Below, one piece after another: positions 1-64,000 of a stretch of DNA of 64,000 bases. The notes below the pieces were generated by a model. That model was not told where the DNA came from. It searched no databases and saw only the letters and a list, made by a program, of their open reading frames with translations. The stretch's first letter is position 1; each line of letters opens with the position of its first letter. This DNA is from Hyphomicrobiaceae bacterium (lineage in GTDB: Bacteria; Pseudomonadota; Alphaproteobacteria; Rhizobiales; Hyphomicrobiaceae). Where the stretch lies: assembly GCA_022844275.1 (NCBI GenBank), contig JALHMB010000001.1, positions 186,001 to 250,000 of the forward strand. The letters run 5' to 3'. The position numbers and the translations under genes are program-made.

Positions 1-46
1 GAGCTGAAGAAGCTCATGGTCGAGCGACGGGTCTAGGACGCGGGTA

Positions 47-265
47 TCAGCGGCGGCGGGCAATATCCGCTTCGCCCCCCGGCGTTCCCTGGAGCGTCTG
101 CCAGCTCGTCGCCATGTCGCTCTCCAGCGGCGGCGTGCCTGCCAGATTCCACGCCCCAGCAGCAAAGACATAGGCCAACAGCCACACCAGCAGCAGGCCA
201 ACGACGACGACGCCTGAGCCTTGAAGAGTTTGCGAGACGCTCGAATTTTCCGATGGTTTCTGCAT
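47..265 (-). CDS. Hypothetical small membrane protein (start taken at MQKPSENSS)
   Basis: Short ORF with one hydrophobic segment (VVVVGLLLVWLLAYVFAAGAW); no family recognised. Confidence 0.4.
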   Translation of the reverse strand: MQKPSENSSVSQTLQGSGVVVVGLLLVWLLAYVFAAGAWNLAGTPPLESDMATSWQTLQGTPGGEADIARRR

Positions 266-355
266 TTCACGTCCTCCGGCCGCACGGAGCACCTATCCGC
301 TCGCGGCAGCGCAGGAAGCGTGCATCCGAGGCGTCAGCACCTCATCAAGTGAGCG

Positions 356-562
356 TCAGTGAGGAGGATTACTGCGCAGCGCGATACCGATGTCGCCGCT
401 CTCTTCGGCTGCGATCTCGGTGCCGGGACCGACGATGATCGCGTATCCAAGCACGCCGATCAGGAGCAGCGTGGACACGAGAGCGCAGGCACTCTGCAGC
501 AGCGGAGCAAATCCTTGGTCTGGTGAGGTCACGATCATCTCCAATTGCAGCCCGGCGCCCAT
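356..562 (-). CDS. Hypothetical small membrane protein
   Basis: Short ORF with hydrophobic segment (ALVSTLLLIGVLGYAIIVG); start uncertain. Confidence 0.3.
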   Translation of the reverse strand: MGAGLQLEMIVTSPDQGFAPLLQSACALVSTLLLIGVLGYAIIVGPGTEIAAEESGDIGIALRSNPPH

Positions 563-685
563 CGCCTGCGACTGCCATTGGAAATCTGCGCGCCGACCGT
601 CAGCTCCAGGTCATGAGATCGTCAGGGCCACATCAACTCGGGACGGCCGATTTTCGGCTTTCCATCTGCGGGAGATCAGCTGCTA

Positions 686-2512
686 TCAGCCGCCGCGCGT
701 GAAGCCATCCCGGCTCCATCCCTCGGTGCCAACGCCATTGTGGACGAAGAACAGTCCGTCCGGATCGACCTTCTGCTTGACCGCGAGGAGGCGCGGATAG
801 TTGTCGCCCCAGTAGGACTCCTGCCACGCGTCGTCGAAGTAGTTGCTCTCGGAAACATAGGCACCGGCTAGGTGTTTCGGCACGACGCGATAGATCTCCG
901 CCATGGCTCTCTCGACTGCCTCCGCACGCGACCTTGCCACTGTGAGATCCGGCGCGCGGCCGGGAATGCCGGGATAGGCCGGCTCGCCATTGCTTGCGAT
1001 AATGACGAGCGCGCAGGCATCGAAAGCGACGGGATTTGTGGCTGTGTCCCTGGACCGCGCCAGGGCGGTGGCGGGCGCGCCTGCAAGGCCTTTGTTGAAG
1101 TGGAGACCGAGGCCCCAGTGCCGGGCTGCAGCATGGAGTGCGTCGACGAAGCGGGATTGCTGGTCCTTTTCCAGCAGGGCCGCCGGTAGCCATGCGGACT
1201 GGTACGCATTCAGGAATTGACCCGCCTCGCCCTGGTCGCCAGTCCAGAATACATTGTCCGGCGAGGCCCCGGGGCGGCTGTCGGTAATCACCAGACCGGG
1301 ACCTTTCCTGAGCGTATCCGGATCCCAGAAGGCCAGCGCCGGCAGGGCCAGGATGGCCGGTGTGCCCTCCAGCTCGAGCCCAGGCGTGCGCCCGACCCAA
1401 TCGAAAAACGGCTGCCAGACGGCACGCGCGCGCTCTTCGCTCAGGCCCTGGAAGACCATGGCGACGCGGAGCGTGCGGTTCGGGCGCAGGACGATCTGCT
1501 CGCCCCAGTGCGGATTGAAAAGGCTCTCCGCGTAAAAGCCGACGGCGCGCTCGATCAGCGCGCGAAAGGCTTGGTCGGTTGCGGCCCGCACGGTCGCGAA
1601 GCAGCCCCCGAAGAAGTCGGGCAGCTCGTGTGTTTCGAGCGTGAGCCGCGTGACGACGCCGAGGCTGCCGCCACCGCCACCCTTGAGGCCCCAAAAGAGA
1701 TCAGCATTCCTGCAGGCGTTTGCGATGATCACCTTGCCATCTGCGGTGACGACTTCTGCCTCAAGCAGGCTGCCGGCGGCGATGCCGTAGTTTTTCGAGA
1801 AGCTGCCGAAGCCGCCACTCTGGATGAGGCCCGCAACGCCGACGGTGGCACATCCGCCACCCTGCACGTAGCGTCCGGCTCTGACCGTGACAGCATTGTA
1901 GACGTGCATCCAGATACAGCCGGCGCCGACGCTCACAGCCGGCCGCGGCGCGACGCGCCCCGCACAGCCATCGCCGACAAAGGCATCGTGCAGCTCGATA
2001 GCGTTCATGCGCCGCGTCCAGATGAGGAGTGAATCCGGCGCGTTGGAATTTCCGAAGTAGCTGTGGCCCCCACCCTTGACGACGAGGCGAAGCCGGTTCT
2101 CACGGGCAAAGTCGACGGCGGCAGCGACGTCCGCGGCAGTCTCTGCAGCGACGGCATAGACACTCGACTTCGTCGTCCAGGCTTCCGCCCAGCCGAGCGT
2201 CTGCGTGAGCGCAACATTGTCGCCGATGAAGTAAGGATTCTTCAGGTCCTTGAAGAGCTGAGCGCAGGCGGCGGCGGGCGTCTTGCCCGCGCACGCATCG
2301 AGCGGTGACTGCACCTCAATGAGCTCGCCTTTGAGTCGGCTGCGCAGGTCATTCCATGCTGACTTGGAAGGCCAGCCGGCGTCCGAGGGCCGCACTCGTC
2401 TAAAAACTTCAGGCGATGCGTTCGCACTTGTCTGCGCCCGCCCGGTCATGCCGCCCGTGGCCGCAATAAAGGGCAGCGCCCCCGCACTTTTTAGAAGATC
2501 GCGTCTACGCAT
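686..2512 (-). CDS. FAD-binding (BBE-type) oxidoreductase with Tat-like signal
   Basis: MRRRDLLKSAGALPF Tat-type N-terminus; VVKGGGHSYFGNS FAD-binding motif; C-terminal ESNYFDDAWQESYWGDNYPRLLAVKQKVDPDGLF typical of BBE domains. Confidence 0.88.
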   Translation of the reverse strand: MRRRDLLKSAGALPFIAATGGMTGRAQTSANASPEVFRRVRPSDAGWPSKSAWNDLRSRLKGELIEVQSPLDACAGKTPAAACAQLFKDLKNPYFIGDNVALTQTLGWAEAWTTKSSVYAVAAETAADVAAAVDFARENRLRLVVKGGGHSYFGNSNAPDSLLIWTRRMNAIELHDAFVGDGCAGRVAPRPAVSVGAGCIWMHVYNAVTVRAGRYVQGGGCATVGVAGLIQSGGFGSFSKNYGIAAGSLLEAEVVTADGKVIIANACRNADLFWGLKGGGGGSLGVVTRLTLETHELPDFFGGCFATVRAATDQAFRALIERAVGFYAESLFNPHWGEQIVLRPNRTLRVAMVFQGLSEERARAVWQPFFDWVGRTPGLELEGTPAILALPALAFWDPDTLRKGPGLVITDSRPGASPDNVFWTGDQGEAGQFLNAYQSAWLPAALLEKDQQSRFVDALHAAARHWGLGLHFNKGLAGAPATALARSRDTATNPVAFDACALVIIASNGEPAYPGIPGRAPDLTVARSRAEAVERAMAEIYRVVPKHLAGAYVSESNYFDDAWQESYWGDNYPRLLAVKQKVDPDGLFFVHNGVGTEGWSRDGFTRGG

Positions 2513-2631
2513 CTTTGGTCCCGCCCTTTCTGCTGCCCTATGCAGCGAGATTGCGAGCCATCAGTCTAGCGTGCCATCGGCCGATCTGACGCTACCTGGG
2601 AGGTAATCGCGTGACCGCGATCCCCGACGGA

Positions 2632-3480
2632 TCACGCCCCCTTCACAATAGGCAGGCCTTCGCGGTTGCCCCACTCCTGCCAGGAGCCGACGTAATTGCG
2701 CACGTGCGGATAGCCGAGCAGGCGCATGGCCAGATAGGCATGGGCCGAGCGGAAGCCGGTATTGCAGTAAACGGTGATCTTCTTGTCGGGGGTCGCACCG
2801 TGCGCCTCGAAGATGGCGCGGAGGTCGGTCGGAGATTTCAGGAGACCCGTTGCGTGGTCGTAGAGCGCTTCCCAATCGCAGTGCACGGCGCTCGGGATTG
2901 CGCCGCCGTGCTTGGCGCGGCGGTCGGCGCCGGTGAACTCCGCGAGACTGCGGTTGTCGAGGATGAGACTTTCCCGATTGTCGATGGCAGCGAGGATGCT
3001 CGAATAGGTCGCGACGCGCTCCGGCACAGCCTCGAAGACGAACTTGGCGGACGAGGGCGGCTTGCTCTCCCGCTCGAGCGGCAACCCCGCCCCGGTCCAG
3101 GCTTTGATGCCGCCATCGAGCACGTGTACGTTCCGGCAGCCAAGATACTCGGCGAACCAGAACGCGCGCGCCGCGCACATGTCGGTAAAGGCGCCGTAGA
3201 ACACGATCGTGTCCGTCGACTTCACGCCGCGCCAGCCGAGCATGTTGGCCCACATGCGCGTGAAGGATGCGAGCGGTGCCGGGTCCGTGTCGTCGCAGTT
3301 GACGAAATAGGGATCGAAGTGGCGCGCGCCGGGGATGCGGCCCGCTGCAAAGGCCTCGGCCTGTCGCGTATCGACGATCGACAGACCGGGCGAACCGAGG
3401 GCAGCGTTGAGTTTCTCGGCCGACCAGAGCGCGTCGGGATTGGCCGCGCCACTTTGCTTGTCACTCATACTGCTGCTCAA
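2632..3480 (-). CDS. sseA: Sulfurtransferase (3-mercaptopyruvate sulfurtransferase-like, two rhodanese domains)
   Basis: IVDTRQAEAFAAGRIPGARHFD plus VYCNTGFRSAHAYLAMRLLGY active-site loop. Confidence 0.88.
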   Translation of the reverse strand: MSSSMSDKQSGAANPDALWSAEKLNAALGSPGLSIVDTRQAEAFAAGRIPGARHFDPYFVNCDDTDPAPLASFTRMWANMLGWRGVKSTDTIVFYGAFTDMCAARAFWFAEYLGCRNVHVLDGGIKAWTGAGLPLERESKPPSSAKFVFEAVPERVATYSSILAAIDNRESLILDNRSLAEFTGADRRAKHGGAIPSAVHCDWEALYDHATGLLKSPTDLRAIFEAHGATPDKKITVYCNTGFRSAHAYLAMRLLGYPHVRNYVGSWQEWGNREGLPIVKGA

Positions 3481-4364
3481 CCCAAGAGCGCCTTGATCTC
3501 GTCCTTGAGTGCCGGGGCAATGTCCGGCCGCGCGAGCGCATAGGCGACGTTGGCCGTGAGGAAGCCGAGCTTCGAGCCGGTGTCGTAGATCTTGCCGTCG
3601 AAGCGAACGGCAAAGAAGTTCTGACCCGGCGTGGCGGCAAGGCGGATCATGGCATCGGTGAGCTGGATCTCGTTACCGGCGCCCTTCTCCTGCTTCGCGA
3701 GCAGGTCGAAGATTTGGGGCTGCAGGATGTAGCGACCGGAGACGTGCAGGTTCGAGGGCGCCGTACCCTTCGGCGGCTTCTCGACCATGCTCGTGATCTT
3801 CGAGACCTTGGCCGCACGGTCCTCGACGCCGACAATGCCGTACATGTGCGTCTGGTCGTCCGGCACGGGCGCCACGGCGATTTGATTGCCGCCGTGCGCG
3901 TTGTAGGCCTCGATCATCTCGGCGAGGCATGGCTTGTCGGCATGATGCAGCATGTCGGGCAGCAGCACCGCGAAAGGCTCGTCGCCAACGATCTCGCGCG
4001 CGCACCACACGGCATGGCCGAGACCCAACGGCGCCTGCTGGCGCGTGAAGCTCGCCTGTCCCGCAGCGGGCAGCTCCGACATGAGCTGCTCGAGCTCGGC
4101 TTTCTTGCCGCGATCCGCGAGCGTTCGCTCGAGCTCGTACTGGCTGTCGAAATGATCCTCGATGACAGCTTTGTTACGCCCCGTCACGAACACGAAATGC
4201 TCGATACCCGCCGCCCGTGCTTCATCCACGACGTGTTGTATGACCGGCCGGTCGACGACGGTCAGCATCTCCTTTGGCACGGCTTTCGTCGCCGGGAGGA
4301 AGCGCGTACCAAGACCTGCAACGGGGAATACGGCCTTGCGGATGGGCTTAAGCGGGTTCGTCAT
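3477..4364 (-). CDS. galU: UTP--glucose-1-phosphate uridylyltransferase
   Basis: KAVFPVAGLGTRFLPATKAVPKEMLTVVDRPVIQHVVDEA motif; full-length ORF. Confidence 0.95.
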   Translation of the reverse strand: MTNPLKPIRKAVFPVAGLGTRFLPATKAVPKEMLTVVDRPVIQHVVDEARAAGIEHFVFVTGRNKAVIEDHFDSQYELERTLADRGKKAELEQLMSELPAAGQASFTRQQAPLGLGHAVWCAREIVGDEPFAVLLPDMLHHADKPCLAEMIEAYNAHGGNQIAVAPVPDDQTHMYGIVGVEDRAAKVSKITSMVEKPPKGTAPSNLHVSGRYILQPQIFDLLAKQEKGAGNEIQLTDAMIRLAATPGQNFFAVRFDGKIYDTGSKLGFLTANVAYALARPDIAPALKDEIKALLG

Positions 4365-4523
4365 TGGGAAGTAGCTCCGGGCGCGGGCCTACCGCGCAAT
4401 TGGGTAACGATGGCCATTATTTAGCATCGACAGTATGAACAACGGCAACTAAGCCATTGGATACTGGTGCACTGACTATTTCCAGCTCATTTTCGTTCCA
4501 TTGACTGAGAGGCCTCCGCATCG

Positions 4524-5513
4524 ATGAGTATCCTCGTCACGGGTGGTGCCGGCTATATCGGCAGCCACATGGTTCTCGCGCTTGCCGATGCGGGCCAACC
4601 GGTCGTCGTCCTCGACAATCTGTCGACGGGCTTTCGATGGGCCATCGATTCGCGCGCAACGCTCATCGAGGGCGATACAGGGGATGACGCGCTGGTGGCG
4701 CGCCTCCTCAAGGATCACGCCGTCGATGCCATCATCCACTTTGCCGGCTCGATCGTCGTGCCGGAGTCGGTGACCGATCCACTCGGCTACTACCTCAACA
4801 ACACCGTCAAATCCCGGGGCCTCATTGCCGCAGCTGTGGCGGCCGGCGTGGGCAAATTCATCTTCTCCTCAACCGCTGCCGTCTACGGCAATGTCGCCAT
4901 GACGCCCGTGCCGGAAGAGGCCGACCTGCGACCCGTCTCGCCCTATGGCTCATCCAAGCTCATGACGGAAATCATGCTGGCGGATACGGCCCGCGCCCAT
5001 CCGCTCCGCTACGTGGCTCTGCGCTACTTCAATGTCGCAGGTGCCGATCCCAAGGGACGCTCGGGCCAATCGACCCCGCGCGCAACACATCTCATCAAGA
5101 TCGCCTGCGAGACGGCGCTCGGGAAACGCAAATACATGGAGGTGTTCGGGACCGACTATCCGACCTCCGACGGCACCTGCATCCGCGACTACATCCACGT
5201 CACGGACCTCGCCGAGGCACATATGGCGGCGCTCGCCCACCTCAATCGCGACGGCGACAGCTGCGTCCTCAACTGCGGCTACTCCAAGGGCTACACAGTC
5301 CTGCAGGTCATCGACGCCGTGAAGCGTGTCTCGGGTATCAACTTCGAGGTACGTCTCTCCGCGCGCCGGCCGGGCGATCCAGCCTCGATCGTCGCGGCAT
5401 CGGACCGAATCCGATCGGAACTCGGCTGGATGCCCGCGCATGACAATCTGGACAAGATCGTCACCGAGGCGCTCGCCTGGGAACACAAGCTCGGCCTGAA
5501 GGTGAACACCTGA
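4524..5513 (+). CDS. galE: UDP-glucose 4-epimerase
   Basis: ILVTGGAGYIGSHMVLAL Rossmann motif, VSPYGSSK active site, GTCIRDYIHVTDLAEAH. Confidence 0.95.
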   Translation: MSILVTGGAGYIGSHMVLALADAGQPVVVLDNLSTGFRWAIDSRATLIEGDTGDDALVARLLKDHAVDAIIHFAGSIVVPESVTDPLGYYLNNTVKSRGLIAAAVAAGVGKFIFSSTAAVYGNVAMTPVPEEADLRPVSPYGSSKLMTEIMLADTARAHPLRYVALRYFNVAGADPKGRSGQSTPRATHLIKIACETALGKRKYMEVFGTDYPTSDGTCIRDYIHVTDLAEAHMAALAHLNRDGDSCVLNCGYSKGYTVLQVIDAVKRVSGINFEVRLSARRPGDPASIVAASDRIRSELGWMPAHDNLDKIVTEALAWEHKLGLKVNT

Positions 5514-5618
5514 GCCTGTAGGCCCCACCCCAGCCCCAAAATGGCCCGCTTCGGCTGGCCTCTCTCCGGTTATTATGGCGCTCCTTGAGTCGGGCGTTCA
5601 GGCGGGAGAAGCGGGCGT

Positions 5619-6893
5619 TTGAGCACTGGCCGGATACCAGGGCGACATGCGGCTGTGGCGATGGCATTTGCCGCGCTGCTTGCACTCGCGTTCGCAGCTT
5701 TTCCGCCGGCCGTTGGCCAAACGCGCCAGCCCTTTAGCGCATGGCTCGAGACTTTCTGGCCGGAAGCGCAGAGCGCCGGAATTACGCGCGCCACGTTCGA
5801 CCGCGCGTTTGCCGGCGTCACGCCGGACCTCTCGCTTCCCGATCTCGTGCTCCCTGATAAACCCGAAGCGCGTCCGTCCGGACAAGCCGAGTTCAGCCGC
5901 ACGCCGGAGCAGTACATCAACCGCGAGCAGATCATGCGGCTCGCCGCGCAGGGCCGCGACCTTGCCGAGCGCCACAAGGCCATCCTCGATCAGGTCGAGG
6001 CCGAGATCGGCGTCGATCGCGCGATCGTGCTGGCCATCTGGGGTCGCGAGACGGCCTTTGGAAGCCACCGCTCGCGCCATGACGTCATCCGCGTGCTCGC
6101 GACGCAGGCCTATGTCGGGCGCCGGCCGGACCTTTTCCGCGGTGAGCTGATCCACGCGCTACGGATCCTCCAGGACGGCATCCTCACCCGCGACGCCATG
6201 CGCGGCTCATGGGCCGGCGCCATGGGCCTCACGCAGTTCATGCCCTCGGAGTTCTACGGCTCCGGCGTCGATCTCGATCGCGACGGCAAACTCGACCTCT
6301 TCGGCTCGACGGCCGATGCGCTCGGCTCGGCGGGCAAGCAGCTCAAGCAGAAGGGGTGGATCAAGGGCCTGCCCTGGGGCATCGAGATCAAGCTCAGCGG
6401 TAATGTCGATTGCGCGCAGGAAGGACCCGCCAACAGCAAGCCGATCCGCGAATGGGCCAAGCTCGGGATAAGCCGCGCGGACGGCAAGCCCTTCGCGCGC
6501 GCGCATCTCGATGTCGAGGCCTATCTGATGTCGCCGGCCGGCGCCTTCGGCCCCTCATTCCTGGCAACGGAGAACTTCAAGGCCATCCGGGCCTACAACA
6601 TGTCCGACCTCTACGCGACGTTCGTCGGCCATCTGTCGGACCGCATCGCAGGCGGCGGCGATTTCAGGACGCCGTGGCATCAGATTCGCCAGCTTCCGGA
6701 TCGCGAGATCGCGGAGATCCAGGAGCAGCTCAAGCGGCGAGGCGCGGCTATCGACAAGATCGATGGTAAGATCGGCTCGAATACGCGCTGGCAGATCGGC
6801 CAGTATGAGCGCAATGTGCGTATGAAGGTCGGCTGCTGGCCGCGCCAGGAAGTGCTCGAGCATCTGCGCAAGGGCGTTGCCGATGGGCGGTGA
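5619..6893 (+). CDS. Lytic murein transglycosylase (MltB family)
   Basis: AIWGRETAFGSHRSRHDVIRVLATQAY, SWAGAMGLTQFMPSEFY; C-terminal peptidoglycan-binding-like segment. Confidence 0.9.
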   Translation: MSTGRIPGRHAAVAMAFAALLALAFAAFPPAVGQTRQPFSAWLETFWPEAQSAGITRATFDRAFAGVTPDLSLPDLVLPDKPEARPSGQAEFSRTPEQYINREQIMRLAAQGRDLAERHKAILDQVEAEIGVDRAIVLAIWGRETAFGSHRSRHDVIRVLATQAYVGRRPDLFRGELIHALRILQDGILTRDAMRGSWAGAMGLTQFMPSEFYGSGVDLDRDGKLDLFGSTADALGSAGKQLKQKGWIKGLPWGIEIKLSGNVDCAQEGPANSKPIREWAKLGISRADGKPFARAHLDVEAYLMSPAGAFGPSFLATENFKAIRAYNMSDLYATFVGHLSDRIAGGGDFRTPWHQIRQLPDREIAEIQEQLKRRGAAIDKIDGKIGSNTRWQIGQYERNVRMKVGCWPRQEVLEHLRKGVADGR

Positions 6894-8292
6894 CGAGAAC
6901 AGAACGTACAGGAGTACAGGGAGGGCTTGGACGAGGCTCGCCCTCGGCCTGCTGCTGGCGCTTCTCCTCGGCACGGGGCCAGGACCCGCTATGGCGCAAG
7001 GCCCCGCGCTCAGTACGAGCTACATCACGCCCTTCCCCGACAACGACACTTATCGGCTCGAAGTATGGGGCGACGTGCTCGCAGAAGGCTTGCTCAACGG
7101 TCTGGTCGAGCAGCTTGCGGACGAACCACGCATCGCCGTGCACCGTCGGCATCGCCCCATCCAAAGCCTGCTGCGCGGGGGCTTCGAGGAAGACGTCAGC
7201 GAGATCGTGAGCGAGGTTGCGCGGAGCAACGCCAACATCATCGTCATTCAGATCGGTCTGAACGATCGCTATCCCATGCGGCTCGCCAACGGACGCCGCG
7301 TACCGGTCGGCTCCGAGATTTGGCAGCAGGAGTACGGGCGCCGCGTTGATCGCATCATGCGTGCCTTCCGGGCCCAACGCATCGCCGTGTACTGGGTAGG
7401 TCTACCAATCGTGCGTCGAATGGACATCAGCGAAGAGCTGCAATCGATCAACGGCGTCCTGCGCGAGCGCGCCTATGCCGCCGGCCAGAAGATGATCGAC
7501 GTCTATGCCGCGACCGCCAACCAGGACGGCCGGTTCGATCCCTATGGCCCGGACATCACCGGCACGAACAGGCTGCTCCGCCAACCCGACGGCATCACCT
7601 TCACTCCCGCCGGCAATCGCAAGCTCGCGCACTTCGTCGAGCGCGAGCTGAAGCGCGACATCGTTCAGGCACGCGCCCAACGCGCCATCCCGCTCGCCGG
7701 CAGCGAGGCCGAGCAGCGCCTCATACGTCCACTCGCGCCGGCACCGGTGACCGCAGCTCGTTCGCCGTCATCGACTGCAGCAGGTGCGAAGCAGGCTCCG
7801 TCCGCTGCGCGACCAGGGCCGCAGGCTGCGGAGGGCGACGTCAAGGCCGACAACAGCCGCGTCGCGATCCCCGATACGGGTGCGTCCGGCCGCCAGGAGA
7901 GCGTGACGATCGATCTGCCGCGCCCCGCCATCCCCGGAAACCTCATGGCGTTGCTGGCCCGTCGTACGGCCAGCGATCGCACGAGTCAGCCAGGCGAGGT
8001 TCTCGTCCGCGAGATCCCCGGCGGCCTGACGCTATCGCGCACGATCTCCATGGCCGCGACGCCGGGCGCCCAGCCACGTCGCGCATTGCCGAGCCAGACG
8101 CCGTTCTTCCGAGTCCTCGTGAAGGGCGAGCGGCTGGAGCCCAAGACCGGCCGCGCGGATGACATCTCCTGGCCGCCGATCAGCAGGCCCGTCCAGTCGA
8201 CGCCCGCTGCAGCAGAGCCTGAGCCCGCACCGCAATCGCCCACGCCGACGCGACAAGCGCCGCAGCCTGTGCCAAGGCCAACGCCGCGGTGA
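6877..8292 (+). CDS. SGNH/GDSL-type (DUF459-like) exported protein
   Basis: Signal-like N-terminus; VEVWGDVLAEGL and IIVIQIGLNDRYPM blocks; Pro-rich C-terminus; overlaps the preceding gene. Confidence 0.7.
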   Translation: MPMGGDENRTYRSTGRAWTRLALGLLLALLLGTGPGPAMAQGPALSTSYITPFPDNDTYRLEVWGDVLAEGLLNGLVEQLADEPRIAVHRRHRPIQSLLRGGFEEDVSEIVSEVARSNANIIVIQIGLNDRYPMRLANGRRVPVGSEIWQQEYGRRVDRIMRAFRAQRIAVYWVGLPIVRRMDISEELQSINGVLRERAYAAGQKMIDVYAATANQDGRFDPYGPDITGTNRLLRQPDGITFTPAGNRKLAHFVERELKRDIVQARAQRAIPLAGSEAEQRLIRPLAPAPVTAARSPSSTAAGAKQAPSAARPGPQAAEGDVKADNSRVAIPDTGASGRQESVTIDLPRPAIPGNLMALLARRTASDRTSQPGEVLVREIPGGLTLSRTISMAATPGAQPRRALPSQTPFFRVLVKGERLEPKTGRADDISWPPISRPVQSTPAAAEPEPAPQSPTPTRQAPQPVPRPTPR

Positions 8293-8306
8293 GCTTGCGT
8301 GTCTGT

Positions 8307-8576
8307 TCGCGCCTTCGGCGCAAGAGGGGCTGCCGCCCTTCAACTCCGCTCGGGGGACACCCCCGAACCCCCCGCCTTTTATGGACTTAAAGATCGCGGC
8401 CGACGGCTGTGTTGTCCCTTCTTCCCGATGGCGCGAGAAGGGACAGGGGGCGCTCACGTCAAGCGATTAAGTCATAATAGTCGGGTGGGTTCGGGAGGGT
8501 TTCCCTCCCGATGGAGCGCGAGGGTCATGTCGGAGACATGCCAGAGGCATCGCCCTCGCTCGCGCCGAAGGCGCGA
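8307..8576. repeat. Composite inverted-repeat element, copy A (BIME-like) between convergent genes
   Basis: TCGCGCCTTCGGCGC ... CTCGGGGGACACCCCCGAA / central TGTCCCTTCT...AGAAGGGACA / TTCGGGAGGGTTTCCCTCCCGA ... CGCGCCGAAGGCGCGA; related to copy B at 13829-14071. Confidence 0.75.
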
Positions 8577-8577
8577 C

Positions 8578-10257
8578 CTAATCCTCGCACGCCAGCCCAT
8601 GCTCGCGCGCGACGTGGAGCATGGCGCGCTCGGCGAGCGCTGTGATCGTGAGCAGCGGGTTCACGCCGAGCGAGCGCGGAATGATGGCGCCGTCGATGAC
8701 GTGGAGGCCAGCGTGCACGGCGCTCGCATCCTTGCCCACGCTGCCATCGAACACGCGCCCGGCATGATCGACGACGCCGGACGTGCGATCTGCGCCCATA
8801 GCGCAACCGCCCAGTGGATGCGCGGTGGCGGGCTGGTTGCCCATGACGCTGCCGGCCAGCGGATTCTTGACGTAGCTGCCGCCGACCTTAACTACGAGTG
8901 CCGCGAGTGCCGCGTCGAGCCGCTGGTAGACCGCCTCGTCCTTCGCATTGGGCCAGGAGAGGGCGAGGCGATCGCCGTCAAGGCGGAAGCGGCCGGATGC
9001 GCTGTCATGCGAAACAGCGAAGAAGGTCTGCAGGCTCGCGAACGGCCCCTTGTAGACACCGCTGACGAGGCTCTGCAGGGCACCGAGCAGGCGGCCGTTC
9101 GGCACAAACATCACCGGCAGGATCGGCGCGAGCGCGGACGGGAGCACACCCTCCTGGATGGTCACGGAGTTCGCGAGATCATCGGGATCTACGATCTCGA
9201 GCTGTCCGGAGACGGAGGCGCCGACGTTCATCCCCTCGATCTTCGCGGGATGACCGACGCCGACGGCATTGACCGGTACCTTGGCGCCGTAGCCGAAGGC
9301 GATGATGTCGCCGTTGGCCGAGAAGCGCGCGCCGAGGTGATCGGAAAGTGCGAGGCCCTTCTCGCGCGAGCGCAGCAAGATCTCCGTCGAGCCGAGCGTG
9401 CCGGCCGCCAGGATCACCATGTCGGCATCGAGATCGAGCTGTTGGCTGTGTCCCGCGCCGGGTGTGTCCACACGCTGGATGTGAACACGCCATCCGCCGC
9501 CTGGCGCGGGTGTCACGTGCGACACGCGGCCGTGCGTGAAGAGCTCGGCGCCGTGGCGCACGGCTTCGGGGAGATAGGTGAGCGCAACGGTATTCTTGGC
9601 GCCGACATTGCAGCCGGCGCAGCAATCGCCACAGCGCGTGCAGGCGGGCTGCGCGATGCCCGCAGGATTGACCGTCTCGCTGAAGCCGACGACGACCTCC
9701 GGCGCGATGGGCGCCACACCGAGCGCCACACCGGCTGCTTCGAGCGCTTTGTACTTTGTGAGTGTCGTGGCATCCGGATCGCGCGCGGGCCTGAGCCAGC
9801 GGCGCGCACGCGCGTAGCCTGCATCGAGGAGGCCATCCTGGCGGAGCTGCCCCGGCCAGACAGGATCGGCGAAGACGCGCGCATCGGGCCTCAACGCCAC
9901 GCCGGCATTGACGAGCGAACCACCGCCGAGCCCGCGCCCGACGAGCACATGCATGTCCTCGCCGATGCGGACATCGAACAAACCGGTCTCGGAACCCGCA
10001 GACATGCGCGCGCCGGTAACACGCATTTCGTGCCGCATATCGGGAAAACGGCTCGGAAACTCGCCCGTCACGACCTCGCGGCCACGCTCGATGACGGCGA
10101 CACTTTTGCCGGCCCGGGCGAGGCGCATGGCCGATACGCCGCCGCCATAGCCCGAGCCGACGACGATGACGTCGTAGCGCGGGCGGGCATGGTCGAGAGA
10201 GCGGGCGAGCCGGGTCATGGGCGCGCCGCTCGAGTGCGCGACACCCGGAAGCGCCAT
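8578..10257 (-). CDS. GMC-family FAD oxidoreductase (cholesterol-oxidase-like)
   Basis: YDVIVVGSGYGGGVSAMRLARAGKSVAVIERG; C-terminal HPLGGCAMG and GVNPLLTITALAERAM. Confidence 0.88.
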   Translation of the reverse strand: MALPGVAHSSGAPMTRLARSLDHARPRYDVIVVGSGYGGGVSAMRLARAGKSVAVIERGREVVTGEFPSRFPDMRHEMRVTGARMSAGSETGLFDVRIGEDMHVLVGRGLGGGSLVNAGVALRPDARVFADPVWPGQLRQDGLLDAGYARARRWLRPARDPDATTLTKYKALEAAGVALGVAPIAPEVVVGFSETVNPAGIAQPACTRCGDCCAGCNVGAKNTVALTYLPEAVRHGAELFTHGRVSHVTPAPGGGWRVHIQRVDTPGAGHSQQLDLDADMVILAAGTLGSTEILLRSREKGLALSDHLGARFSANGDIIAFGYGAKVPVNAVGVGHPAKIEGMNVGASVSGQLEIVDPDDLANSVTIQEGVLPSALAPILPVMFVPNGRLLGALQSLVSGVYKGPFASLQTFFAVSHDSASGRFRLDGDRLALSWPNAKDEAVYQRLDAALAALVVKVGGSYVKNPLAGSVMGNQPATAHPLGGCAMGADRTSGVVDHAGRVFDGSVGKDASAVHAGLHVIDGAIIPRSLGVNPLLTITALAERAMLHVAREHGLACED

Positions 10258-10314
10258 CTGCGTGACATCAATGCGCGATCCCCTTGGCGCATCCGACCTT
10301 CACGAGTTGATCGT

Positions 10315-10719
10315 TTAGTCCTTACGGGTGCCGAGACCCATCTTCTTGGCGAGCTGCGAGCGCGCGGCAGCATAGTTGGGCGCCACCATAGGATAGTCGT
10401 TCGGGAGCTTCCACTTGGCGCGGTATTCCTCGGGCGAAAGCTTGTAGTGGGTCCGCAAGTGCCGCTTGAGCGACTTGAAGCGCTTCCCATCCTCGAGGCA
10501 GATAATATAGTCCGGCGTCACCGAGCGCTTGACCGGAATCGCCGGCTTCAGCTCCTCGTTGTCGACTACCGGTTCGTGGTTCGAAGCTCTGTTCAGCGCA
10601 TCATGCACATCCCGGATCAGCGAAGGCAGATCGGAAGCAACAACCGTGTTGTTGGCCACATACGCGGAGACGATCTTGGCGGTCAGCTCGACCATGTGAT
10701 TTCCGCCAGAGTTTTCCAT
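10315..10719 (-). CDS. MucR/Ros family zinc-finger transcriptional regulator
   Basis: [65 protein letters not shown]. Confidence 0.95.
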
Positions 10720-11170
10720 CGCGTATCGTCTCCCATCATGCCGCGACATCTTCCGGAACTGCGAGGCCCGTCCGGTAACTCATGACATCGCGTGAAAAAT
10801 AGCTCGGCTGGTCGAAGTCCAAGATCAGAGATCGCCAATACTCCACTTCGCCGTGAATGGCAATTGCAGCGCACGGTATAGTAAAAGCCACGTGTTCGCC
10901 AATATCCTCAGCCCGCGTTGCTGAATTTTCCACCAGCTTTCCGGAATTCAGATGACGCTCTTTCTTGGTTTAATCAGCGGGGCTGCCACTCGAGCGAGCC
11001 CAAGGCCGCGGCTGAACGCGCGCGTGCGCAGGGCTGGCGCACGCCCTTGAATTCGTCCAGACTGTTAACATCTCACTCATGGGCAAAAAGACGCGCAGAC
11101 GCGCGTTTTGCGGCGCTAACCGTGCGTCATAGCCATCATCAGTGAACCTAAATCAACCAAGGAGCGGGTC

Positions 11171-11584
11171 ATGTCCGACACGAAGGCGCGCCCTGAAAAG
11201 GTGTTCAAGACGGACGCGGAGTGGCGCTCCGAGCTGACGCCGGAGCAGTATTACATTACCCGCCAGCACGGCACGGAGCGCGCATTTACTCATCCCTACA
11301 ATGCCCTCAAGGCGGCGGGGATCTACAAGTGCGTCGCCTGCGGCGAGCCGCTCTTCGCCTCCGAGACCAAGTACGACTCGGGCTCTGGCTGGCCGAGCTT
11401 CTTCAAGCCGATTGGCGCCGAGGCCGTCTCGGAGCACGAGGACCGCTCGCTTTTCATGCGCCGCGTCGAGGTGCGCTGCGCGAAGTGCGACGCCCATCTC
11501 GGCCACGTCTTCGAGGACGGCCCCAATCCGACGGGCTTGCGCTACTGCATCAACGGGACGGCCCTCAAGCACGAGCCGAAGTAG
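11171..11584 (+). CDS. msrB: Peptide-methionine (R)-S-oxide reductase
   Basis: [57 protein letters not shown]. Confidence 0.96.
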
Positions 11585-11656
11585 CAATCCGCCGAGCCAT
11601 TCCCGGCTCACAACATGTCTGCAACGTACCGCGCCGCGCTACGCCTTCCCCGAGGC

Positions 11657-11689
11657 CGCGCGGCGCCCTCTTTCCAGAGGCGCCGCGCG
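11657..11689. repeat. Inverted repeat / possible terminator hairpin between msrB and the downstream peptidase
   Basis: CGCGCGGCGCC ... GGCGCCGCGCG, 11-bp perfect arms; no T-tract. Confidence 0.5.
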
Positions 11690-11704
11690 CCAGGAGTTAA
11701 CTGC

Positions 11705-13825
11705 ATGCCAGCCGAGCCCGCATCCGCCAAAACCATCGCACTGGTGCCGCCTCGTGCGCCGCGTCATCCCGTGACGGCAGTCCACCACGGCGTCGAGATC
11801 GTCGACGACTACGCTTGGCTTCGCGCTGAAAACTGGCAGGAGGTGATGCGCGATCCGAGCGTTCTCGATGCCGGCATTCGCGCCCATCTCGAGGCCGAGA
11901 ACGCCTACACCGAGCACATGCTTTCCGACACGAAAGCGCTGCGCGAAAAACTCTTCGCCGAGATGAAAGGGCGCATCAAGGAGGACGACAGCTCAGTGCC
12001 GAGTCCGGACGGCCCTTGGGAATACGGCACGCGTTTTCTCATCGGCGCACAGTATCCGCGCCTCACGCGGCGGCCACGCGGCGGCTCCGACGACACCGAG
12101 AGTGTCATGCTCGACGGCAATCTCGAAGCTGAAGGCAAACCCTATTGGCAGCTCGGCGGCGCCACGCACAGTCCCAACCATCGCATTCTCGCTTATGCGG
12201 TCGACGACAAGGGCTCGGAATACTACGTCATCAAGTTCCGCGATCTCGCGACGGGCAAGGACCTCGCCGATACGATCCCGGACACCGGCGGCGGCTGCGT
12301 GTGGACCGAGGACAGCAAGACGGTCTTCTACGTCCGCCTCGATGAGAACCACCGTCCTCTCTACGTCTACCGCCACACGCTCGGCACGCCGGTCGAGGCC
12401 GATGTGCTCGTCTACGAGGAGGCCGACAAGGGCTTCTACGTCGGCGTCGGCGAGACGCAGTCCGGCCGCTTCATTCTCATCGATGCCCACGATCATCAAA
12501 CGAGCGAAGTCCGCTTCATCGAGTCGCGCAATCCGACCGGGCCCATGCAGCTCATCAGCCCGCGCCGCTTCGGACACGAGTACTCGGTCGATCATCACGG
12601 CGATGATCTGATCATCCTCACAAACTCCGGCGGCGCCGAGGATTTCCGCATTGTCACGACGCCAGTCGCGACGCCGCAGGAGGCATACTGGCGCGAGTTG
12701 CTGGCGCACAAGCCAGGCCGGCTGATCCTCGATCACACGACCTTCAAGGACCATCTCGCACGCCTCGAGCGCGAGGGCGGCCTGCCGCGTATCGTCATTC
12801 GCCGCTTCTCGGACGGCGCGGAGCACGCCATCGCCTTCGACGAGGAGGCCTACAGCCTCGGCATGTCCTCGGGCTACGAGTATGACACGACCGCGCTGCG
12901 CTTCTCCTACTCCTCGATGACGACGCCCGCCCAGGTCTACGACTACGACATGGAGACGCGCGCCCGCGTTCTTCGCAAAACACAGGAAGTTCCGAGCGGG
13001 CACAATGCTGCCGACTACGTCACGCGCCGCATCGAAGCGCCGGCAGCCGACGGCGAGATGATCCCGATCTCCGTCCTCTACCACAAGAACACGCCGCTCG
13101 ACGGCTCCGCGCCGCTCTTCCTCTACGGCTATGGCTCGTACGGCATCGCGATACCCGCGAGTTTCTCGACGACGCGGCTTTCACTCGTCGATCGCGGCTT
13201 CATCTTTGCGATCGCTCACGTACGCGGCGGCAAGGACAAGGGCTATCGCTGGTACACGAGCGGCAAAGCCCAAACGAAGATGAACACCTTCACCGACTTC
13301 GTCGCTGCCGGCGAGCACCTCGTAAAGCTCGGCTGGACGAAGCGCGGGCGCATCGTCGCCAACGGCGGCTCGGCGGGCGGTATGCTCATGGGTGTCGTCG
13401 CCAATCTCGCGCCCGATCTCTTCCTCGGCATCATTGCCGACGTGCCGTTCGTCGATGTACTCAACACCATGCTCGACGAGACGCTGCCGCTCACGCCACC
13501 CGAATGGCCCGAGTGGGGCGATCCCATCCGCTCGGCCGAAGCCTTCGCGCTCATCCGCAGCTACAGCCCGTACGACAACGTCGAGCGCAAAGCCTATCCG
13601 CATATCTTCGCCTACGGCGGGCTCACCGATCCGCGCGTCACGTACTGGGAGCCGGCGAAGTGGATCGCGCGCCTGCGCGAACGCAACACGTCCGGCAACC
13701 TCGTGCTGCTCAAGACGAATATGGAAGCCGGGCACGGCGGCGCGTCGGGACGCTTCGAGGCGCTCAAGGAAACCGCGCTCGATTACGCCTTCGCGATTAA
13801 GATCGCGGGAAAGGCGGAGGTGTAG
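11705..13825 (+). CDS. ptrB: Oligopeptidase B / prolyl oligopeptidase family (S9A)
   Basis: APRHPVTAVHHGVEIVDDYAWLRAENWQEV, GRIVANGGSAGGMLMG nucleophile motif, NMEAGHGGASGRF. Confidence 0.93.
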   Translation: MPAEPASAKTIALVPPRAPRHPVTAVHHGVEIVDDYAWLRAENWQEVMRDPSVLDAGIRAHLEAENAYTEHMLSDTKALREKLFAEMKGRIKEDDSSVPSPDGPWEYGTRFLIGAQYPRLTRRPRGGSDDTESVMLDGNLEAEGKPYWQLGGATHSPNHRILAYAVDDKGSEYYVIKFRDLATGKDLADTIPDTGGGCVWTEDSKTVFYVRLDENHRPLYVYRHTLGTPVEADVLVYEEADKGFYVGVGETQSGRFILIDAHDHQTSEVRFIESRNPTGPMQLISPRRFGHEYSVDHHGDDLIILTNSGGAEDFRIVTTPVATPQEAYWRELLAHKPGRLILDHTTFKDHLARLEREGGLPRIVIRRFSDGAEHAIAFDEEAYSLGMSSGYEYDTTALRFSYSSMTTPAQVYDYDMETRARVLRKTQEVPSGHNAADYVTRRIEAPAADGEMIPISVLYHKNTPLDGSAPLFLYGYGSYGIAIPASFSTTRLSLVDRGFIFAIAHVRGGKDKGYRWYTSGKAQTKMNTFTDFVAAGEHLVKLGWTKRGRIVANGGSAGGMLMGVVANLAPDLFLGIIADVPFVDVLNTMLDETLPLTPPEWPEWGDPIRSAEAFALIRSYSPYDNVERKAYPHIFAYGGLTDPRVTYWEPAKWIARLRERNTSGNLVLLKTNMEAGHGGASGRFEALKETALDYAFAIKIAGKAEV

Positions 13826-13828
13826 GGG

Positions 13829-14071
13829 TCGCGCCTTCGGCGCGAACAGGGCTGCCGCCCTGTAACCCGCTCGGGGGACACCCCCGAACCCCCGTCTTTT
13901 ATAGTTTTGGCGCTCGCCTCGAACGCATCCGCATCCCCTCTCCCCGCATGCGGGGAGAGGGGACCTGTAGCGTTCGCCGCGAGCGATCAGATCATAAGGG
14001 CGGGTGGGTCCGGGAGGGTGTCCCTCCCGGTTGGGGCCAGGGGCGAAAGCCCCGTCGCGTCGAAGACGCGA
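13829..14071. repeat. Composite inverted-repeat element, copy B (BIME-like) between convergent genes
   Basis: TCGCGCCTTCGGCGCGA ... CTCGGGGGACACCCCCGAA / 28-nt perfect palindrome CCCCTCTCCCCGCATGCGGGGAGAGGGG / TCCGGGAGGGTGTCCCTCCCGG ... GGGGCGAAAGCCCC..TCGCGTCGAAGACGCGA. Confidence 0.78.
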
Positions 14072-14074
14072 AAG

Positions 14075-15016
14075 CTATTTCCCCCAGGTCAGCGCGAGAG
14101 GCTTCAGCTGACCAACGAGTCTCAGAAGCCCGTCTCGCGTCGCTGGGTGCAGAGCATCAAGAGGATGGCGCACCGTGTCGCTCTTGATCACGCCGCCCTC
14201 CATCATCACGGTCTTGGTTGCGCGGAGACCACACTGCCGATTCTCGTAGTTGATGAGCGGAAGGATGCGGGCATAGGCCTCCTCGGCCTCTTCCTTTTTG
14301 CCCGCGCGATAGCTCGTCACCACCGGCTTGATCAGATCGGGCAGCAGGGCGCTCGGCATCGTACCGGTCGCGCCCGCCTCGAGATCGGCCATCAGCGTGA
14401 TCGACTCCTCGCCATCCAATGGACCGACGATGGCATCACCGCCGGCCGCGATCAGGGCGCGCAACTTGGCTGCCGTACCCGGAACCTCGATCTTGAAATG
14501 GCTGACCAGCGGCACCTCGCGCGCCAGCCTGACAAGAAACGGCACCGACAATGCAACACCACTGAGTGGCGCGTCCTGCACCATGATCGGCAGGCGCGCC
14601 GCATCCGCGACGCGCGCGAAATGCTCGATCATGCCGGCTTCATCGGACTTGAGCAGCGCGCCGTGATAGGGCGGCATCATCATGAGCATGTCCGCGCCGG
14701 CTTCGGCTGCGCGCCGTGCCCTGGTCGAGGCGATGCGCGTGCTGAAATGACTGCACGTGACGATCACAGGCACCCGACCGGCGACATGTTTCAGCGAAAG
14801 ATCCAGCAGGACGTCACGCTCCTCGTCGGTGAGGAGGAACTGCTCGGAGTAGTTGGCGAGAATACATATGCCATCGACGCCCTGATCGATCATGCAGTCG
14901 ATCACGCGGCGCATGCCGTCGAGATCGAGATCACTGTTCGCCGCGAAAGGCGTGGGCGCGATAGGAAACACGCCGGAAAAGCTCTTCGGCATTTTGATCC
15001 TCTCAATCACCGGCAC
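14075..15016 (-). CDS. Dihydrodipicolinate synthase family protein (DapA-like aldolase/lyase)
   Basis: FSGVFPIAPTPFAANSDLDLDGMRRVIDCMIDQGVDGICILANYSEQFLLTDEERDVLL. Confidence 0.88.
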   Translation of the reverse strand: MPVIERIKMPKSFSGVFPIAPTPFAANSDLDLDGMRRVIDCMIDQGVDGICILANYSEQFLLTDEERDVLLDLSLKHVAGRVPVIVTCSHFSTRIASTRARRAAEAGADMLMMMPPYHGALLKSDEAGMIEHFARVADAARLPIMVQDAPLSGVALSVPFLVRLAREVPLVSHFKIEVPGTAAKLRALIAAGGDAIVGPLDGEESITLMADLEAGATGTMPSALLPDLIKPVVTSYRAGKKEEAEEAYARILPLINYENRQCGLRATKTVMMEGGVIKSDTVRHPLDALHPATRDGLLRLVGQLKPLALTWGK

Positions 15017-16526
15017 GAAGTGGACGAGCCACGACCGCTTTGCTGATCCGCCGCATCAGGGAAGACAGAAGCGGCCAGAGCAGCAACACGAAGCCGAGCG
15101 TCATGATCGTGCCGCACAGCCAGTTTGACCAGAAGGCGCCGAGCGAGCCGCCGTGGATGATCATGGACTGGCGGAACGCGTCTTCCGCCTTGTCGCCGAT
15201 CACCATGGCCAGCACCATCGGCGCGATCGGATAGTTGCACTTCTTGAACAGATAGCCGATGAGGCCGAACATGAAGGCCAGCCACAGGTCGAACGGCGAG
15301 CTCGACACCGTCCACGCACTGACGAAGCAAACAACGACGATCATCGGCGCGATGATGGCGAAAGGAATGCGCAGGATGGCCGCGAACAAGGGGACGGTGA
15401 ACAGCACGAGCACGACCGCCACCACATTTGCCACGTACATCGACGCAATGAGGCCCCACACGAAGCTCTTCTGATCGACGAACAGCATCGGACCGGGGTG
15501 CAAGCCCCAGATCATGAGGCCGCCCATCATGACAGCCGCGGTCGCGGAGCCCGGTATGCCGAGGGCCAGCATCGGCAGCATGGCGCTGGTGCCTGCCGAA
15601 TGATCGGCGGCTTCAGGGGCGATGACGCCCTCCGGCGCGCCCTTGCCGAATTCGCCGGTGCGTGGGGCGAAGCGCCGGGCAAGGCCGTAGCTCATGAAAG
15701 ATGCGGCCGTCGGCCCGCCGGGCGTGATGCCCATCCAGCAGCCGACAAGACTCGATCGGACCAGCACGACCCAATATGAGGGCAATGCCGCGATCGTCTT
15801 CAGGACGTCGCGTGGCGAGACACGCGCTCGCACGCCGCGGAATTCGAGGCGCTCCTCCATGGTGGCAATCAGTTCGCCGATGCCGAACAGACCGATGACG
15901 GCAACGAGGAAGCTCACGCCTTTGATCAGATCGGGCAGCCCGTATGTCAGACGTAGTGATCCGGAGATTGTGTCCATGCCAACGGACGCGAGCGAAAAGC
16001 CCATGCCCGCCGACACGAGCGTCTTGAACGGGGACGCGCCCCCGAGACCGACGAAGCAGGCGAACGCCAGAAAATAGACGGCAAAGTACTCAGGCGAGGA
16101 GAACTTGTGCGCGAAGGATGCTGCGGGGCCGGCGAGCAGCGTGATGACCACCACGCCGAAGAGCGCACCGAAGGCCGCCGACAGGAAAGCGTAGGAAAGC
16201 GCCTCGGTGGCGCGTCCCTGCTTGGCCATCGGATGACCATCGAACGTGGTCGCGACCGAGGACGGCTCGCCGGGAATGTTGAACAGGATGGATGTGGTCG
16301 AGCCGCCGAACAGTGCGCCCCAGTACATGCTCGCGAGCAGGATGATCGCCGAGACCGGATCCATCGTGAAGGTCAGCGGAATGAGCAGCGTCACCCCATT
16401 GGGCGCGCCGAGGCCGGGAAGCACGCCGACGAGGATGCCGAACAGCACGCCGACCACCATCAGCGTCAGGTGATAGCCGGTGAGTGCGACCTGGAACCCG
16501 TGCAGGAGGTCGCCGATGTTGTCCAA
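15003..16526 (-). CDS. tctA: Tripartite tricarboxylate transporter, large permease (TctA family)
   Basis: GVLPGLGAPNGVTLLIPLTFTMDPVSAIILLASMYWGALFGGSTTSILFNIPGEPSSVATTFDGHPMAKQG. Confidence 0.95.
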   Translation of the reverse strand: MDNIGDLLHGFQVALTGYHLTLMVVGVLFGILVGVLPGLGAPNGVTLLIPLTFTMDPVSAIILLASMYWGALFGGSTTSILFNIPGEPSSVATTFDGHPMAKQGRATEALSYAFLSAAFGALFGVVVITLLAGPAASFAHKFSSPEYFAVYFLAFACFVGLGGASPFKTLVSAGMGFSLASVGMDTISGSLRLTYGLPDLIKGVSFLVAVIGLFGIGELIATMEERLEFRGVRARVSPRDVLKTIAALPSYWVVLVRSSLVGCWMGITPGGPTAASFMSYGLARRFAPRTGEFGKGAPEGVIAPEAADHSAGTSAMLPMLALGIPGSATAAVMMGGLMIWGLHPGPMLFVDQKSFVWGLIASMYVANVVAVVLVLFTVPLFAAILRIPFAIIAPMIVVVCFVSAWTVSSSPFDLWLAFMFGLIGYLFKKCNYPIAPMVLAMVIGDKAEDAFRQSMIIHGGSLGAFWSNWLCGTIMTLGFVLLLWPLLSSLMRRISKAVVARPLRAGD

Positions 16527-16545
16527 GTCCCGACCTCCAGGCGCG

Positions 16546-17067
16546 TCAGTGAAGGCCGAACCAAGCTTCGATGGGACCCTTCATCAAGGGCACATGAAGC
16601 CAGAGCTCGAACATGAAATAAAAGGCAGCGGCCGTGCCTAAGCTGACCGCCAGCGCCGCTGGAAGACGATAGCGCCCCTGCCAGAGCATCACCGTCAGCA
16701 CATAGGCCACCATCGCGACATAGAGGCCGAGCTTGAAGACGAGGGCCAAGGCGAGGAACCCCACCATCGGCAGCAGGAACGTGACGATACGTCTGGCCTG
16801 ATCCGCGTTGATCGCCACCGGCGCATCCGCGTGGCGCCGTGAGAGCAAAGCTTCGAACAACGCGCCGATCGAACCGACGACCACGATCAATCCCATCCAG
16901 AACGGGAAGTAGCCCGGCTCAGGTCCGCGGTCGCCCCAACCGACGTGATATTCGAGGGCGCCGAGGATGATGGTTGTGCCGAATGCGAACGCAAATAGCG
17001 CCGCGACGAGCTCGAGTGCGCGGCGCGTGACGAGCGTGCGGCTGGCGGATGTTTCCTGCTGCTCCAA
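16546..17067 (-). CDS. tctB: Tripartite tricarboxylate transporter, small permease (TctB family)
   Basis: Small membrane protein next to TctA; GPEPGYFPFWMGLIVVVGSIGALFEAL typical of TctB. Confidence 0.85.
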   Translation of the reverse strand: MEQQETSASRTLVTRRALELVAALFAFAFGTTIILGALEYHVGWGDRGPEPGYFPFWMGLIVVVGSIGALFEALLSRRHADAPVAINADQARRIVTFLLPMVGFLALALVFKLGLYVAMVAYVLTVMLWQGRYRLPAALAVSLGTAAAFYFMFELWLHVPLMKGPIEAWFGLH

Positions 17068-17153
17068 ATCTCATCCTCGGAAGATGGTAACTGGTGCCAA
17101 ACGGGGCGACCGACGACCGATGGTCCGCCGCCCCGATGTGCCTCATCGGCAAT

Positions 17154-18146
17154 CTACTGGACCAGCCAGCCTTCTTCCTTGAACACGGCCTGGAAGCGCG
17201 CGTAGTCCCCATCGATGAACTTCGTGAGATCGCCGCCAATCAGCACGCGCCCCGACTGGGCCGTGCGGGCGACGTACTCCTTCCATTCAGGCGTCTCGGC
17301 GACTTTGCGCAGGAGATCCTGATAGAACGCCACGGCCTCGGCTGGCACCTTGCCTGGCAACGACGCAATGCGCGGCTGCTGGAACTGATCGATGGCGATG
17401 CCCTGCGACCTGCAGGTCGGAATGTCCGACCAGGCCTGCGTCTCGGTAACTTTCGGGCCTGCCGCCAGCGGCTCCCTGTTGAAGACGCAGAGCGGCCGAA
17501 CCTTGCCCGCCTTCCAGTTGCCGACGGACTCGGCGGGGTTATTGACGTGACTATCGAGGTGCCCGCCCGAGAGCTGCACGTCGGCCTCACCGCCGGACTT
17601 GTACGGCACATAGATGATCTTCGTGCCAATCGCCTTGTCGAGCAGCTTGGTGATCAGCTCGTCGGAGTCTTTCGACTGCGCGCCCGCCATCTTCCACTGG
17701 CCACCCTTGGCCTTGACGGCTTCGACAAAGCCCTTGGCATCCTTGATCGGGCTGTCGCCTTTCACCCAGATCATGAATTCGTCGAACACCATCGCGGCGA
17801 TCGGCGTGAGATCCCTGTGCGTGAACGCGACCTTGGCGGCGAGCGGTAGCACGTACATGTTGTGCGTGCCGAAGACGAGCTTGTGTGGATCGCCCTCAGC
17901 GCTCTTCGTGTAGACGTAGCCTTCGGCGCCGGAACCACCACCCTTGATCGTTACTATGATCGGCTGGCTCATGAGATTGTTCTTCTGAACGGCAGCCTGC
18001 ACCGCGCGCGCGAAGATATCCGTGCCGCCGCCGGCCCCGGCCGTCACCACGAATTCGACGGCTTTTGAAGGCTTCCATTCCGCCAGCGCAACAGGTGCAG
18101 GCAACAGCGCCACGGCGGCAGCAGCGAGGTATGCAAGCCTCTTCAT
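17154..18146 (-). CDS. tctC: Tripartite tricarboxylate transporter substrate-binding protein (Bug/TctC)
   Basis: Signal peptide; VEFVVTAGAGGGTDIFARAVQAAVQKNNLMSQPIIVTIKGGGSGAEG. Confidence 0.92.
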   Translation of the reverse strand: MKRLAYLAAAAVALLPAPVALAEWKPSKAVEFVVTAGAGGGTDIFARAVQAAVQKNNLMSQPIIVTIKGGGSGAEGYVYTKSAEGDPHKLVFGTHNMYVLPLAAKVAFTHRDLTPIAAMVFDEFMIWVKGDSPIKDAKGFVEAVKAKGGQWKMAGAQSKDSDELITKLLDKAIGTKIIYVPYKSGGEADVQLSGGHLDSHVNNPAESVGNWKAGKVRPLCVFNREPLAAGPKVTETQAWSDIPTCRSQGIAIDQFQQPRIASLPGKVPAEAVAFYQDLLRKVAETPEWKEYVARTAQSGRVLIGGDLTKFIDGDYARFQAVFKEEGWLVQ

Positions 18147-18362
18147 CTGGACTTCTCCCTAGATCGAATGCGCCGTGTTTTCCGGCGCTTGGATGATGCA
18201 TCTTGGCTGTCGGTATCGGCGTGTCAACCGGGATATGGGCGACGCAGCCGCGCGAGCGGCGCGCACCGGCTCCGGTTTCCCCTGCTTACCAATGGTCGTG
18301 CAGAGCGATATGTTTCCGCAAACACAGAGAAAGTATCGGCGCAGAGAGAGGAAATCACGGAT

Positions 18363-19067
18363 ATGAACGTAAAGGGAAAGAAGGCGCTTGTTTTCGGCGG
18401 AACCTCGGGCATCGGCCTCGCCACGTCGAAGCAACTCGCAGCACTCGGCGCAACGGTCGTCGCCGTGAGCCGCAACCCGAACCGCGCCGGCGACGTGCCC
18501 AAGGGCATCACGCTCAAGCAATGCGACGTCCTGGACCGCGATGCACTCAGCAAGCTGTTCGAGGCCTACGCACCGTTCGACATTCTGGTCAGCGCCGCAA
18601 CCGGCGGCTCACGCGCGCGAGGCCCATTTCTCGAGATCGACATGGAGGGCTACAAGGCTTCGTTTGCGAAGCTCTGGGGCTATGCCAACGTCTTGCAGCT
18701 CGGCACACCGCACATGAGCGCGAATGGAACGATCGTACTGGTCAGCGGATCGCCGGCACGCAAGTCAAAACCCGGACAGGTGGCGCTCGCGTCCGTCGGC
18801 GGCGCGGTCGAGGCGCTGGTCAGGGCCGTTGCGCCGGAGATTGCGCCACGCCGCCTCAACGTCGTCTCGCCCGGCACGATCGACACGCCGATGTCATCGC
18901 TGACGGGAGCGGAGCGCGAAGAGGCCTATCGCAAGCAGACCGCCAAGAACTTGATCCCCCGCGCCGGCACGGCCGATGAAGTTGCGCAGGGCATCCTGTT
19001 CGTCATTCAGAACGACTTCGTCACCGGTACAACAGTCGACGTCGATGGCGGCTGGCTGCTGTCTTGA
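18363..19067 (+). CDS. SDR family oxidoreductase
   Basis: KKALVFGGTSGIGLATSKQLAALGATVVAVSRNP; FVTGTTVDVDGGWLLS C-terminus; start assigned at ATG 18363 in the longer ORF. Confidence 0.88.
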   Translation: MNVKGKKALVFGGTSGIGLATSKQLAALGATVVAVSRNPNRAGDVPKGITLKQCDVLDRDALSKLFEAYAPFDILVSAATGGSRARGPFLEIDMEGYKASFAKLWGYANVLQLGTPHMSANGTIVLVSGSPARKSKPGQVALASVGGAVEALVRAVAPEIAPRRLNVVSPGTIDTPMSSLTGAEREEAYRKQTAKNLIPRAGTADEVAQGILFVIQNDFVTGTTVDVDGGWLLS

Positions 19068-19106
19068 GCGAAGCGCGCGACTGCGCCGGTCATCGTGGAG
19101 CAGGTC

Positions 19107-19847
19107 ATGAGTGATGCACAGGATCTGCGCGGCCGTGTTTGCCTCGTGACGGGAGCGTCACGGGGCATCGGTCGTGCCATAGCACTCGCGCTGGCAGGGG
19201 CGGGCTGCGATGTCGCCATCAACTGCCGCTCGCGTATTGATGAAGCAGAGCGCGTCGCGGCGGATGTGACAGCTTTGGGACGTCGTGCGATCGTCGTTCA
19301 AGCCGACGTCGCGCAAGCGTCTGCTGTTGCCGCTATGATCGCCGAAATCAACAACGCGCTTGGCCCGACCGATATTCTGATCAACAACGCCGGTATTGGT
19401 TTGCACCGCGGCATCGATGATCTGACGGAGGCGGATTTCGACGAGACCATTGCCGTCAATCTGAAGTCGGCTTTTTTGTGCACGCAGGCTGTCCTCCCGC
19501 ACATGCGCGCGCAGAAGTGGGGCCGCATCGTCAGCATTTCTTCCGGCGCCGCGCGAGGCGCGGGCAGCATCGGCCTACATTACAATGCCTCCAAGGCGGG
19601 CATGGAGGGACTGACGCGCGGCTATGCTGCGCGACTGGCCAAGGAAGGCATCACGGTCAATGCCGTTGCGCCATCCTTGATCGAGACGGAGATGATGCCT
19701 CTCACTGCCGCGAATGCGGCCGCACGCATCCCGGTCGGCCGAGCTGGCCAATCGGAGGAGGTCGCGCAGGCGACTTTGATGGTCCTCGGCAATGCCTACA
19801 TCACCGGCCAGACCATCCACCTCAATGGCGGCATGAGCTTCAATTGA
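19107..19847 (+). CDS. SDR family oxidoreductase (FabG-like)
   Basis: GRVCLVTGASRGIGRAIALALAGAGCDVAINCRS; ILINNAGIG; YNASKAGMEGLTRGYAARLAKEGITVNAVAPSLIETEM. Confidence 0.92.
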   Translation: MSDAQDLRGRVCLVTGASRGIGRAIALALAGAGCDVAINCRSRIDEAERVAADVTALGRRAIVVQADVAQASAVAAMIAEINNALGPTDILINNAGIGLHRGIDDLTEADFDETIAVNLKSAFLCTQAVLPHMRAQKWGRIVSISSGAARGAGSIGLHYNASKAGMEGLTRGYAARLAKEGITVNAVAPSLIETEMMPLTAANAAARIPVGRAGQSEEVAQATLMVLGNAYITGQTIHLNGGMSFN

Positions 19848-20096
19848 GCTTGCTGCGGCTGCTGGCGAGAGCACTGTGGACTTCCAGTGCCACCGTGGCT
19901 TGATAGCTTCAATCTATACTATTGCAGTACAGTTATTTCTTGAATTCTCGCCGCATTTATGGGCAACGTGGTGATCTCGCACGAAGGGCCGTGTCCCCCG
20001 CATTGCGTGCGGCAGATCCCGGATCCGGCGACGCCGATTGATCGCCGTCGCGGCGCGCGGGAATTGAAAATCGAAATCGGCTCGAAGGAGCGCGTT

Positions 20097-20999
20097 TTGT
20101 TCAAGCACAGACCAATCGCGACACTATGCGTGGCCGGCATGCTGGCGCTTGTTTCATCCGCGACGGTCGCATTGGCGCAGGCGCCCGTAGAGGCGTCGCG
20201 GATCATCTCAATCGGCGGTGACATAACCGAGATTCTCTACGCCATCGGTGCCGACAAGCGGATCGTTGCCATAGACACGACGAGCCAGTTTCCGCCGGGG
20301 GCGCTGAAGGAAAAGAAAAGCGTCGGTTACATGCGCGCGCTCTCGACCGAGGGCGTGCTGTCGATCAATGCCGATCTCATCATCGCGTCCGATCGCGCCG
20401 GACCGCCGGAGGTCGTCAACGCCCTTAAATCGACATCCGTCAGATACATCGAGATTGCCGACGATTTCAGCGCGAGCAGCATTGCCGGCAAGACGCGGCA
20501 GATCGCGCAAGCCGTTGGCCTCGATGCTGCGGGAAACAGCCTTGCGGCACGCATCGAGCGCGACTTCGACAAGCTCGCCGAGCTGCGCAAGCAGATCAAG
20601 AAGCCGATGCGCGTCCTTTTCGTCCTCAGCACGGCAAATGGGCGGGTAACGGTCGGCGGCAGCCAGTCGAGTGCCGACGCCATCCTCAAACTTGCCGGCG
20701 CCGAGAATGCCGCAGCGGCCGTTTCCGGCTACAAGCCCATCTCGGATGAGGCTCTGGTCGAAATCAAACCTGATGCCGTCGTCACCATGCAGCGAACTGC
20801 CAGCGGCAGCCACGCCGCCGATCAGCTCGCCTCCATGAGGGGCTTGAGCGCGAGCCCGGCTGTATTGCTGAAGCGCATTATCGAAATGGATGGCCTCTAT
20901 CTGATCGGCTTCGGCCCGCGCGCGCCCGCCGCCGCACTCGACCTCATGCGCTGGCTCTATCCTGATCTGCCAATTACGCGAACCGGCCTTCATCAGTGA
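20097..20999 (+). CDS. hmuT: Heme ABC transporter periplasmic binding protein (HmuT-like)
   Basis: ASRIISIGGDITEILYAIGADKRIVAIDTTSQFPPGALKEKKSVGYMRALSTEGVLSINADLIIASDRAGPPEV; TTG start preceded by GAAGGAG. Confidence 0.85.
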   Translation: MFKHRPIATLCVAGMLALVSSATVALAQAPVEASRIISIGGDITEILYAIGADKRIVAIDTTSQFPPGALKEKKSVGYMRALSTEGVLSINADLIIASDRAGPPEVVNALKSTSVRYIEIADDFSASSIAGKTRQIAQAVGLDAAGNSLAARIERDFDKLAELRKQIKKPMRVLFVLSTANGRVTVGGSQSSADAILKLAGAENAAAAVSGYKPISDEALVEIKPDAVVTMQRTASGSHAADQLASMRGLSASPAVLLKRIIEMDGLYLIGFGPRAPAAALDLMRWLYPDLPITRTGLHQ

Positions 21000-22087
21000 T
21001 GCAGGACATGACCTCCCCAATAGCGCGCACGACGCCGCAGCGGCGCGAGCGCATTGGGTATCAGCTGATCTTCGCCTCGGTCTTGTTATTGGTCGCAGCC
21101 GTTCTGGTATCGCTGTCGTTCGGTGCGACCGGTATCACGCTCGGCGCGCTCGGCCGCGTACTTCACGCCTATGTGTACGGCGCGACTGATTCCGCGGGTG
21201 TCACGGAGCAGCTCGTGCTTCTGGGCATCCGATTGCCGCGCACCATACTCGGAGCCTTCGTCGGCGCAGCCCTCGCCGTCAGCGGTGCGATGATGCAGGG
21301 TCTGTTTCGCAATCCACTTGCCGATCCTGGCATCATCGGCGTGTCGTCAGGCGCGACCTTGGCAGCCGTGATCACCATCGCCTTCGGCAAAACCTTTGCC
21401 GCGCCGTGGATGGCGGCCTTCGGCGTTTATGCCCTGCCTTTTGCAGCCTTTCTCGGCGGCTTTCTGACAACGACGCTGCTCGTCCTGATTGCGGGACGGC
21501 GCGGTCAACTCATGGTCGGCACATTGCTGCTGGCCGGCATTGCGATCGGCGCCATGGCCGGCGCACTCACAGGGCTCATCGCGTACGCGAGCGATGATCG
21601 GGAGCTCCGCGATCTCACACTCTGGTCGCTCGGCAGCCTATCCGGAGCGAGCTGGCCAAAGGTGATCGCCATACTGCCGTTCGTGGCGGTCATCGCCATC
21701 ATGCTGCCGCGCGTGGTCAGAGCCCTCAATGGATTTCTGCTCGGCGAGGCAGAGGCCTTCCATCTCGGCATCGATGTCGAGCGCATGAAGTGGCTCATCG
21801 TCGTCGTGACAGCGGCCTGTGTCGGCGCCGCCGTCGCCGTTGCGGGCCTCGTCGGATTCGTCGGTATCGTCGTGCCACACTTCATCCGGCTCATAGCAGG
21901 GCCTGACCATCGTATTGTTCTGCCCTGCAGTGCGCTGCTCGGCGGGGCTCTCTTGCTGTTCGCGGATGTCATTGCGCGCTTGGCGGTGAAGCCTGCGGAG
22001 TTGCCCTTGGGCATCGTCATGGCGGCGATTGGCGCGCCGGTATTCCTGCACCTCGTCCTGCGCCGCGGCGTCGGAGGCCTGGAGTAG
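20996..22087 (+). CDS. hmuU: FecCD-family iron/heme ABC permease (HmuU-like)
   Basis: IRLPRTILGAFVGAALAVSGAMMQGLFRNPLADPGIIGVSSGA; GLVGFVGIVVPHFIRLIAGPDHR. Confidence 0.93.
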   Translation: MMQDMTSPIARTTPQRRERIGYQLIFASVLLLVAAVLVSLSFGATGITLGALGRVLHAYVYGATDSAGVTEQLVLLGIRLPRTILGAFVGAALAVSGAMMQGLFRNPLADPGIIGVSSGATLAAVITIAFGKTFAAPWMAAFGVYALPFAAFLGGFLTTTLLVLIAGRRGQLMVGTLLLAGIAIGAMAGALTGLIAYASDDRELRDLTLWSLGSLSGASWPKVIAILPFVAVIAIMLPRVVRALNGFLLGEAEAFHLGIDVERMKWLIVVVTAACVGAAVAVAGLVGFVGIVVPHFIRLIAGPDHRIVLPCSALLGGALLLFADVIARLAVKPAELPLGIVMAAIGAPVFLHLVLRRGVGGLE

Positions 22088-22090
22088 GCC

Positions 22091-22912
22091 ATGCTGGAAG
22101 CGCGAGAACTCGTCCTTGAGCGGCGCGGCCGCCGGCTTCTGGATGGTATCGATCTTGCTGCTCCTGGTGGCCGCGTCACGGCCATCATCGGCCCAAACGG
22201 CGCGGGGAAATCCATGCTGCTGAAGGTTCTGGCGGGCGAACTGGCACCGACAGCCGGGTCCGTTCGGCTGGATGGGCAAGAAATGAGCACGATCTCGGCT
22301 GCTGCGCTGGCAAGGCGCCGCGCGATGGTTCCGCAATCGACCAATCTCTCATTCCCATTCACGGTCGTGGAAGTCGTGCGCCTTGGTGCCTCGGTGCCGG
22401 GGTTCGATGGCATCAAGACGCGCGCGCATGAGCACGCGGATCAGGCGCTGGAGACTGTCGGCCTCGGAGGTTTCGCCGCACGCCTCTACAATGAGCTTTC
22501 CGGCGGCGAGAAGCAGCGCGTTCACATCGCGCGAGCCCTATGCCAGCTCGACGCAGCTCATCGCATGGACAGCGAAACGGCCGTTCTCATGCTCGATGAG
22601 CCGACGTCTAGTCTTGATCTCGCGCATCAGGTGCGGGTCCTAGACGAAGCGCGGCGACAGGCTGGGATTGGGCGCGCTGTCCTCGTTGTCATTCACGATC
22701 TCAATCTCGCTGCTGCTTGGGCAGACGACATCGTGCTCCTCAGCGCTGGTCGCATTCACGCGCGTGGAAAACCCGCTGAGATTTTCGACAATGAAATCCT
22801 GTCGGAGGCCTATGGGTGCGCGATCGAGGTCAATCGGACACCGCCTGCTGGCGTGCCGTATATGCTGCCGCATTTGCTGGCGGCAGCTCAGCGCAACGGC
22901 GAGGCCTCGTGA
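22091..22912 (+). CDS. hmuV: Heme ABC transporter ATP-binding protein (HmuV-like)
   Basis: IIGPNGAGKSMLLKVLAGEL Walker A; LSGGEKQRVHIARALCQ; Walker B VLMLDEPTSSLD. Confidence 0.93.
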   Translation: MLEARELVLERRGRRLLDGIDLAAPGGRVTAIIGPNGAGKSMLLKVLAGELAPTAGSVRLDGQEMSTISAAALARRRAMVPQSTNLSFPFTVVEVVRLGASVPGFDGIKTRAHEHADQALETVGLGGFAARLYNELSGGEKQRVHIARALCQLDAAHRMDSETAVLMLDEPTSSLDLAHQVRVLDEARRQAGIGRAVLVVIHDLNLAAAWADDIVLLSAGRIHARGKPAEIFDNEILSEAYGCAIEVNRTPPAGVPYMLPHLLAAAQRNGEAS

Positions 22913-23056
22913 AGGCCTACTTGCCCCACTCATCGACCTAGCGATGGAATGGTCGTGTGTGTGGTGCTTGCAGCCAGTGCGCTGGGTGCGCAACTTGATG
23001 CACAGGCGTGCTCTGCCAACTTCCAACGACCGTCGCAGGCGCCGGGCTAGCTGGCA

Positions 23057-23542
23057 TCAGCGCGTGTCGAGCGGCAGCGCGCTAGAATGCTTGACTTGCC
23101 CGAGCGCGAAACTCGACTCGATGTTGGCGATGCCGTCGATGCGCGTGAGCGTATCCTTCACGAAGCGCTCGTAGTCGGCTAGATCGCGCGCGACAACGCG
23201 GAGCAGATAATCGCGCGGTCCCGTCATGAGGTAGCACTCGAGCACCTCGGGGCAGCGGCGGATGGCGTCCTCGAAGCGCTGGAGCTTGTCCTCCTGCTGG
23301 CGATCGAGCTTGATCGAGACGAACACGCTGACCGGCAGGCCGACCTTTTTCTGATCGAGCAGGGCCGCGTAGCGATTGATGATGCCCGCATCCTCGAGAA
23401 TACGCAGGCGCCGCGAGCAGGGGCTGGCCGTGAGACCAACCTTCTCGGCTAGGTCCGCGACCGTCAGGCGGCCGTTTTCCTGCAGCGCCGCGAGGAGGCG
23501 ACGGTCGATCCGATCGAGCACCATATTAGCTGATTCCGACAT
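23057..23542 (-). CDS. Lrp/AsnC family transcriptional regulator
   Basis: LDRIDRRLLAALQENGRLTVADLAEKVGLTASPCSRRLRILEDAGIINRYAALLD. Confidence 0.95.
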   Translation of the reverse strand: MSESANMVLDRIDRRLLAALQENGRLTVADLAEKVGLTASPCSRRLRILEDAGIINRYAALLDQKKVGLPVSVFVSIKLDRQQEDKLQRFEDAIRRCPEVLECYLMTGPRDYLLRVVARDLADYERFVKDTLTRIDGIANIESSFALGQVKHSSALPLDTR

Positions 23543-23666
23543 CTCAGTGCCATTTTATGGCTGACCCAGCCAATACTTTGCCGGCGCGTGGCACACTTTG
23601 CAAACCCTCACTACGGCATCGGAGCTATTCTCGGTTAATCGCTCACGCCGCTTTTCCGAGGCCGCC

Positions 23667-26075
23667 ATGCAAGACGTCATCCCAGAAGACCGCGCCGCCA
23701 CGCTTGCCATGCTCCGCGAGTTGGAGCGCAAGGTACTCTGGCTTTCGACGTACCTCATCCACCACGCCAATCACGAGGTGGACCGTGGCGATGGCCTCAA
23801 GGTCGGCGGCCATCAGGCCTCGTCGGCCTCGTTGGCGACGCTGATGACGGCGCTCTACTTCCATGTGTTGCGGCCGGAGGATCGCGTCGCCGTCAAGCCG
23901 CACGCGAGCCCGATCTTCCACGCCATCCAGTACCTGCTCGGCAACCAGACACTCGACAAACTGCAGAACTTCCGCGCCTTCGGCGGCGCGCAGTCCTATC
24001 CCTCGCGCACTAAGGACAAGGCCGACGTCGACTTCTCGACGGGATCGGTCGGTCTCGGTGTTGCAGCGACGGGCTTCGCAAGCCTCATCCAGGACTACGT
24101 GCACGCCAAGGGCTGGAGCAAGGATTGGCCGAAGGGCCGCATGGTCGCGCTCATGGGCGATGCGGAATTCGACGAGGGCAATGTCCACGAGGCCCTCCTC
24201 GAGTACTGGAAGCATGGCCTCACGAACTGCTGGTGGGTCGTCGACTACAACCGCCAGAGCCTCGACTCGGTCGTCTCCGACAAGCTTTTCATGAAGGTCG
24301 CGGGCATGTTCGAGAACCTCGGCTGGGAGGTCATCCTCATCAAGTACGGCAAGCTGCAGGAAGCAGCCTTCGCCGAGCCCGGCGGCGAGCGCCTGCGCAA
24401 CTGGATCGCGGACTGCCCGAACCAGCTCTATTCCGCGCTCGTCTTCGAGGGTGCCAAAGGCTGGCGTCGCCAGCTCGAAGCGGATTTCGCCGCCCATCCC
24501 GACACGCTCGCCATCATTCAGCGGCGCGATGATACAACGCTCGCGCGCCTGATGACGAACCTCGGCGGCCACGACATGGAGAGCGTACTCGACGCTTTCG
24601 CGCGGGCGCCGGCGGACAAGCCTTGCTGCTTCATCGCCTACACGATCAAGGGCTTTGGGCTGCCCTTCCAGGGCCACAAGGACAATCACGCCGGGCTCAT
24701 GAACAAGACGCAGATGGCCGAATTCCAGACTGCGCAGGGCATTCAGAAAGGCGAGGAGTGGGAGCCGTTCGCGGGCCTTACGCTCTCGCATCAGGATATC
24801 GCGCATTACCTGGCGCGCGTACCGTTCAACGCGAAAGGCAAGCGTGGCTTGCGTGCGGATCGTATTCCGCTGCCGGAGACCGCGCCCCTCGGCATCACGG
24901 GGGCCACGAGCACGCAGAACGGCTTCGGGCGAATCCTCGACGAAATCGCGCGCCGCGGCGGCCCGCTCGCCGACCGCATTCTCACCATGTCGCCTGACGT
25001 CACCGTCTCCACCAATCTCGGGCCGTGGGTGAACCGGCGCGGGCTCTTTTCCATGGAGAGCCGCGAGGATGTGTTCAAGCAGCGCGGCCTCATGAGCCCA
25101 CAGAAGTGGGAGATGTCGCCGCAGGGCCAGCACTTCGAGCTCGGCATTGCGGAGATGAACCTGTTCCTCACGCTCGCGGCCGCGGGCCTCAGTCATTCGC
25201 ACTTCGGCGAGCGGCTCATTCCCATCGGCACGCTCTACGATCCCTTCATCTGCCGCGGGCTCGATGCGCTGAACTATGGCTGCTACCAGGATGCGCGCTT
25301 TATCGTCGTCGCAACGCCCTCGGGCCTGACACTCGCCCCGGAAGGCGGCGCGCACCAGTCCATCGGCACGCCGCTGATCGGCATGGCGCAGGACGGCCTC
25401 GCCTCGTTCGAGCCCGCGTTTGTCGACGAGCTTGGTGTCATCATGAACTGGGCCTTTGAATACATTCAGCGCGATGGCTCCGAGAGCGGTCAGCAGGGCC
25501 GGCGGTACGACGAGAAGGGCGGCTCGGTCTACCTGCGTCTGTCGACGCGACCCGTCGAGCAGATCCAGCGGATCATGTCGCCCGACCTCGGCAAGGACAT
25601 CATCGAGGGCGGATACTGGCTGCGCCGTCCAGATGCCTCGACCTCGCTCGCAATCGTCTACATGGGTGCTGTGGCGCCAGAGGCCATCGAAGCTGCGGGC
25701 CTCCTGAGCGAGGACCGGCGCGGCGTCGGCGTGCTGGCCGTCACCTCGGCGGATCGCCTCACCGCCGGCTGGCACGACGCGCAGCGTGCGCGGGAGCGCG
25801 GCCACTACGGTGCACGCGCCCACATCGAGACGTTGCTCTCGGCGCTGCCGCGTGATGCCGGGATCATCACGGTGTGCGATGCCCATCCCGAGACAATTTC
25901 GTGGATCGGCTCAGTCCACGGCCATCGCGTGCGCGCACTCGGCGTCGAGCACTTCGGCCAGTCAGGCTCGATCCAGGAGCTCTATGCGCATTACGGCCTC
26001 GATGCGGAAGCCATCCTTGCCGCCGCCGAGGGCATGATCGGGCGGCCCGTTCGGTACCGCAATCGCGTGGCCTGA
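23667..26075 (+). CDS. Transketolase-like / AceE-type 2-oxoacid dehydrogenase E1 family protein
   Basis: ThDP enzyme architecture: GHQASSASLATLMTALYF, GDAEFDEGNVHEALLEYWKHGLTNCWWVVDYNRQSLD, C-terminal transketolase-type domain; substrate not assignable. Confidence 0.75.
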   Translation: MQDVIPEDRAATLAMLRELERKVLWLSTYLIHHANHEVDRGDGLKVGGHQASSASLATLMTALYFHVLRPEDRVAVKPHASPIFHAIQYLLGNQTLDKLQNFRAFGGAQSYPSRTKDKADVDFSTGSVGLGVAATGFASLIQDYVHAKGWSKDWPKGRMVALMGDAEFDEGNVHEALLEYWKHGLTNCWWVVDYNRQSLDSVVSDKLFMKVAGMFENLGWEVILIKYGKLQEAAFAEPGGERLRNWIADCPNQLYSALVFEGAKGWRRQLEADFAAHPDTLAIIQRRDDTTLARLMTNLGGHDMESVLDAFARAPADKPCCFIAYTIKGFGLPFQGHKDNHAGLMNKTQMAEFQTAQGIQKGEEWEPFAGLTLSHQDIAHYLARVPFNAKGKRGLRADRIPLPETAPLGITGATSTQNGFGRILDEIARRGGPLADRILTMSPDVTVSTNLGPWVNRRGLFSMESREDVFKQRGLMSPQKWEMSPQGQHFELGIAEMNLFLTLAAAGLSHSHFGERLIPIGTLYDPFICRGLDALNYGCYQDARFIVVATPSGLTLAPEGGAHQSIGTPLIGMAQDGLASFEPAFVDELGVIMNWAFEYIQRDGSESGQQGRRYDEKGGSVYLRLSTRPVEQIQRIMSPDLGKDIIEGGYWLRRPDASTSLAIVYMGAVAPEAIEAAGLLSEDRRGVGVLAVTSADRLTAGWHDAQRARERGHYGARAHIETLLSALPRDAGIITVCDAHPETISWIGSVHGHRVRALGVEHFGQSGSIQELYAHYGLDAEAILAAAEGMIGRPVRYRNRVA

Positions 26076-26108
26076 TCCGGTGATTGAAGACACCTGCGCA
26101 AAAGCAAT

Positions 26109-26145
26109 GGGCGGGGAGCCGAAGCTCTCCGCCCTGTCAGTTTTT
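26109..26145 (+). terminator. Rho-independent terminator after the E1-like gene
   Basis: GGGCGGGGAGC-CGAA-GCTCTCCGCCC stem (one G-U) followed by TGTCAGTTTTT. Confidence 0.7.
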
Positions 26146-26348
26146 CGCCCGCGGTCTTGATGCTGCTGGGAAGCTCGGGAAGCTCTAGTGTCCCGATTCC
26201 GAAGCTCGCCTGAGCACGATGCAAGTGTCCGAAGCAAACTTCGAAATCAAGCGGGGCACCAGAATCGTGAACTTGCCAATGTGATTCAGATCGAGAAATT
26301 CGCTAGGCACCAAGCCGCGAGACAAGGGCAAAGTGCTCGATCATCACA

Positions 26349-27224
26349 TTAGTGGGCCTTGGCCCAAATCCGCTTCTTGGCGAAGTAGAGCAGCACAGCC
26401 GTGATCAGAAGGTAGAGCACTACGAGCAGACCCATGCGCTTGCGCTCGTCCTGCTTAGGGTCGCCGGCCCAGTGGAGGAATGCGACGACGTCGCGCGCCA
26501 TCTGATCCACGGTATTCGGCGTGCCGTCCTGGAACTTGATCGCACCCTCAGTGAGCGGTGGCGGCATCGAGATCTGATGGCCGGGGAATGCCTTGTTGTA
26601 CTGCATGCCGTCGCTCATCTTGAAGTCCTTGGGCGCGTCGGCGTAGCCCGTCAGCAGCGCATGGACATAGTCGGCACCTGCTTCCTGGTAACCGATCGCC
26701 ATGTCCTTCAGAAGATGGAAGGGATGGGCGAAGAGCGAGCCCTGATACTCGATGCTGCGCGCCTTCGTGATGAGCGACAGATCCGGCGGATAGGCGCCGT
26801 TGTGGATCGACCGCGCTTCCTGCTCGTTGGCATAGGGCGGCGGGATCTTGTCGGAGAGGCGCGCCGGGCGCTTGAACATCTTGCCTTCGTCGTTCGGACC
26901 ATCCTGGACCTCATAGGTCGCCGCGAGGCCCTTGACCGAATCCTCCTTGAAACCGGGTCCGCCCGGCTGAGCGAGGTTGCGGAAGTCGAGGCGCGAGATG
27001 CCATGGCATTGCGCGCAGGCATCCTTGTAGACCTGGAAGCCGCGCTGGAGCTGGTTCGGATCAAAACGCCCGAAGGGGCCGGCGAAGGACCACTTCTGGC
27101 GATCGATGTGAATAGCCTCGCCGGCAGCGTGGGCGAGGAGCGGCAAGGTCGCGCCCGCGAGGGCGAGCAGGACGATCCGCTTGATACGGGAGGTACGTGT
27201 GGTCATTGATTGCATCCCCCGCAC
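26349..27224 (-). CDS. petC: Cytochrome c1
   Basis: QVYKDACAQCHGISRLDFRNL heme motif; C-terminal TM anchor ERKRMGLLVVLYLLITAVLLYFAKKRIWA. Confidence 0.95.
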   Translation of the reverse strand: MRGMQSMTTRTSRIKRIVLLALAGATLPLLAHAAGEAIHIDRQKWSFAGPFGRFDPNQLQRGFQVYKDACAQCHGISRLDFRNLAQPGGPGFKEDSVKGLAATYEVQDGPNDEGKMFKRPARLSDKIPPPYANEQEARSIHNGAYPPDLSLITKARSIEYQGSLFAHPFHLLKDMAIGYQEAGADYVHALLTGYADAPKDFKMSDGMQYNKAFPGHQISMPPPLTEGAIKFQDGTPNTVDQMARDVVAFLHWAGDPKQDERKRMGLLVVLYLLITAVLLYFAKKRIWAKAH

Positions 27225-28499
27225 TTATCGCTTCTCAGGAGCCGCGACGGCTCCGGCCGGCTTACCGCTGCCAAGCACCGACTCGGCGATCGAGCGCGGC
27301 ATGGCCGATGGCGTCTCCATGACCCCCACGATCGGCATGATCAGGAGGAAGAAGGCGAAGTAGTAGAGCGTGAAGAACTGCGCCCAGGCGACGTACACGC
27401 CCTCGGCTGGCTTGCCGCCGAGATAGCCGAGCGCCAGCACCGAGAAGAAGAAGAACCAGAGAAACCACTTGAAGATCGGCCGGTAGCGCGCCGAGCGCAC
27501 GCGGCTTGTGTCGAGCCAGGGAATGAAAACCAGGATCACGATCGCCGCGAACATCGCGATGACGCCGCCGAGCTTCGAGGGGATGGCGCGCAGGATCGCG
27601 TAGAACGGCAGGAAGTACCACTCCGGCACGATGTGCGGCGGCGTCACCAGCGGATTGGCCGGGGTGTAGTTGTCGGCGTGGCCGAGAAAGTCAGGCGCGA
27701 AGAAGACGAACCACGAGAAGAGCAGCGTGAAGACACCGATGCCAAAGAGATCCTTCATCGTCGCGTACGGCGTGAACGGGACCGTATCCGCCTTGGTCTT
27801 GATGTCGAGGCCCGTCGGGTTGTTCTGACCGACCACGTGCAGCGCCCAGATATGCAGGATGACGACACCGACGATCACGAACGGCAGCAGGTAGTGCAGG
27901 CTGAAGAAGCGATTGAGAGTGACGGTCGAGACGGAGAAGCCGCCCCACAGCCACTGCACTATCTTGGTGCCGAGGCCGGGAATGATCGCATCCAGCGACG
28001 AGAAGAGGTTCGTGATGACGGTGACGCCCCAGAAGCTCATCTGCCCCCAGGGCAGCGTATAGCCGAGGAAGCCCGTCGCCATCATGAGCAGGAAGAGCAG
28101 CACGCCAATGATCCAGAGCACCTCGCGCGGCGCCTTGTAGGAGCCGTAGTAGAGGCCACGGGCCATGTGGACGTAGACGGCGAAGAAGAACATCGAGGCG
28201 CCGACCGCGTGCACGTTGCGGATCAGCCAGCCGTAGTTCACGTCACGACGGATCTTCTCGACAGAGTTGAAGGCCATCAAGTCGTTCGGGATGTAGTGCA
28301 TCGCGAGGACGATGCCCGTCACGATCTGCACGACGAGGCAGAAGGTGAGGATGCCGCCGAACGTCCAGAGGTAGTTCAGATTGCGCGGCGTCGGATAGGA
28401 GACGGCAGTGTCATGCGCTAGGCGCACGATCGGCAGGCGCTCGTCCAGCCACTGCTCTGCGCGGGATCCGGGCTTGTATGAGGATTCATGCTGAGACAT
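27225..28499 (-). CDS. petB: Cytochrome b of the bc1 complex
   Basis: [79 protein letters not shown]. Confidence 0.97.
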
Positions 28500-28515
28500 G
28501 GGGAATGCGAAGCCT

Positions 28516-29088
28516 TCAGCCGATCTTGACCATGGTGTCGGACAGGAACTCGTACGCGGGCACGTCGAGGTTGCGCGGGGCCGGGCCGCGACGTATGCGC
28601 CCCGCCGTGTCGTAGTGCGAGCCGTGGCACACGCAGAACCAGCCGTTGTAGTCGCCCTTCACGTCCGAGAGGCCCTGCCCCTTCGGAATGCACCCGAGAT
28701 GGGTGCAGATGCCGACCATTACGAGCCACTGCTCCTTGCCGGCCTTCGTGCGGTTCTTGTCAGACGCTGGCGCGCTCTCAGGCAGCGCATCGTTGCGGGC
28801 GCTGCGATCGGGAAGAGTGCTCGGATCTACGGCGTTCGCCTGCTCGATCTCGGCCTTCGTGCGGTGGCGGATGAAAACGGGCTTGCCGCGCCACATCACC
28901 GTGATGGCCTGCCCTTCCTTGACCGGTGCGACGTCGACTTCGGTCGATGCCAGCGCTTGGGTCGATGCATCGGGATTCATCTGCTGGATCAGCGGCCACA
29001 GTGTCGCCGCGCCGCCGACGGCTGCGAACGCGCTCGCCGCAACCACCAGAAAGTCGCGCCGTGTCGCATCTTCCGTATGGGCCGCCAA
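28516..29088 (-). CDS. petA: Ubiquinol-cytochrome c reductase Rieske iron-sulfur subunit
   Basis: [14 protein letters not shown] and [31 protein letters not shown]. Confidence 0.97.
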
Positions 29089-29433
29089 GTCAGCCTCCTC
29101 TTTCCTGCCCCCGGGACATCCCTGCCCCGTATTTCACGTCCGGAGCGCCCTCCGGCATCGACGCCGCCGAAAACCGGCTTGCACTCGCCCGATGACGCCA
29201 GCGGCGCCATCAAACAGCCATACCCCTGACGCGGTGTCCCCGTACTCTGGCGTGAGACCGCTCCTCCCCGGAACGGGCGATTTGACGCGCGTACTTTTTG
29301 CATCCTTTCTAAGCAGGCACAAGCGTGTACGCCGGCATGGCCGAGGGGCAATTTGGCGCATGGCTGCGCGGGATCAATGTGGGCCGCTAAGATGCGCGCG
29401 CCGCACGCCGGAAATGGACCGGATAGCCACCCG

Positions 29434-29892
29434 ATGCGCCTCGCTCTCTATCAGCCTGACATTCCTCAGAATGCAGGGACGATTCTCCGACTTGCAGCGT
29501 GCCTCGATGTCGCCGTCGATGTGATCGGGCCGGCAGGCTTCGACATGAGCGATCGCAATTTGCGCCGCGCCGGGCTCGACTATCTCAATTATGTGGAGAT
29601 CGTCCGCCACGTATCGTTCGCGGCCTTTCTCGCGGCGCGTCGCGGCCGTCTCGTCCTGCTCACGACCGCCGGCGACATCGCCTACACGGACTTCGCTTTC
29701 GCGCGTGACGACGTGCTGCTGCTCGGCCGCGAGAGCGCCGGCGTGCCGGAGAACGTGCACGCGCTTGCGGACGCGCGGCTCAGAATTCCCATGCGGGAGG
29801 GCTTGCGCTCGCTCAACATCGCCGTCGCGGCAGCCATGGTTCTCGGCGAGGCGCTCCGCCAGACCGGCACCGGCGCATTCGGGAAAGGTTAG
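29434..29892 (+). CDS. trmL: tRNA (cytidine(34)-2'-O)-methyltransferase
   Basis: MRLALYQPDIPQNAGTILRLAACLDVAVDVIGPAGF; LRIPMREGLRSLNIAVAAAMVLGEALRQ (SPOUT family). Confidence 0.92.
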   Translation: MRLALYQPDIPQNAGTILRLAACLDVAVDVIGPAGFDMSDRNLRRAGLDYLNYVEIVRHVSFAAFLAARRGRLVLLTTAGDIAYTDFAFARDDVLLLGRESAGVPENVHALADARLRIPMREGLRSLNIAVAAAMVLGEALRQTGTGAFGKG

Positions 29893-30707
29893 GCGCGCGG
29901 CCAGACCTGCGGGAACTCGGGGCCCTCGAATGGCGCGCCGTGCTCGAACTCGAGGTCCGGGAATGGCGGCGAGGTGCGCCCGCTGCGCTTCGCGAACGTC
30001 GCACCGTCCCCGACCCAACGGAAAGAAATGGCCCGCCGGCGGTTCTTCGTGGTGTTGGCCGGCGCCCCGTGGAGCGTGCGGAAGTCGAAGGCAACGACGT
30101 CGCCCGGCTGCATGGGCCAGGAGCGGATCTGAAACTCACTCTTGCGCGTCGCCATGTCGGGTACACGCTCGCTTTCATCGCCGGCATAGAGGCTCGTGCC
30201 GTCGAACCGCTCGGGGCGGAAATCCTTGCCCCACTTGTGCGAGCCCGCGACATACTCGAGGGCGATCTCCGACGGCACGGGGTCGAGCGGGACCCAGAAG
30301 CTGACCGACTTCTGCCCTTCCACCAGATAGTAGGGCTGATCCTGGTGCCAGGGCGTCGGCATGGAGTTGCCCGGCTCCTTGACGAGTACGTGCTCGTGGA
30401 AGATGCGGGCGGTCTTCGAGCGCATGAGCTGCGCCGCGGCCTCGGCCATATCCGAATTCAGCACCGCATCCCGGTAGCCCGGAATGCGCTGCCAGTTGCA
30501 GTAGTCCTGGAAGAACGGCGCGGTGCCGTCAGCGGGGCGGTAGGTACGCTCGAAACGGCTCGGCGCCGCCATGTTCTCGGCGACGGCGCCGGCAAGCTCG
30601 GTCACCCGATCGGCCAGTAAACCCGGAAGCAGTGCGACGCCATCTCGATCGAAAGCTTCAATCTGCTCTGCGCTGATCTTGACCACGCTTTGCTCTCCCC
30701 GGCTCAC
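29889..30707 (-). CDS. Phytanoyl-CoA dioxygenase family protein
   Basis: FDRDGVALLPGLL; TPWHQDQPYYLVEGQKSVSFWVPLDPV Fe(II)-binding HxD region; ending DVVAFDFRTLHGAPAN. Confidence 0.88.
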   Translation of the reverse strand: MSRGEQSVVKISAEQIEAFDRDGVALLPGLLADRVTELAGAVAENMAAPSRFERTYRPADGTAPFFQDYCNWQRIPGYRDAVLNSDMAEAAAQLMRSKTARIFHEHVLVKEPGNSMPTPWHQDQPYYLVEGQKSVSFWVPLDPVPSEIALEYVAGSHKWGKDFRPERFDGTSLYAGDESERVPDMATRKSEFQIRSWPMQPGDVVAFDFRTLHGAPANTTKNRRRAISFRWVGDGATFAKRSGRTSPPFPDLEFEHGAPFEGPEFPQVWPRA

Positions 30708-30732
30708 GAAGGGGCGTTCTGGCCCCAGCGCC

Positions 30733-31005
30733 CTAGTTGAGCGCGTCCTTGAGCGTTTTGGAAGCCTGGAACTTCGGAACGATCGAGGCCTTGATATCGA
30801 TCTCTGCGCCGGTTTGCGGATTCCGCGCCTTACGCGCTGCGCGCTTGCCGACCTTGAAGGCGCCGAAGCCCGGCAGGCGCACTTCCTCGCCCTTCTTCAG
30901 GGTGCTCTCGATATGGCGCAGCACGGCGTCGACGACGTCACCGGCCTTCTCCTTGGTCAGCTCGGTCTCGGCTGCCACTGCGTCGATCAGATCCTTCTTG
31001 CTCAT
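30733..31005 (-). CDS. hupB: HU family DNA-binding protein
   Basis: [66 protein letters not shown]. Confidence 0.96.
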
Positions 31006-31250
31006 TGCATGTCTCCTTGCGGCGCGTCCTGGCGCCGTCCGGGCGAAGAAGCCCTCAATGTCCGAAAAGCCGCGAGGACCGCGGCGACACCCGCGCTAAC
31101 AACCCCTCACGAAGGGCCGCGTCAAGCCAAAAATGTGCGGTAGCTCAGCTCAAATACTTGCGTGGAATTGCGATAAATCGCGCATTACTTGCAAAGTACG
31201 GTGACGGATTGTTCGATAACGTCTTCTTTACTTACGATCGTGGCTGTCGA

Positions 31251-31285
31251 CAAAAAAGGGACGCCCGCCAATAGCGGCGGGCGTC
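31251..31285 (-). terminator. Rho-independent terminator downstream of lon
   Basis: Minus strand: GGACGCCCGCC-GCTATT-GGCGGGCGTCC followed by CTTTTTTG. Confidence 0.85.
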
Positions 31286-31312
31286 CTCAAGTAACTCGAG
31301 TTGCAGATGCGG

Positions 31313-33754
31313 TCAGTGCGCAGTCGGCCGCGTATCGCCCCCACCGTCTTGCACCGGGCCACCACCCTCGGTTTCCCAGGCAATCGGCTCGGGCTGCCTG
31401 ACGAGCGCATGCTTGAGCACGTCGTCCATCCGCGCGACCGGCGCGATATCCAGCGCGTTCTTCACGTTATCGGGGATTTCGGCGAGATCCTTCACGTTCT
31501 CCTCGGGGATCAGCACCTTCTTGATGCCGGCCCGAAGCGCCGCGAGGAGCTTCTCCTTCAATCCACCGATCGGCAGCACCCGCCCACGCAGCGTGATCTC
31601 GCCCGTCATGGCGACGTCCTTGCGCACCGGGATCGACGTGAGCACGGAGATGATCGCCGTGACCATCGCGACACCCGCCGATGGGCCATCCTTCGGCGTC
31701 GCACCCTCGGGCACGTGCACGTGGATGTCCTTGCGGTCGAACATGGACGCGGGGATGCCAAAGTCGACCGACCGCGAGCGCACGTAAGCATTCGCCGCCT
31801 GGATCGATTCCTTCATCACGTCGCGCAGGTTGCCCGTGACGCTCATCTTGCCCTTGCCGGGCATCATGACGCCTTCGACCGTCAGGATCTCGCCGCCGAC
31901 TTCCGTCCAGGCAAGGCCGGTCACGACACCGACCTGGTCGGTGAGCTCCGCCTCGCCATAACGGTACCTCGGCACGCCGAGATATTCCTCGACGTTCTCG
32001 GCCGTGATCTCGACGCTCTTCTTATCGCTCGCGAGGATGTCCTTCACCGCCTTGCGGGCGAGCTTGGAAACCTCACGCTCGAGCGAGCGCACACCCGCCT
32101 CGCGCGTGTAGCGGCGGATGAGCGTCTGAAGAGCCTCGTCGCTCACGCTCCACTCGCCCGGCTCCAGGCCGTGCGCGGCCTGGGCTTCCGGAACAAGATG
32201 ACGCTTCGCGATCTCGACCTTCTCGTCCTCGGTGTAGCCGGCGAGACGAATGATCTCCATGCGGTCCAGAAGGGCCGGCGGGATGTTCAGCGTGTTCGCC
32301 GTCGTCACGAACATCACGCTCGAGAGGTCGTAGTCGACTTCGAGATAATGGTCGTTGAACGTGTGGTTCTGCTCGGGGTCGAGGACCTCGAGGAGCGCCG
32401 ACGCCGGATCGCCGCGGAAATCCGAGCCCATCTTGTCGATCTCGTCGAGCAGGAAGAGCGGGTTCGTCCGCTTCGCCTTCTTCATCGACTGGATGATCTT
32501 GCCGGGCATGGAGCCGATGTACGTGCGCCGGTGGCCGCGGATCTCGGCTTCGTCACGCACGCCGCCGAGGCTCATGCGCACGAACTCACGTCCGGTCGCA
32601 TTCGCGATCGACTTGCCGAGCGAAGTCTTGCCGACGCCCGGAGGCCCGACGAGACAGAGGATCGGCCCCTTGAGCTTGTTCGTGCGTGCCTGCACAGCCA
32701 AGTACTCGAGGATGCGCTCCTTGACCTTCTCGAGGCCGAAGTGCTCCTTGTCGAGCACCGCTTGCGCCTCGACGAGGTCCTTCTTGACCTTGCCGCGCAC
32801 ACCCCAGGGGATCGACAGCAGCCAGTCGAGATAGTTGCGGACAACCGTCGCCTCGGCCGACATCGGGCTCATCTGCTTGAGCTTCTTCAGCTCGGCGAGC
32901 GCCTTGTCCTTGGCCTCCTTCGACAGCTTGGTATTCTCGATCTTCTCCTCGAACTCGGCGATATCGTCGCGCTCGTCGGTGTCGCCGAGCTCCTTCTGGA
33001 TCGCCTTCATCTGCTCGTTGAGATAGTACTCGCGCTGCGTCTTCTCCATCTGGCGCTTGACGCGGCTGCGGATCTTCTTCTCGACCTGCAGCACGGAGAT
33101 CTCGCTCTCCATCAGTGTGTAGACGCGCTCCAGCCGCTCCGACACCTTGGTGATCTCGAGAACGTCCTGCTTGTCGGAGATCTTCACCGCGAGGTGCGAG
33201 GCGATCGTGTCCGCGAGCTTCGAGTAGTCCTCGATCAGGCTGATGGTGCCGAGCACCTCGGGGCTGATCTTCTTGTTGAGCTTCACATAGCTCTCGAACT
33301 GCGACATCGCCGAACGAGAAAGTGCCTCGAGCTCGTCCTTGTTGCCCGAGGTCTCCGGCAGACGCTCGATCTCGGCCTCGAAGTGGCTTGCGTTCTCGGT
33401 GTACTTGACGATTTTCGCGCGTGCGCTGCCCTCGACGAGCACCTTCACCGTGCCGTCGGGAAGCTTCAGAAGCTGAAGCACGGACGCGAGCGTGCCGATC
33501 TTGTAGATGGCGCCGGGCGTCGGATCGTCATCGGCGGCATTCTTCTGCGCGACCAGCAGGATCTGCTTGTCCGTGCGCATGACTTCTTCAAGCGCGTTGA
33601 TCGAGCGCTCGCGGCCGACGAACAGCGGCACGATCATGTAGGGAAACACCACTATGTCGCGCAGCGGCAGCACAGGGAACACTTCCCTGCCAGTCCCTTT
33701 CTCCCGGGTCACTTTTTCTTCGCTCATGGTGTCACCGCCTTTTCTCTTCGCCAC
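31313..33754 (-). CDS. lon: Endopeptidase La (Lon protease)
   Basis: [66 protein letters not shown] catalytic region. Confidence 0.98.
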
Positions 33755-34018
33755 GGGACCCGATACCGGCGTCCCGGCAATGCGTATACGCTGCTGTTGG
33801 GCCTAATCCGTTGGCCTACCTCGCGACGCGCGACCTCGAGAACTCTCGCCGATCACGCTTACAGGTCTACGGCCCCGACGGGCGACGCCCACAGCATAGT
33901 ACGATCGCAAAAGCTCATATGGTGAGCCCTGCGATAGGGTTAAAGAGCCGTGCGGCCCTGCCGCACCCAGCACTGCGCCGATGCAACCCACCCCCTGCGA
34001 GCGGCCCCCGTTTTGATC

Positions 34019-35269
34019 TTAAGCGATCGTGCCTTTCTCTTCAGCGCGCTCCGCATAAATGCGGAGCGGCCGGGCACCGCCGTCGATCACCTCGGGACCG
34101 ATAACGATTTCCTCCACCCCCTTCAGATTCGGCAGCTCGAACATCGTGTCGAGCAGGATCCCTTCCATGATCGAACGCAGCCCGCGTGCGCCGGTCTTGC
34201 GCTCGATAGCCTTCTTCGAGATGGACTTCAGCGCGTCCGTCGTGATCGTGAGGCGCACGTCCTCCATCTCGAAAAGGCGCTGATACTGCTTCACCAGCGC
34301 GTTCTTGGGCTCCGATAGAATCTGAATCAAAGCCTTCTCATCGAGATCCTCAAGCGTCGCGATCACCGGCAGGCGGCCGATGAACTCCGGGATCAGGCCG
34401 AACTTCAGAAGGTCCTCGGGCTCCACCGCGCGCAGCACTTCGCCCGTGCGCCGCTCATCAGGTCCGATGACTGTCGCGCCGAAGCCGATCGACGTTCCGC
34501 GACCGCGACGCGCGATGATCTTCTCGAGACCGGCGAAGGCGCCGCCGCAGATGAAGAGGATGTTGGTCGTGTCGACCTGCAGGAACTCCTGCTGCGGATG
34601 CTTGCGGCCACCCTGCGGAGGCACGGACGCGACCGTGCCTTCCATGATCTTGAGCAGAGCCTGCTGCACACCCTCGCCCGACACGTCGCGCGTGATCGAG
34701 GGGTTGTCCGACTTGCGGCTGATCTTGTCGACCTCGTCGATGTAGACGATGCCGCGCTGCGCCCGTTCGACATTGTAGTCGGCGGCCTGCAGCAGCTTCA
34801 GAATGATGTTCTCGACATCCTCGCCGACATAGCCCGCTTCAGTGAGCGTCGTTGCATCGGCCATGGTGAAGGGCACGTCGAGGATGCGCGCGAGCGTCTG
34901 AGCGAGCAGCGTCTTGCCGCAACCGGTCGGGCCGACGAGCAGGATGTTCGACTTGGCGAGCTCGACGTCGTTGCCCTTGGTCGCGTGATTAAGGCGCTTG
35001 TAGTGATTGTGCACTGCGACGGAGAGCACGCGCTTGGCGTGCTGCTGGCCGATGACATAGCTATCGAGCACCGCGCAGATCTCCTGCGGGCTCGGCACAC
35101 CGTCGCGCGACTTGACGAGGGTGTTCTTGTTCTCCTCGCGGATGATGTCCATGCAGAGTTCGACGCACTCATCGCAGATGAATACGGTCGGACCCGCAAT
35201 GAGCTTGCGGACTTCATGCTGGCTTTTGCCGCAGAAGGAGCAGTAGAGGGTGTTCTTTTCGCTTGGCAT
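34019..35269 (-). CDS. clpX: ATP-dependent Clp protease ATP-binding subunit ClpX
   Basis: N-terminal [18 protein letters not shown]...CDECVELC zinc domain; [22 protein letters not shown]. Confidence 0.98.
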
Positions 35270-35627
35270 TGGCTTTCCTGCACCCGTTCCCGGTCATGCG
35301 CGCCGCGACTTGGACAACGCGCGGAGCTCTTCTCGGCCTCTCGGCACGAACTCAGCCTCAAGGCACCCTAACGACGCGTCCACCAGCTTGTCGAGCTGAT
35401 CACGGGCGGACCGCCAGATCAACCATGCATTCCCCAAGACCCGCAGCTAAGGCTAAGCGCCCTGCGGGAATTGCAACACCAATGTGACTAACAAGCCGCA
35501 CCAGTGTTGCGCCGATCACTGCAAGCCATGCGCCAAAGGCGATGGAGCCCACGGAATGCGTCGGTTTTTAGGACTGCATATCTGGGCGCCACCGCCGATC
35601 CGCGCCCAAACGTTAACGATTCGGCAC

Positions 35628-36293
35628 TCAGGCCTTCTCTGCATCCGGCTTGGGCTCGATCTCGTCGCGGCGCGCCAGAACCCGATCGATCAGCCCGAAT
35701 TCCTGCGCTTGATCTGCTGTCATGAAGTAGTCGCGATCCAGCGTCTTTTCAACCATGTCGTACGTCTGGCCCGTATGCTTGACATACACTTCGTTGAGAC
35801 GGCGCTTCATCTTGACGATATCTTCGGCGTGGCGCTCGATATCGCTGGCCTGACCAGAAAAACCGCCCGATGGCTGGTGAACCATGATCCGGGCATTGGG
35901 AAGCGCATAGCGCATACCCTTCTCACCGGCGCAGAGCAGCAATGAGCCCATGGAGGCCGCCTGGCCGATGCACAATGTCGCAATCGGCGGTTTGATGAAC
36001 TGCATGGTGTCGTAAATGGCCATGCCCGAGGTCACCACCCCGCCCGGGGAGTTGATATACATGGCGATCTCTTTCTTGGGGTTCTGCGCCTCAAGAAAGA
36101 GCAACTGCATGCAGATCGACGACGCCATCTGGTCCTCGACAGGGCCGATCAGGAAGATGATCCGCTCCTGCAGCATTCGCGACGGCAGGTCGTAGGGCCG
36201 CTCGCCGCGCGCCGTCTGCTCGATCACCGTCGGCCAATAGGTGGCGACGGGAGAGTTGTAGAGCCGATCAGCAGCGAGAGGGGGGATGATCAT
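35628..36293 (-). CDS. clpP: ATP-dependent Clp protease proteolytic subunit
   Basis: [63 protein letters not shown]. Confidence 0.98.
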
Positions 36294-36515
36294 AGGGGGC
36301 GTCCTGCGGGCTTGAGGTAAGGCGGGCGCCCAAGCTGTCGTCCTGGGCCCACCGGTCGAGAATCACGTCACCGACATTGCATATATAGGATGCCGCGGCC
36401 GGACTTCATCCATCCTCACGCGGGCATCCCTGATGTGTACAGACCTGTGCGCCACGCGTCCGGAGCTAGGACGCGACTGCGGCACCCTAGCTGCTGCCCC
36501 TGCCACCGAACCCGT

Positions 36516-37892
36516 TCAGCCGGCGGTAGCGCCCGGCACGGCCGGCTCGCCGTCGTCCGGCATCTTCAGCAGCTCCTCGCGCGTCACCTTCTTGTCGGTC
36601 GGCTTGGCCTCGCCCAGGATGATGTCGACGACTTTGTCCTCGTAGATCGGGGCACGAAGCTGCTGGACGGCGCCCGGCGTCTTCTCGAAGTACTCGTAGA
36701 TCATCCGCTCCTGGCCGGGGAATCGGCGCGCCTCGCGGAAGAGCGCATTGCGCAGTTCCTCCTGCGTGACTTCAACCTTGGCCTTGTCACCGATCTCGGC
36801 GAGCACCAAGCCGAGGCGCACGCGGCGCTCGGCGAGGCTGCGGTACTCGGCCCGCGCACTCTCCTCCGTCTTGCCCTCGTCCTCGAAGGTCTTGCCGGAC
36901 TGCTTAAGCGTGTTCGTTACCTGTCCCCAGACCTGATCGAACTCCTGCGTGACGAGCGCCTCGGGCAACTCGAAACTGTGCGCCTTGTCGAGCGCATCGA
37001 GCAGCGCGCGCTTGATCTTCGTGCGCGAGAACTCGGTGAACTCGCCTTCAATGCGCTCGCGCATGACCTTGCGCAGCGCCTCGAGCGAGTCGAGTCCGAA
37101 ACCCTTTGCGAAATCCTCGTTGATCTCGGGCTTCGTCGGCTTCGCGACCGACTTCACTTTGACGGCGAAGGACGCCGCCTTGCCCGCGAGATGCTCGGCC
37201 TGATAGGCCTCGGGGAAGGTGACCGAGACGGTGCGATCCTCGCCGGCCTTGGCGCCCTTGAGCTGATCCTCGAAGCCCGGAATGAAACTCCCGCTGCCGA
37301 TGACGAGATCTGTATCCTCGCCCGCGCCACCCTCGAAGGGCGTGCCGTCGATGGAGCCGACGAAGTCGATCTTGACCTGGTCGCCCTCGGCGGCCTCGCG
37401 GCCTTCCTCAACTTCGTAGCTCACATTGCGCTCGGCGAGATCCGCAATGGCCTTGTCGATGGTCTCCTCATCGACCTCGACGACCTCGCGCTCGAGCTTC
37501 AGGGTCGAGAAATCGACGATGTCGATCTTCGGCAGCACCTCGAAGGACATGGTGTAGGCAAGGTCGGCCTTGCCATCCATGACCTTCTCGAGCTCGTCCT
37601 TGTCCTCGCTGAAGGCGATCTCGGGTTGCATGGCCGGCCGCTCCTGGCGGTCGGTCAGCGCCTGCTTCGACGACTTGTCGACGAGGTCCTGCAGCACCTC
37701 GGCCATGAGCGAACGGCCATAGACCTTCTTGATGTGGCCGACAGGAACCTTGCCCTTGCGGAAGCCGCGGAGCTGGATGTTGCCCTTGACCTCATCGAGG
37801 CGCGTCTCGAAGCGCTCGCTCAGCTCATTGGCGCCGACGATCACCTTGAGCGTCCGCTTCAGTCCATCCGTACTCGTTTCTGTGACCTGCAT
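36516..37892 (-). CDS. tig: Trigger factor
   Basis: MQVTETSTDGLKRTLKVIVGANELSERFETRLDEVKGNIQLRGFRKGKVP; PPIase domain; start trimmed from an ORF running into tRNA-Leu. Confidence 0.96.
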   Translation of the reverse strand: MQVTETSTDGLKRTLKVIVGANELSERFETRLDEVKGNIQLRGFRKGKVPVGHIKKVYGRSLMAEVLQDLVDKSSKQALTDRQERPAMQPEIAFSEDKDELEKVMDGKADLAYTMSFEVLPKIDIVDFSTLKLEREVVEVDEETIDKAIADLAERNVSYEVEEGREAAEGDQVKIDFVGSIDGTPFEGGAGEDTDLVIGSGSFIPGFEDQLKGAKAGEDRTVSVTFPEAYQAEHLAGKAASFAVKVKSVAKPTKPEINEDFAKGFGLDSLEALRKVMRERIEGEFTEFSRTKIKRALLDALDKAHSFELPEALVTQEFDQVWGQVTNTLKQSGKTFEDEGKTEESARAEYRSLAERRVRLGLVLAEIGDKAKVEVTQEELRNALFREARRFPGQERMIYEYFEKTPGAVQQLRAPIYEDKVVDIILGEAKPTDKKVTREELLKMPDDGEPAVPGATAG

Positions 37893-38002
37893 ATCGACTG
37901 TCATCCACTCGTGAAGGCGGCAAGCGCCACCGCTAAGGCTCGTCCTACTCCAAGCATCTGGAGCAAAACGGAAATTTCTAGTTCCGGCTTGGTATGGCCG
38001 GC

Positions 38003-38087
38003 TGGTGCGGACGGAGGGACTCGAACCCCCACGACTTGCGTCGCTGGAACCTAAATCCAGTGCGTCTACCAATTCCGCCACGCCCGC
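38003..38087 (-). tRNA. tRNA-Leu (anticodon TAG), 3' CCA encoded
   Basis: Minus strand: GCGGGCGTGGCGGAATTGGTAGACGCACTGGATTTAGGTTCCAGCGACGCAAGTCGTGGGGGTTCGAGTCCCTCCGTCCGCACCA; paired acceptor arms and long variable arm. Confidence 0.96.
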
Positions 38088-38207
38088 AGCCCGCGCTTGG
38101 CGCTGCCGGGCGCGATGGCGCCGACATATATCCGGCCCTGTTGCCTGGGATCAACGCTTTCTTTGAAGGGGCTTGGAGCGGGTATCTGGGGTTTGGGGCC
38201 GCAGTCC

Positions 38208-39203
38208 TCAAGGAGCGACCACGAAAGCGACCCCGTTTTCGCTGAGCCAGGTGCCGGTGCGGCCGTCCACGCGCGGGTTGATGCTGCCATCGCCGCAGGC
38301 CCGGGTGCTCGGCCCTTCGATCCCGCGGGACACGACGCCTGCGAGCACCCAGCCGCCGTCCGCCGCCTGGACGAAGACGCTGCCGCCGCTGTCGCCGCTG
38401 CAGGAATCCTGGCTCGTGAGGGGCGAGGAGGCGACAATCTCCAGGCCCGGATGGCAACCGTAGACCTTGCTGTCCTCGCCCTTGGGTGATGTCCCCTGGC
38501 AGGCAGCCGACGTGATCGGCACATCGACCATGAACTTCCGCCCGATGGTGCCCTGTTCGGTCTTGCCATAGCCGACGATCCTGGCGGACTTCGCGGCGCT
38601 GATCACATCGCTCTTGCCGAACTTGGCCGGCGCGACAGTGACCTTGTCCCTCAGGCGCACGTATCCGACATCGCCTTGGGCGTGTTTCCCGCAGTCCATG
38701 AGTTTCTTCGAGCGTCCGATATCGACGGCATAGCGCCGCGATGCCGACGCGCCGACCGCCGTGCCGACAACGACATTCGTCGGCGTGCGATTGCAGAAGC
38801 AGTGGGCGGCCGTCAGCACCGTGTCCTCGTTGATCAAGGTGCCGCTGCAGATGCCGCGGTTGGTCGTCTCGACGGCGACGGACTCGGGAAACTGCGTCCC
38901 TGTTGGTACGCCCATCCATATGCGTTTGTTGTTCAGGAACTCGGCGCTGAAGTTCAGCTGTGTCCGCGGATCGAGCTCGATGGTCGTCGGCGTGCTCGAA
39001 GGTGATGCGCTCCGCGTGCCGCCCCCGGTCGGCAAGCTGCTCATCATCTCCAGGACGTCGCGATAGGCGGGCAGGATCGCCGCAGGATCATTCTTATGTC
39101 GCTCCGCGACGGACGCGCGGATCTGCATATCCAGGCTCGGCTGCGCCACGGCCGCCGGGGCAAGTACGATCACACTCAATACGGCGAGCAGGATCCATCC
39201 CAT
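38208..39203 (-). CDS. Secreted trypsin-like serine protease (S1 family)
   Basis: Signal peptide MGWILLAVLSVIVLAPAAVAQ; NEDTVLTAAHCFC; SQDSCSGDSGGSVFV. Confidence 0.88.
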   Translation of the reverse strand: MGWILLAVLSVIVLAPAAVAQPSLDMQIRASVAERHKNDPAAILPAYRDVLEMMSSLPTGGGTRSASPSSTPTTIELDPRTQLNFSAEFLNNKRIWMGVPTGTQFPESVAVETTNRGICSGTLINEDTVLTAAHCFCNRTPTNVVVGTAVGASASRRYAVDIGRSKKLMDCGKHAQGDVGYVRLRDKVTVAPAKFGKSDVISAAKSARIVGYGKTEQGTIGRKFMVDVPITSAACQGTSPKGEDSKVYGCHPGLEIVASSPLTSQDSCSGDSGGSVFVQAADGGWVLAGVVSRGIEGPSTRACGDGSINPRVDGRTGTWLSENGVAFVVAP

Positions 39204-39242
39204 GTGCAGATCTCCAGCATCGAACCAGAGCACGGTCGCGCA

Positions 39243-40067
39243 CTAACGTAGCGGCGCATTCTGGAGGCTATCCAGAATCTTCTGCTGGGTTTCAAAGTAT
39301 TTGAAGCGCTCGAGCCCATTGAGCGCCCGCTCCCTCGCTGTCTCGCCCGTGCCGACCTCGCCCGCACGCTCGCGCGTCCCCTTGTCGGGTATATCCCTGA
39401 TCGGAATGGAGAGAGAAATCGTGAGCCGGTGCACGTCCAAGCGATCGGCCGAGAGGTTGATGCGGCCCGATGCAAGCCTGAACCGATCGGCAACCGGCGC
39501 GAGTTCGACGGCGGGCTCCACGCTAGCTCGGATGACCGTCGCGAATTCGAGCGCGTCCACGTAGGACCCACCCGGCCCCTTGGCCTGCTCGAGAAGCTTC
39601 TGATCATTGAGCTTCACGAATGTGCTGACGACCTCATCGAGCCCGACGAGACCAGTGATCGGATATCGATAGTTGGCATTTGTCGCCTGAACGGAGCAAT
39701 CTTCCTTCTTCAGCTCCGCGAAAGTGTCGACGACCTGAAAATTGCGCACGCCAATGCGCTGCTTGTCCTCTCCGGCGCCGACGTTCAAGGAGAACCTGCC
39801 GTTGGTGAATGGAAAGGCAAAGCCGGCCGCTCCCGAGCCGCGGTTATTCTCAGTCACCGTAAAACGGAAGTCGTACGCAACGGCAGCGGACTTGTAGCGC
39901 GCCTGTGATGCGTGCTTCTCGATGGCGAGGCGCGTCTCGCAGCGGATCTTCTTGACGATCTGCACTGTCGTATCGCCAACGAGATCATCTGGGATGGGGT
40001 GGATGGAGCAGCCGAGGAGCGCAATGCACGCAGAAGCGCTCGCAAAAATGCCAAAACGCATGACCAC
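39243..40067 (-). CDS. Hypothetical lipoprotein
   Basis: Lipobox MRFGIFASASACIALLGCSIHP; no known domain recognised. Confidence 0.65.
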   Translation of the reverse strand: MVMRFGIFASASACIALLGCSIHPIPDDLVGDTTVQIVKKIRCETRLAIEKHASQARYKSAAVAYDFRFTVTENNRGSGAAGFAFPFTNGRFSLNVGAGEDKQRIGVRNFQVVDTFAELKKEDCSVQATNANYRYPITGLVGLDEVVSTFVKLNDQKLLEQAKGPGGSYVDALEFATVIRASVEPAVELAPVADRFRLASGRINLSADRLDVHRLTISLSIPIRDIPDKGTRERAGEVGTGETARERALNGLERFKYFETQQKILDSLQNAPLR

Positions 40068-40163
40068 CCCCTACGCAATACAAAATCGCGTAAAGGATAG
40101 CCTTGGGGGGAAGCAGAGTCCGTGATCGCAGAGCCACTCGGCGAGTATCTTGCAACCCGGCAA

Positions 40164-40676
40164 TCACTTCAAAGCAAACGAGAGCGGCAGTGCCGTCGTG
40201 TACTTGATCTGCTCCATGGCGAAGGCCGAGGAAACCTTCGTGATGTCGATGCGCGAGATGAGCTTCTTGTAGAAGACGTCGTAGGCCGCAATGTCCGGAA
40301 CCACTACGCGCATGAGGTAATCCACCTCACCGGACATGCGATAGAATTCCACGACTTCCGGAAGATCGCTGACGGCCGCATGAAAGCGCTCGAGCCAGTC
40401 GAGATTGTGCTGGTCGGTTTTGATCGACACGAAGACCGTGACCCCCGTATTGACCTTCACCGGATCCAGCACCGCCACCCGCGCGCGAATGACACCGGCC
40501 TCGTCGAGCTTCTGGATGCGCCGCCAGCAGGGGGTCGTCGAGAGGCCGACGAGTTTGCCAATCTCGGCAATCGGCATGGTTGCATCAGCCTGCAGCAACC
40601 CAAGAATCTTCAAATCCATCGCATCGAGTTCCACAATCCTCACCCCAAAGAGAATATTTTTGCTGTAGGCGATCAA
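40164..40676 (-). CDS. Lrp/AsnC family transcriptional regulator
   Basis: LDAMDLKILGLLQADATMPIAEIGKLVGLSTTPCWRRIQKLDEAGVIRARVAVLDP. Confidence 0.95.
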   Translation of the reverse strand: MIAYSKNILFGVRIVELDAMDLKILGLLQADATMPIAEIGKLVGLSTTPCWRRIQKLDEAGVIRARVAVLDPVKVNTGVTVFVSIKTDQHNLDWLERFHAAVSDLPEVVEFYRMSGEVDYLMRVVVPDIAAYDVFYKKLISRIDITKVSSAFAMEQIKYTTALPLSFALK

Positions 40677-40834
40677 ACACGCGATCTGGGCGCGCTATGA
40701 CCTCCGGCACTTGACGATCTGTAGTATAATTTTCTAATTTCCGCAATATATCCGTGCCCGATGGCCTCCACGCAGCCGAATTCTGGGACGCGGCAGAAAG
40801 CCGTTCCTCGAAACGACAGAGCTAGAACGGCGAC

Positions 40835-41497
40835 CTACTCTGCCGCCTTCACGCCCGTTTCGATCTGGCAGGTGACGCCCGTGCCGCCGAGACCGCAGTA
40901 GCCGTGCGGAACCTTGTGCAGGTACTGCTGGTGATAGTCCTCGGCGAAGTAGAAGGGCGGCGCATCCAGGATCTCGGTCGTGATCGCGCCGTAGCGCTTG
41001 GCCTTGAGCGCCTTGCCGAAGATATCCTTCGATGCCTCCGCCGCCGTGCGCTGTGCCGCGTTGAAGACGTAGATGCCGGAGCGGTATTGCGTGCCAACAT
41101 CATTGCCCTGGCTATTGCCCTGCGTCGGATCGTGGCTCTCCCAGAAGGTCTTGAGTAGCGTCTCGTAGCTCACCTTCTCCGGGTCGAACACGATAAGCAC
41201 GACCTCGTTGTGCCCCGTCAGACCCGAGCAGACTTCCTCGTAGGTCGGGTTCGGCGTGTGGCCCGCGGCATAGCCCACAGCCGTGACCCAGATGCCCTCC
41301 TCGAGCTCCCAGAACTTGCGCTCCGCACCCCAGAAGCAGCCGAGGCCGAACATGGCCATCTCCATCCCCTCGGGATAGGGGCCTTTCAGCGCACGCCCAT
41401 TGAGCGCGTGCACGCGTGCGGTCGGGATCGGCTCGGCGCGGCCCTTGAGAGCCTGATCGCGCGAGATCATCTCGGCTTTCTTGCGGAAGAACAGCAT
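40835..41497 (-). CDS. msrA: Peptide-methionine (S)-S-oxide reductase
   Basis: [60 protein letters not shown]. Confidence 0.97.
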
Positions 41498-41563
41498 GGC
41501 TGTGCGCCTTATCTCGAAGGAAGCTGAATGCACGATGTCCTTCTAGCACGGCTCAGCATTCCG

Positions 41564-44500
41564 TCACTCTGCCGGGGCAGGATGCTCCGTATGACCGTGC
41601 GTCGGACCTTGCGGGTGCGCCAGCGCTGCATGATCGCGGGCGAGCAGCGAGTAGACCGTCGGCACGATGAACAGGGTCAACAGTGTGCCGAGCAGCAGCC
41701 CACCGACGATGACTAGGCCGATCTGGATGCGACTTTCTGCACCGGCGCCAGTCGCAAGGGCGAGCGGGACGGCCCCGAGCACCATGGCCCCTGTGGTCAT
41801 CAGAATGGGGCGCAGGCGCAGTGTCGCGGCTTCGATGACCGCCTCGACCTTGGCTCGGCCCTGCTCCTGGAGCTGATTGGCGAACTCCACGATCAGGATG
41901 CCATTCTTCGTGATGAGGCCGACGAGCGTCACGAGCCCCACCTGACTGTAGATGTTCATGGAACCGCCACCCAAATACAGTGCCAACAGCGCGCCCGTCA
42001 TCGACAACGGCACGGTCAACATGATGATGAAGGGATCGACGAAACTCTCGAACTGCGCCGCGAGCACGAGATAAATGAAGGCGAGCGCGAGAATGAACGT
42101 GAAATAGATATCGCCCGACGCCTGCCTGTATTCGCGGGACGGGCCGATGTAGTCGATGCGCGCGGACGCCGGCAGGATGCGGCGCGCAACGGCCTCGAGG
42201 GCATCGAGCGCCTCGCCCTGCGAGAAGCCCGGCGCGATGTTCGCCGTGATGTCGGCCGAGCGGAGCTGGTCCATGCGTGCGAGCTCGCGCGGCGCGACGG
42301 CCTCGCGGAGATCGACCAGGTTCGACAGCTGGATCATCTCGCCGTTGGCGCCACGGACGTAGATCTTCGAGAGATCGTCAGGGTTGGTCCGCTCGATATT
42401 GGCCACCTGCACGATCACGTCGTACTGCTTGCCGTTCTGCTTGAAGCGCGTCACCTGGCGACCACCGAGCATGGTCTCGAGTGTGCGTCCGATCGTCTCC
42501 ACCTGCGCGCCGACGCTTGCCGCCTTGTCGCGGTTCACGCTCACCTTGATCTCAGGCTTGTTGAGCTTGAGCCGGGATTCCAGATTGGCGAGTGATGGGT
42601 GCTTTTCAGCTTCCGCGATGATGGCGTCGACCGTCCGGCTGATCTCGCTGTACTCGCCTTGCATAGCGACCGAGATCCAGACAGGACGCGAGCTTGCATT
42701 CTGCCCGAGCGAGGGAGGGTTCGTCGCATAGGCGAGCACGCCCGGCATCTGCTTGATCTGCGGGGCCAGAAGATTGACGATCTGCTGCTGCTTGCGCTCA
42801 CGCTCATCCCACGGCTTCAAGCGGGCGAATGAAATACCTTGCGAGACGATCGGGTTGCCGGACACGACGAAGAATGCCTCGGCCTCCGGCACATTCTTGG
42901 TGAAGATGTCCTCGAAGCGCCGGGCATACTTCTCCATGAAGTTGATCGTGGCACCCTCGGGACCGATAAAAAAGCTTATGATCGTCCCGCGATCCTCGAC
43001 GGGGGACAGCTCGGGCTTCAAAGCCGTAAAGAGGAAGTAGCTGGCAGAAGCGAAGAGCGCACCGATGAAGAGGATCAGAAAGCGCACTTTGAGCGCGCCG
43101 CGCAGCGCCGAGCGATAGCCTTCCGTCAGCCCGACGAGCACCCACTCGACAAAATTATAGATGCGGCCGTGGCTCGTCTGGTGCCGCAGCATGCGCGAGC
43201 ACATCATCGGGCTGAGCGTGAGCGCGATGAAGCCCGACACGATCACGGCGCCTGCAAGCGTCCACGCAAATTCCGTGAACAGCCGTCCCGTGGTTCCCGA
43301 CATGAAGCCGATCGGCGCGTAGACGGCCGCGAGCGTCAATGTCATCGCGACAACCGCGAAGCCGATCTCGCGGCTGCCCTGAATGGCGGCCTCGATCGGC
43401 GCCATCCCCTCCTCGATATGGCGATAGATGTTCTCGAGAACGACGATGGCGTCGTCGACGACGAGCCCGATGGCGAGCACCATCGCGAGCAGCGTCAGCG
43501 TATTCACCGTGAAGCCGAGCACGACCATGATGGCGAAGGCGCCGAGTAGTGATGCCGGTATGGTCACGACCGGAATGATCGTCGCGCGCACATTGCGCAG
43601 GAACAGGAAGACAACGATGACGACCAGAACGACGGCCTCGCCGATCGTGTGATAGACGGAATCGATCGATGCCTGGATGAACACCGAGGTGTCGTGTGCC
43701 ACCTCGACCTTCATGCCCTCCGGCAGGTTGGCGGTAATGCTCGGGAGCACCTCCCGCACGCCCTTCGAGATGTCGAGGGGATTGGCAACGGCCTGCTTGA
43801 CGACGCCAATGGCCACGGCGCGTTGGCCCTTGAAGCGCACCGATATTCGCTCATCCAGCGGACCGAGCTCGGCGCGCCCGACATCCTGCAGGCGCACCGG
43901 ATAGCCGTCGACTACGCGAACTACGATGGCATCGAACTGGGCGGGGACCCGCAGATCGGTCTCCGCCAGCACCGTGAACTCGGTGTCCTTGCTTTCGATG
44001 CGGCCCGCCGGGACCTCGATGTTCTGCTTCCTCAGCGCATCCTCGACATCCTGCGGCGTCAGGCGGTAGGCAGCAAGCCGCGCAGCATCGAGCCAGATGC
44101 GCATGGCGTATCGGCGCTCGCCGAAGATGCGCGCCTCGGCAACACCGCTGATCGATTGCAGCCGGTCCTTGACGACACGATCGGCAAAGTCGGTGATCTC
44201 GAGCTGGGAATGGCGGTCGGAGGAGAAAGCCAGGAACAGAACGGGCTGTGCGTCGGCCTCAACCTTCGAGATGATCGGTTCGTCGATCTCGTCGGGCAAC
44301 CTGCCGCGCATGCGCCCGACGCGATCGCGAACATCGTTGGCCGCAGCCTCTACATCACGTCCAAGCTTGAAGCGAACGACGATGAAACTGCGTTCCTGAC
44401 GTGTCATCGAGCGCAGATAGTCGATACCCTCGATACCGGCGATGGACTCCTCGAGGACACGCGTCACGGTGCTCTCGATGACCTCCGCGCTGGCGCCGCG

Positions 44501-44653
44501 ATACAGCGTTTCGACGAGGACGACAGGCGGATCGATGTTCGGGTACTCGCGCACCGCGAGGCGCTTGTAGCTGACGAAACCAACAAGAACGATGACGAGG
44601 CTGAGCACGGTGGCGAACACCGGGCGGCGAATACAGAGCTCGGGAAGGCTCAT
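41564..44653 (-). CDS. RND-family efflux transporter permease
   Basis: 1029 aa; RRPVFATVLSLVIVLVGFVSYKRLAVREYPNIDPPVV; VVDDAIVVLENIYRHIEEG; GLVTLVGLITKNGILIVEFANQLQEQG. Confidence 0.96.
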   Translation of the reverse strand: MSLPELCIRRPVFATVLSLVIVLVGFVSYKRLAVREYPNIDPPVVLVETLYRGASAEVIESTVTRVLEESIAGIEGIDYLRSMTRQERSFIVVRFKLGRDVEAAANDVRDRVGRMRGRLPDEIDEPIISKVEADAQPVLFLAFSSDRHSQLEITDFADRVVKDRLQSISGVAEARIFGERRYAMRIWLDAARLAAYRLTPQDVEDALRKQNIEVPAGRIESKDTEFTVLAETDLRVPAQFDAIVVRVVDGYPVRLQDVGRAELGPLDERISVRFKGQRAVAIGVVKQAVANPLDISKGVREVLPSITANLPEGMKVEVAHDTSVFIQASIDSVYHTIGEAVVLVVIVVFLFLRNVRATIIPVVTIPASLLGAFAIMVVLGFTVNTLTLLAMVLAIGLVVDDAIVVLENIYRHIEEGMAPIEAAIQGSREIGFAVVAMTLTLAAVYAPIGFMSGTTGRLFTEFAWTLAGAVIVSGFIALTLSPMMCSRMLRHQTSHGRIYNFVEWVLVGLTEGYRSALRGALKVRFLILFIGALFASASYFLFTALKPELSPVEDRGTIISFFIGPEGATINFMEKYARRFEDIFTKNVPEAEAFFVVSGNPIVSQGISFARLKPWDERERKQQQIVNLLAPQIKQMPGVLAYATNPPSLGQNASSRPVWISVAMQGEYSEISRTVDAIIAEAEKHPSLANLESRLKLNKPEIKVSVNRDKAASVGAQVETIGRTLETMLGGRQVTRFKQNGKQYDVIVQVANIERTNPDDLSKIYVRGANGEMIQLSNLVDLREAVAPRELARMDQLRSADITANIAPGFSQGEALDALEAVARRILPASARIDYIGPSREYRQASGDIYFTFILALAFIYLVLAAQFESFVDPFIIMLTVPLSMTGALLALYLGGGSMNIYSQVGLVTLVGLITKNGILIVEFANQLQEQGRAKVEAVIEAATLRLRPILMTTGAMVLGAVPLALATGAGAESRIQIGLVIVGGLLLGTLLTLFIVPTVYSLLARDHAALAHPQGPTHGHTEHPAPAE

Positions 44654-44656
44654 GGC

Positions 44657-45721
44657 TCAGTCAACCCTTTCCAGGTTGGCCTTCACGGTCATGCCGTCAC
44701 GCAGCTTCAGCGCGCCTTCAGTCACGATGATGGACTTCGTCTCCAGCCCCTGCACAACCTCGACGAGGCCGCCGCGTCGCTGGCCCGTCTTGAGCTTTGT
44801 CAGCCTGGCCTTGTCGCCGTCGAGCACGAACACGAACTGCTCCTGCCCCATAGGTACGACGGCCGTCTCGGGAACCAGAATGCCTTCCTTTCCGGCGTCG
44901 AGGATCAAGGTCACGCGAGCGAACATCCCAGAGCGCAGCAGCCCGTCCTTGTTGACGGTGCGGGCACGCAGGATGACTGCGCGACCATTGGGATCGTGCG
45001 CGGGATCGATGGCATAGACCTCGCCATCGAACGTCGCGCCGGGAATGGCATCGAGCGTGATGTTGATGGATTGGCCAACCTTGAGCTGAACGGCATAGAT
45101 CTCCGACACGCGGAAATCCACCTTGAGTGTCTCGATGTTCTCGATATTGACCATGTCCTGGCCAGGATTGACGTAGTCTCCGAGGCTGACTTTCCGTAGC
45201 CCCAAGGTGCCGTCGAACGGCGCAACGAGCGTCATTTTGTCGAGCGTGGCCTGCGCCAGAGCCAGCGAGGCTTCGTCGGCCCGCAGCTTGGCGTGGGCCT
45301 CGTCGTAGGTGCGCTGCGAGCCGGCGCCCTTTTTCATGAGCTCCTGGGCGCGCTCGAAGTTGACCTTGCTTAGCCCGAGTGCCGCATTCATCTGCTCGAG
45401 CTGCGCCTGCGCGATGCTCGAGTCGAGGCGCACGAGTGGTGTCCCACGGGTTGCGCCCTTTCCTTCCTGGAACAGGATTTCACTGACGCGCCCGGCGATC
45501 TCCGGCCGGATGATGACGGACTCATTCGAGCGTAGGCTGCCGACCGCTTCGATCTGACGGCGGATCGAGCCGATCCTGACCGGCGCTGCATCGACGGTGA
45601 CATCGCTTGCCTTGGGTGCGACGGCCGTGCTCCCGCTCGGCGCAGGCGGCTTCAGGAATTGCCAGCCCACCCCCGCAACAACCAGCACTCCGGCGAGCAC
45701 GGCTCCGATCAGCCAGCGCAT
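44657..45721 (-). CDS. RND efflux periplasmic adaptor (membrane fusion) subunit
   Basis: EAVGSLRSNESVIIRPEIAGRVSEILFQEGKGATRGTPLVRLD; VAPFDGTLGLRKVSLGDYVNPGQDMVNIENIETLKVDFRVSE. Confidence 0.95.
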   Translation of the reverse strand: MRWLIGAVLAGVLVVAGVGWQFLKPPAPSGSTAVAPKASDVTVDAAPVRIGSIRRQIEAVGSLRSNESVIIRPEIAGRVSEILFQEGKGATRGTPLVRLDSSIAQAQLEQMNAALGLSKVNFERAQELMKKGAGSQRTYDEAHAKLRADEASLALAQATLDKMTLVAPFDGTLGLRKVSLGDYVNPGQDMVNIENIETLKVDFRVSEIYAVQLKVGQSINITLDAIPGATFDGEVYAIDPAHDPNGRAVILRARTVNKDGLLRSGMFARVTLILDAGKEGILVPETAVVPMGQEQFVFVLDGDKARLTKLKTGQRRGGLVEVVQGLETKSIIVTEGALKLRDGMTVKANLERVD

Positions 45722-45863
45722 GTGGTCGAACTCCTGTCTCGGCTTCCCCGGCACCTGACCCCGTCTCGCCCAGTGGATGCCCTTGCAGCACTCCACCCGC
45801 TTCCCGCAGCCTTCGGCCCAGCCTCAACGGGCCCGGACGGGGCGATCCGTCGCGAGTTTCTCA

Positions 45864-45885
45864 TACAAACATCGATGCATGTAAA
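45864..45885. promoter_or_regulatory. Candidate TtgR/AcrR-type operator upstream of the RND operon
   Basis: TACAAACATCGATGCATGTAAA, between the TetR gene and the adaptor gene; resembles operators recalled for TtgR/AcrR (TTACAAACA...ATGTAA). Confidence 0.5.
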
Positions 45886-45964
45886 TTCCCAACGGGCCTA
45901 GATCTCCAGGCACAAGCGCACATTATCCCGGCGTTTCCGCTTCACGGTTTGGTGATCAGAAGAT

Positions 45965-46603
45965 TCAGATGCAGCGGGCCTTCGCCGGTGCGTGAGCCTC
46001 GAAGGATGCGAAGAGCGATTGGAGTGACCCCACGCCCTCGCGACGTAAATCGAAGCTGCGCGGATGTCGTAGCCACTGGTCGCAGAGGCCGATCATCACG
46101 CTGTGCAACGTCAGGGCGGCAATCCGCGGCGGCCAATTCGGGGACAGGCTGCCTGCCTCGGCGGCTCGTGTCAGAAGGCGGACGAACAGCTCACGCGAGC
46201 GCAAGATTTCCTCGCGTCTGCGGTCGGCGAGCTTCTGCAGCTCACCCAAGGACTCGCACCGATGCATCATGATCGCAAGGAGACGCTGGCGCGCCTTGTC
46301 GGCTGCGAGCAACTCCAGCGCGCTGCGGCAGATGGCATGGAGCGCATCGAGCGGATCGACCGTCTTGTCCGCGGCATTGCGGGCGAGCTCTTCCTCCTGA
46401 GGGAAGCGCCGGCGGTCAAGCAGTGCATTGAGCAGATCCGCCTTGCCGCGGAAGTGGTGATAGATAGCACCGCGCGTCGTTCCGGCGGCGCGGGCGATGT
46501 CATTGAGCGTGGTGCGGGTGACGCCTTTGATCCAGAAAACGGCCTCCGCAGCATCCAGCAAGGCTTGCCTCGTCTGCTCCGCTTCGATTTTTGTCCGGCG
46601 CAT
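45965..46603 (-). CDS. TetR/AcrR family transcriptional regulator (TtgR/AcrR-like)
   Basis: RRTKIEAEQTRQALLDAAEAVFWIKGVTRTTLNDIARAAGTTRGAIYHHFRGKADLLNALL. Confidence 0.94.
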   Translation of the reverse strand: MRRTKIEAEQTRQALLDAAEAVFWIKGVTRTTLNDIARAAGTTRGAIYHHFRGKADLLNALLDRRRFPQEEELARNAADKTVDPLDALHAICRSALELLAADKARQRLLAIMMHRCESLGELQKLADRRREEILRSRELFVRLLTRAAEAGSLSPNWPPRIAALTLHSVMIGLCDQWLRHPRSFDLRREGVGSLQSLFASFEAHAPAKARCI

Positions 46604-46835
46604 GCTCTCTCGATCGTATCTGTGCCGGAAATCACGCCAATGAATAACGCAACGACAATCAAATCTCGGTGGCGCGCGACACGGGTCCAGCAACCCGAGT
46701 ATGGCTATCGATCCAGCAGCCGAGGATGGGTGTCAATAGCATCGCGCAAGCCTCCCCGGACAGCCTCGCAGGATTGGCGCGGTTTCGCCGGCGCGGGGGC
46801 CTGCTGTAAGCTACAGGTCCATCCGGAGGACAGGC

Positions 46836-47753
46836 GTGCCCAATAGAAGACTTCCCGCACTCGGCGCCTTGCGTGCATTCGAAGTGCTCGCCCGCGCAGG
46901 CACACTCACCAAAGCTGCAGACGAGCTGTGCGTCACACCCTCGGCCGTGGGGCATCAGGTGCGGGCGCTGGAAGCCTGGCTTGGCACGCCATTGTTTGAA
47001 GCGAAGGGCCGCCAGCGCGTACTGACTGCGGACGGTGCGCGATTAGCCGGCGACATCGGCAAGGCTTTCGACCAAATCGAGTTCGCCTGTCGAGCGGTGG
47101 CCCAGCCCGCCGGACAAGAGTTGCACGTCAATGTCACGCCAACCTTTGCGATCCGCTGGCTGGTCCCGCGTCTTGGACGTTTCCATGCCCGCCACCCCGA
47201 CGTCGCCGTCCACATCGAGACGAGCGCCAAGCCCACAGATGTTTCGCGTGAGAACATGCACGCCGCATTGCGCTTCGGTAAGCCGCCCTGGACTGGCCTC
47301 ACCTCCGAGCTGATCTTCATGGAGGATGTCTTTCCGGTTTGCCATCCCAAGCTGCTCACTGGCCGCAAGAGACTGAGCAAGCCGGAGGACCTGCGCCATC
47401 ACACGCTGTTGCACTCGCTCTATCGTCGCGATGACTGGTCGAGATGGCTCGAAGCTGCCGGTGTCGAAAAAGCAATCGTCGATCCGACGCAAGGCCTCAC
47501 CTTCGATCTGACAACGATGGCCATCGACGCCGCTGAGAACGGGCTCGGCGTTGCCATGACGCGGGAAGCTCAGGTGACGGCCGTCATCGAAAGCGGCCGC
47601 CTCATCGCTCCTTTCCGCCGCGACTACTTACGAGGCGAAGGCTGCTATTTTCTCGCCAAGCCGGCGCTATGGGGCGAGCCTCACGTTGCATCTTTCAGGC
47701 TATGGCTCCTGGAGGAGGCGCGCCGTGCCTTTCCGGAGAAGGCGGACGCCTAA
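46836..47753 (+). CDS. LysR family transcriptional regulator (GcvA-like)
   Basis: RRLPALGALRAFEVLARAGTLTKAADELCVTPSAVGHQVRALEAWLGTPLFEAKGR. Confidence 0.95.
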   Translation: MPNRRLPALGALRAFEVLARAGTLTKAADELCVTPSAVGHQVRALEAWLGTPLFEAKGRQRVLTADGARLAGDIGKAFDQIEFACRAVAQPAGQELHVNVTPTFAIRWLVPRLGRFHARHPDVAVHIETSAKPTDVSRENMHAALRFGKPPWTGLTSELIFMEDVFPVCHPKLLTGRKRLSKPEDLRHHTLLHSLYRRDDWSRWLEAAGVEKAIVDPTQGLTFDLTTMAIDAAENGLGVAMTREAQVTAVIESGRLIAPFRRDYLRGEGCYFLAKPALWGEPHVASFRLWLLEEARRAFPEKADA

Positions 47754-47868
47754 TCAAAAACTGGCGATCCTGTACTTTTCCTCCAACATGGTTGGAGATT
47801 TCCTTCCTTGCGCCGAGCGGCAAGGGGGCTACCATTCCGTGATCCGCATGCCTCTCGAGCGAGATAAA

Positions 47869-49089
47869 ATGCTCAACGCGACGCCCACAGCCCGGCCCGA
47901 CGGCGGCGCCCTCGCGGGAATTCGTGTCGTCGAGCTCGCGAATTTTGTTTCAGGCCCGTTCATCGGCATGCAGCTCGCCGATTACGGCGCCGATGTCATC
48001 AAGATCGAGCATCCCACCCGCGGCGACGGCATCCGCACCTGGGGCAATCGCAAGAACGGCATCGGGCTTTATCACAAAGTCCTCAATCGCAACAAAAGGA
48101 GCGTCTCGGCCGATCTTGGCACGACGCTCGGCGTGGAAGTCGTGCGCCGGCTCGTCGCGCGCGCCGACGTCCTGATCGAGAACTTCAGGCCGGGCACGCT
48201 CGAGGAATGGGGCCTCGGCTATGACATGCTGTCAGCGATCAATCCGGGCCTCGTGCTCGTGCGCGTATCGGGTTTTGGCCAGACAGGCCCCTATCGCGAG
48301 CGCTCGGGCTTCGGCTCGCTCGCCGAGGCGATGACGGGCTTTGCCTACACGAACGGCTTTGCCGACCGCCCACCGCTACTGCCGAGCTTCGCCATGGCGG
48401 ACACGACAACGGGTCTCGCCGGTGCATTCCTCACGCTTGCCGCACTCGAAGCTCGCCGCAGCAATGGCGGGCGCGGTCAGGTCATCGACCTCCCGATCTA
48501 CGAGCCGATGCTCTCGCTCATGGGCGGGCAGATCGTGGACTTCGATCAGCTCGGCATCGTCCAGCAGCGACAGGGTAGCCGCCTGCCGCTCGTCTCTCCG
48601 CGCAACACCTTCCGCACCCGTGACGGTGGATGGATCGCACTCTCGGGTGGCGCGCACGCTGTATTTCAAAGGCTCTGTACTGCGCTCGATGTGCCGGAGC
48701 TGGCGAACGATCCGCGCTTCAGCGACAACCAGAAGCGCATACAAAACACCGATGCCATCGAGTTGGCCCTGCAGGAGGCCATCGGCAAGTTCACCCTGGA
48801 CGAGGTTGCGACACGGCTGCGCGAACACGATGCGCCGGGCGCGCCAGTGTACAGCGTCGCCGATATGTTCGACGATCCGCACATCCTGGCGCGCGAGAAC
48901 ATCACCAGCGTCCAGGATGATGAACTCGAAGATCACATCCAGATGCCGAACGTGATCGGCAAGTTTTCCGCTACGCCCGGCGTCGTGAAGCACGCGGCGC
49001 AGAGGCTGGGCGCGAGCAACATGGATGTGCTCGTCAAGGAACTTGGCTTTGACGAGCAAGAGCTCACTGCGGCCGGCATCGCGTTGTGA
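47869..49089 (+). CDS. CaiB/BaiF CoA-transferase family protein
   Basis: LAGIRVVELANFVSGPFIGMQLADYGADVIKIEHPTRGDGIRTWG; ENFRPGTLEEWGLGYD. Confidence 0.95.
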   Translation: MLNATPTARPDGGALAGIRVVELANFVSGPFIGMQLADYGADVIKIEHPTRGDGIRTWGNRKNGIGLYHKVLNRNKRSVSADLGTTLGVEVVRRLVARADVLIENFRPGTLEEWGLGYDMLSAINPGLVLVRVSGFGQTGPYRERSGFGSLAEAMTGFAYTNGFADRPPLLPSFAMADTTTGLAGAFLTLAALEARRSNGGRGQVIDLPIYEPMLSLMGGQIVDFDQLGIVQQRQGSRLPLVSPRNTFRTRDGGWIALSGGAHAVFQRLCTALDVPELANDPRFSDNQKRIQNTDAIELALQEAIGKFTLDEVATRLREHDAPGAPVYSVADMFDDPHILARENITSVQDDELEDHIQMPNVIGKFSATPGVVKHAAQRLGASNMDVLVKELGFDEQELTAAGIAL

Positions 49090-49120
49090 TCTCCGGCACG
49101 CGCAATTCGGAAGGTGAACG

Positions 49121-50287
49121 ATGACGGAAAAAAAGGGCGGGCCGCTCGCAGGCATCAAGATCATCGAGATCGCCGGGATCGGGCCGGCACCTCTTTGCTC
49201 TTCACTCCTCGCGGATATGGGCGCCGACATCGTCCGTATTGACCGGCCCGAGCCGACCGGCCTCGGCTTTGAATTCGCCGGCCCGCGCGCGGACGTACGC
49301 CGCCGTGGTCGTCCCTCGGTTGCCATCGACCTCAAGAACCCAAAGGGCGTCGAGACCTTACTGCGCATGATCGAGCAGGCGGATGCCTTGATCGATCCCA
49401 TGCGGCCGGGCGTCATGGAGCGGCTCGGTCTCGGCCCTAAGATCTGCCATAAGCGCAATCCGCGCCTCGTGTATGGCCGCATGACTGGCTGGGGGCAGCA
49501 TGGCCCCCTCTCGACCGCCGCCGGGCACGACATCAACTACATTTCGCTCTCCGGCGTCCTGCACGCGATCGGTCCGCGCGAGCGGCCCGTTCCACCGCTC
49601 AATGTCGTCGGCGATATGGGCGGCGGCGCAATGTTCCTGCTCACGGGCTTGCTGGCAGGAATTCTGGAAGCAAAGACCTCCGGCCTCGGGCAGGTCGTCG
49701 ATGTTGCCATGACCGAGGGATCGGCCTATCTCGCGCTTGCATGCTTCGGGCTCGCGGCCGTCGGCGAATGGTCCGAACAGCGCGAGGATAATTTCATCGA
49801 TGGCGGCGCACCGTTCTGGCGCTGCTACAAAACCAAGGACGACAAGTTCATTTCGGTCGGCGCCGTCGAGGCGAAGTTCTACGATATTCTTCTGCGGACG
49901 CTCGGCCTCGATCCCGCCGAATGCCCTCCACAGTTCGATCGTGCACGCTGGCCACAGATGCGCGAGCGCTTCTCTGCCCTCTTCAGGCAGAAGACGCGGG
50001 ATGAGTGGTGCACGCTCATGGAAGGTACCGACATCTGCTTCGCGCCCGTGCTGAGTTTTTCCGAAGCCGCCGAGCATCCGCACAACAAGGCACGCGGCAG
50101 CTTCGTCTCCGTCGACGGCATCGTGCAGCCCGGACCGGCGCCGCGCTTCAGCCGCACGCCGTCGAGCGTCAAGGGCGGGCCTCCGGCCTTCGGCGCGCAT
50201 ACGGAGACGACACTCAAGGCCTGGGGCTTTTCGAGCGACGAACTGGCCGCGTTGAAGGCCGAGAAGGCGATCGGGCGGCAGGTATGA
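49121..50287 (+). CDS. CaiB/BaiF CoA-transferase family protein (alpha-methylacyl-CoA racemase-like)
   Basis: GPLAGIKIIEIAGIGPAPLCSSLLADMGADIVRIDRPEPTGLGFEFAGPRADVRRRGRPSVAIDLKNPKG; GHDINYISLSGVLHAIG. Confidence 0.95.
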   Translation: MTEKKGGPLAGIKIIEIAGIGPAPLCSSLLADMGADIVRIDRPEPTGLGFEFAGPRADVRRRGRPSVAIDLKNPKGVETLLRMIEQADALIDPMRPGVMERLGLGPKICHKRNPRLVYGRMTGWGQHGPLSTAAGHDINYISLSGVLHAIGPRERPVPPLNVVGDMGGGAMFLLTGLLAGILEAKTSGLGQVVDVAMTEGSAYLALACFGLAAVGEWSEQREDNFIDGGAPFWRCYKTKDDKFISVGAVEAKFYDILLRTLGLDPAECPPQFDRARWPQMRERFSALFRQKTRDEWCTLMEGTDICFAPVLSFSEAAEHPHNKARGSFVSVDGIVQPGPAPRFSRTPSSVKGGPPAFGAHTETTLKAWGFSSDELAALKAEKAIGRQV

Positions 50288-50356
50288 TTTCCGCGCGTTT
50301 GACATCAACGTCTTGCTAGGGGAGCCTGCGGAAAGAGCTCCGGAGGACGTACGCTC

Positions 50357-51430
50357 ATGCAGCTTTCCATCAAGCCGCCGCTGACATCGAAGGCCTATGA
50401 CGTCGAGGATTTCGCGGCCGCGCAGGAGTTCTTTCACAGCCGTGGCTGGACGGACGGCCTGCCTGTCGTGCCGCCGACGGAAGCTGCCGTCGAGGCATGT
50501 CTCGAGTGGGCGGGAATGCCCCCCGATCAGCTGCTCGGCGTCGAACCCGTGCGGACCCAGCCGATCACCGCCGAAAAGCTTGCGGTCAACGCCGTCATGG
50601 CGGGATGCCTGCCGATGCATTTCCCGGTCGTCGCAACAGCTTGGCAGGCCATGATGAAGGATGAATTCCTTCTGCACGGCGTGACGTCGAGCACCGGCGG
50701 CTGCGCGGTGATGATCATCATCAATGGGCCGGTGCGTCTCGAGATCGGCGCGAGCGGTACGTTCAATGCGCTCGGCAACAGCGATCGCGCGACGTCGGCC
50801 ATCGGTCGCGCCATCCGGCTCGCGCTGATCAATTTGATGGACTTGCGGCCCGGCGAGGTCGATCGCGCGACGCTCGGCCATCCCGGCAAGTTTTCCTACT
50901 GCCTCGCCGAGGATGAGGAGGACATGACGTGGGAGCCGCTGCATATCCAGCGCGGCATGCCACCGGGCACGTCGGGCGTGACGGTCTTCGCCGGCATGGG
51001 CCCACGCCAGATCATGAATGAGTGGACGACCGATCCGAAGGAAATCCTGGAGACGTTCGCCGCCGAGATGCGCGCCAATCAGCTCCACTATTCGATCTAT
51101 GGCGGCAACTACGTTATCGTCATCCCTAAGCAGCTCCGCGATCACATTCAGGGCGCGGGCTGGACAAAGAAGGACATTGCCGAGTTCATCTTCGAGCGCG
51201 CGCGCGTCCAGCGTGGCGAGTGGGCGAACGTCGGCAAGGGCTCCGTCGTGCGCGATCGGGCAACGAAAGTGCATCCGGCATTGCAGTCGCCTGATGATCT
51301 TCTCGTCGTTGCGGCTGGCGGGCCGGCTGGCGGTTTCGGCGCTGTCATCCCGCCGTGGATGGGCAGCAAGACGCGGGCTGTTACCGCAGCCATCGGCGTC
51401 TGCGTGGATTGTGAACCGCCGAAGCGGTGA
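50357..51430 (+). CDS. Uncharacterised protein encoded directly upstream of the UGSC selenoprotein (C-terminal CVDC motif)
   Basis: ORF of 357 aa with coherent sequence (GWTDGLPVVPPTEAAVEACLEWAG; TSSTGGCAVMIIINGPVRLEIG); ends AAIGVCVDCEPPKR; 41 bp before the next start. Confidence 0.75.
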   Translation: MQLSIKPPLTSKAYDVEDFAAAQEFFHSRGWTDGLPVVPPTEAAVEACLEWAGMPPDQLLGVEPVRTQPITAEKLAVNAVMAGCLPMHFPVVATAWQAMMKDEFLLHGVTSSTGGCAVMIIINGPVRLEIGASGTFNALGNSDRATSAIGRAIRLALINLMDLRPGEVDRATLGHPGKFSYCLAEDEEDMTWEPLHIQRGMPPGTSGVTVFAGMGPRQIMNEWTTDPKEILETFAAEMRANQLHYSIYGGNYVIVIPKQLRDHIQGAGWTKKDIAEFIFERARVQRGEWANVGKGSVVRDRATKVHPALQSPDDLLVVAAGGPAGGFGAVIPPWMGSKTRAVTAAIGVCVDCEPPKR

Positions 51431-51471
51431 ACTTCGGCAAATCGGAGGAAACGCGTGCAAGGACACGAGAC

Positions 51472-51987
51472 ATGAAGGTCCTGGATCCAACCAACGAAAT
51501 GAAGGCGACGGGCGTGGTGCTCTCGCCGCGGCTCGCCTCCTTCGAGGGGATGACCGTCGGCATCATCACCAATGCCAAGGAAGGCACAAAGGGGTACTTC
51601 ACCCACCTCGAACGCTTGTTACGTGAACAAGGCGCGACGGATGTCGTGTGGCGCGAGAAGTCCAACTACAGCGCGCCCATGGATGCGCACATCGTGCAGG
51701 AGCTCACGAACTGGCACGCGGTGTTCACCGGTGTCGGAGATTGAGGGAGCTGCTCGTCGTGCAGTCTGCATGACACGATAACATCTGAACGCAACGGCGT
51801 TCCGGCAGTCGGCGTGATGACCACGCGCTTCGTGAGCGCGGCGGAGCTCATGTGCCGCGTGCTCGGGGTACCGGGCTTCAAATTCGCGGTGATCGATCAC
51901 CCGATCAGCAGTGCATCGAACGAGCTGCTGGAAGCCTACGCACGGGCGACGATCGAGCAGGCCGAGCAGATCCTGCTGCAACCGTAG
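51472..51987 (+). CDS. UGSC family selenoprotein; TGA at 51742-51744 read as selenocysteine
   Basis: Frame 51472..51987 is open except for TGA 51742-51744: ...WHAVFTGVGD-U-GSCSSCSLHDTITSERNGVPAVGVMTTRFVSAAELMCRVLGVPGFKFAVIDHPISSASNELLEAYARATIEQAEQILLQP-stop(TAG). 90 aa + Sec + 80 aa. AAGGA ribosome-binding site upstream. Confidence 0.88.
51756..51774 (+). promoter_or_regulatory. Candidate bacterial SECIS element
   Basis: GTCGTGCA-GTC-TGCATGAC: 8-bp stem (one G-U wobble) with 3-nt apical loop GUC; 19 nt between TGA and loop. Confidence 0.65.
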
Positions 51988-52002
51988 ATCGGGTCGCGCA
52001 GG

Positions 52003-52033
52003 CACGTCGGCGCCTCATGTTGGCGCCGGCGTG
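52003..52033. terminator. Probable bidirectional terminator hairpin between the convergent selenoprotein and MaoC genes
   Basis: CACGTCGGCGCC-TCATGTT-GGCGCCGGCGTG, 12-bp stem with one G-U; lies 16 bp after TAG 51985-51987. Confidence 0.55.
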
Positions 52034-52039
52034 GCTTCT

Positions 52040-52543
52040 TCATTGCTCTATTGCATGGCCCCGCTTCGGCACCAGGACGGTTCGCTCGAAGCTCATGAAC
52101 TGTACGCCATCGGCCTTCTTGCCGATGGTGCGGACGGTGACGATCCCTTGCGTGGGACGTGACGAGGACTCGCGCTTTCCGAGAACTTCTGATTCCGCAT
52201 AAATCGTATCGCCGACAAAGACCGGTGCCGTCAGCTTGATGTCGTTCCAGCCGAGATTGCCAATCGCCTGCTGGCTGACGTCACTGACGCTCATGCCCAC
52301 CACCATCGACAGCGTAAGGCAGCTGTTGACCAGCGGCTGCTTGAACTCGGACTTGGCCGCGTAGGATTTATCGAAGTGCAGAGGATGGGTGTTCATCGTC
52401 AGCAGCGTGAACCAGATATTGTCAGTCTCCGTGATCGTTCGTCCCGGGCGATGCTCGTAGATATCGCCGACATGGAAGTCTTCGAAGCACCTGCCGAAGG
52501 TCTCGCGATAACGCTGTCCTTCGATCTCCTTCGGATGCTGCAT
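52040..52543 (-). CDS. MaoC family dehydratase
   Basis: YRETFGRCFEDFHVGDIYEHRPGRTITETDNIWFTLLTMNTHPLHFDKSYAAKSEFKQPLVNSCLTLSMVVGMSVSD. Confidence 0.94.
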   Translation of the reverse strand: MQHPKEIEGQRYRETFGRCFEDFHVGDIYEHRPGRTITETDNIWFTLLTMNTHPLHFDKSYAAKSEFKQPLVNSCLTLSMVVGMSVSDVSQQAIGNLGWNDIKLTAPVFVGDTIYAESEVLGKRESSSRPTQGIVTVRTIGKKADGVQFMSFERTVLVPKRGHAIEQ

Positions 52544-52547
52544 CCTT

Positions 52548-53678
52548 TTATTCTCCGGGAGTTGGTGAGCCAGGATTCATGATGGCCTGCGTGTGCTCGC
52601 CGAGGCGTGGTTCACGCAGCACCGGCGATGCCGGCTCGTGACGGAAATGAATGGGCGGACCCACGTGCGTGCGGCCCTGCGCGTCTTTCAGCAACATTCC
52701 GCGCGCCTGGAGGTTCTCGTGCGCAAAGGCCTCGGGCAGAGTGTTGACGCGGCCGTAGCAGACATCGAGCGTGGCGAGATAGGCGTCCCACTCGGCGAGC
52801 GTCTTGCTGCGGAAGACCTCCGCAAGAAAGTGCATGACCGGCTGCTGGTGCGGCCCCGGACCGCGCAGGCACAGCTCGGCGAGATCCGGGCGGCCCAGCG
52901 CGCCGAGCAGGTTATGGATGAACTTCGGTTCCTGTCCGGCGAGGACGAGAAAGCGACCGTCGCGTGTCTCATAGGGACGGTAGAAAGCCGCGCCACCGGT
53001 CGTGCGCTCGTGCGTCGGAATCGGCTGTCGGCCTTCCGCAAGCGTGGGGCCGAGGATGTTCAACATCGCGCCGACTGTGACGTCGTGCATGCTGATGTCG
53101 ATGTAGTCACCGTGTCCCGTCTGGTTCCGTCGCAGCAGCGCCATCAGAACAGCGGAGAGGCCCTGCAGCCCCGCGAGCACGTCCGCCACGGGGATCGCGG
53201 GCATGGCCGGCTTGCCATCGCCGCCGAGTGACGCGGTGAGCAATCCGCTTTCGGCTTCCAGAGCCAGGTCATGCGCGGGACGGCCACTAAAGGGGCCCTC
53301 CTGCCCGAAGGCGCTGATCGAGCAGTAGACGATGCGAGGATTGCGCGCACGTACGGCCTCGTAGCCAACACCGAGCCGATCGACCACACCGGGCCGAAAA
53401 GACTCGACGACGACATCGGCAGTCTCGCACAGCTCGAGCAGCCACTCGCGCTGATCGCCATTCTTGAGATCGACGACGATGCTCTTCTTGCCGCGGTTGA
53501 GGTTGCGGAAGAAGACCGTGCTCTGCCCGTCGGAGAGCCCGATATGGCGGCCCGGGTCACCCTCACCCGGCACTTCGACCTTGATCACCTCCGCCCCGTG
53601 ATCGGCCATGGCAAGCGTGAGATAGGGCCCCGGCAGGAAGACGGAGAGATCAACGACGCGGATGCCATCGAGCTTCAT
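52548..53678 (-). CDS. CaiB/BaiF CoA-transferase family protein
   Basis: LDGIRVVDLSVFLPGPYLTLAMADHGAEVIKVEVPGEGDPGRHIG; VVESFRPGVVDRLGVGYEAVRARNPRIVYCSISAFGQEGP; start trimmed. Confidence 0.95.
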   Translation of the reverse strand: MKLDGIRVVDLSVFLPGPYLTLAMADHGAEVIKVEVPGEGDPGRHIGLSDGQSTVFFRNLNRGKKSIVVDLKNGDQREWLLELCETADVVVESFRPGVVDRLGVGYEAVRARNPRIVYCSISAFGQEGPFSGRPAHDLALEAESGLLTASLGGDGKPAMPAIPVADVLAGLQGLSAVLMALLRRNQTGHGDYIDISMHDVTVGAMLNILGPTLAEGRQPIPTHERTTGGAAFYRPYETRDGRFLVLAGQEPKFIHNLLGALGRPDLAELCLRGPGPHQQPVMHFLAEVFRSKTLAEWDAYLATLDVCYGRVNTLPEAFAHENLQARGMLLKDAQGRTHVGPPIHFRHEPASPVLREPRLGEHTQAIMNPGSPTPGE

Positions 53679-54844
53679 TTCCGAGCACGCTCCCGTTCGG
53701 AAGCCGATCCGCCGAGGAACTCCGCATTGTCCGCGCCGAGCGGCGAGCAAGCCTTCTGTTCCAGGCGCTTTCCGTTGATCTTGATCGGATTGGCGAGCAC
53801 ACGCATTCCCGCCATCGCGGGATGCGGCACATTGCGCACCATCTCCGTCGACTTGAGGAATGGATTGTCCAATGCACTTGCAAGATCGAGAACGGGTGCG
53901 ATGGGCAGCAGGCTGCCGAGCTTGTCGAGCCAGTAGGCGCTCGGTCGCTTCTTCATCTCGACATCGACGATCTCGGTGATGGTGTCGCGGTTCTTTTGCC
54001 GGCTCGCGGCCGTCGCAAAGCGCTCGTCCCGCGCCAGCTCGGGCTGTCCGAGGGCCGTCACGAGCTCGCCCCAGAACTTGTCGGTCATGCACATGATGAA
54101 GACCCACCCGTCTGCCGTCGGGAAGGTCTGCACAGGCGCGACGGAGAAGTGGGCGCTGCGCTGCTGGCGCTCGGAGACGTGCCCTTCATTCAGATACCAG
54201 CGCGCGACGTAACCAAGCTGATGAAGCGCCGCCTCGAACAGGCTTACATCGACGTCGCATCCCTTGCCGGTCGAGCGTGCCTGCAGCACGGCCGCGAGCA
54301 GACCGACGGCCGCGGTGAGGCCCGTCGTCTGATCGATCATCGACGGCGCGCCGATGCGCGACGGCGGCCCATTCGGCTCTCCCGTCAAGTCCATCAACCC
54401 GGATTCCGCTTGCATGAGGTAGTCGTAGCCGGGTCGGGCTTTGCGCTCGTTATCGCGGCCATAGGCGGAAATGTGAACGCACACGATCGACGGCTTGAGC
54501 TTGGAAAGTGAGGGATAGTCGAGGCCCATCTTCGCCGGCAGATCGCCGCGCAGATTATTCATCACGACATCGGACCGGGCGATGAGTCCCTCCAGCGCCT
54601 TGCGGCCTTCTTCGCTGCGCAGATCGAGCGCCACGCTCTTCTTGCTGCTGTTGAAGGACTGGAAATATTCGCTGTCGTTCTCGCCGAGGTAATAGGGTCC
54701 GGTCTTGCGCGCGGGATCACCGCCGATCGCCGCGTTCTCGATCTTGATCACTGTCGCGCCAAGCTCGGCCAGCAGCATCGTGCAATACGGTGCCGCGCCG
54801 AACTGCTCGACCGACACGATCTTCAAATCCTGAAGCGGCTTCAT
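53675..54844 (-). CDS. CaiB/BaiF CoA-transferase family protein
   Basis: LQDLKIVSVEQFGAAPYCTMLLAELGATVIKIENAAIGGDPARKTGPYYLGENDSEYFQSFNSSKKSVALDLRSEEG. Confidence 0.95.
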   Translation of the reverse strand: MKPLQDLKIVSVEQFGAAPYCTMLLAELGATVIKIENAAIGGDPARKTGPYYLGENDSEYFQSFNSSKKSVALDLRSEEGRKALEGLIARSDVVMNNLRGDLPAKMGLDYPSLSKLKPSIVCVHISAYGRDNERKARPGYDYLMQAESGLMDLTGEPNGPPSRIGAPSMIDQTTGLTAAVGLLAAVLQARSTGKGCDVDVSLFEAALHQLGYVARWYLNEGHVSERQQRSAHFSVAPVQTFPTADGWVFIMCMTDKFWGELVTALGQPELARDERFATAASRQKNRDTITEIVDVEMKKRPSAYWLDKLGSLLPIAPVLDLASALDNPFLKSTEMVRNVPHPAMAGMRVLANPIKINGKRLEQKACSPLGADNAEFLGGSASERERARK

Positions 54845-56004
54845 GCGATGGGGTTCCTCTTGATCCAGTTCTTGGAGATGATGATGCGCTGCATCTCGTT
54901 CGTACCCTCGCCGATACACGTCAGCGGCGCGTCGCGATAGAGGCGCTCGATGTCGTACTCCTGCGAGTACCCGTACGCACCATGTATGCGCATTCCCTCG
55001 ATCGAGTTCTCGAGCGCGGCCTCGCTGGCGAAATACTTGGCCATTCCCGCCTCCATGTCGCAGCGCTCGCCGCGATCGAAGGCCGCTGCCGCATCGAGCG
55101 TCAGCAGGCGAGCAGCGCGAGCGCGCGTTGCCATTTCGGCGATCTTGAGCTGGATGGCCTGATGCTCACAGATGGGCTTGCCGAAGGTCTTGCGCATCTG
55201 CGCATACTCCGTCGCGAGCTTGAGCGCGCCCTCGGCGATGCCGACGCCGCGCGAAGCGACGTTGATCCGCCCGAGCTCGAGACCGCCCGTCGTCTGGTAG
55301 AAGCCCTGCCCCTCGACGCCGCCGATGAGGTGATCCTTCGGAACGCGGTAGTTCTCGAAGATGAGTTCTGCGGTGTCGATTGCCTTGTAGCCGAGCTTCT
55401 TGAGCTTGCGGCCGACCGTGAAGCCCTCCTTCTTCGGTGTGATGAAGAGGCTCAACCCCGAGTGCCGCGGGCTTGCTTCCGGGTTGGTTTTGACCAGCAT
55501 CGCAAAGCACGAACCCTCGGCGCCGTTCGTAATCCACATCTTGGTGCCGTTGATGACGTAGTCGTCACCATCGCGGCGCGCCGTCATGCGGATACCCTGG
55601 AGATCGGTGCCGGCATCGGGCTCGGTAAGCGCGAGACCGCCGCGGATTTCGCCCGATGCGATCTTCGGCAACCACTGTCTCTTCTGCTCGGGCGTGCCGA
55701 ATTTCTCGATGGCGAGCGCCAGCATGAGATGCGAGTTGAATATACCGGTGATCGACATCCAGACGGACGAGATCTGCATGACGATCTTGGCATAGGTCGA
55801 CGCCGGCAGGCCGAGACCGCCGTATTCGGTGCTGACCGTCGCCCCGAACAGACCGAGCTCCTTCATCTGCTCGACGATGTGATTGGGATAGCGGTCAGCG
55901 TGATCGTATTCGCGTACGATCGGCTTGAGCTCCCGCTCGGTCCACCGCTCGATCATGTCGAGGAGTTGGGCCTCCTCACTTGCATCATTTACGGGTCCGC
56001 TCAT
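54841..56004 (-). CDS. Acyl-CoA dehydrogenase family protein
   Basis: ALTEPDAGTDLQGIRMTARRDGDDYVINGTKMWITNGAEG; QIYRDAPLTCIGEGTNEMQRIIISK-type C-terminus. Confidence 0.95.
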   Translation of the reverse strand: MSGPVNDASEEAQLLDMIERWTERELKPIVREYDHADRYPNHIVEQMKELGLFGATVSTEYGGLGLPASTYAKIVMQISSVWMSITGIFNSHLMLALAIEKFGTPEQKRQWLPKIASGEIRGGLALTEPDAGTDLQGIRMTARRDGDDYVINGTKMWITNGAEGSCFAMLVKTNPEASPRHSGLSLFITPKKEGFTVGRKLKKLGYKAIDTAELIFENYRVPKDHLIGGVEGQGFYQTTGGLELGRINVASRGVGIAEGALKLATEYAQMRKTFGKPICEHQAIQLKIAEMATRARAARLLTLDAAAAFDRGERCDMEAGMAKYFASEAALENSIEGMRIHGAYGYSQEYDIERLYRDAPLTCIGEGTNEMQRIIISKNWIKRNPIA

Positions 56005-56023
56005 CCGACGTTCCTGCCCTTCT

Positions 56024-56038
56024 CGAACAATTTGTTCG
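56024..56038. promoter_or_regulatory. Candidate operator palindrome in the divergent gntR / acyl-CoA dehydrogenase intergenic region
   Basis: CGAACAA-T-TTGTTCG, perfect 7-1-7 palindrome; second IR CACAT-N6-ATGTG at 56062-56077. Confidence 0.5.
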
Positions 56039-56132
56039 GACAACATGACAACCACTCGCTGCACATGTCAATATGTGTGAACTGACGCCCAGGAATGCGG
56101 GCGATAAGTCATCAGGACAAAAGGGAACATTC

Positions 56133-56945
56133 ATGGAAACCCGGGCTAGGACGCAAACGAAAGGTCGCCAGCGCGGGCAGCCCAAGAGCAGGCCGCGCGC
56201 ACGATCGCCGATCGAATACCGATCCGACGATCCGCTCTATCTCCAGGTTGTTCGGACACTGAAGGACGAGATCGTCAAGGGAGTCTATCCCGTCGGCTCG
56301 CAGCTCCCGACGGAGGAGGAGCTGCGAAAGCGCTTCTCCGTCAGCCGCTATACCGTGCGCGAAGCGCTGAGGCGGTTGCGGGAAGACGACCTCGTCTCTT
56401 CACGGCAAGGCTCCGGGACGACCGTTTCACCGCAGCTCTCCACCTCTTATGTTCACGAGGTCATGTCGATCAACGACCTCGTCACGTTCGCAACGGGACT
56501 GCGTTTCGCGATCGAGTCCATTGAACTCATCGAAGTCGACCGGCAGCTCGCCGCGCGCATCGAAGTGAAGAGAGGCGACCACTGGCTCGCCATCCGCGGT
56601 CATCGTCACACGGAAGAAAGCGAGGTTCCGGTCTGCGCCACCGAAGTCTATGTCAATCGCGAATTCGCGGCCATCGGCCGACTTTTGAAACGACACACCG
56701 GCCCCATCTTCCACCTCATCGAGGATATGTACGGCCAGCGTGTCGTCGAAGTGCGCCAGGAGATCGCCGCAACGCTGATGTCCGTGGCGATGGCGAACGG
56801 ACTCCGCGTCGAAGACGAGACCATGGCGCTCGAAGTGCGGCGCATCTACAAGCTCGCATCGGGGACGACAGCCCTGATCGCCATCAATACCCATCCGGCC
56901 TCGCGCTTCCGTCACTCAATGACGATGCGTCGCGTCAAAGGCTGA
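56133..56945 (+). CDS. GntR family transcriptional regulator (UTRA effector domain)
   Basis: PLYLQVVRTLKDEIVKGVYPVGSQLPTEEELRKRFSVSRYTVREALRRLREDDLVSSRQGSGTTV. Confidence 0.95.
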   Translation: METRARTQTKGRQRGQPKSRPRARSPIEYRSDDPLYLQVVRTLKDEIVKGVYPVGSQLPTEEELRKRFSVSRYTVREALRRLREDDLVSSRQGSGTTVSPQLSTSYVHEVMSINDLVTFATGLRFAIESIELIEVDRQLAARIEVKRGDHWLAIRGHRHTEESEVPVCATEVYVNREFAAIGRLLKRHTGPIFHLIEDMYGQRVVEVRQEIAATLMSVAMANGLRVEDETMALEVRRIYKLASGTTALIAINTHPASRFRHSMTMRRVKG

Positions 56946-56992
56946 GCCCTGATGGCGACGCTATCATCGCGGACGCTATGCCAGCAGCGGCG

Positions 56993-58477
56993 TCATTGCA
57001 GCGCGCGCCCGATCGACGTCGATCGCTTGATGGCCGGCGGGTTCCAGCGTCCGTCGAGTGCCTCTTGCCTCGGAGCGTAGAGCCGCATGGTCAATCCGAG
57101 TTTGCCGCTCTTCGGTGCAGGCAACCAGTTCGACTCCAGCTCGGGGCCGGGATTATCGCTCTGAACAAATAGATCGAGCGAACCGTCCGCGTTGAACTTG
57201 AGCGCGTCTCGATCACCGATGGCAAAGCGATTGATCGAATTGGCGACCTGAAAGCCTTCCGCGTCATACATGGTCAGAGACCAGAATGCGTTGGCAGGTG
57301 GGAGGTTGCCCTTGTCGAAGTGCAGCACGTACTTGTTCTCGCCCACGACTGGGTTGCCGTCGGCATCGGCGACATTGAGCGGATAAATCGCGTCTTCGGG
57401 TTGATTGGCGCCGAGCCCTGCCATCGCGACTATGGCGCGCTTGAGGTAGTAGTCGCCGTAAACGCCCATCGTATCGGTGTTCATCTGCCAGCCATTAACG
57501 ACACGGGCCATCGTCGGCATCCTTTCGACCATAAATTTCAAGCCATCGGCAGCGCCACTCGCGAGCGCGTCGGCATTGACCTTGCCGCTATCGAATTTGC
57601 CCGGCTCGATCCCGATCCGCTTCATGCGTGCGAGGATCGACCAGTCGGTCATATGAGGCGGATGCTGCTTCATCAGCTCGGCGCCATACTTGAAGTAAGC
57701 TTGCGCAGGCATCGAATTTACCTGTTTGAGGGGTTCGGTTTTGGTGTCGACTGCTGGATCGATCTTCTGGTCGATCGTGCGCGGCGTTCGTCCCCAATCG
57801 GCCAGAAGCGTGAGTTTGTAGCCTTCCTGGATTTTGTGGACCGCGCCGTAGTCCTTGACCCCGTTGGTCTGGGTGCGCCCAATGATCCAGACATACGGAG
57901 TTGGCGACTGAATGCGTTCGACGTCCGACGGAAGCGTTCCGGTCCAGCCGGGCGGGACAACCGCAAAATTGGCGGCGCCTGTGCCATTCGTCCGCTTTCC
58001 CGGGACCGCGAAGACATCCGACCACATATCGAGCATGGGCAACATGAAGTAGCGTCCACCGGTATCAGCGGTCGAGACAACGACTGGGCCACCAGTCAGA
58101 TCCAGCCATGCAGACGAATAAAGCGTATCGAAATTCGGACGGACCACAGCCTTCATCTCGGCAGTGGGAAACGTGCGGATGTGGTTGAAGGTATTGGGTG
58201 CGCCACCCATGCCGCCCGTCTTCGGGTCGCGATTGGTCAATTGCTTGCGAGTCACGTCCATCGTGATCAACGGATAGAGATAGATGTACGCCTCCTGCGC
58301 GATAGTCCGCGCCTCGTCTGGTGAACTCGATTGACCACTGGCGATCGCGGGAGAGGGTTGCTGTGCTTGTATGGCGTTGATGGTTCCCACTGATGTCAGT
58401 GCCAATGCGGCCGCGAATGACACCGCCGCGTACCGAGTAAGAGTGACTTGGGCATTCATCCTAATCTCCTGATGCAA
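56993..58477 (-). CDS. DUF1254/DUF1214 domain-containing exported protein
   Basis: Signal peptide; AYIYLYPLITMDVTRKQLTN; FDTLYSSAWLDLTGGPVVVSTADTGGRYFMLPMLDMWSDVFAVPGKRTNGT; FWSLTMYDAEGFQVANSINRFAIGDRD. Confidence 0.92.
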   Translation of the reverse strand: MHQEIRMNAQVTLTRYAAVSFAAALALTSVGTINAIQAQQPSPAIASGQSSSPDEARTIAQEAYIYLYPLITMDVTRKQLTNRDPKTGGMGGAPNTFNHIRTFPTAEMKAVVRPNFDTLYSSAWLDLTGGPVVVSTADTGGRYFMLPMLDMWSDVFAVPGKRTNGTGAANFAVVPPGWTGTLPSDVERIQSPTPYVWIIGRTQTNGVKDYGAVHKIQEGYKLTLLADWGRTPRTIDQKIDPAVDTKTEPLKQVNSMPAQAYFKYGAELMKQHPPHMTDWSILARMKRIGIEPGKFDSGKVNADALASGAADGLKFMVERMPTMARVVNGWQMNTDTMGVYGDYYLKRAIVAMAGLGANQPEDAIYPLNVADADGNPVVGENKYVLHFDKGNLPPANAFWSLTMYDAEGFQVANSINRFAIGDRDALKFNADGSLDLFVQSDNPGPELESNWLPAPKSGKLGLTMRLYAPRQEALDGRWNPPAIKRSTSIGRALQ

Positions 58478-58744
58478 GCAACGAAGCTGTGGCCGGTATG
58501 AGCCGCGAATGTGATCTCCATTGGCAGCGCGCGAACCACAGAAGCGGCAGGATTGTGATCAGGGCGGCGTCAGCCTGCTATCGGTAAAAACCCGATAAGT
58601 GAGATCACCCGCGTAAACCGCGGTGGCCTCATATATTTGGTCGACCTGCACGGTCTTCTAGTGGTCAAGATTGATCTGGAGATCTACGCTGTGTAGCTCT
58701 GTTCGGCCTCGAATTAGAGAACTACACCAACGAAGGAACACATC

Positions 58745-59152
58745 ATGGCAAAAGAGACTGAGGACAGCTTGTTTGAGAAGGGCCTCGCCGTTCGCAAGGA
58801 CGTCCTCGGCGCGGAGTATGTCGAGCGTTCGATCGCGGGAGCCGACGAGTTCACGCGGACGATGGCCGAGTGGTCGACCGCCTATTGCTGGGGCGCACTC
58901 TGGACGCGTCCCGGCTTCGACCGCCGCAGCCGCAGCATCGTCAATCTCGCCATGATCGCCGCGCTGAACCGGCCGCACGAGCTGAAGTTACATGTCAAAG
59001 CAGCACTGAAGAACGGCCTGACCAAGGACGAGATCAAGGAGATCTTCCTGCAGGTCGCCGTTTATGCCGGCGTCCCCGCGGGCATCGACAGCTTTCGCAT
59101 TGCCAAGGAAGCCTTCAAGGAGGTCGACGATGCCAACAAGTCCGGGAGCTGA
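58745..59152 (+). CDS. pcaC: Carboxymuconolactone decarboxylase family protein (PcaC-like)
   Basis: GLAVRKDVLGAEYVERSIAGADEFTRTMAEWSTAYCWGALWTRPGFDRRSRSIVNLAMIAALNRPHELKLHVKAALKNGLTKDEIKEIFLQVAVYAGVPAGIDSFRIAKE. Confidence 0.93.
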   Translation: MAKETEDSLFEKGLAVRKDVLGAEYVERSIAGADEFTRTMAEWSTAYCWGALWTRPGFDRRSRSIVNLAMIAALNRPHELKLHVKAALKNGLTKDEIKEIFLQVAVYAGVPAGIDSFRIAKEAFKEVDDANKSGS

Positions 59153-59424
59153 TGGCGCGGGGCAATCTGTTCCCGTGCCTCCAGCGTCGGTGAGCCGCCG
59201 TCCAATATCAGCGCGCGCACCCGTCCCCGCGCTCCGGAACTTTGCTGCGACCTGTGCTTCAGACTGAAGAGAAAAACTGTAACTAGCGACGAGCAGAATA
59301 TAAGCCCGGCGAGCGCTTTCGTGACGTCGCTCGCCGGGAAACGGCCGCCAGTCCGGTCCACTGACGACAATTCCGAAACATTCCGGATAAGGCTACAGTT
59401 CCGCCCAAATTTTCAGTCGCCCGC

Positions 59425-61629
59425 TCAAAGATTGGGCGTTCCGAAAACCATACTGATGCGGATATCGCCCTCCGTTCGAACCACTTCCAATGTTGGCGAA
59501 GTCAACGACGCACTTACGATGAAGTCTGCCGAGCTGTCGCCGAGGCGCACGTTACGCAGCCGGATGCTGCCGATGGAGGGAGGAAGGACCGGATTGTTGA
59601 GGCGTAGCTCGCGGGCCTCCGTGTGGAACTCCAGTCCCAGCAGCGACTGGATCATCGAAAACGGTGCACTCGCTGACCATGCCTGCGGCGAGCACGCTGC
59701 GGGATAGAGCACTGGACCGCGTCCGCGGCGACGGCGAAAGCCGCAGTAGAGCTCCGGGATACGGCGGTCGTCCATGTAGGCTGCTGCGCGCATTCCGGCA
59801 TCGAAAATAGCGGCCGCACCACTTTTGACGCCGTAACGTGCGAGTCCCGCGGCGAGTATGGCGTTGTCGTGCGGCCATACGGAGCCATTGTGATACGACA
59901 TCGGGTTGTAGCGCTCCTCGCCGTAAGCGAGCGTTCGGATGCCCCAACCAGAGAAGAAGTCGCTCCGCATCAGCGCTGTCGCAGATGCCATTGCGCGATC
60001 CGGCGCGACGATGCCGCAGAATAGCGCATGACCGACGTTGCTGGAGCGCACGCGGCAAAGGCGCTTTTCCCCGTCGAGTGCAAGACCGTAGAACTCGAGT
60101 TCAGGACACCAGAACGTCTCTTCGAATTGTCGGCGCAGGGCTGCGGCCTGCGACTCCAGGGTCTCCGCGCGTTCCATGAGACCTAGCCGACGCGCACACA
60201 TTGCGGCGGCTCGCCGCGCCGCAAACACATAAGCCTGCTCTTCGACGAGCGCGATCGGTCCGCTGGCGAGCGCTCCGTCCGCGTGAGAGATCGAATCGTG
60301 GGAATCCTTCCAGCCCTGATTGGTCAGGCCCGTTTCCGTACCGCGCGCATATTCGATGAAGCCGTCGCCGTCCATGTCGCCGAAGCGATCGATCCACGCG
60401 AGCGCGGCTTCGATCGATGGCCACAGCTGCCGGATCAGCGACCAATCCGAGGTGCGCTCCGCGTACTGGCCGGCAAGCATCACGAACAGCGGCGTCGCAT
60501 CGACCGTTCCATAGTACTGGCGGAATGGCACCTCGCCGAGCGCCGCCATCTCGCCGCCGCGCATCTCGTGAACGATCTTGCCGGGTGCTGCGTCGATGAG
60601 CGGATCCAGCTGATCGGCTTGCAGACGCGCGAGACGTCGCAGAACCCCGGCGGCAATCGTGGGGTCCACCCACAACATGTTCATTGCCGTTATGATGCCG
60701 TCCCGGCCGAACGTGGTCGAATACCAGGGAATGCCGGCGTAGGGATACGGGCCATCCTCCGTCTCGGTCATCAGCATGTAGACGTCTGCCATCGAGCGGC
60801 AGAGGATCTCGTTGATGACCGAGTTCGACGTCTCGACCGAGGCGGTACCGCGCGACGACACCTGTTGCGCCCGGTGCAGGCGCGTGAGGCCACGAAAGAA
60901 GGATTCCGTTGGGCCCGGCAGACGCTCGCCACTCCCGACGGACACGAAGATTGCCGTCTTGTCGTGCGGGGCAAGCTCGATTTCGTACTTGGCAACGCTG
61001 TCCTGCAGCAGGGTGGGTATGGGTTCGAACTGGAGTGTCGTCGTACGCGGAGCCAGATCGAGCCCCTGATAGTGCAGGTGTACCAGCGGCGATTGTCCGG
61101 CATCGATGGACGACGTGCCACGCCGCTCGCGTTTGATCCCGCGCACTTCGAAAATGTCAGCGAAGTCACTCCCGAACAGGATCGACAGGGAGAATTTGAC
61201 GTACTCGCAGCCGTGATTGGTCAGCGCGATCCGCTCACGCAGCGAGCCGTCCTTGAGATAGATCGTGCGGGACACATGGACCGTGTCCTTGAGCATGACG
61301 ATCTTGCGGTCGACGTAGATGTCCGGGTTGGTCAGGTCAACGTAGTAGTTGAGGTTGTCGTCCCGCATCGCCGAATGGAGCAGAAGCGGTCTTGAGCCGC
61401 TGATCAACAGCTCGAGATGGGACAGGTAGCGGGTGTCGCAATGGAAGAGGCCATCCTGCCCACCGATGCTGGCGCCGATATCGCCGTGGCTATCGAACAC
61501 CGCAAAGGTATCGTTTTTCTTCAGCGTTCGCCGCGGGCGCGCCGGCGCGTCGGTCGCAGGAATGTAGAACGGTGTTTCGATGGATATGGGCGCGACCTCG
61601 CTCGCGCGCTGCGAAAGACGATCCGCCAT
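59425..61629 (-). CDS. Amylo-alpha-1,6-glucosidase / glycogen-debranching-N-terminal-domain protein
   Basis: LKKNDTFAVFDSHGDIGASIGGQDGLFHCDTRYLSHLELLISG; AGIPWYSTTFGRDGIITAMNMLWVDP; PMSYHNGSVWPHDNAILAAGLARYG. Confidence 0.92.
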   Translation of the reverse strand: MADRLSQRASEVAPISIETPFYIPATDAPARPRRTLKKNDTFAVFDSHGDIGASIGGQDGLFHCDTRYLSHLELLISGSRPLLLHSAMRDDNLNYYVDLTNPDIYVDRKIVMLKDTVHVSRTIYLKDGSLRERIALTNHGCEYVKFSLSILFGSDFADIFEVRGIKRERRGTSSIDAGQSPLVHLHYQGLDLAPRTTTLQFEPIPTLLQDSVAKYEIELAPHDKTAIFVSVGSGERLPGPTESFFRGLTRLHRAQQVSSRGTASVETSNSVINEILCRSMADVYMLMTETEDGPYPYAGIPWYSTTFGRDGIITAMNMLWVDPTIAAGVLRRLARLQADQLDPLIDAAPGKIVHEMRGGEMAALGEVPFRQYYGTVDATPLFVMLAGQYAERTSDWSLIRQLWPSIEAALAWIDRFGDMDGDGFIEYARGTETGLTNQGWKDSHDSISHADGALASGPIALVEEQAYVFAARRAAAMCARRLGLMERAETLESQAAALRRQFEETFWCPELEFYGLALDGEKRLCRVRSSNVGHALFCGIVAPDRAMASATALMRSDFFSGWGIRTLAYGEERYNPMSYHNGSVWPHDNAILAAGLARYGVKSGAAAIFDAGMRAAAYMDDRRIPELYCGFRRRRGRGPVLYPAACSPQAWSASAPFSMIQSLLGLEFHTEARELRLNNPVLPPSIGSIRLRNVRLGDSSADFIVSASLTSPTLEVVRTEGDIRISMVFGTPNL

Positions 61630-61685
61630 GCCTGCTTTCCCGTTGCCTGGTCGCGGCCCAAGCCCCGCGCCCGAACCGTCTCACA

Positions 61686-62780
61686 CTAGGTGAGCTCTTG
61701 AACGGCCAGATTACCATTCACAAGCATCGGCCGCGCCCTCTGGAGGGGATCGGCCTCGGCCAGCAGTTTCTTGTAGACCTTGACATAGTCCTTGGCCATG
61801 CGCTCGGCAGTAAAGCGCACCTCGAAGCGCCGACGCACGGCAGCCCGGTCGAGGGCGAGCAGCGCGCCCATCTTGCGGACCGCCTCGTCCTCATCCTCCA
61901 CGATGTAGCCGTTTACGCCATCTTCGATGACCTCGGGCACGGAGCCGCGATTGAAGGCCAACACAGGCGTGCCACACGCCATGGCTTCGATCATGACAAG
62001 ACCGAACGGCTCCGGCCAGTCGATCGGAAAGAGAAGTGCGCGGGCATCGCCGAGGAAACGGGCCTTCTGACGCTCGTTGATCTCGCCGACGAATTCGACA
62101 TCCGCCGACGCAAGCATAGGCTCGATCTCCTTGCGGAAATATTCGGTGTCTACCTTGTCCACCTTGGCAGCGATCTTCAGCGGCAGACCAACGGCGCGCG
62201 CGATGCGGATCGCGCGGTCGACCCTCTTTTCAGGTGAGATCCGGCCAAGAAAAGCAAGGTAACCGCCGTGGCTGTGCAGCGAACGCGGCAGGAGATCGGC
62301 TGGCAGGCCGTGCTGCACCGTCGCGACGAATGAGGCGTCCGGCACGGGCGCACGCTGCGCGTCCGAAATGGAGATGAGGGGCATTTCCTTGAAGTGCATA
62401 TAGAGCGGGTAGAGGTCCGGCAGATCCTGCCGCCCGTGCAGTGTTGTGACCGCGCGATGGCTGAGATCACGGAAGAGTGGATACTGGAACTGGTCGATAT
62501 GGAAATGGATGATGTCGAACTCGTGCGCGCGACGTCGCACCTTGTCGAGCATCATCATGTAATGCGGGATGGGATCGAGCACGCCCGGGCAGAGACGAAG
62601 CGCCTGCGGGCAGCACGCAGCGAGATTTGCAGCCGTGATGGAGTCGCCACTGGCAAAAAGCGTGACGTCGTGCCCTTCCGCCACCAGCGCCTCCGTGAGA
62701 TAGGAGACAATTCTTTCGCTGCCGCCGTAGAGCCGCGGGGGTACGCTCTCCATCAAAGGAGCTACCTGGGCAATCTTCAT
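61686..62780 (-). CDS. Glycosyltransferase family 4 protein
   Basis: [106 protein letters not shown]. Confidence 0.95.
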
Positions 62781-62919
62781 TGTGTGCGTTGCTCCGTTCC
62801 GACGAGGTCTTGGTTTCGCAAAGACCATGCGACAGTCGACCGTGATGCTAAAAAACGCCGTCCACAGCCGGAGATCCTGATCATCAACGCTCGGCGACCT
62901 CGGCGGTTCCGCGGCACTG

Positions 62920-63120
62920 CCGCCCGCTGTGACTTCATCAACGATCTGCCGCTCGGCCTCGACACACTGGTCGGTGATCGCGGTGCCCGCCTCTCTGGCG
63001 GTCAGCGGCAGCGCATAGCACTGGCGCGAGCATTCCTGAAGGATGCCCCCTTTTGTTGCTCGACGAGGCCACATCAGCCCTGGATACGAAATCCGAGGAG
63101 GCCGTCCGCGCCCGACGCGC
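62920..63120 (+). pseudogene. ABC-transporter ATP-binding domain remnant (MsbA-like), frameshifted and 5'-truncated
   Basis: Frame 1: [41 protein letters not shown]; after about 63050 the homology continues in another frame as [24 protein letters not shown]. Confidence 0.85.
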
Positions 63121-63343
63121 TATCTGCGCTGTGATGCTGACGGCGCTGCCTTTTGCAGAATGACGACGTACGACCGTTCGCCCGCGTCGGCGAGCTCCAG
63201 TATGCGTCTACGACGGCAATCGCGCGCTCCTCGTCGATTCCGTAATCGCGCTGGAGACGGTCATAGACCGCGAGCAGCATCCCGCGCGTTTCGTCATCAA
63301 ACTGACTGTGGGAGATCGCGTCACGCGGAGCTGTCATGGCCAA
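63074..63343 (-). CDS. Hypothetical protein
   Basis: ORF only; overlaps the 3' end of the ABC pseudogene; C-terminal half low-complexity. Confidence 0.3.
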
Positions 63344-63715
63344 TCAGGCACTGACGGTTCCGCGATATCTCGCTTCGTTTTGGATCGCAGGATGAATGGC
63401 CGGACGCGCAGGCTTGCTGACGTGCTCAGCGATACGCTCGATTGCGGCCTCCGCAGCTTCGGCAATGACGAGGCAGTCCCAATCGGACATTTCGGACGTG
63501 GCACCGCTCACAGCCCTGCGCTTGATTTGCTCGAGGGAGTACATGGCGCTGTCGAGTGCTCGCCGCAGTCGCGTAACTTCTTCATTCACGATGGAACCCT
63601 CTGTGCTGGGTGTCGCTGCTGCAGCATAAACGCGCTGCACTGCAGAAAAGTTCGCGACGCGGGGGCTGGCATCCGGATGGTGGAGACCACCGCGGACAAT
63701 TGCGAACTCGAGCAA
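63344..63715 (-). CDS. Hypothetical protein
   Basis: ORF with helical, coding-like segment (NEEVTRLRRALDSAMYSLEQIKRRAV...CLVIAEAAEAAIERIAEHV); start likely internal. Confidence 0.45.
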   Translation of the reverse strand: MLEFAIVRGGLHHPDASPRVANFSAVQRVYAAAATPSTEGSIVNEEVTRLRRALDSAMYSLEQIKRRAVSGATSEMSDWDCLVIAEAAEAAIERIAEHVSKPARPAIHPAIQNEARYRGTVSA

Positions 63716-63787
63716 GGGAACCTTGTGCTCGCTCGCCTGTTAACTCAATGAATGTACCGCACGCCCCCCGTCTTGCGGGACGTTCCC

Positions 63788-63827
63788 AAGCCCGGCGAGC
63801 GCGTCCCCTCGGCTCGCCGGGCTTTTT
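63788..63827 (+). terminator. Rho-independent terminator
   Basis: AAGCCCGGCGAGC-GCGTCCCCTCG-GCTCGCCGGGCTT followed by TTT; 13-bp perfect stem. Confidence 0.8.
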
Positions 63828-64000
63828 ATATGGGTCGGCATTTGTCGCCTACGCTTATGACTGGTCTTTGCGTTGCCCGGAGACACTGGCGCCCGCAGAG
63901 CGCTTTCAGCGTTCTTCGCGGACCGGGTCTTTTCACGTCATATTCCAAATGTTCCGATGAATAGTTCCGACTTCGGGGCGCTACTATTGCGGGTCGGATA

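What the first reader, a model, noticed from the sequence alone, without database searches (positions are those of the whole stretch)
13829..14071. Copy B of the same element with a different central palindrome
The gap between ptrB (+) and the DapA-like gene (-) carries the same arms: TCGCGCCTTCGGCGCGAACAGGGCTGCCGCCCTGTAACCCGCTCGGGGGACACCCCCGAACCCCCGTCTTTTATA on the left, and GGGCGGGTGGGTCCGGGAGGGTGTCCCTCCCGG...GGGGCGAAAGCCCCGTCGCGTCGAAGACGCGA on the right. The centre is replaced by a 28-nt perfect palindrome CCCCTCTCCCCGCATGCGGGGAGAGGGG. Conserved arms with swapped cores and compensated stems (GCGCCGAAGGCGC versus CGCGTCGAAGACGCG) suggest structural selection and modular mobility (REP/BIME-like). 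The core palindrome resembles a repeat type I recall as widespread in proteobacteria.
Basis: partly seen in the sequence, partly recalled or inferred. Interest (0 to 1): 0.6.

Follow-up and report, generated by a model that had tools for sequence, protein, structure and literature searches.

The report
Triplex-motif repeat between convergent genes
The gap between two genes is filled by one copy of a dispersed bacterial DNA repeat built from two mirror-facing three-part hairpin units, and the way these units vary across 20-odd related genomes suggests that evolution preserves a three-stranded DNA fold and not only a hairpin.

Summary
Window 13829-14071 is one copy of a dispersed composite repeat that fills the gap between convergent genes, 3 nt from each stop codon. 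It consists of two inverted ~76-nt units (types Y and Z) around a 28-nt palindrome. A covariance model finds 60 units in 1.93 Mb of this genome. All 5 genomes of the genus, 32 of 103 of the family and 7 of 298 sampled from the order carry it. Units sit just after stop codons (24 of 52 within 10 nt; 0.8 expected). Dimers are Y/Z heterodimers (22 of 24 typed). No RAYT transposase is detectable in the genus.

The core belongs to a separate repeat, the known BoxC/PIT intrastrand-triplex element; this copy is a collapsed hairpin lacking the third strand. New here: hairpin 3 plus tail of each unit also has triplex grammar. The tail is the mirror complement of the purine arm across a 3-nt loop. The rule held in 21 further genomes (53 mirror, 4 against, 5 ties). 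BoxC cores show three-position covariation (94 of 94). Triplex formation in cells, function and dispersal mechanism are inferred, not shown. Novelty: new variant of a known kind.

The parts
13829..13905 (+). Unit Y (left half): hp1 13829-13845, hp2 13846-13863, hp3 13871-13887, third-strand segment CCCCC 13889-13893, T tract 13897-13900
   Evidence: RNA fold gives exactly hp1/hp2/hp3, z -4.3; CM match 86.3 bits
13873..13893 (-). Class-I-like intrastrand triplex motif of unit Y, read on the - strand: GGGGG (third) TTC GGGGG TGT CCCCC; only 5 triads
   Evidence: Sequence; mirror rule tested
13904..13934 (.). Left linker, pairs with the right linker
   Evidence: Central stem in RNA and DNA folds; linker length quantised over copies
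13935..13962 (.). Core: 28-nt perfect palindrome CCCCTCTCCCCGCATGCGGGGAGAGGGG, a collapsed BoxC/PIT copy without third strand
   Evidence: Exact match; fails the widened PIT pattern; full-length relatives aligned
13963..13989 (.). Right linker
13990..14071 (-). Unit Z (right half, inverted): hp1 14055-14071, hp2 about 14040-14053, hp3 14010-14030, third-strand segment 14002-14008
   Evidence: Fold z -4.7; CM match G000:C1:199990-200071:-, 72.1 bits
14002..14028 (+). Class I intrastrand triplex motif of unit Z: GGGTGGG (third) TCC GGGAGGG TGT CCCTCCC, 7 triads including one T*A-T
   Evidence: Sequence; rule tested
8307..8576 (.). Copy A of the same composite element (Y unit, degenerate single-hairpin core, Z unit with an enlarged hp2)
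11615..13825 (+). ptrB-like gene (S9 prolyl oligopeptidase family); its stop is 3 nt before hp1 of unit Y
   Evidence: Pfam PF02897 and PF00326; ORF list
14075..15016 (-). DapA-like gene (DHDPS family); its stop is 3 nt from hp1 of unit Z
   Evidence: Pfam PF00701; ORF list

Best explanation
The element is a non-autonomous, composite intergenic mosaic repeat. SHOWN by comparison: two inverted units (Y, Z), each hp1 + hp2 + hp3 + tail + T tract; the hp3 arm and tail obey a mirror rule with a 3-nt loop, the sequence grammar of an intrastrand triplex (class I purine motif on one strand, equivalently class III pyrimidine motif on the other); the enclosed core derives from a separate BoxC/PIT (class II) repeat that has collapsed to one hairpin here; units sit right after stop codons, mostly between convergent genes. 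INFERRED: when the DNA is single-stranded (replication, transcription, recombination) each unit folds into two hairpins plus a short triplex, and this fold is what is selected or copied. Y/Z heterodimers predominate because identical arms would make long perfect palindromes that are unstable. Modules are gained, lost and swapped at gene ends by a RAYT-independent route (recombination or template switching at palindromes, or an unidentified transposase), and positions after stop codons are where they are tolerated or useful, probably as 3'-end hairpin arrays on transcripts.
For: Units and copy number. Pair covariation. Folding of the copy: z -9.9 RNA, -8.7 DNA. Mirror rule, discovery set: 87 of 128 units fit perfectly at loop 3 and 23 at loop 4; asymmetric arms 24 mirror, 2 against, 3 ties. 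Further genomes: loop-3 score 0.914 against 0.41-0.60 at other offsets, 53 mirror, 4 against, 5 ties, 0 of 5000 tail permutations as good. BoxC/PIT core: arm, counter-arm and third strand vary together as C/G/G (50) or T/A/A (44), no mixed case, loop always 3. Core independent of arms: 18 of 26 loci free-standing. Heterodimers: 22 of 24 typed dimers, expected fraction 0.46, p = 3e-6. Gene-end position: 24 of 52 within 10 nt after a stop against 0.8 simulated; 22 of 249 convergent, 14 of 1062 tandem and 0 of 247 divergent gaps. Turnover and module swap at orthologous sites. No RAYT in the genus.
Against: No experiment here. For E. coli BoxC/PIT, PMC4666352 reports triplex formation by isolated oligonucleotides but no support for stable triplex in vivo, and cites earlier work finding no promoter or terminator activity. 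Type Y has only 5 triads, below the 6-nt minimum of the ITxF search in that paper. About 30% of interruption bases are not canonical purine-motif triads (for example C*A-T), and some of these are parse errors. Related copies are not independent: the core covariation rests on two subtypes, the unit rule on about 8 main arm classes. 18 of 90 unit sequences could not be scored in the confirmation set. Tests used a relatedness-blind permutation. Gene calls are from my own simple caller, and short convergent gaps by themselves favour closeness to stop codons. Absence of both repeats from about 0.5 Mb of C1 argues against frequent current transposition.
Confidence: 0.6

Rival explanations
1. RNA-level element: each unit is a 3'-UTR hairpin array, a (bidirectional) transcription terminator and/or mRNA 3'-end protector for the gene that reads into hp1; the hairpins are selected in RNA, and the tail plus U tract may form an RNA pyrimidine-motif triplex or terminator.
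For: hp1 directly follows sense-oriented stops; at least 4 T within 22 nt after hp3 in 112 of 143 units; no units in divergent gaps; RNA folds of the units are stable.
Against: The U tract is about 10 nt beyond hp3, unlike a standard intrinsic terminator, and the mirror relation prevents a full alternative arm-tail hairpin. Interruptions fit the DNA purine motif (A*A-T, T*A-T, T*C-G) more often than the RNA pyrimidine motif. E. coli PIT elements had no terminator activity (cited in PMC4666352). Tail-outward dimers sharing hp1 meet the genes the other way round.
Confidence: 0.35
2. MITE: non-autonomous DNA transposon moved by a DDE transposase through terminal inverted repeats.
For: In G159 (other family) three near-identical copies end in 18-20-bp inverted repeats CAGGGC[A/C]ATTCAATTCTC, and two of the three are flanked by 8-9-bp direct repeats (ATCAAGCGA; CCCCGTTAT) (read by eye).
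Against: No such inverted repeats or target duplications seen around copies in the genus of the window; units are often solo; no autonomous element with these ends found in G159.
Confidence: 0.15
3. G-quadruplex repeat: the G-rich strand of the Z unit (GGGTGGGTCCGGGAGGG) is selected as a G4.
For: Type Z has four G3 runs with short loops.
Against: Type Y (68 of 105 typed units) has only two G5 runs; the hp3 stem is kept by compensatory changes; a G4 does not need the interruption to move to the mirrored position (53 to 4).
Confidence: 0.08
4. RAYT-mobilised REPIN/BIME.
For: Inverted dimers, gene-end location and subtype heterodimers resemble REP dimers described in PMC3733652.
Against: No Y1_Tnp match in 5 of 5 genus genomes while 5 of 14 control genomes ring; only 3 of 18 other carriers have one, and the four loci hold no unit; no GTAG tag; unit is ~76 nt, not 20-40.
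Confidence: 0.03
5. Ordinary unrelated GC-rich hairpins.
For: High-GC genome with many hairpins.
Against: Long, specific sequence similarity over many loci and genomes; structure and covariation beyond shuffles.
Confidence: 0.01

Closest known systems
BoxC / PIT / TM_ECO intrastrand-triplex repeats (Holder et al. 2015, PMC4666352)
   Same: Core family: C-rich arm, G-rich arm, 3-nt loop, G-rich third strand (GGGGAGAGGGTTAGGGTGAGGGG), often inverted pairs, intergenic, unstable; collapse of pairs to a simple hairpin is reported there as a 'palindrome effect'.
   Different: Class II order, hairpin loops of 3-6 nt there; here loops are longer and a T/A/A subtype exists. The arm units have class I order (third strand 5'), extra hairpins hp1 and hp2, a T tract, and stop-codon adjacency.
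REP / BIME repeats, GTAG and CGTC superfamilies (Di Nocera et al. 2013, PMC3733652)
   Same: Inverted dimers, heterodimers, location between unidirectional and convergent ORFs near 3' ends; CGTC REPs, mainly alphaproteobacterial, also lack a transposase.
   Different: Larger multi-hairpin unit (~76 nt against 20-40), no conserved tag outside the stem, stems of different sequence, triplex-like tail.
Br-REP1 and flanking palindromes of Bradyrhizobium (PMC5082802)
   Same: Three palindromes in overlapping 3' UTRs of convergent genes, mosaic spread in Alphaproteobacteria, transcribed.
   Different: Consensus CCGGAATCTCGAGATTCCGG is unrelated in sequence; no triplex tail described.
Bacterial MITEs
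   Same: Short non-coding inverted-repeat elements; the G159 copies have terminal inverted repeats and probable target duplications.
   Different: Not seen in the genus of the window.

Membership tests
BoxC/PIT (TM_ECO) | Pattern CCCTCNCCC-N-GGGNGAGGG-N3-GGGNGAGGG (core relatives) | tested here: met
   18 matches in 1.93 Mb with the first loop widened to 2-12 nt; 0 with the published 3-6 nt
BoxC/PIT (TM_ECO) | The 28-nt core of this copy itself carries the third strand | tested here: not met
   Pattern absent on both strands of the core region; it is a collapsed derivative
Intrastrand triplex motif, class I (arm units) | Third strand, purine arm, pyrimidine arm in this order, loops 1-6 nt, triad-compatible sequence | tested here: met
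   Mirror rule with 3-nt loop in two data sets
Intrastrand triplex motif, class I (arm units) | Stem of at least 6 nt (ITxF criterion in PMC4666352) | tested here: inconclusive
   Z and most family-level arms have 6-7 positions; Y has 5
Intrastrand triplex motif | Triplex forms physically | not testable with these tools
   Needs CD, NMR or footprinting
REP/REPIN (RAYT-associated) | RAYT (Y1/IS200-type) transposase in the genome, linked to the repeats | tested here: not met
   PF01797 absent in 5 of 5 genus genomes, controls positive; the few in other carriers are unlinked
REP (GTAG or CGTC) | Unpaired GTAG or CGTC tag next to a 20-40-nt palindrome; CGTC stems begin with AT | tested here: not met
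   CGTC occurs in Y tails only, not in Z; stems are GC runs
MITE | Terminal inverted repeats and target-site duplication | tested here: not met
   Not seen in the window's genus by inspection; present in G159
RIME / ABC intergenic mosaic elements of rhizobia | Sequence identity to published RIME or ABC units | not tested
Rfam families | Score above gathering threshold | tested here: not met
   Only a tRNA matched in the window

The most novel reading that the evidence does not exclude
Two repeat families, the arm units (class I order) and the BoxC/PIT cores (class II order), both keep a three-strand register through compensatory change, so intrastrand triplexes would be a selected or copied structure in living cells. 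A whole family of bacteria would carry them as modular elements at gene ends.
Probability: 0.5. Interest if true: 0.75.

Novelty: new variant of a known kind. Interest (0 to 1): 0.55.

Why it matters
BoxC/PIT repeats have been known for decades, but whether the triplex ever matters in cells is open; the paper read here found no support for stable triplex in vivo. Third-strand covariation over many genomes is an evolutionary test that does not depend on catching the structure, and the new family gives natural variants for direct tests. The element is also a clean case of modular, RAYT-free intergenic repeats that may shape gene ends. I found no description of the arm family in the papers searched.

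Tried and rejected
Rfam scan: nothing but a tRNA. RAYT search in the genus and in other carriers: none linked. Autonomous element with the G159 terminal repeats: not found. Chromosomes of E. coli gave no BLAST match to the core (the relation to BoxC is by pattern), and plasmids only a 48-base piece of the core in two Sinorhizobium records. Alternative RNA hairpin between hp3 arm and tail considered and rejected because the relation is mirror, not reverse-complement. Tail as a duplicated hp3 arm rejected for the same reason: duplication gives direct or inverted copies, not mirrored ones. Gene context in other genomes was attempted with a crude ORF caller and is unreliable (27 'inside' calls), so it is not used as evidence. 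Orthologous ptrB loci: G002 lacks the element after ptrB but has a different downstream gene, so it is not a clean empty site.

Full report
1. Observation. The four quoted strings occur once each at the stated positions. The gap between the ptrB-like gene (S9 prolyl oligopeptidase, stop at 13825) and the DapA-like gene (DHDPS family, stop at 14075) is 249 nt. The element fills 13829-14071, three bases from each stop codon. The window lies in a 6.08-Mb genome of 24 contigs. Its ptrB is closest to a Rhizobiales MAG (73%) and to Hyphomicrobium (72%), so I take the host as Hyphomicrobiaceae or near it.

2. Anatomy. The element is two inverted copies of one unit. Read outward-in, a unit is hp1 (TCGCGCCTTCGGCGCGA), hp2 (GC hairpin, several sequence versions), hp3 (GGGGG-ACA-CCCCC in type Y; GGGAGGG-ACA-CCCTCCC in type Z; a third type GGGG-AGA-CCCC), a C-rich tail and a T tract. 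Both folds support this: single units fold to exactly three hairpins, the full copy has z -9.9 as RNA and -8.7 as DNA, and the DNA fold is hp1-hp2-hp3, a long central stem, then hp3-hp2-hp1. On 60 units from this genome 13 of 18 pairs show changes on both sides, 94.2% of cells pair, and none of 500 shuffles or slid versions comes near. The model's own alignment leans towards its structure, but an effect of this size is unlikely to come from that alone.

3. Copy number and spread. BLAST gives 75 matches in the genome. In 1.93 Mb of it nhmmer finds 52 units and the covariance model 60. All five genomes of the genus carry the element, 32 of 103 genomes and 15 of 25 genera in the family, and 7 of 298 sampled from the order, four of them outside the family.

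4. Dimers and modules. Units occur alone, as tail-inward dimers, or as dimers that share one hp1 (17-bp overlap). Of 24 dimers with both units typed, 22 are Y/Z (expected fraction 0.46, p = 3e-6). As suggested for other REP dimers in PMC3733652, unlike arms avoid long perfect palindromes; that reason is inference. Linkers in tail-inward dimers are mostly about 30, 90 or 180 nt: no core, single-hairpin core, full core. The full core is a 118-bp near-palindrome found at 26 loci, 18 of them without units; those next to units sit at a spacing of 27-35 nt.

5. What the core is. Its G-rich strand contains GGGGAGAGGGTTAGGGTGAGGGG, the BoxC/PIT/TM_ECO motif described as a class II intrastrand triplex (PMC4666352). 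This 23-mer occurs in 10 of 299 sampled genomes of the phylum, up to 50 copies, with no hit for the reversed control. In G000 and G003 the arm, counter-arm and third strand change together: 50 C/G/G and 44 T/A/A, no mixed case out of eight possible combinations, loop always 3. The 28-nt palindrome of this copy keeps only one hairpin and fails the pattern. The same paper reports collapse of inverted pairs to simple stem-loops.

6. The tail is a third strand. I asked what the odd C-rich tail does. In Y the arm is GGGGG and the tail CCCCC. In Z the arm is GGGAGGG and the tail CCCACCC. Elsewhere in the family the pairs are GGAGGG/CCTCCC, GGGAGG/CCCACC, GGCGGG/CCACCC, GAGGGG/CTCCCC and GGGGGA/CCCCCT. 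The interruption sits at the same place read in parallel, so on the opposite strand the tail is the mirror of the purine arm: third strand, 3-nt loop, purine arm, 3-nt loop, pyrimidine arm. PMC4666352 defines this order as class I. In the discovery set 87 of 128 units fit perfectly at loop 3 and 23 more at loop 4; asymmetric arms gave 24 mirror, 2 against, 3 ties. I then took units from 21 carrier genomes, nearly all not used before (one G013 locus overlaps), and applied the rule: 53 mirror, 4 against, 5 ties; loop 3 scores 0.914 while other offsets score 0.41-0.60; none of 5000 permutations matches it. The parser was adjusted between the two runs and 18 of 90 sequences could not be scored. 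A duplication cannot make a mirrored copy, so shared ancestry of a few classes or selection for a three-strand register remain; about eight main arm classes obey. Interruption bases fit the DNA purine motif (A*A-T, T*A-T, T*C-G) more often than the RNA pyrimidine motif, though a sizeable minority fit neither. That T*C-G is tolerated in the purine motif is from my own memory of the triplex literature.

7. Location. With my own gene caller (1560 genes), units lie in 22 of 249 convergent, 14 of 1062 tandem and 0 of 247 divergent gaps (p = 2e-8 convergent against tandem). In 24 of 52 cases hp1 starts within 10 nt after a sense stop; random placement in the same gaps gives 0.8. Part of this follows from short convergent gaps (residual gaps about 30 nt), but in most tandem gaps too the element sits closer to the stop than to the next start.

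8. Dynamics. I compared 40 regions of G003 that contain units with this genome. Fourteen orthologous gaps could be matched. One is a near-empty site (24 nt in G000). In two, G003 has a unit dimer where G000 has a free BoxC core after the same gene. Some sites share an element. At one site G003 keeps one half plus core and G000 core plus the other half. The G003 regions were chosen for having units, so these counts are biased towards G003-only cases. About 0.5 Mb of contig C1 and the ends of C2, with lower GC, lack units almost entirely, which argues for slow turnover.

9. Mobility. No Y1 transposase in the genus while controls ring. Three of 18 other carriers have one, without units nearby. 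In G159 three near-identical copies carry terminal inverted repeats, and two have 8-9-bp direct repeats. A DDE transposase can therefore probably carry such a dimer, but this is not seen in the genus.

10. Judgement. The thing is real, structured, modular and located at gene ends. It is best placed as a new composite relative of intrastrand-triplex (PIT) repeats, with REP/BIME-like organisation but without the RAYT link. Triplex folding in the cell, the function at gene ends and the copying mechanism are inferred. No experiment was run and none of the evidence is transcriptomic.

Noticed in passing
L244, L234, L267 (G003) and G000 C2:579032-579189, C2:709573-709827: A further intergenic repeat, roughly GCCGCGGGCTGCTGGGAAGGGGTGCTG...GTGCTATGCCCGCGGC, sits next to or in place of the units.
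   Followed up: no
G159, L272, L273, L275: Three near-identical dimers end in 18-20-bp inverted repeats CAGGGC[A/C]ATTCAATTCTC; two have probable 8-9-bp target duplications. A MITE that carries the dimer.
   Followed up: partly
L246:3375-3474; L267:9684-9782; G000 C2:552783 region; C1:400290 core: hp1-like hairpin modules are inserted inside hp3 or inside a BoxC core, that is nested palindromes.
   Followed up: no
G000 C1 about 517000-1017676, C2 0-100000 and 800000-908579: Lower-GC stretches nearly free of units and with few or no full cores, although both families are common elsewhere; older core genome against accessory or terminus region?
   Followed up: partly
G000 C1:467476-467613, C1:495179-495314, C2:222525-222656: In hp1-sharing dimers gene stops lie at or overlap the tails (by up to 5 nt), so the element may donate the stop codon.
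   Followed up: no
G001:C151:5285-7019: ptrB matches in two pieces at different identity (73% and 89%): frameshift, assembly fault or mosaic.
   Followed up: no
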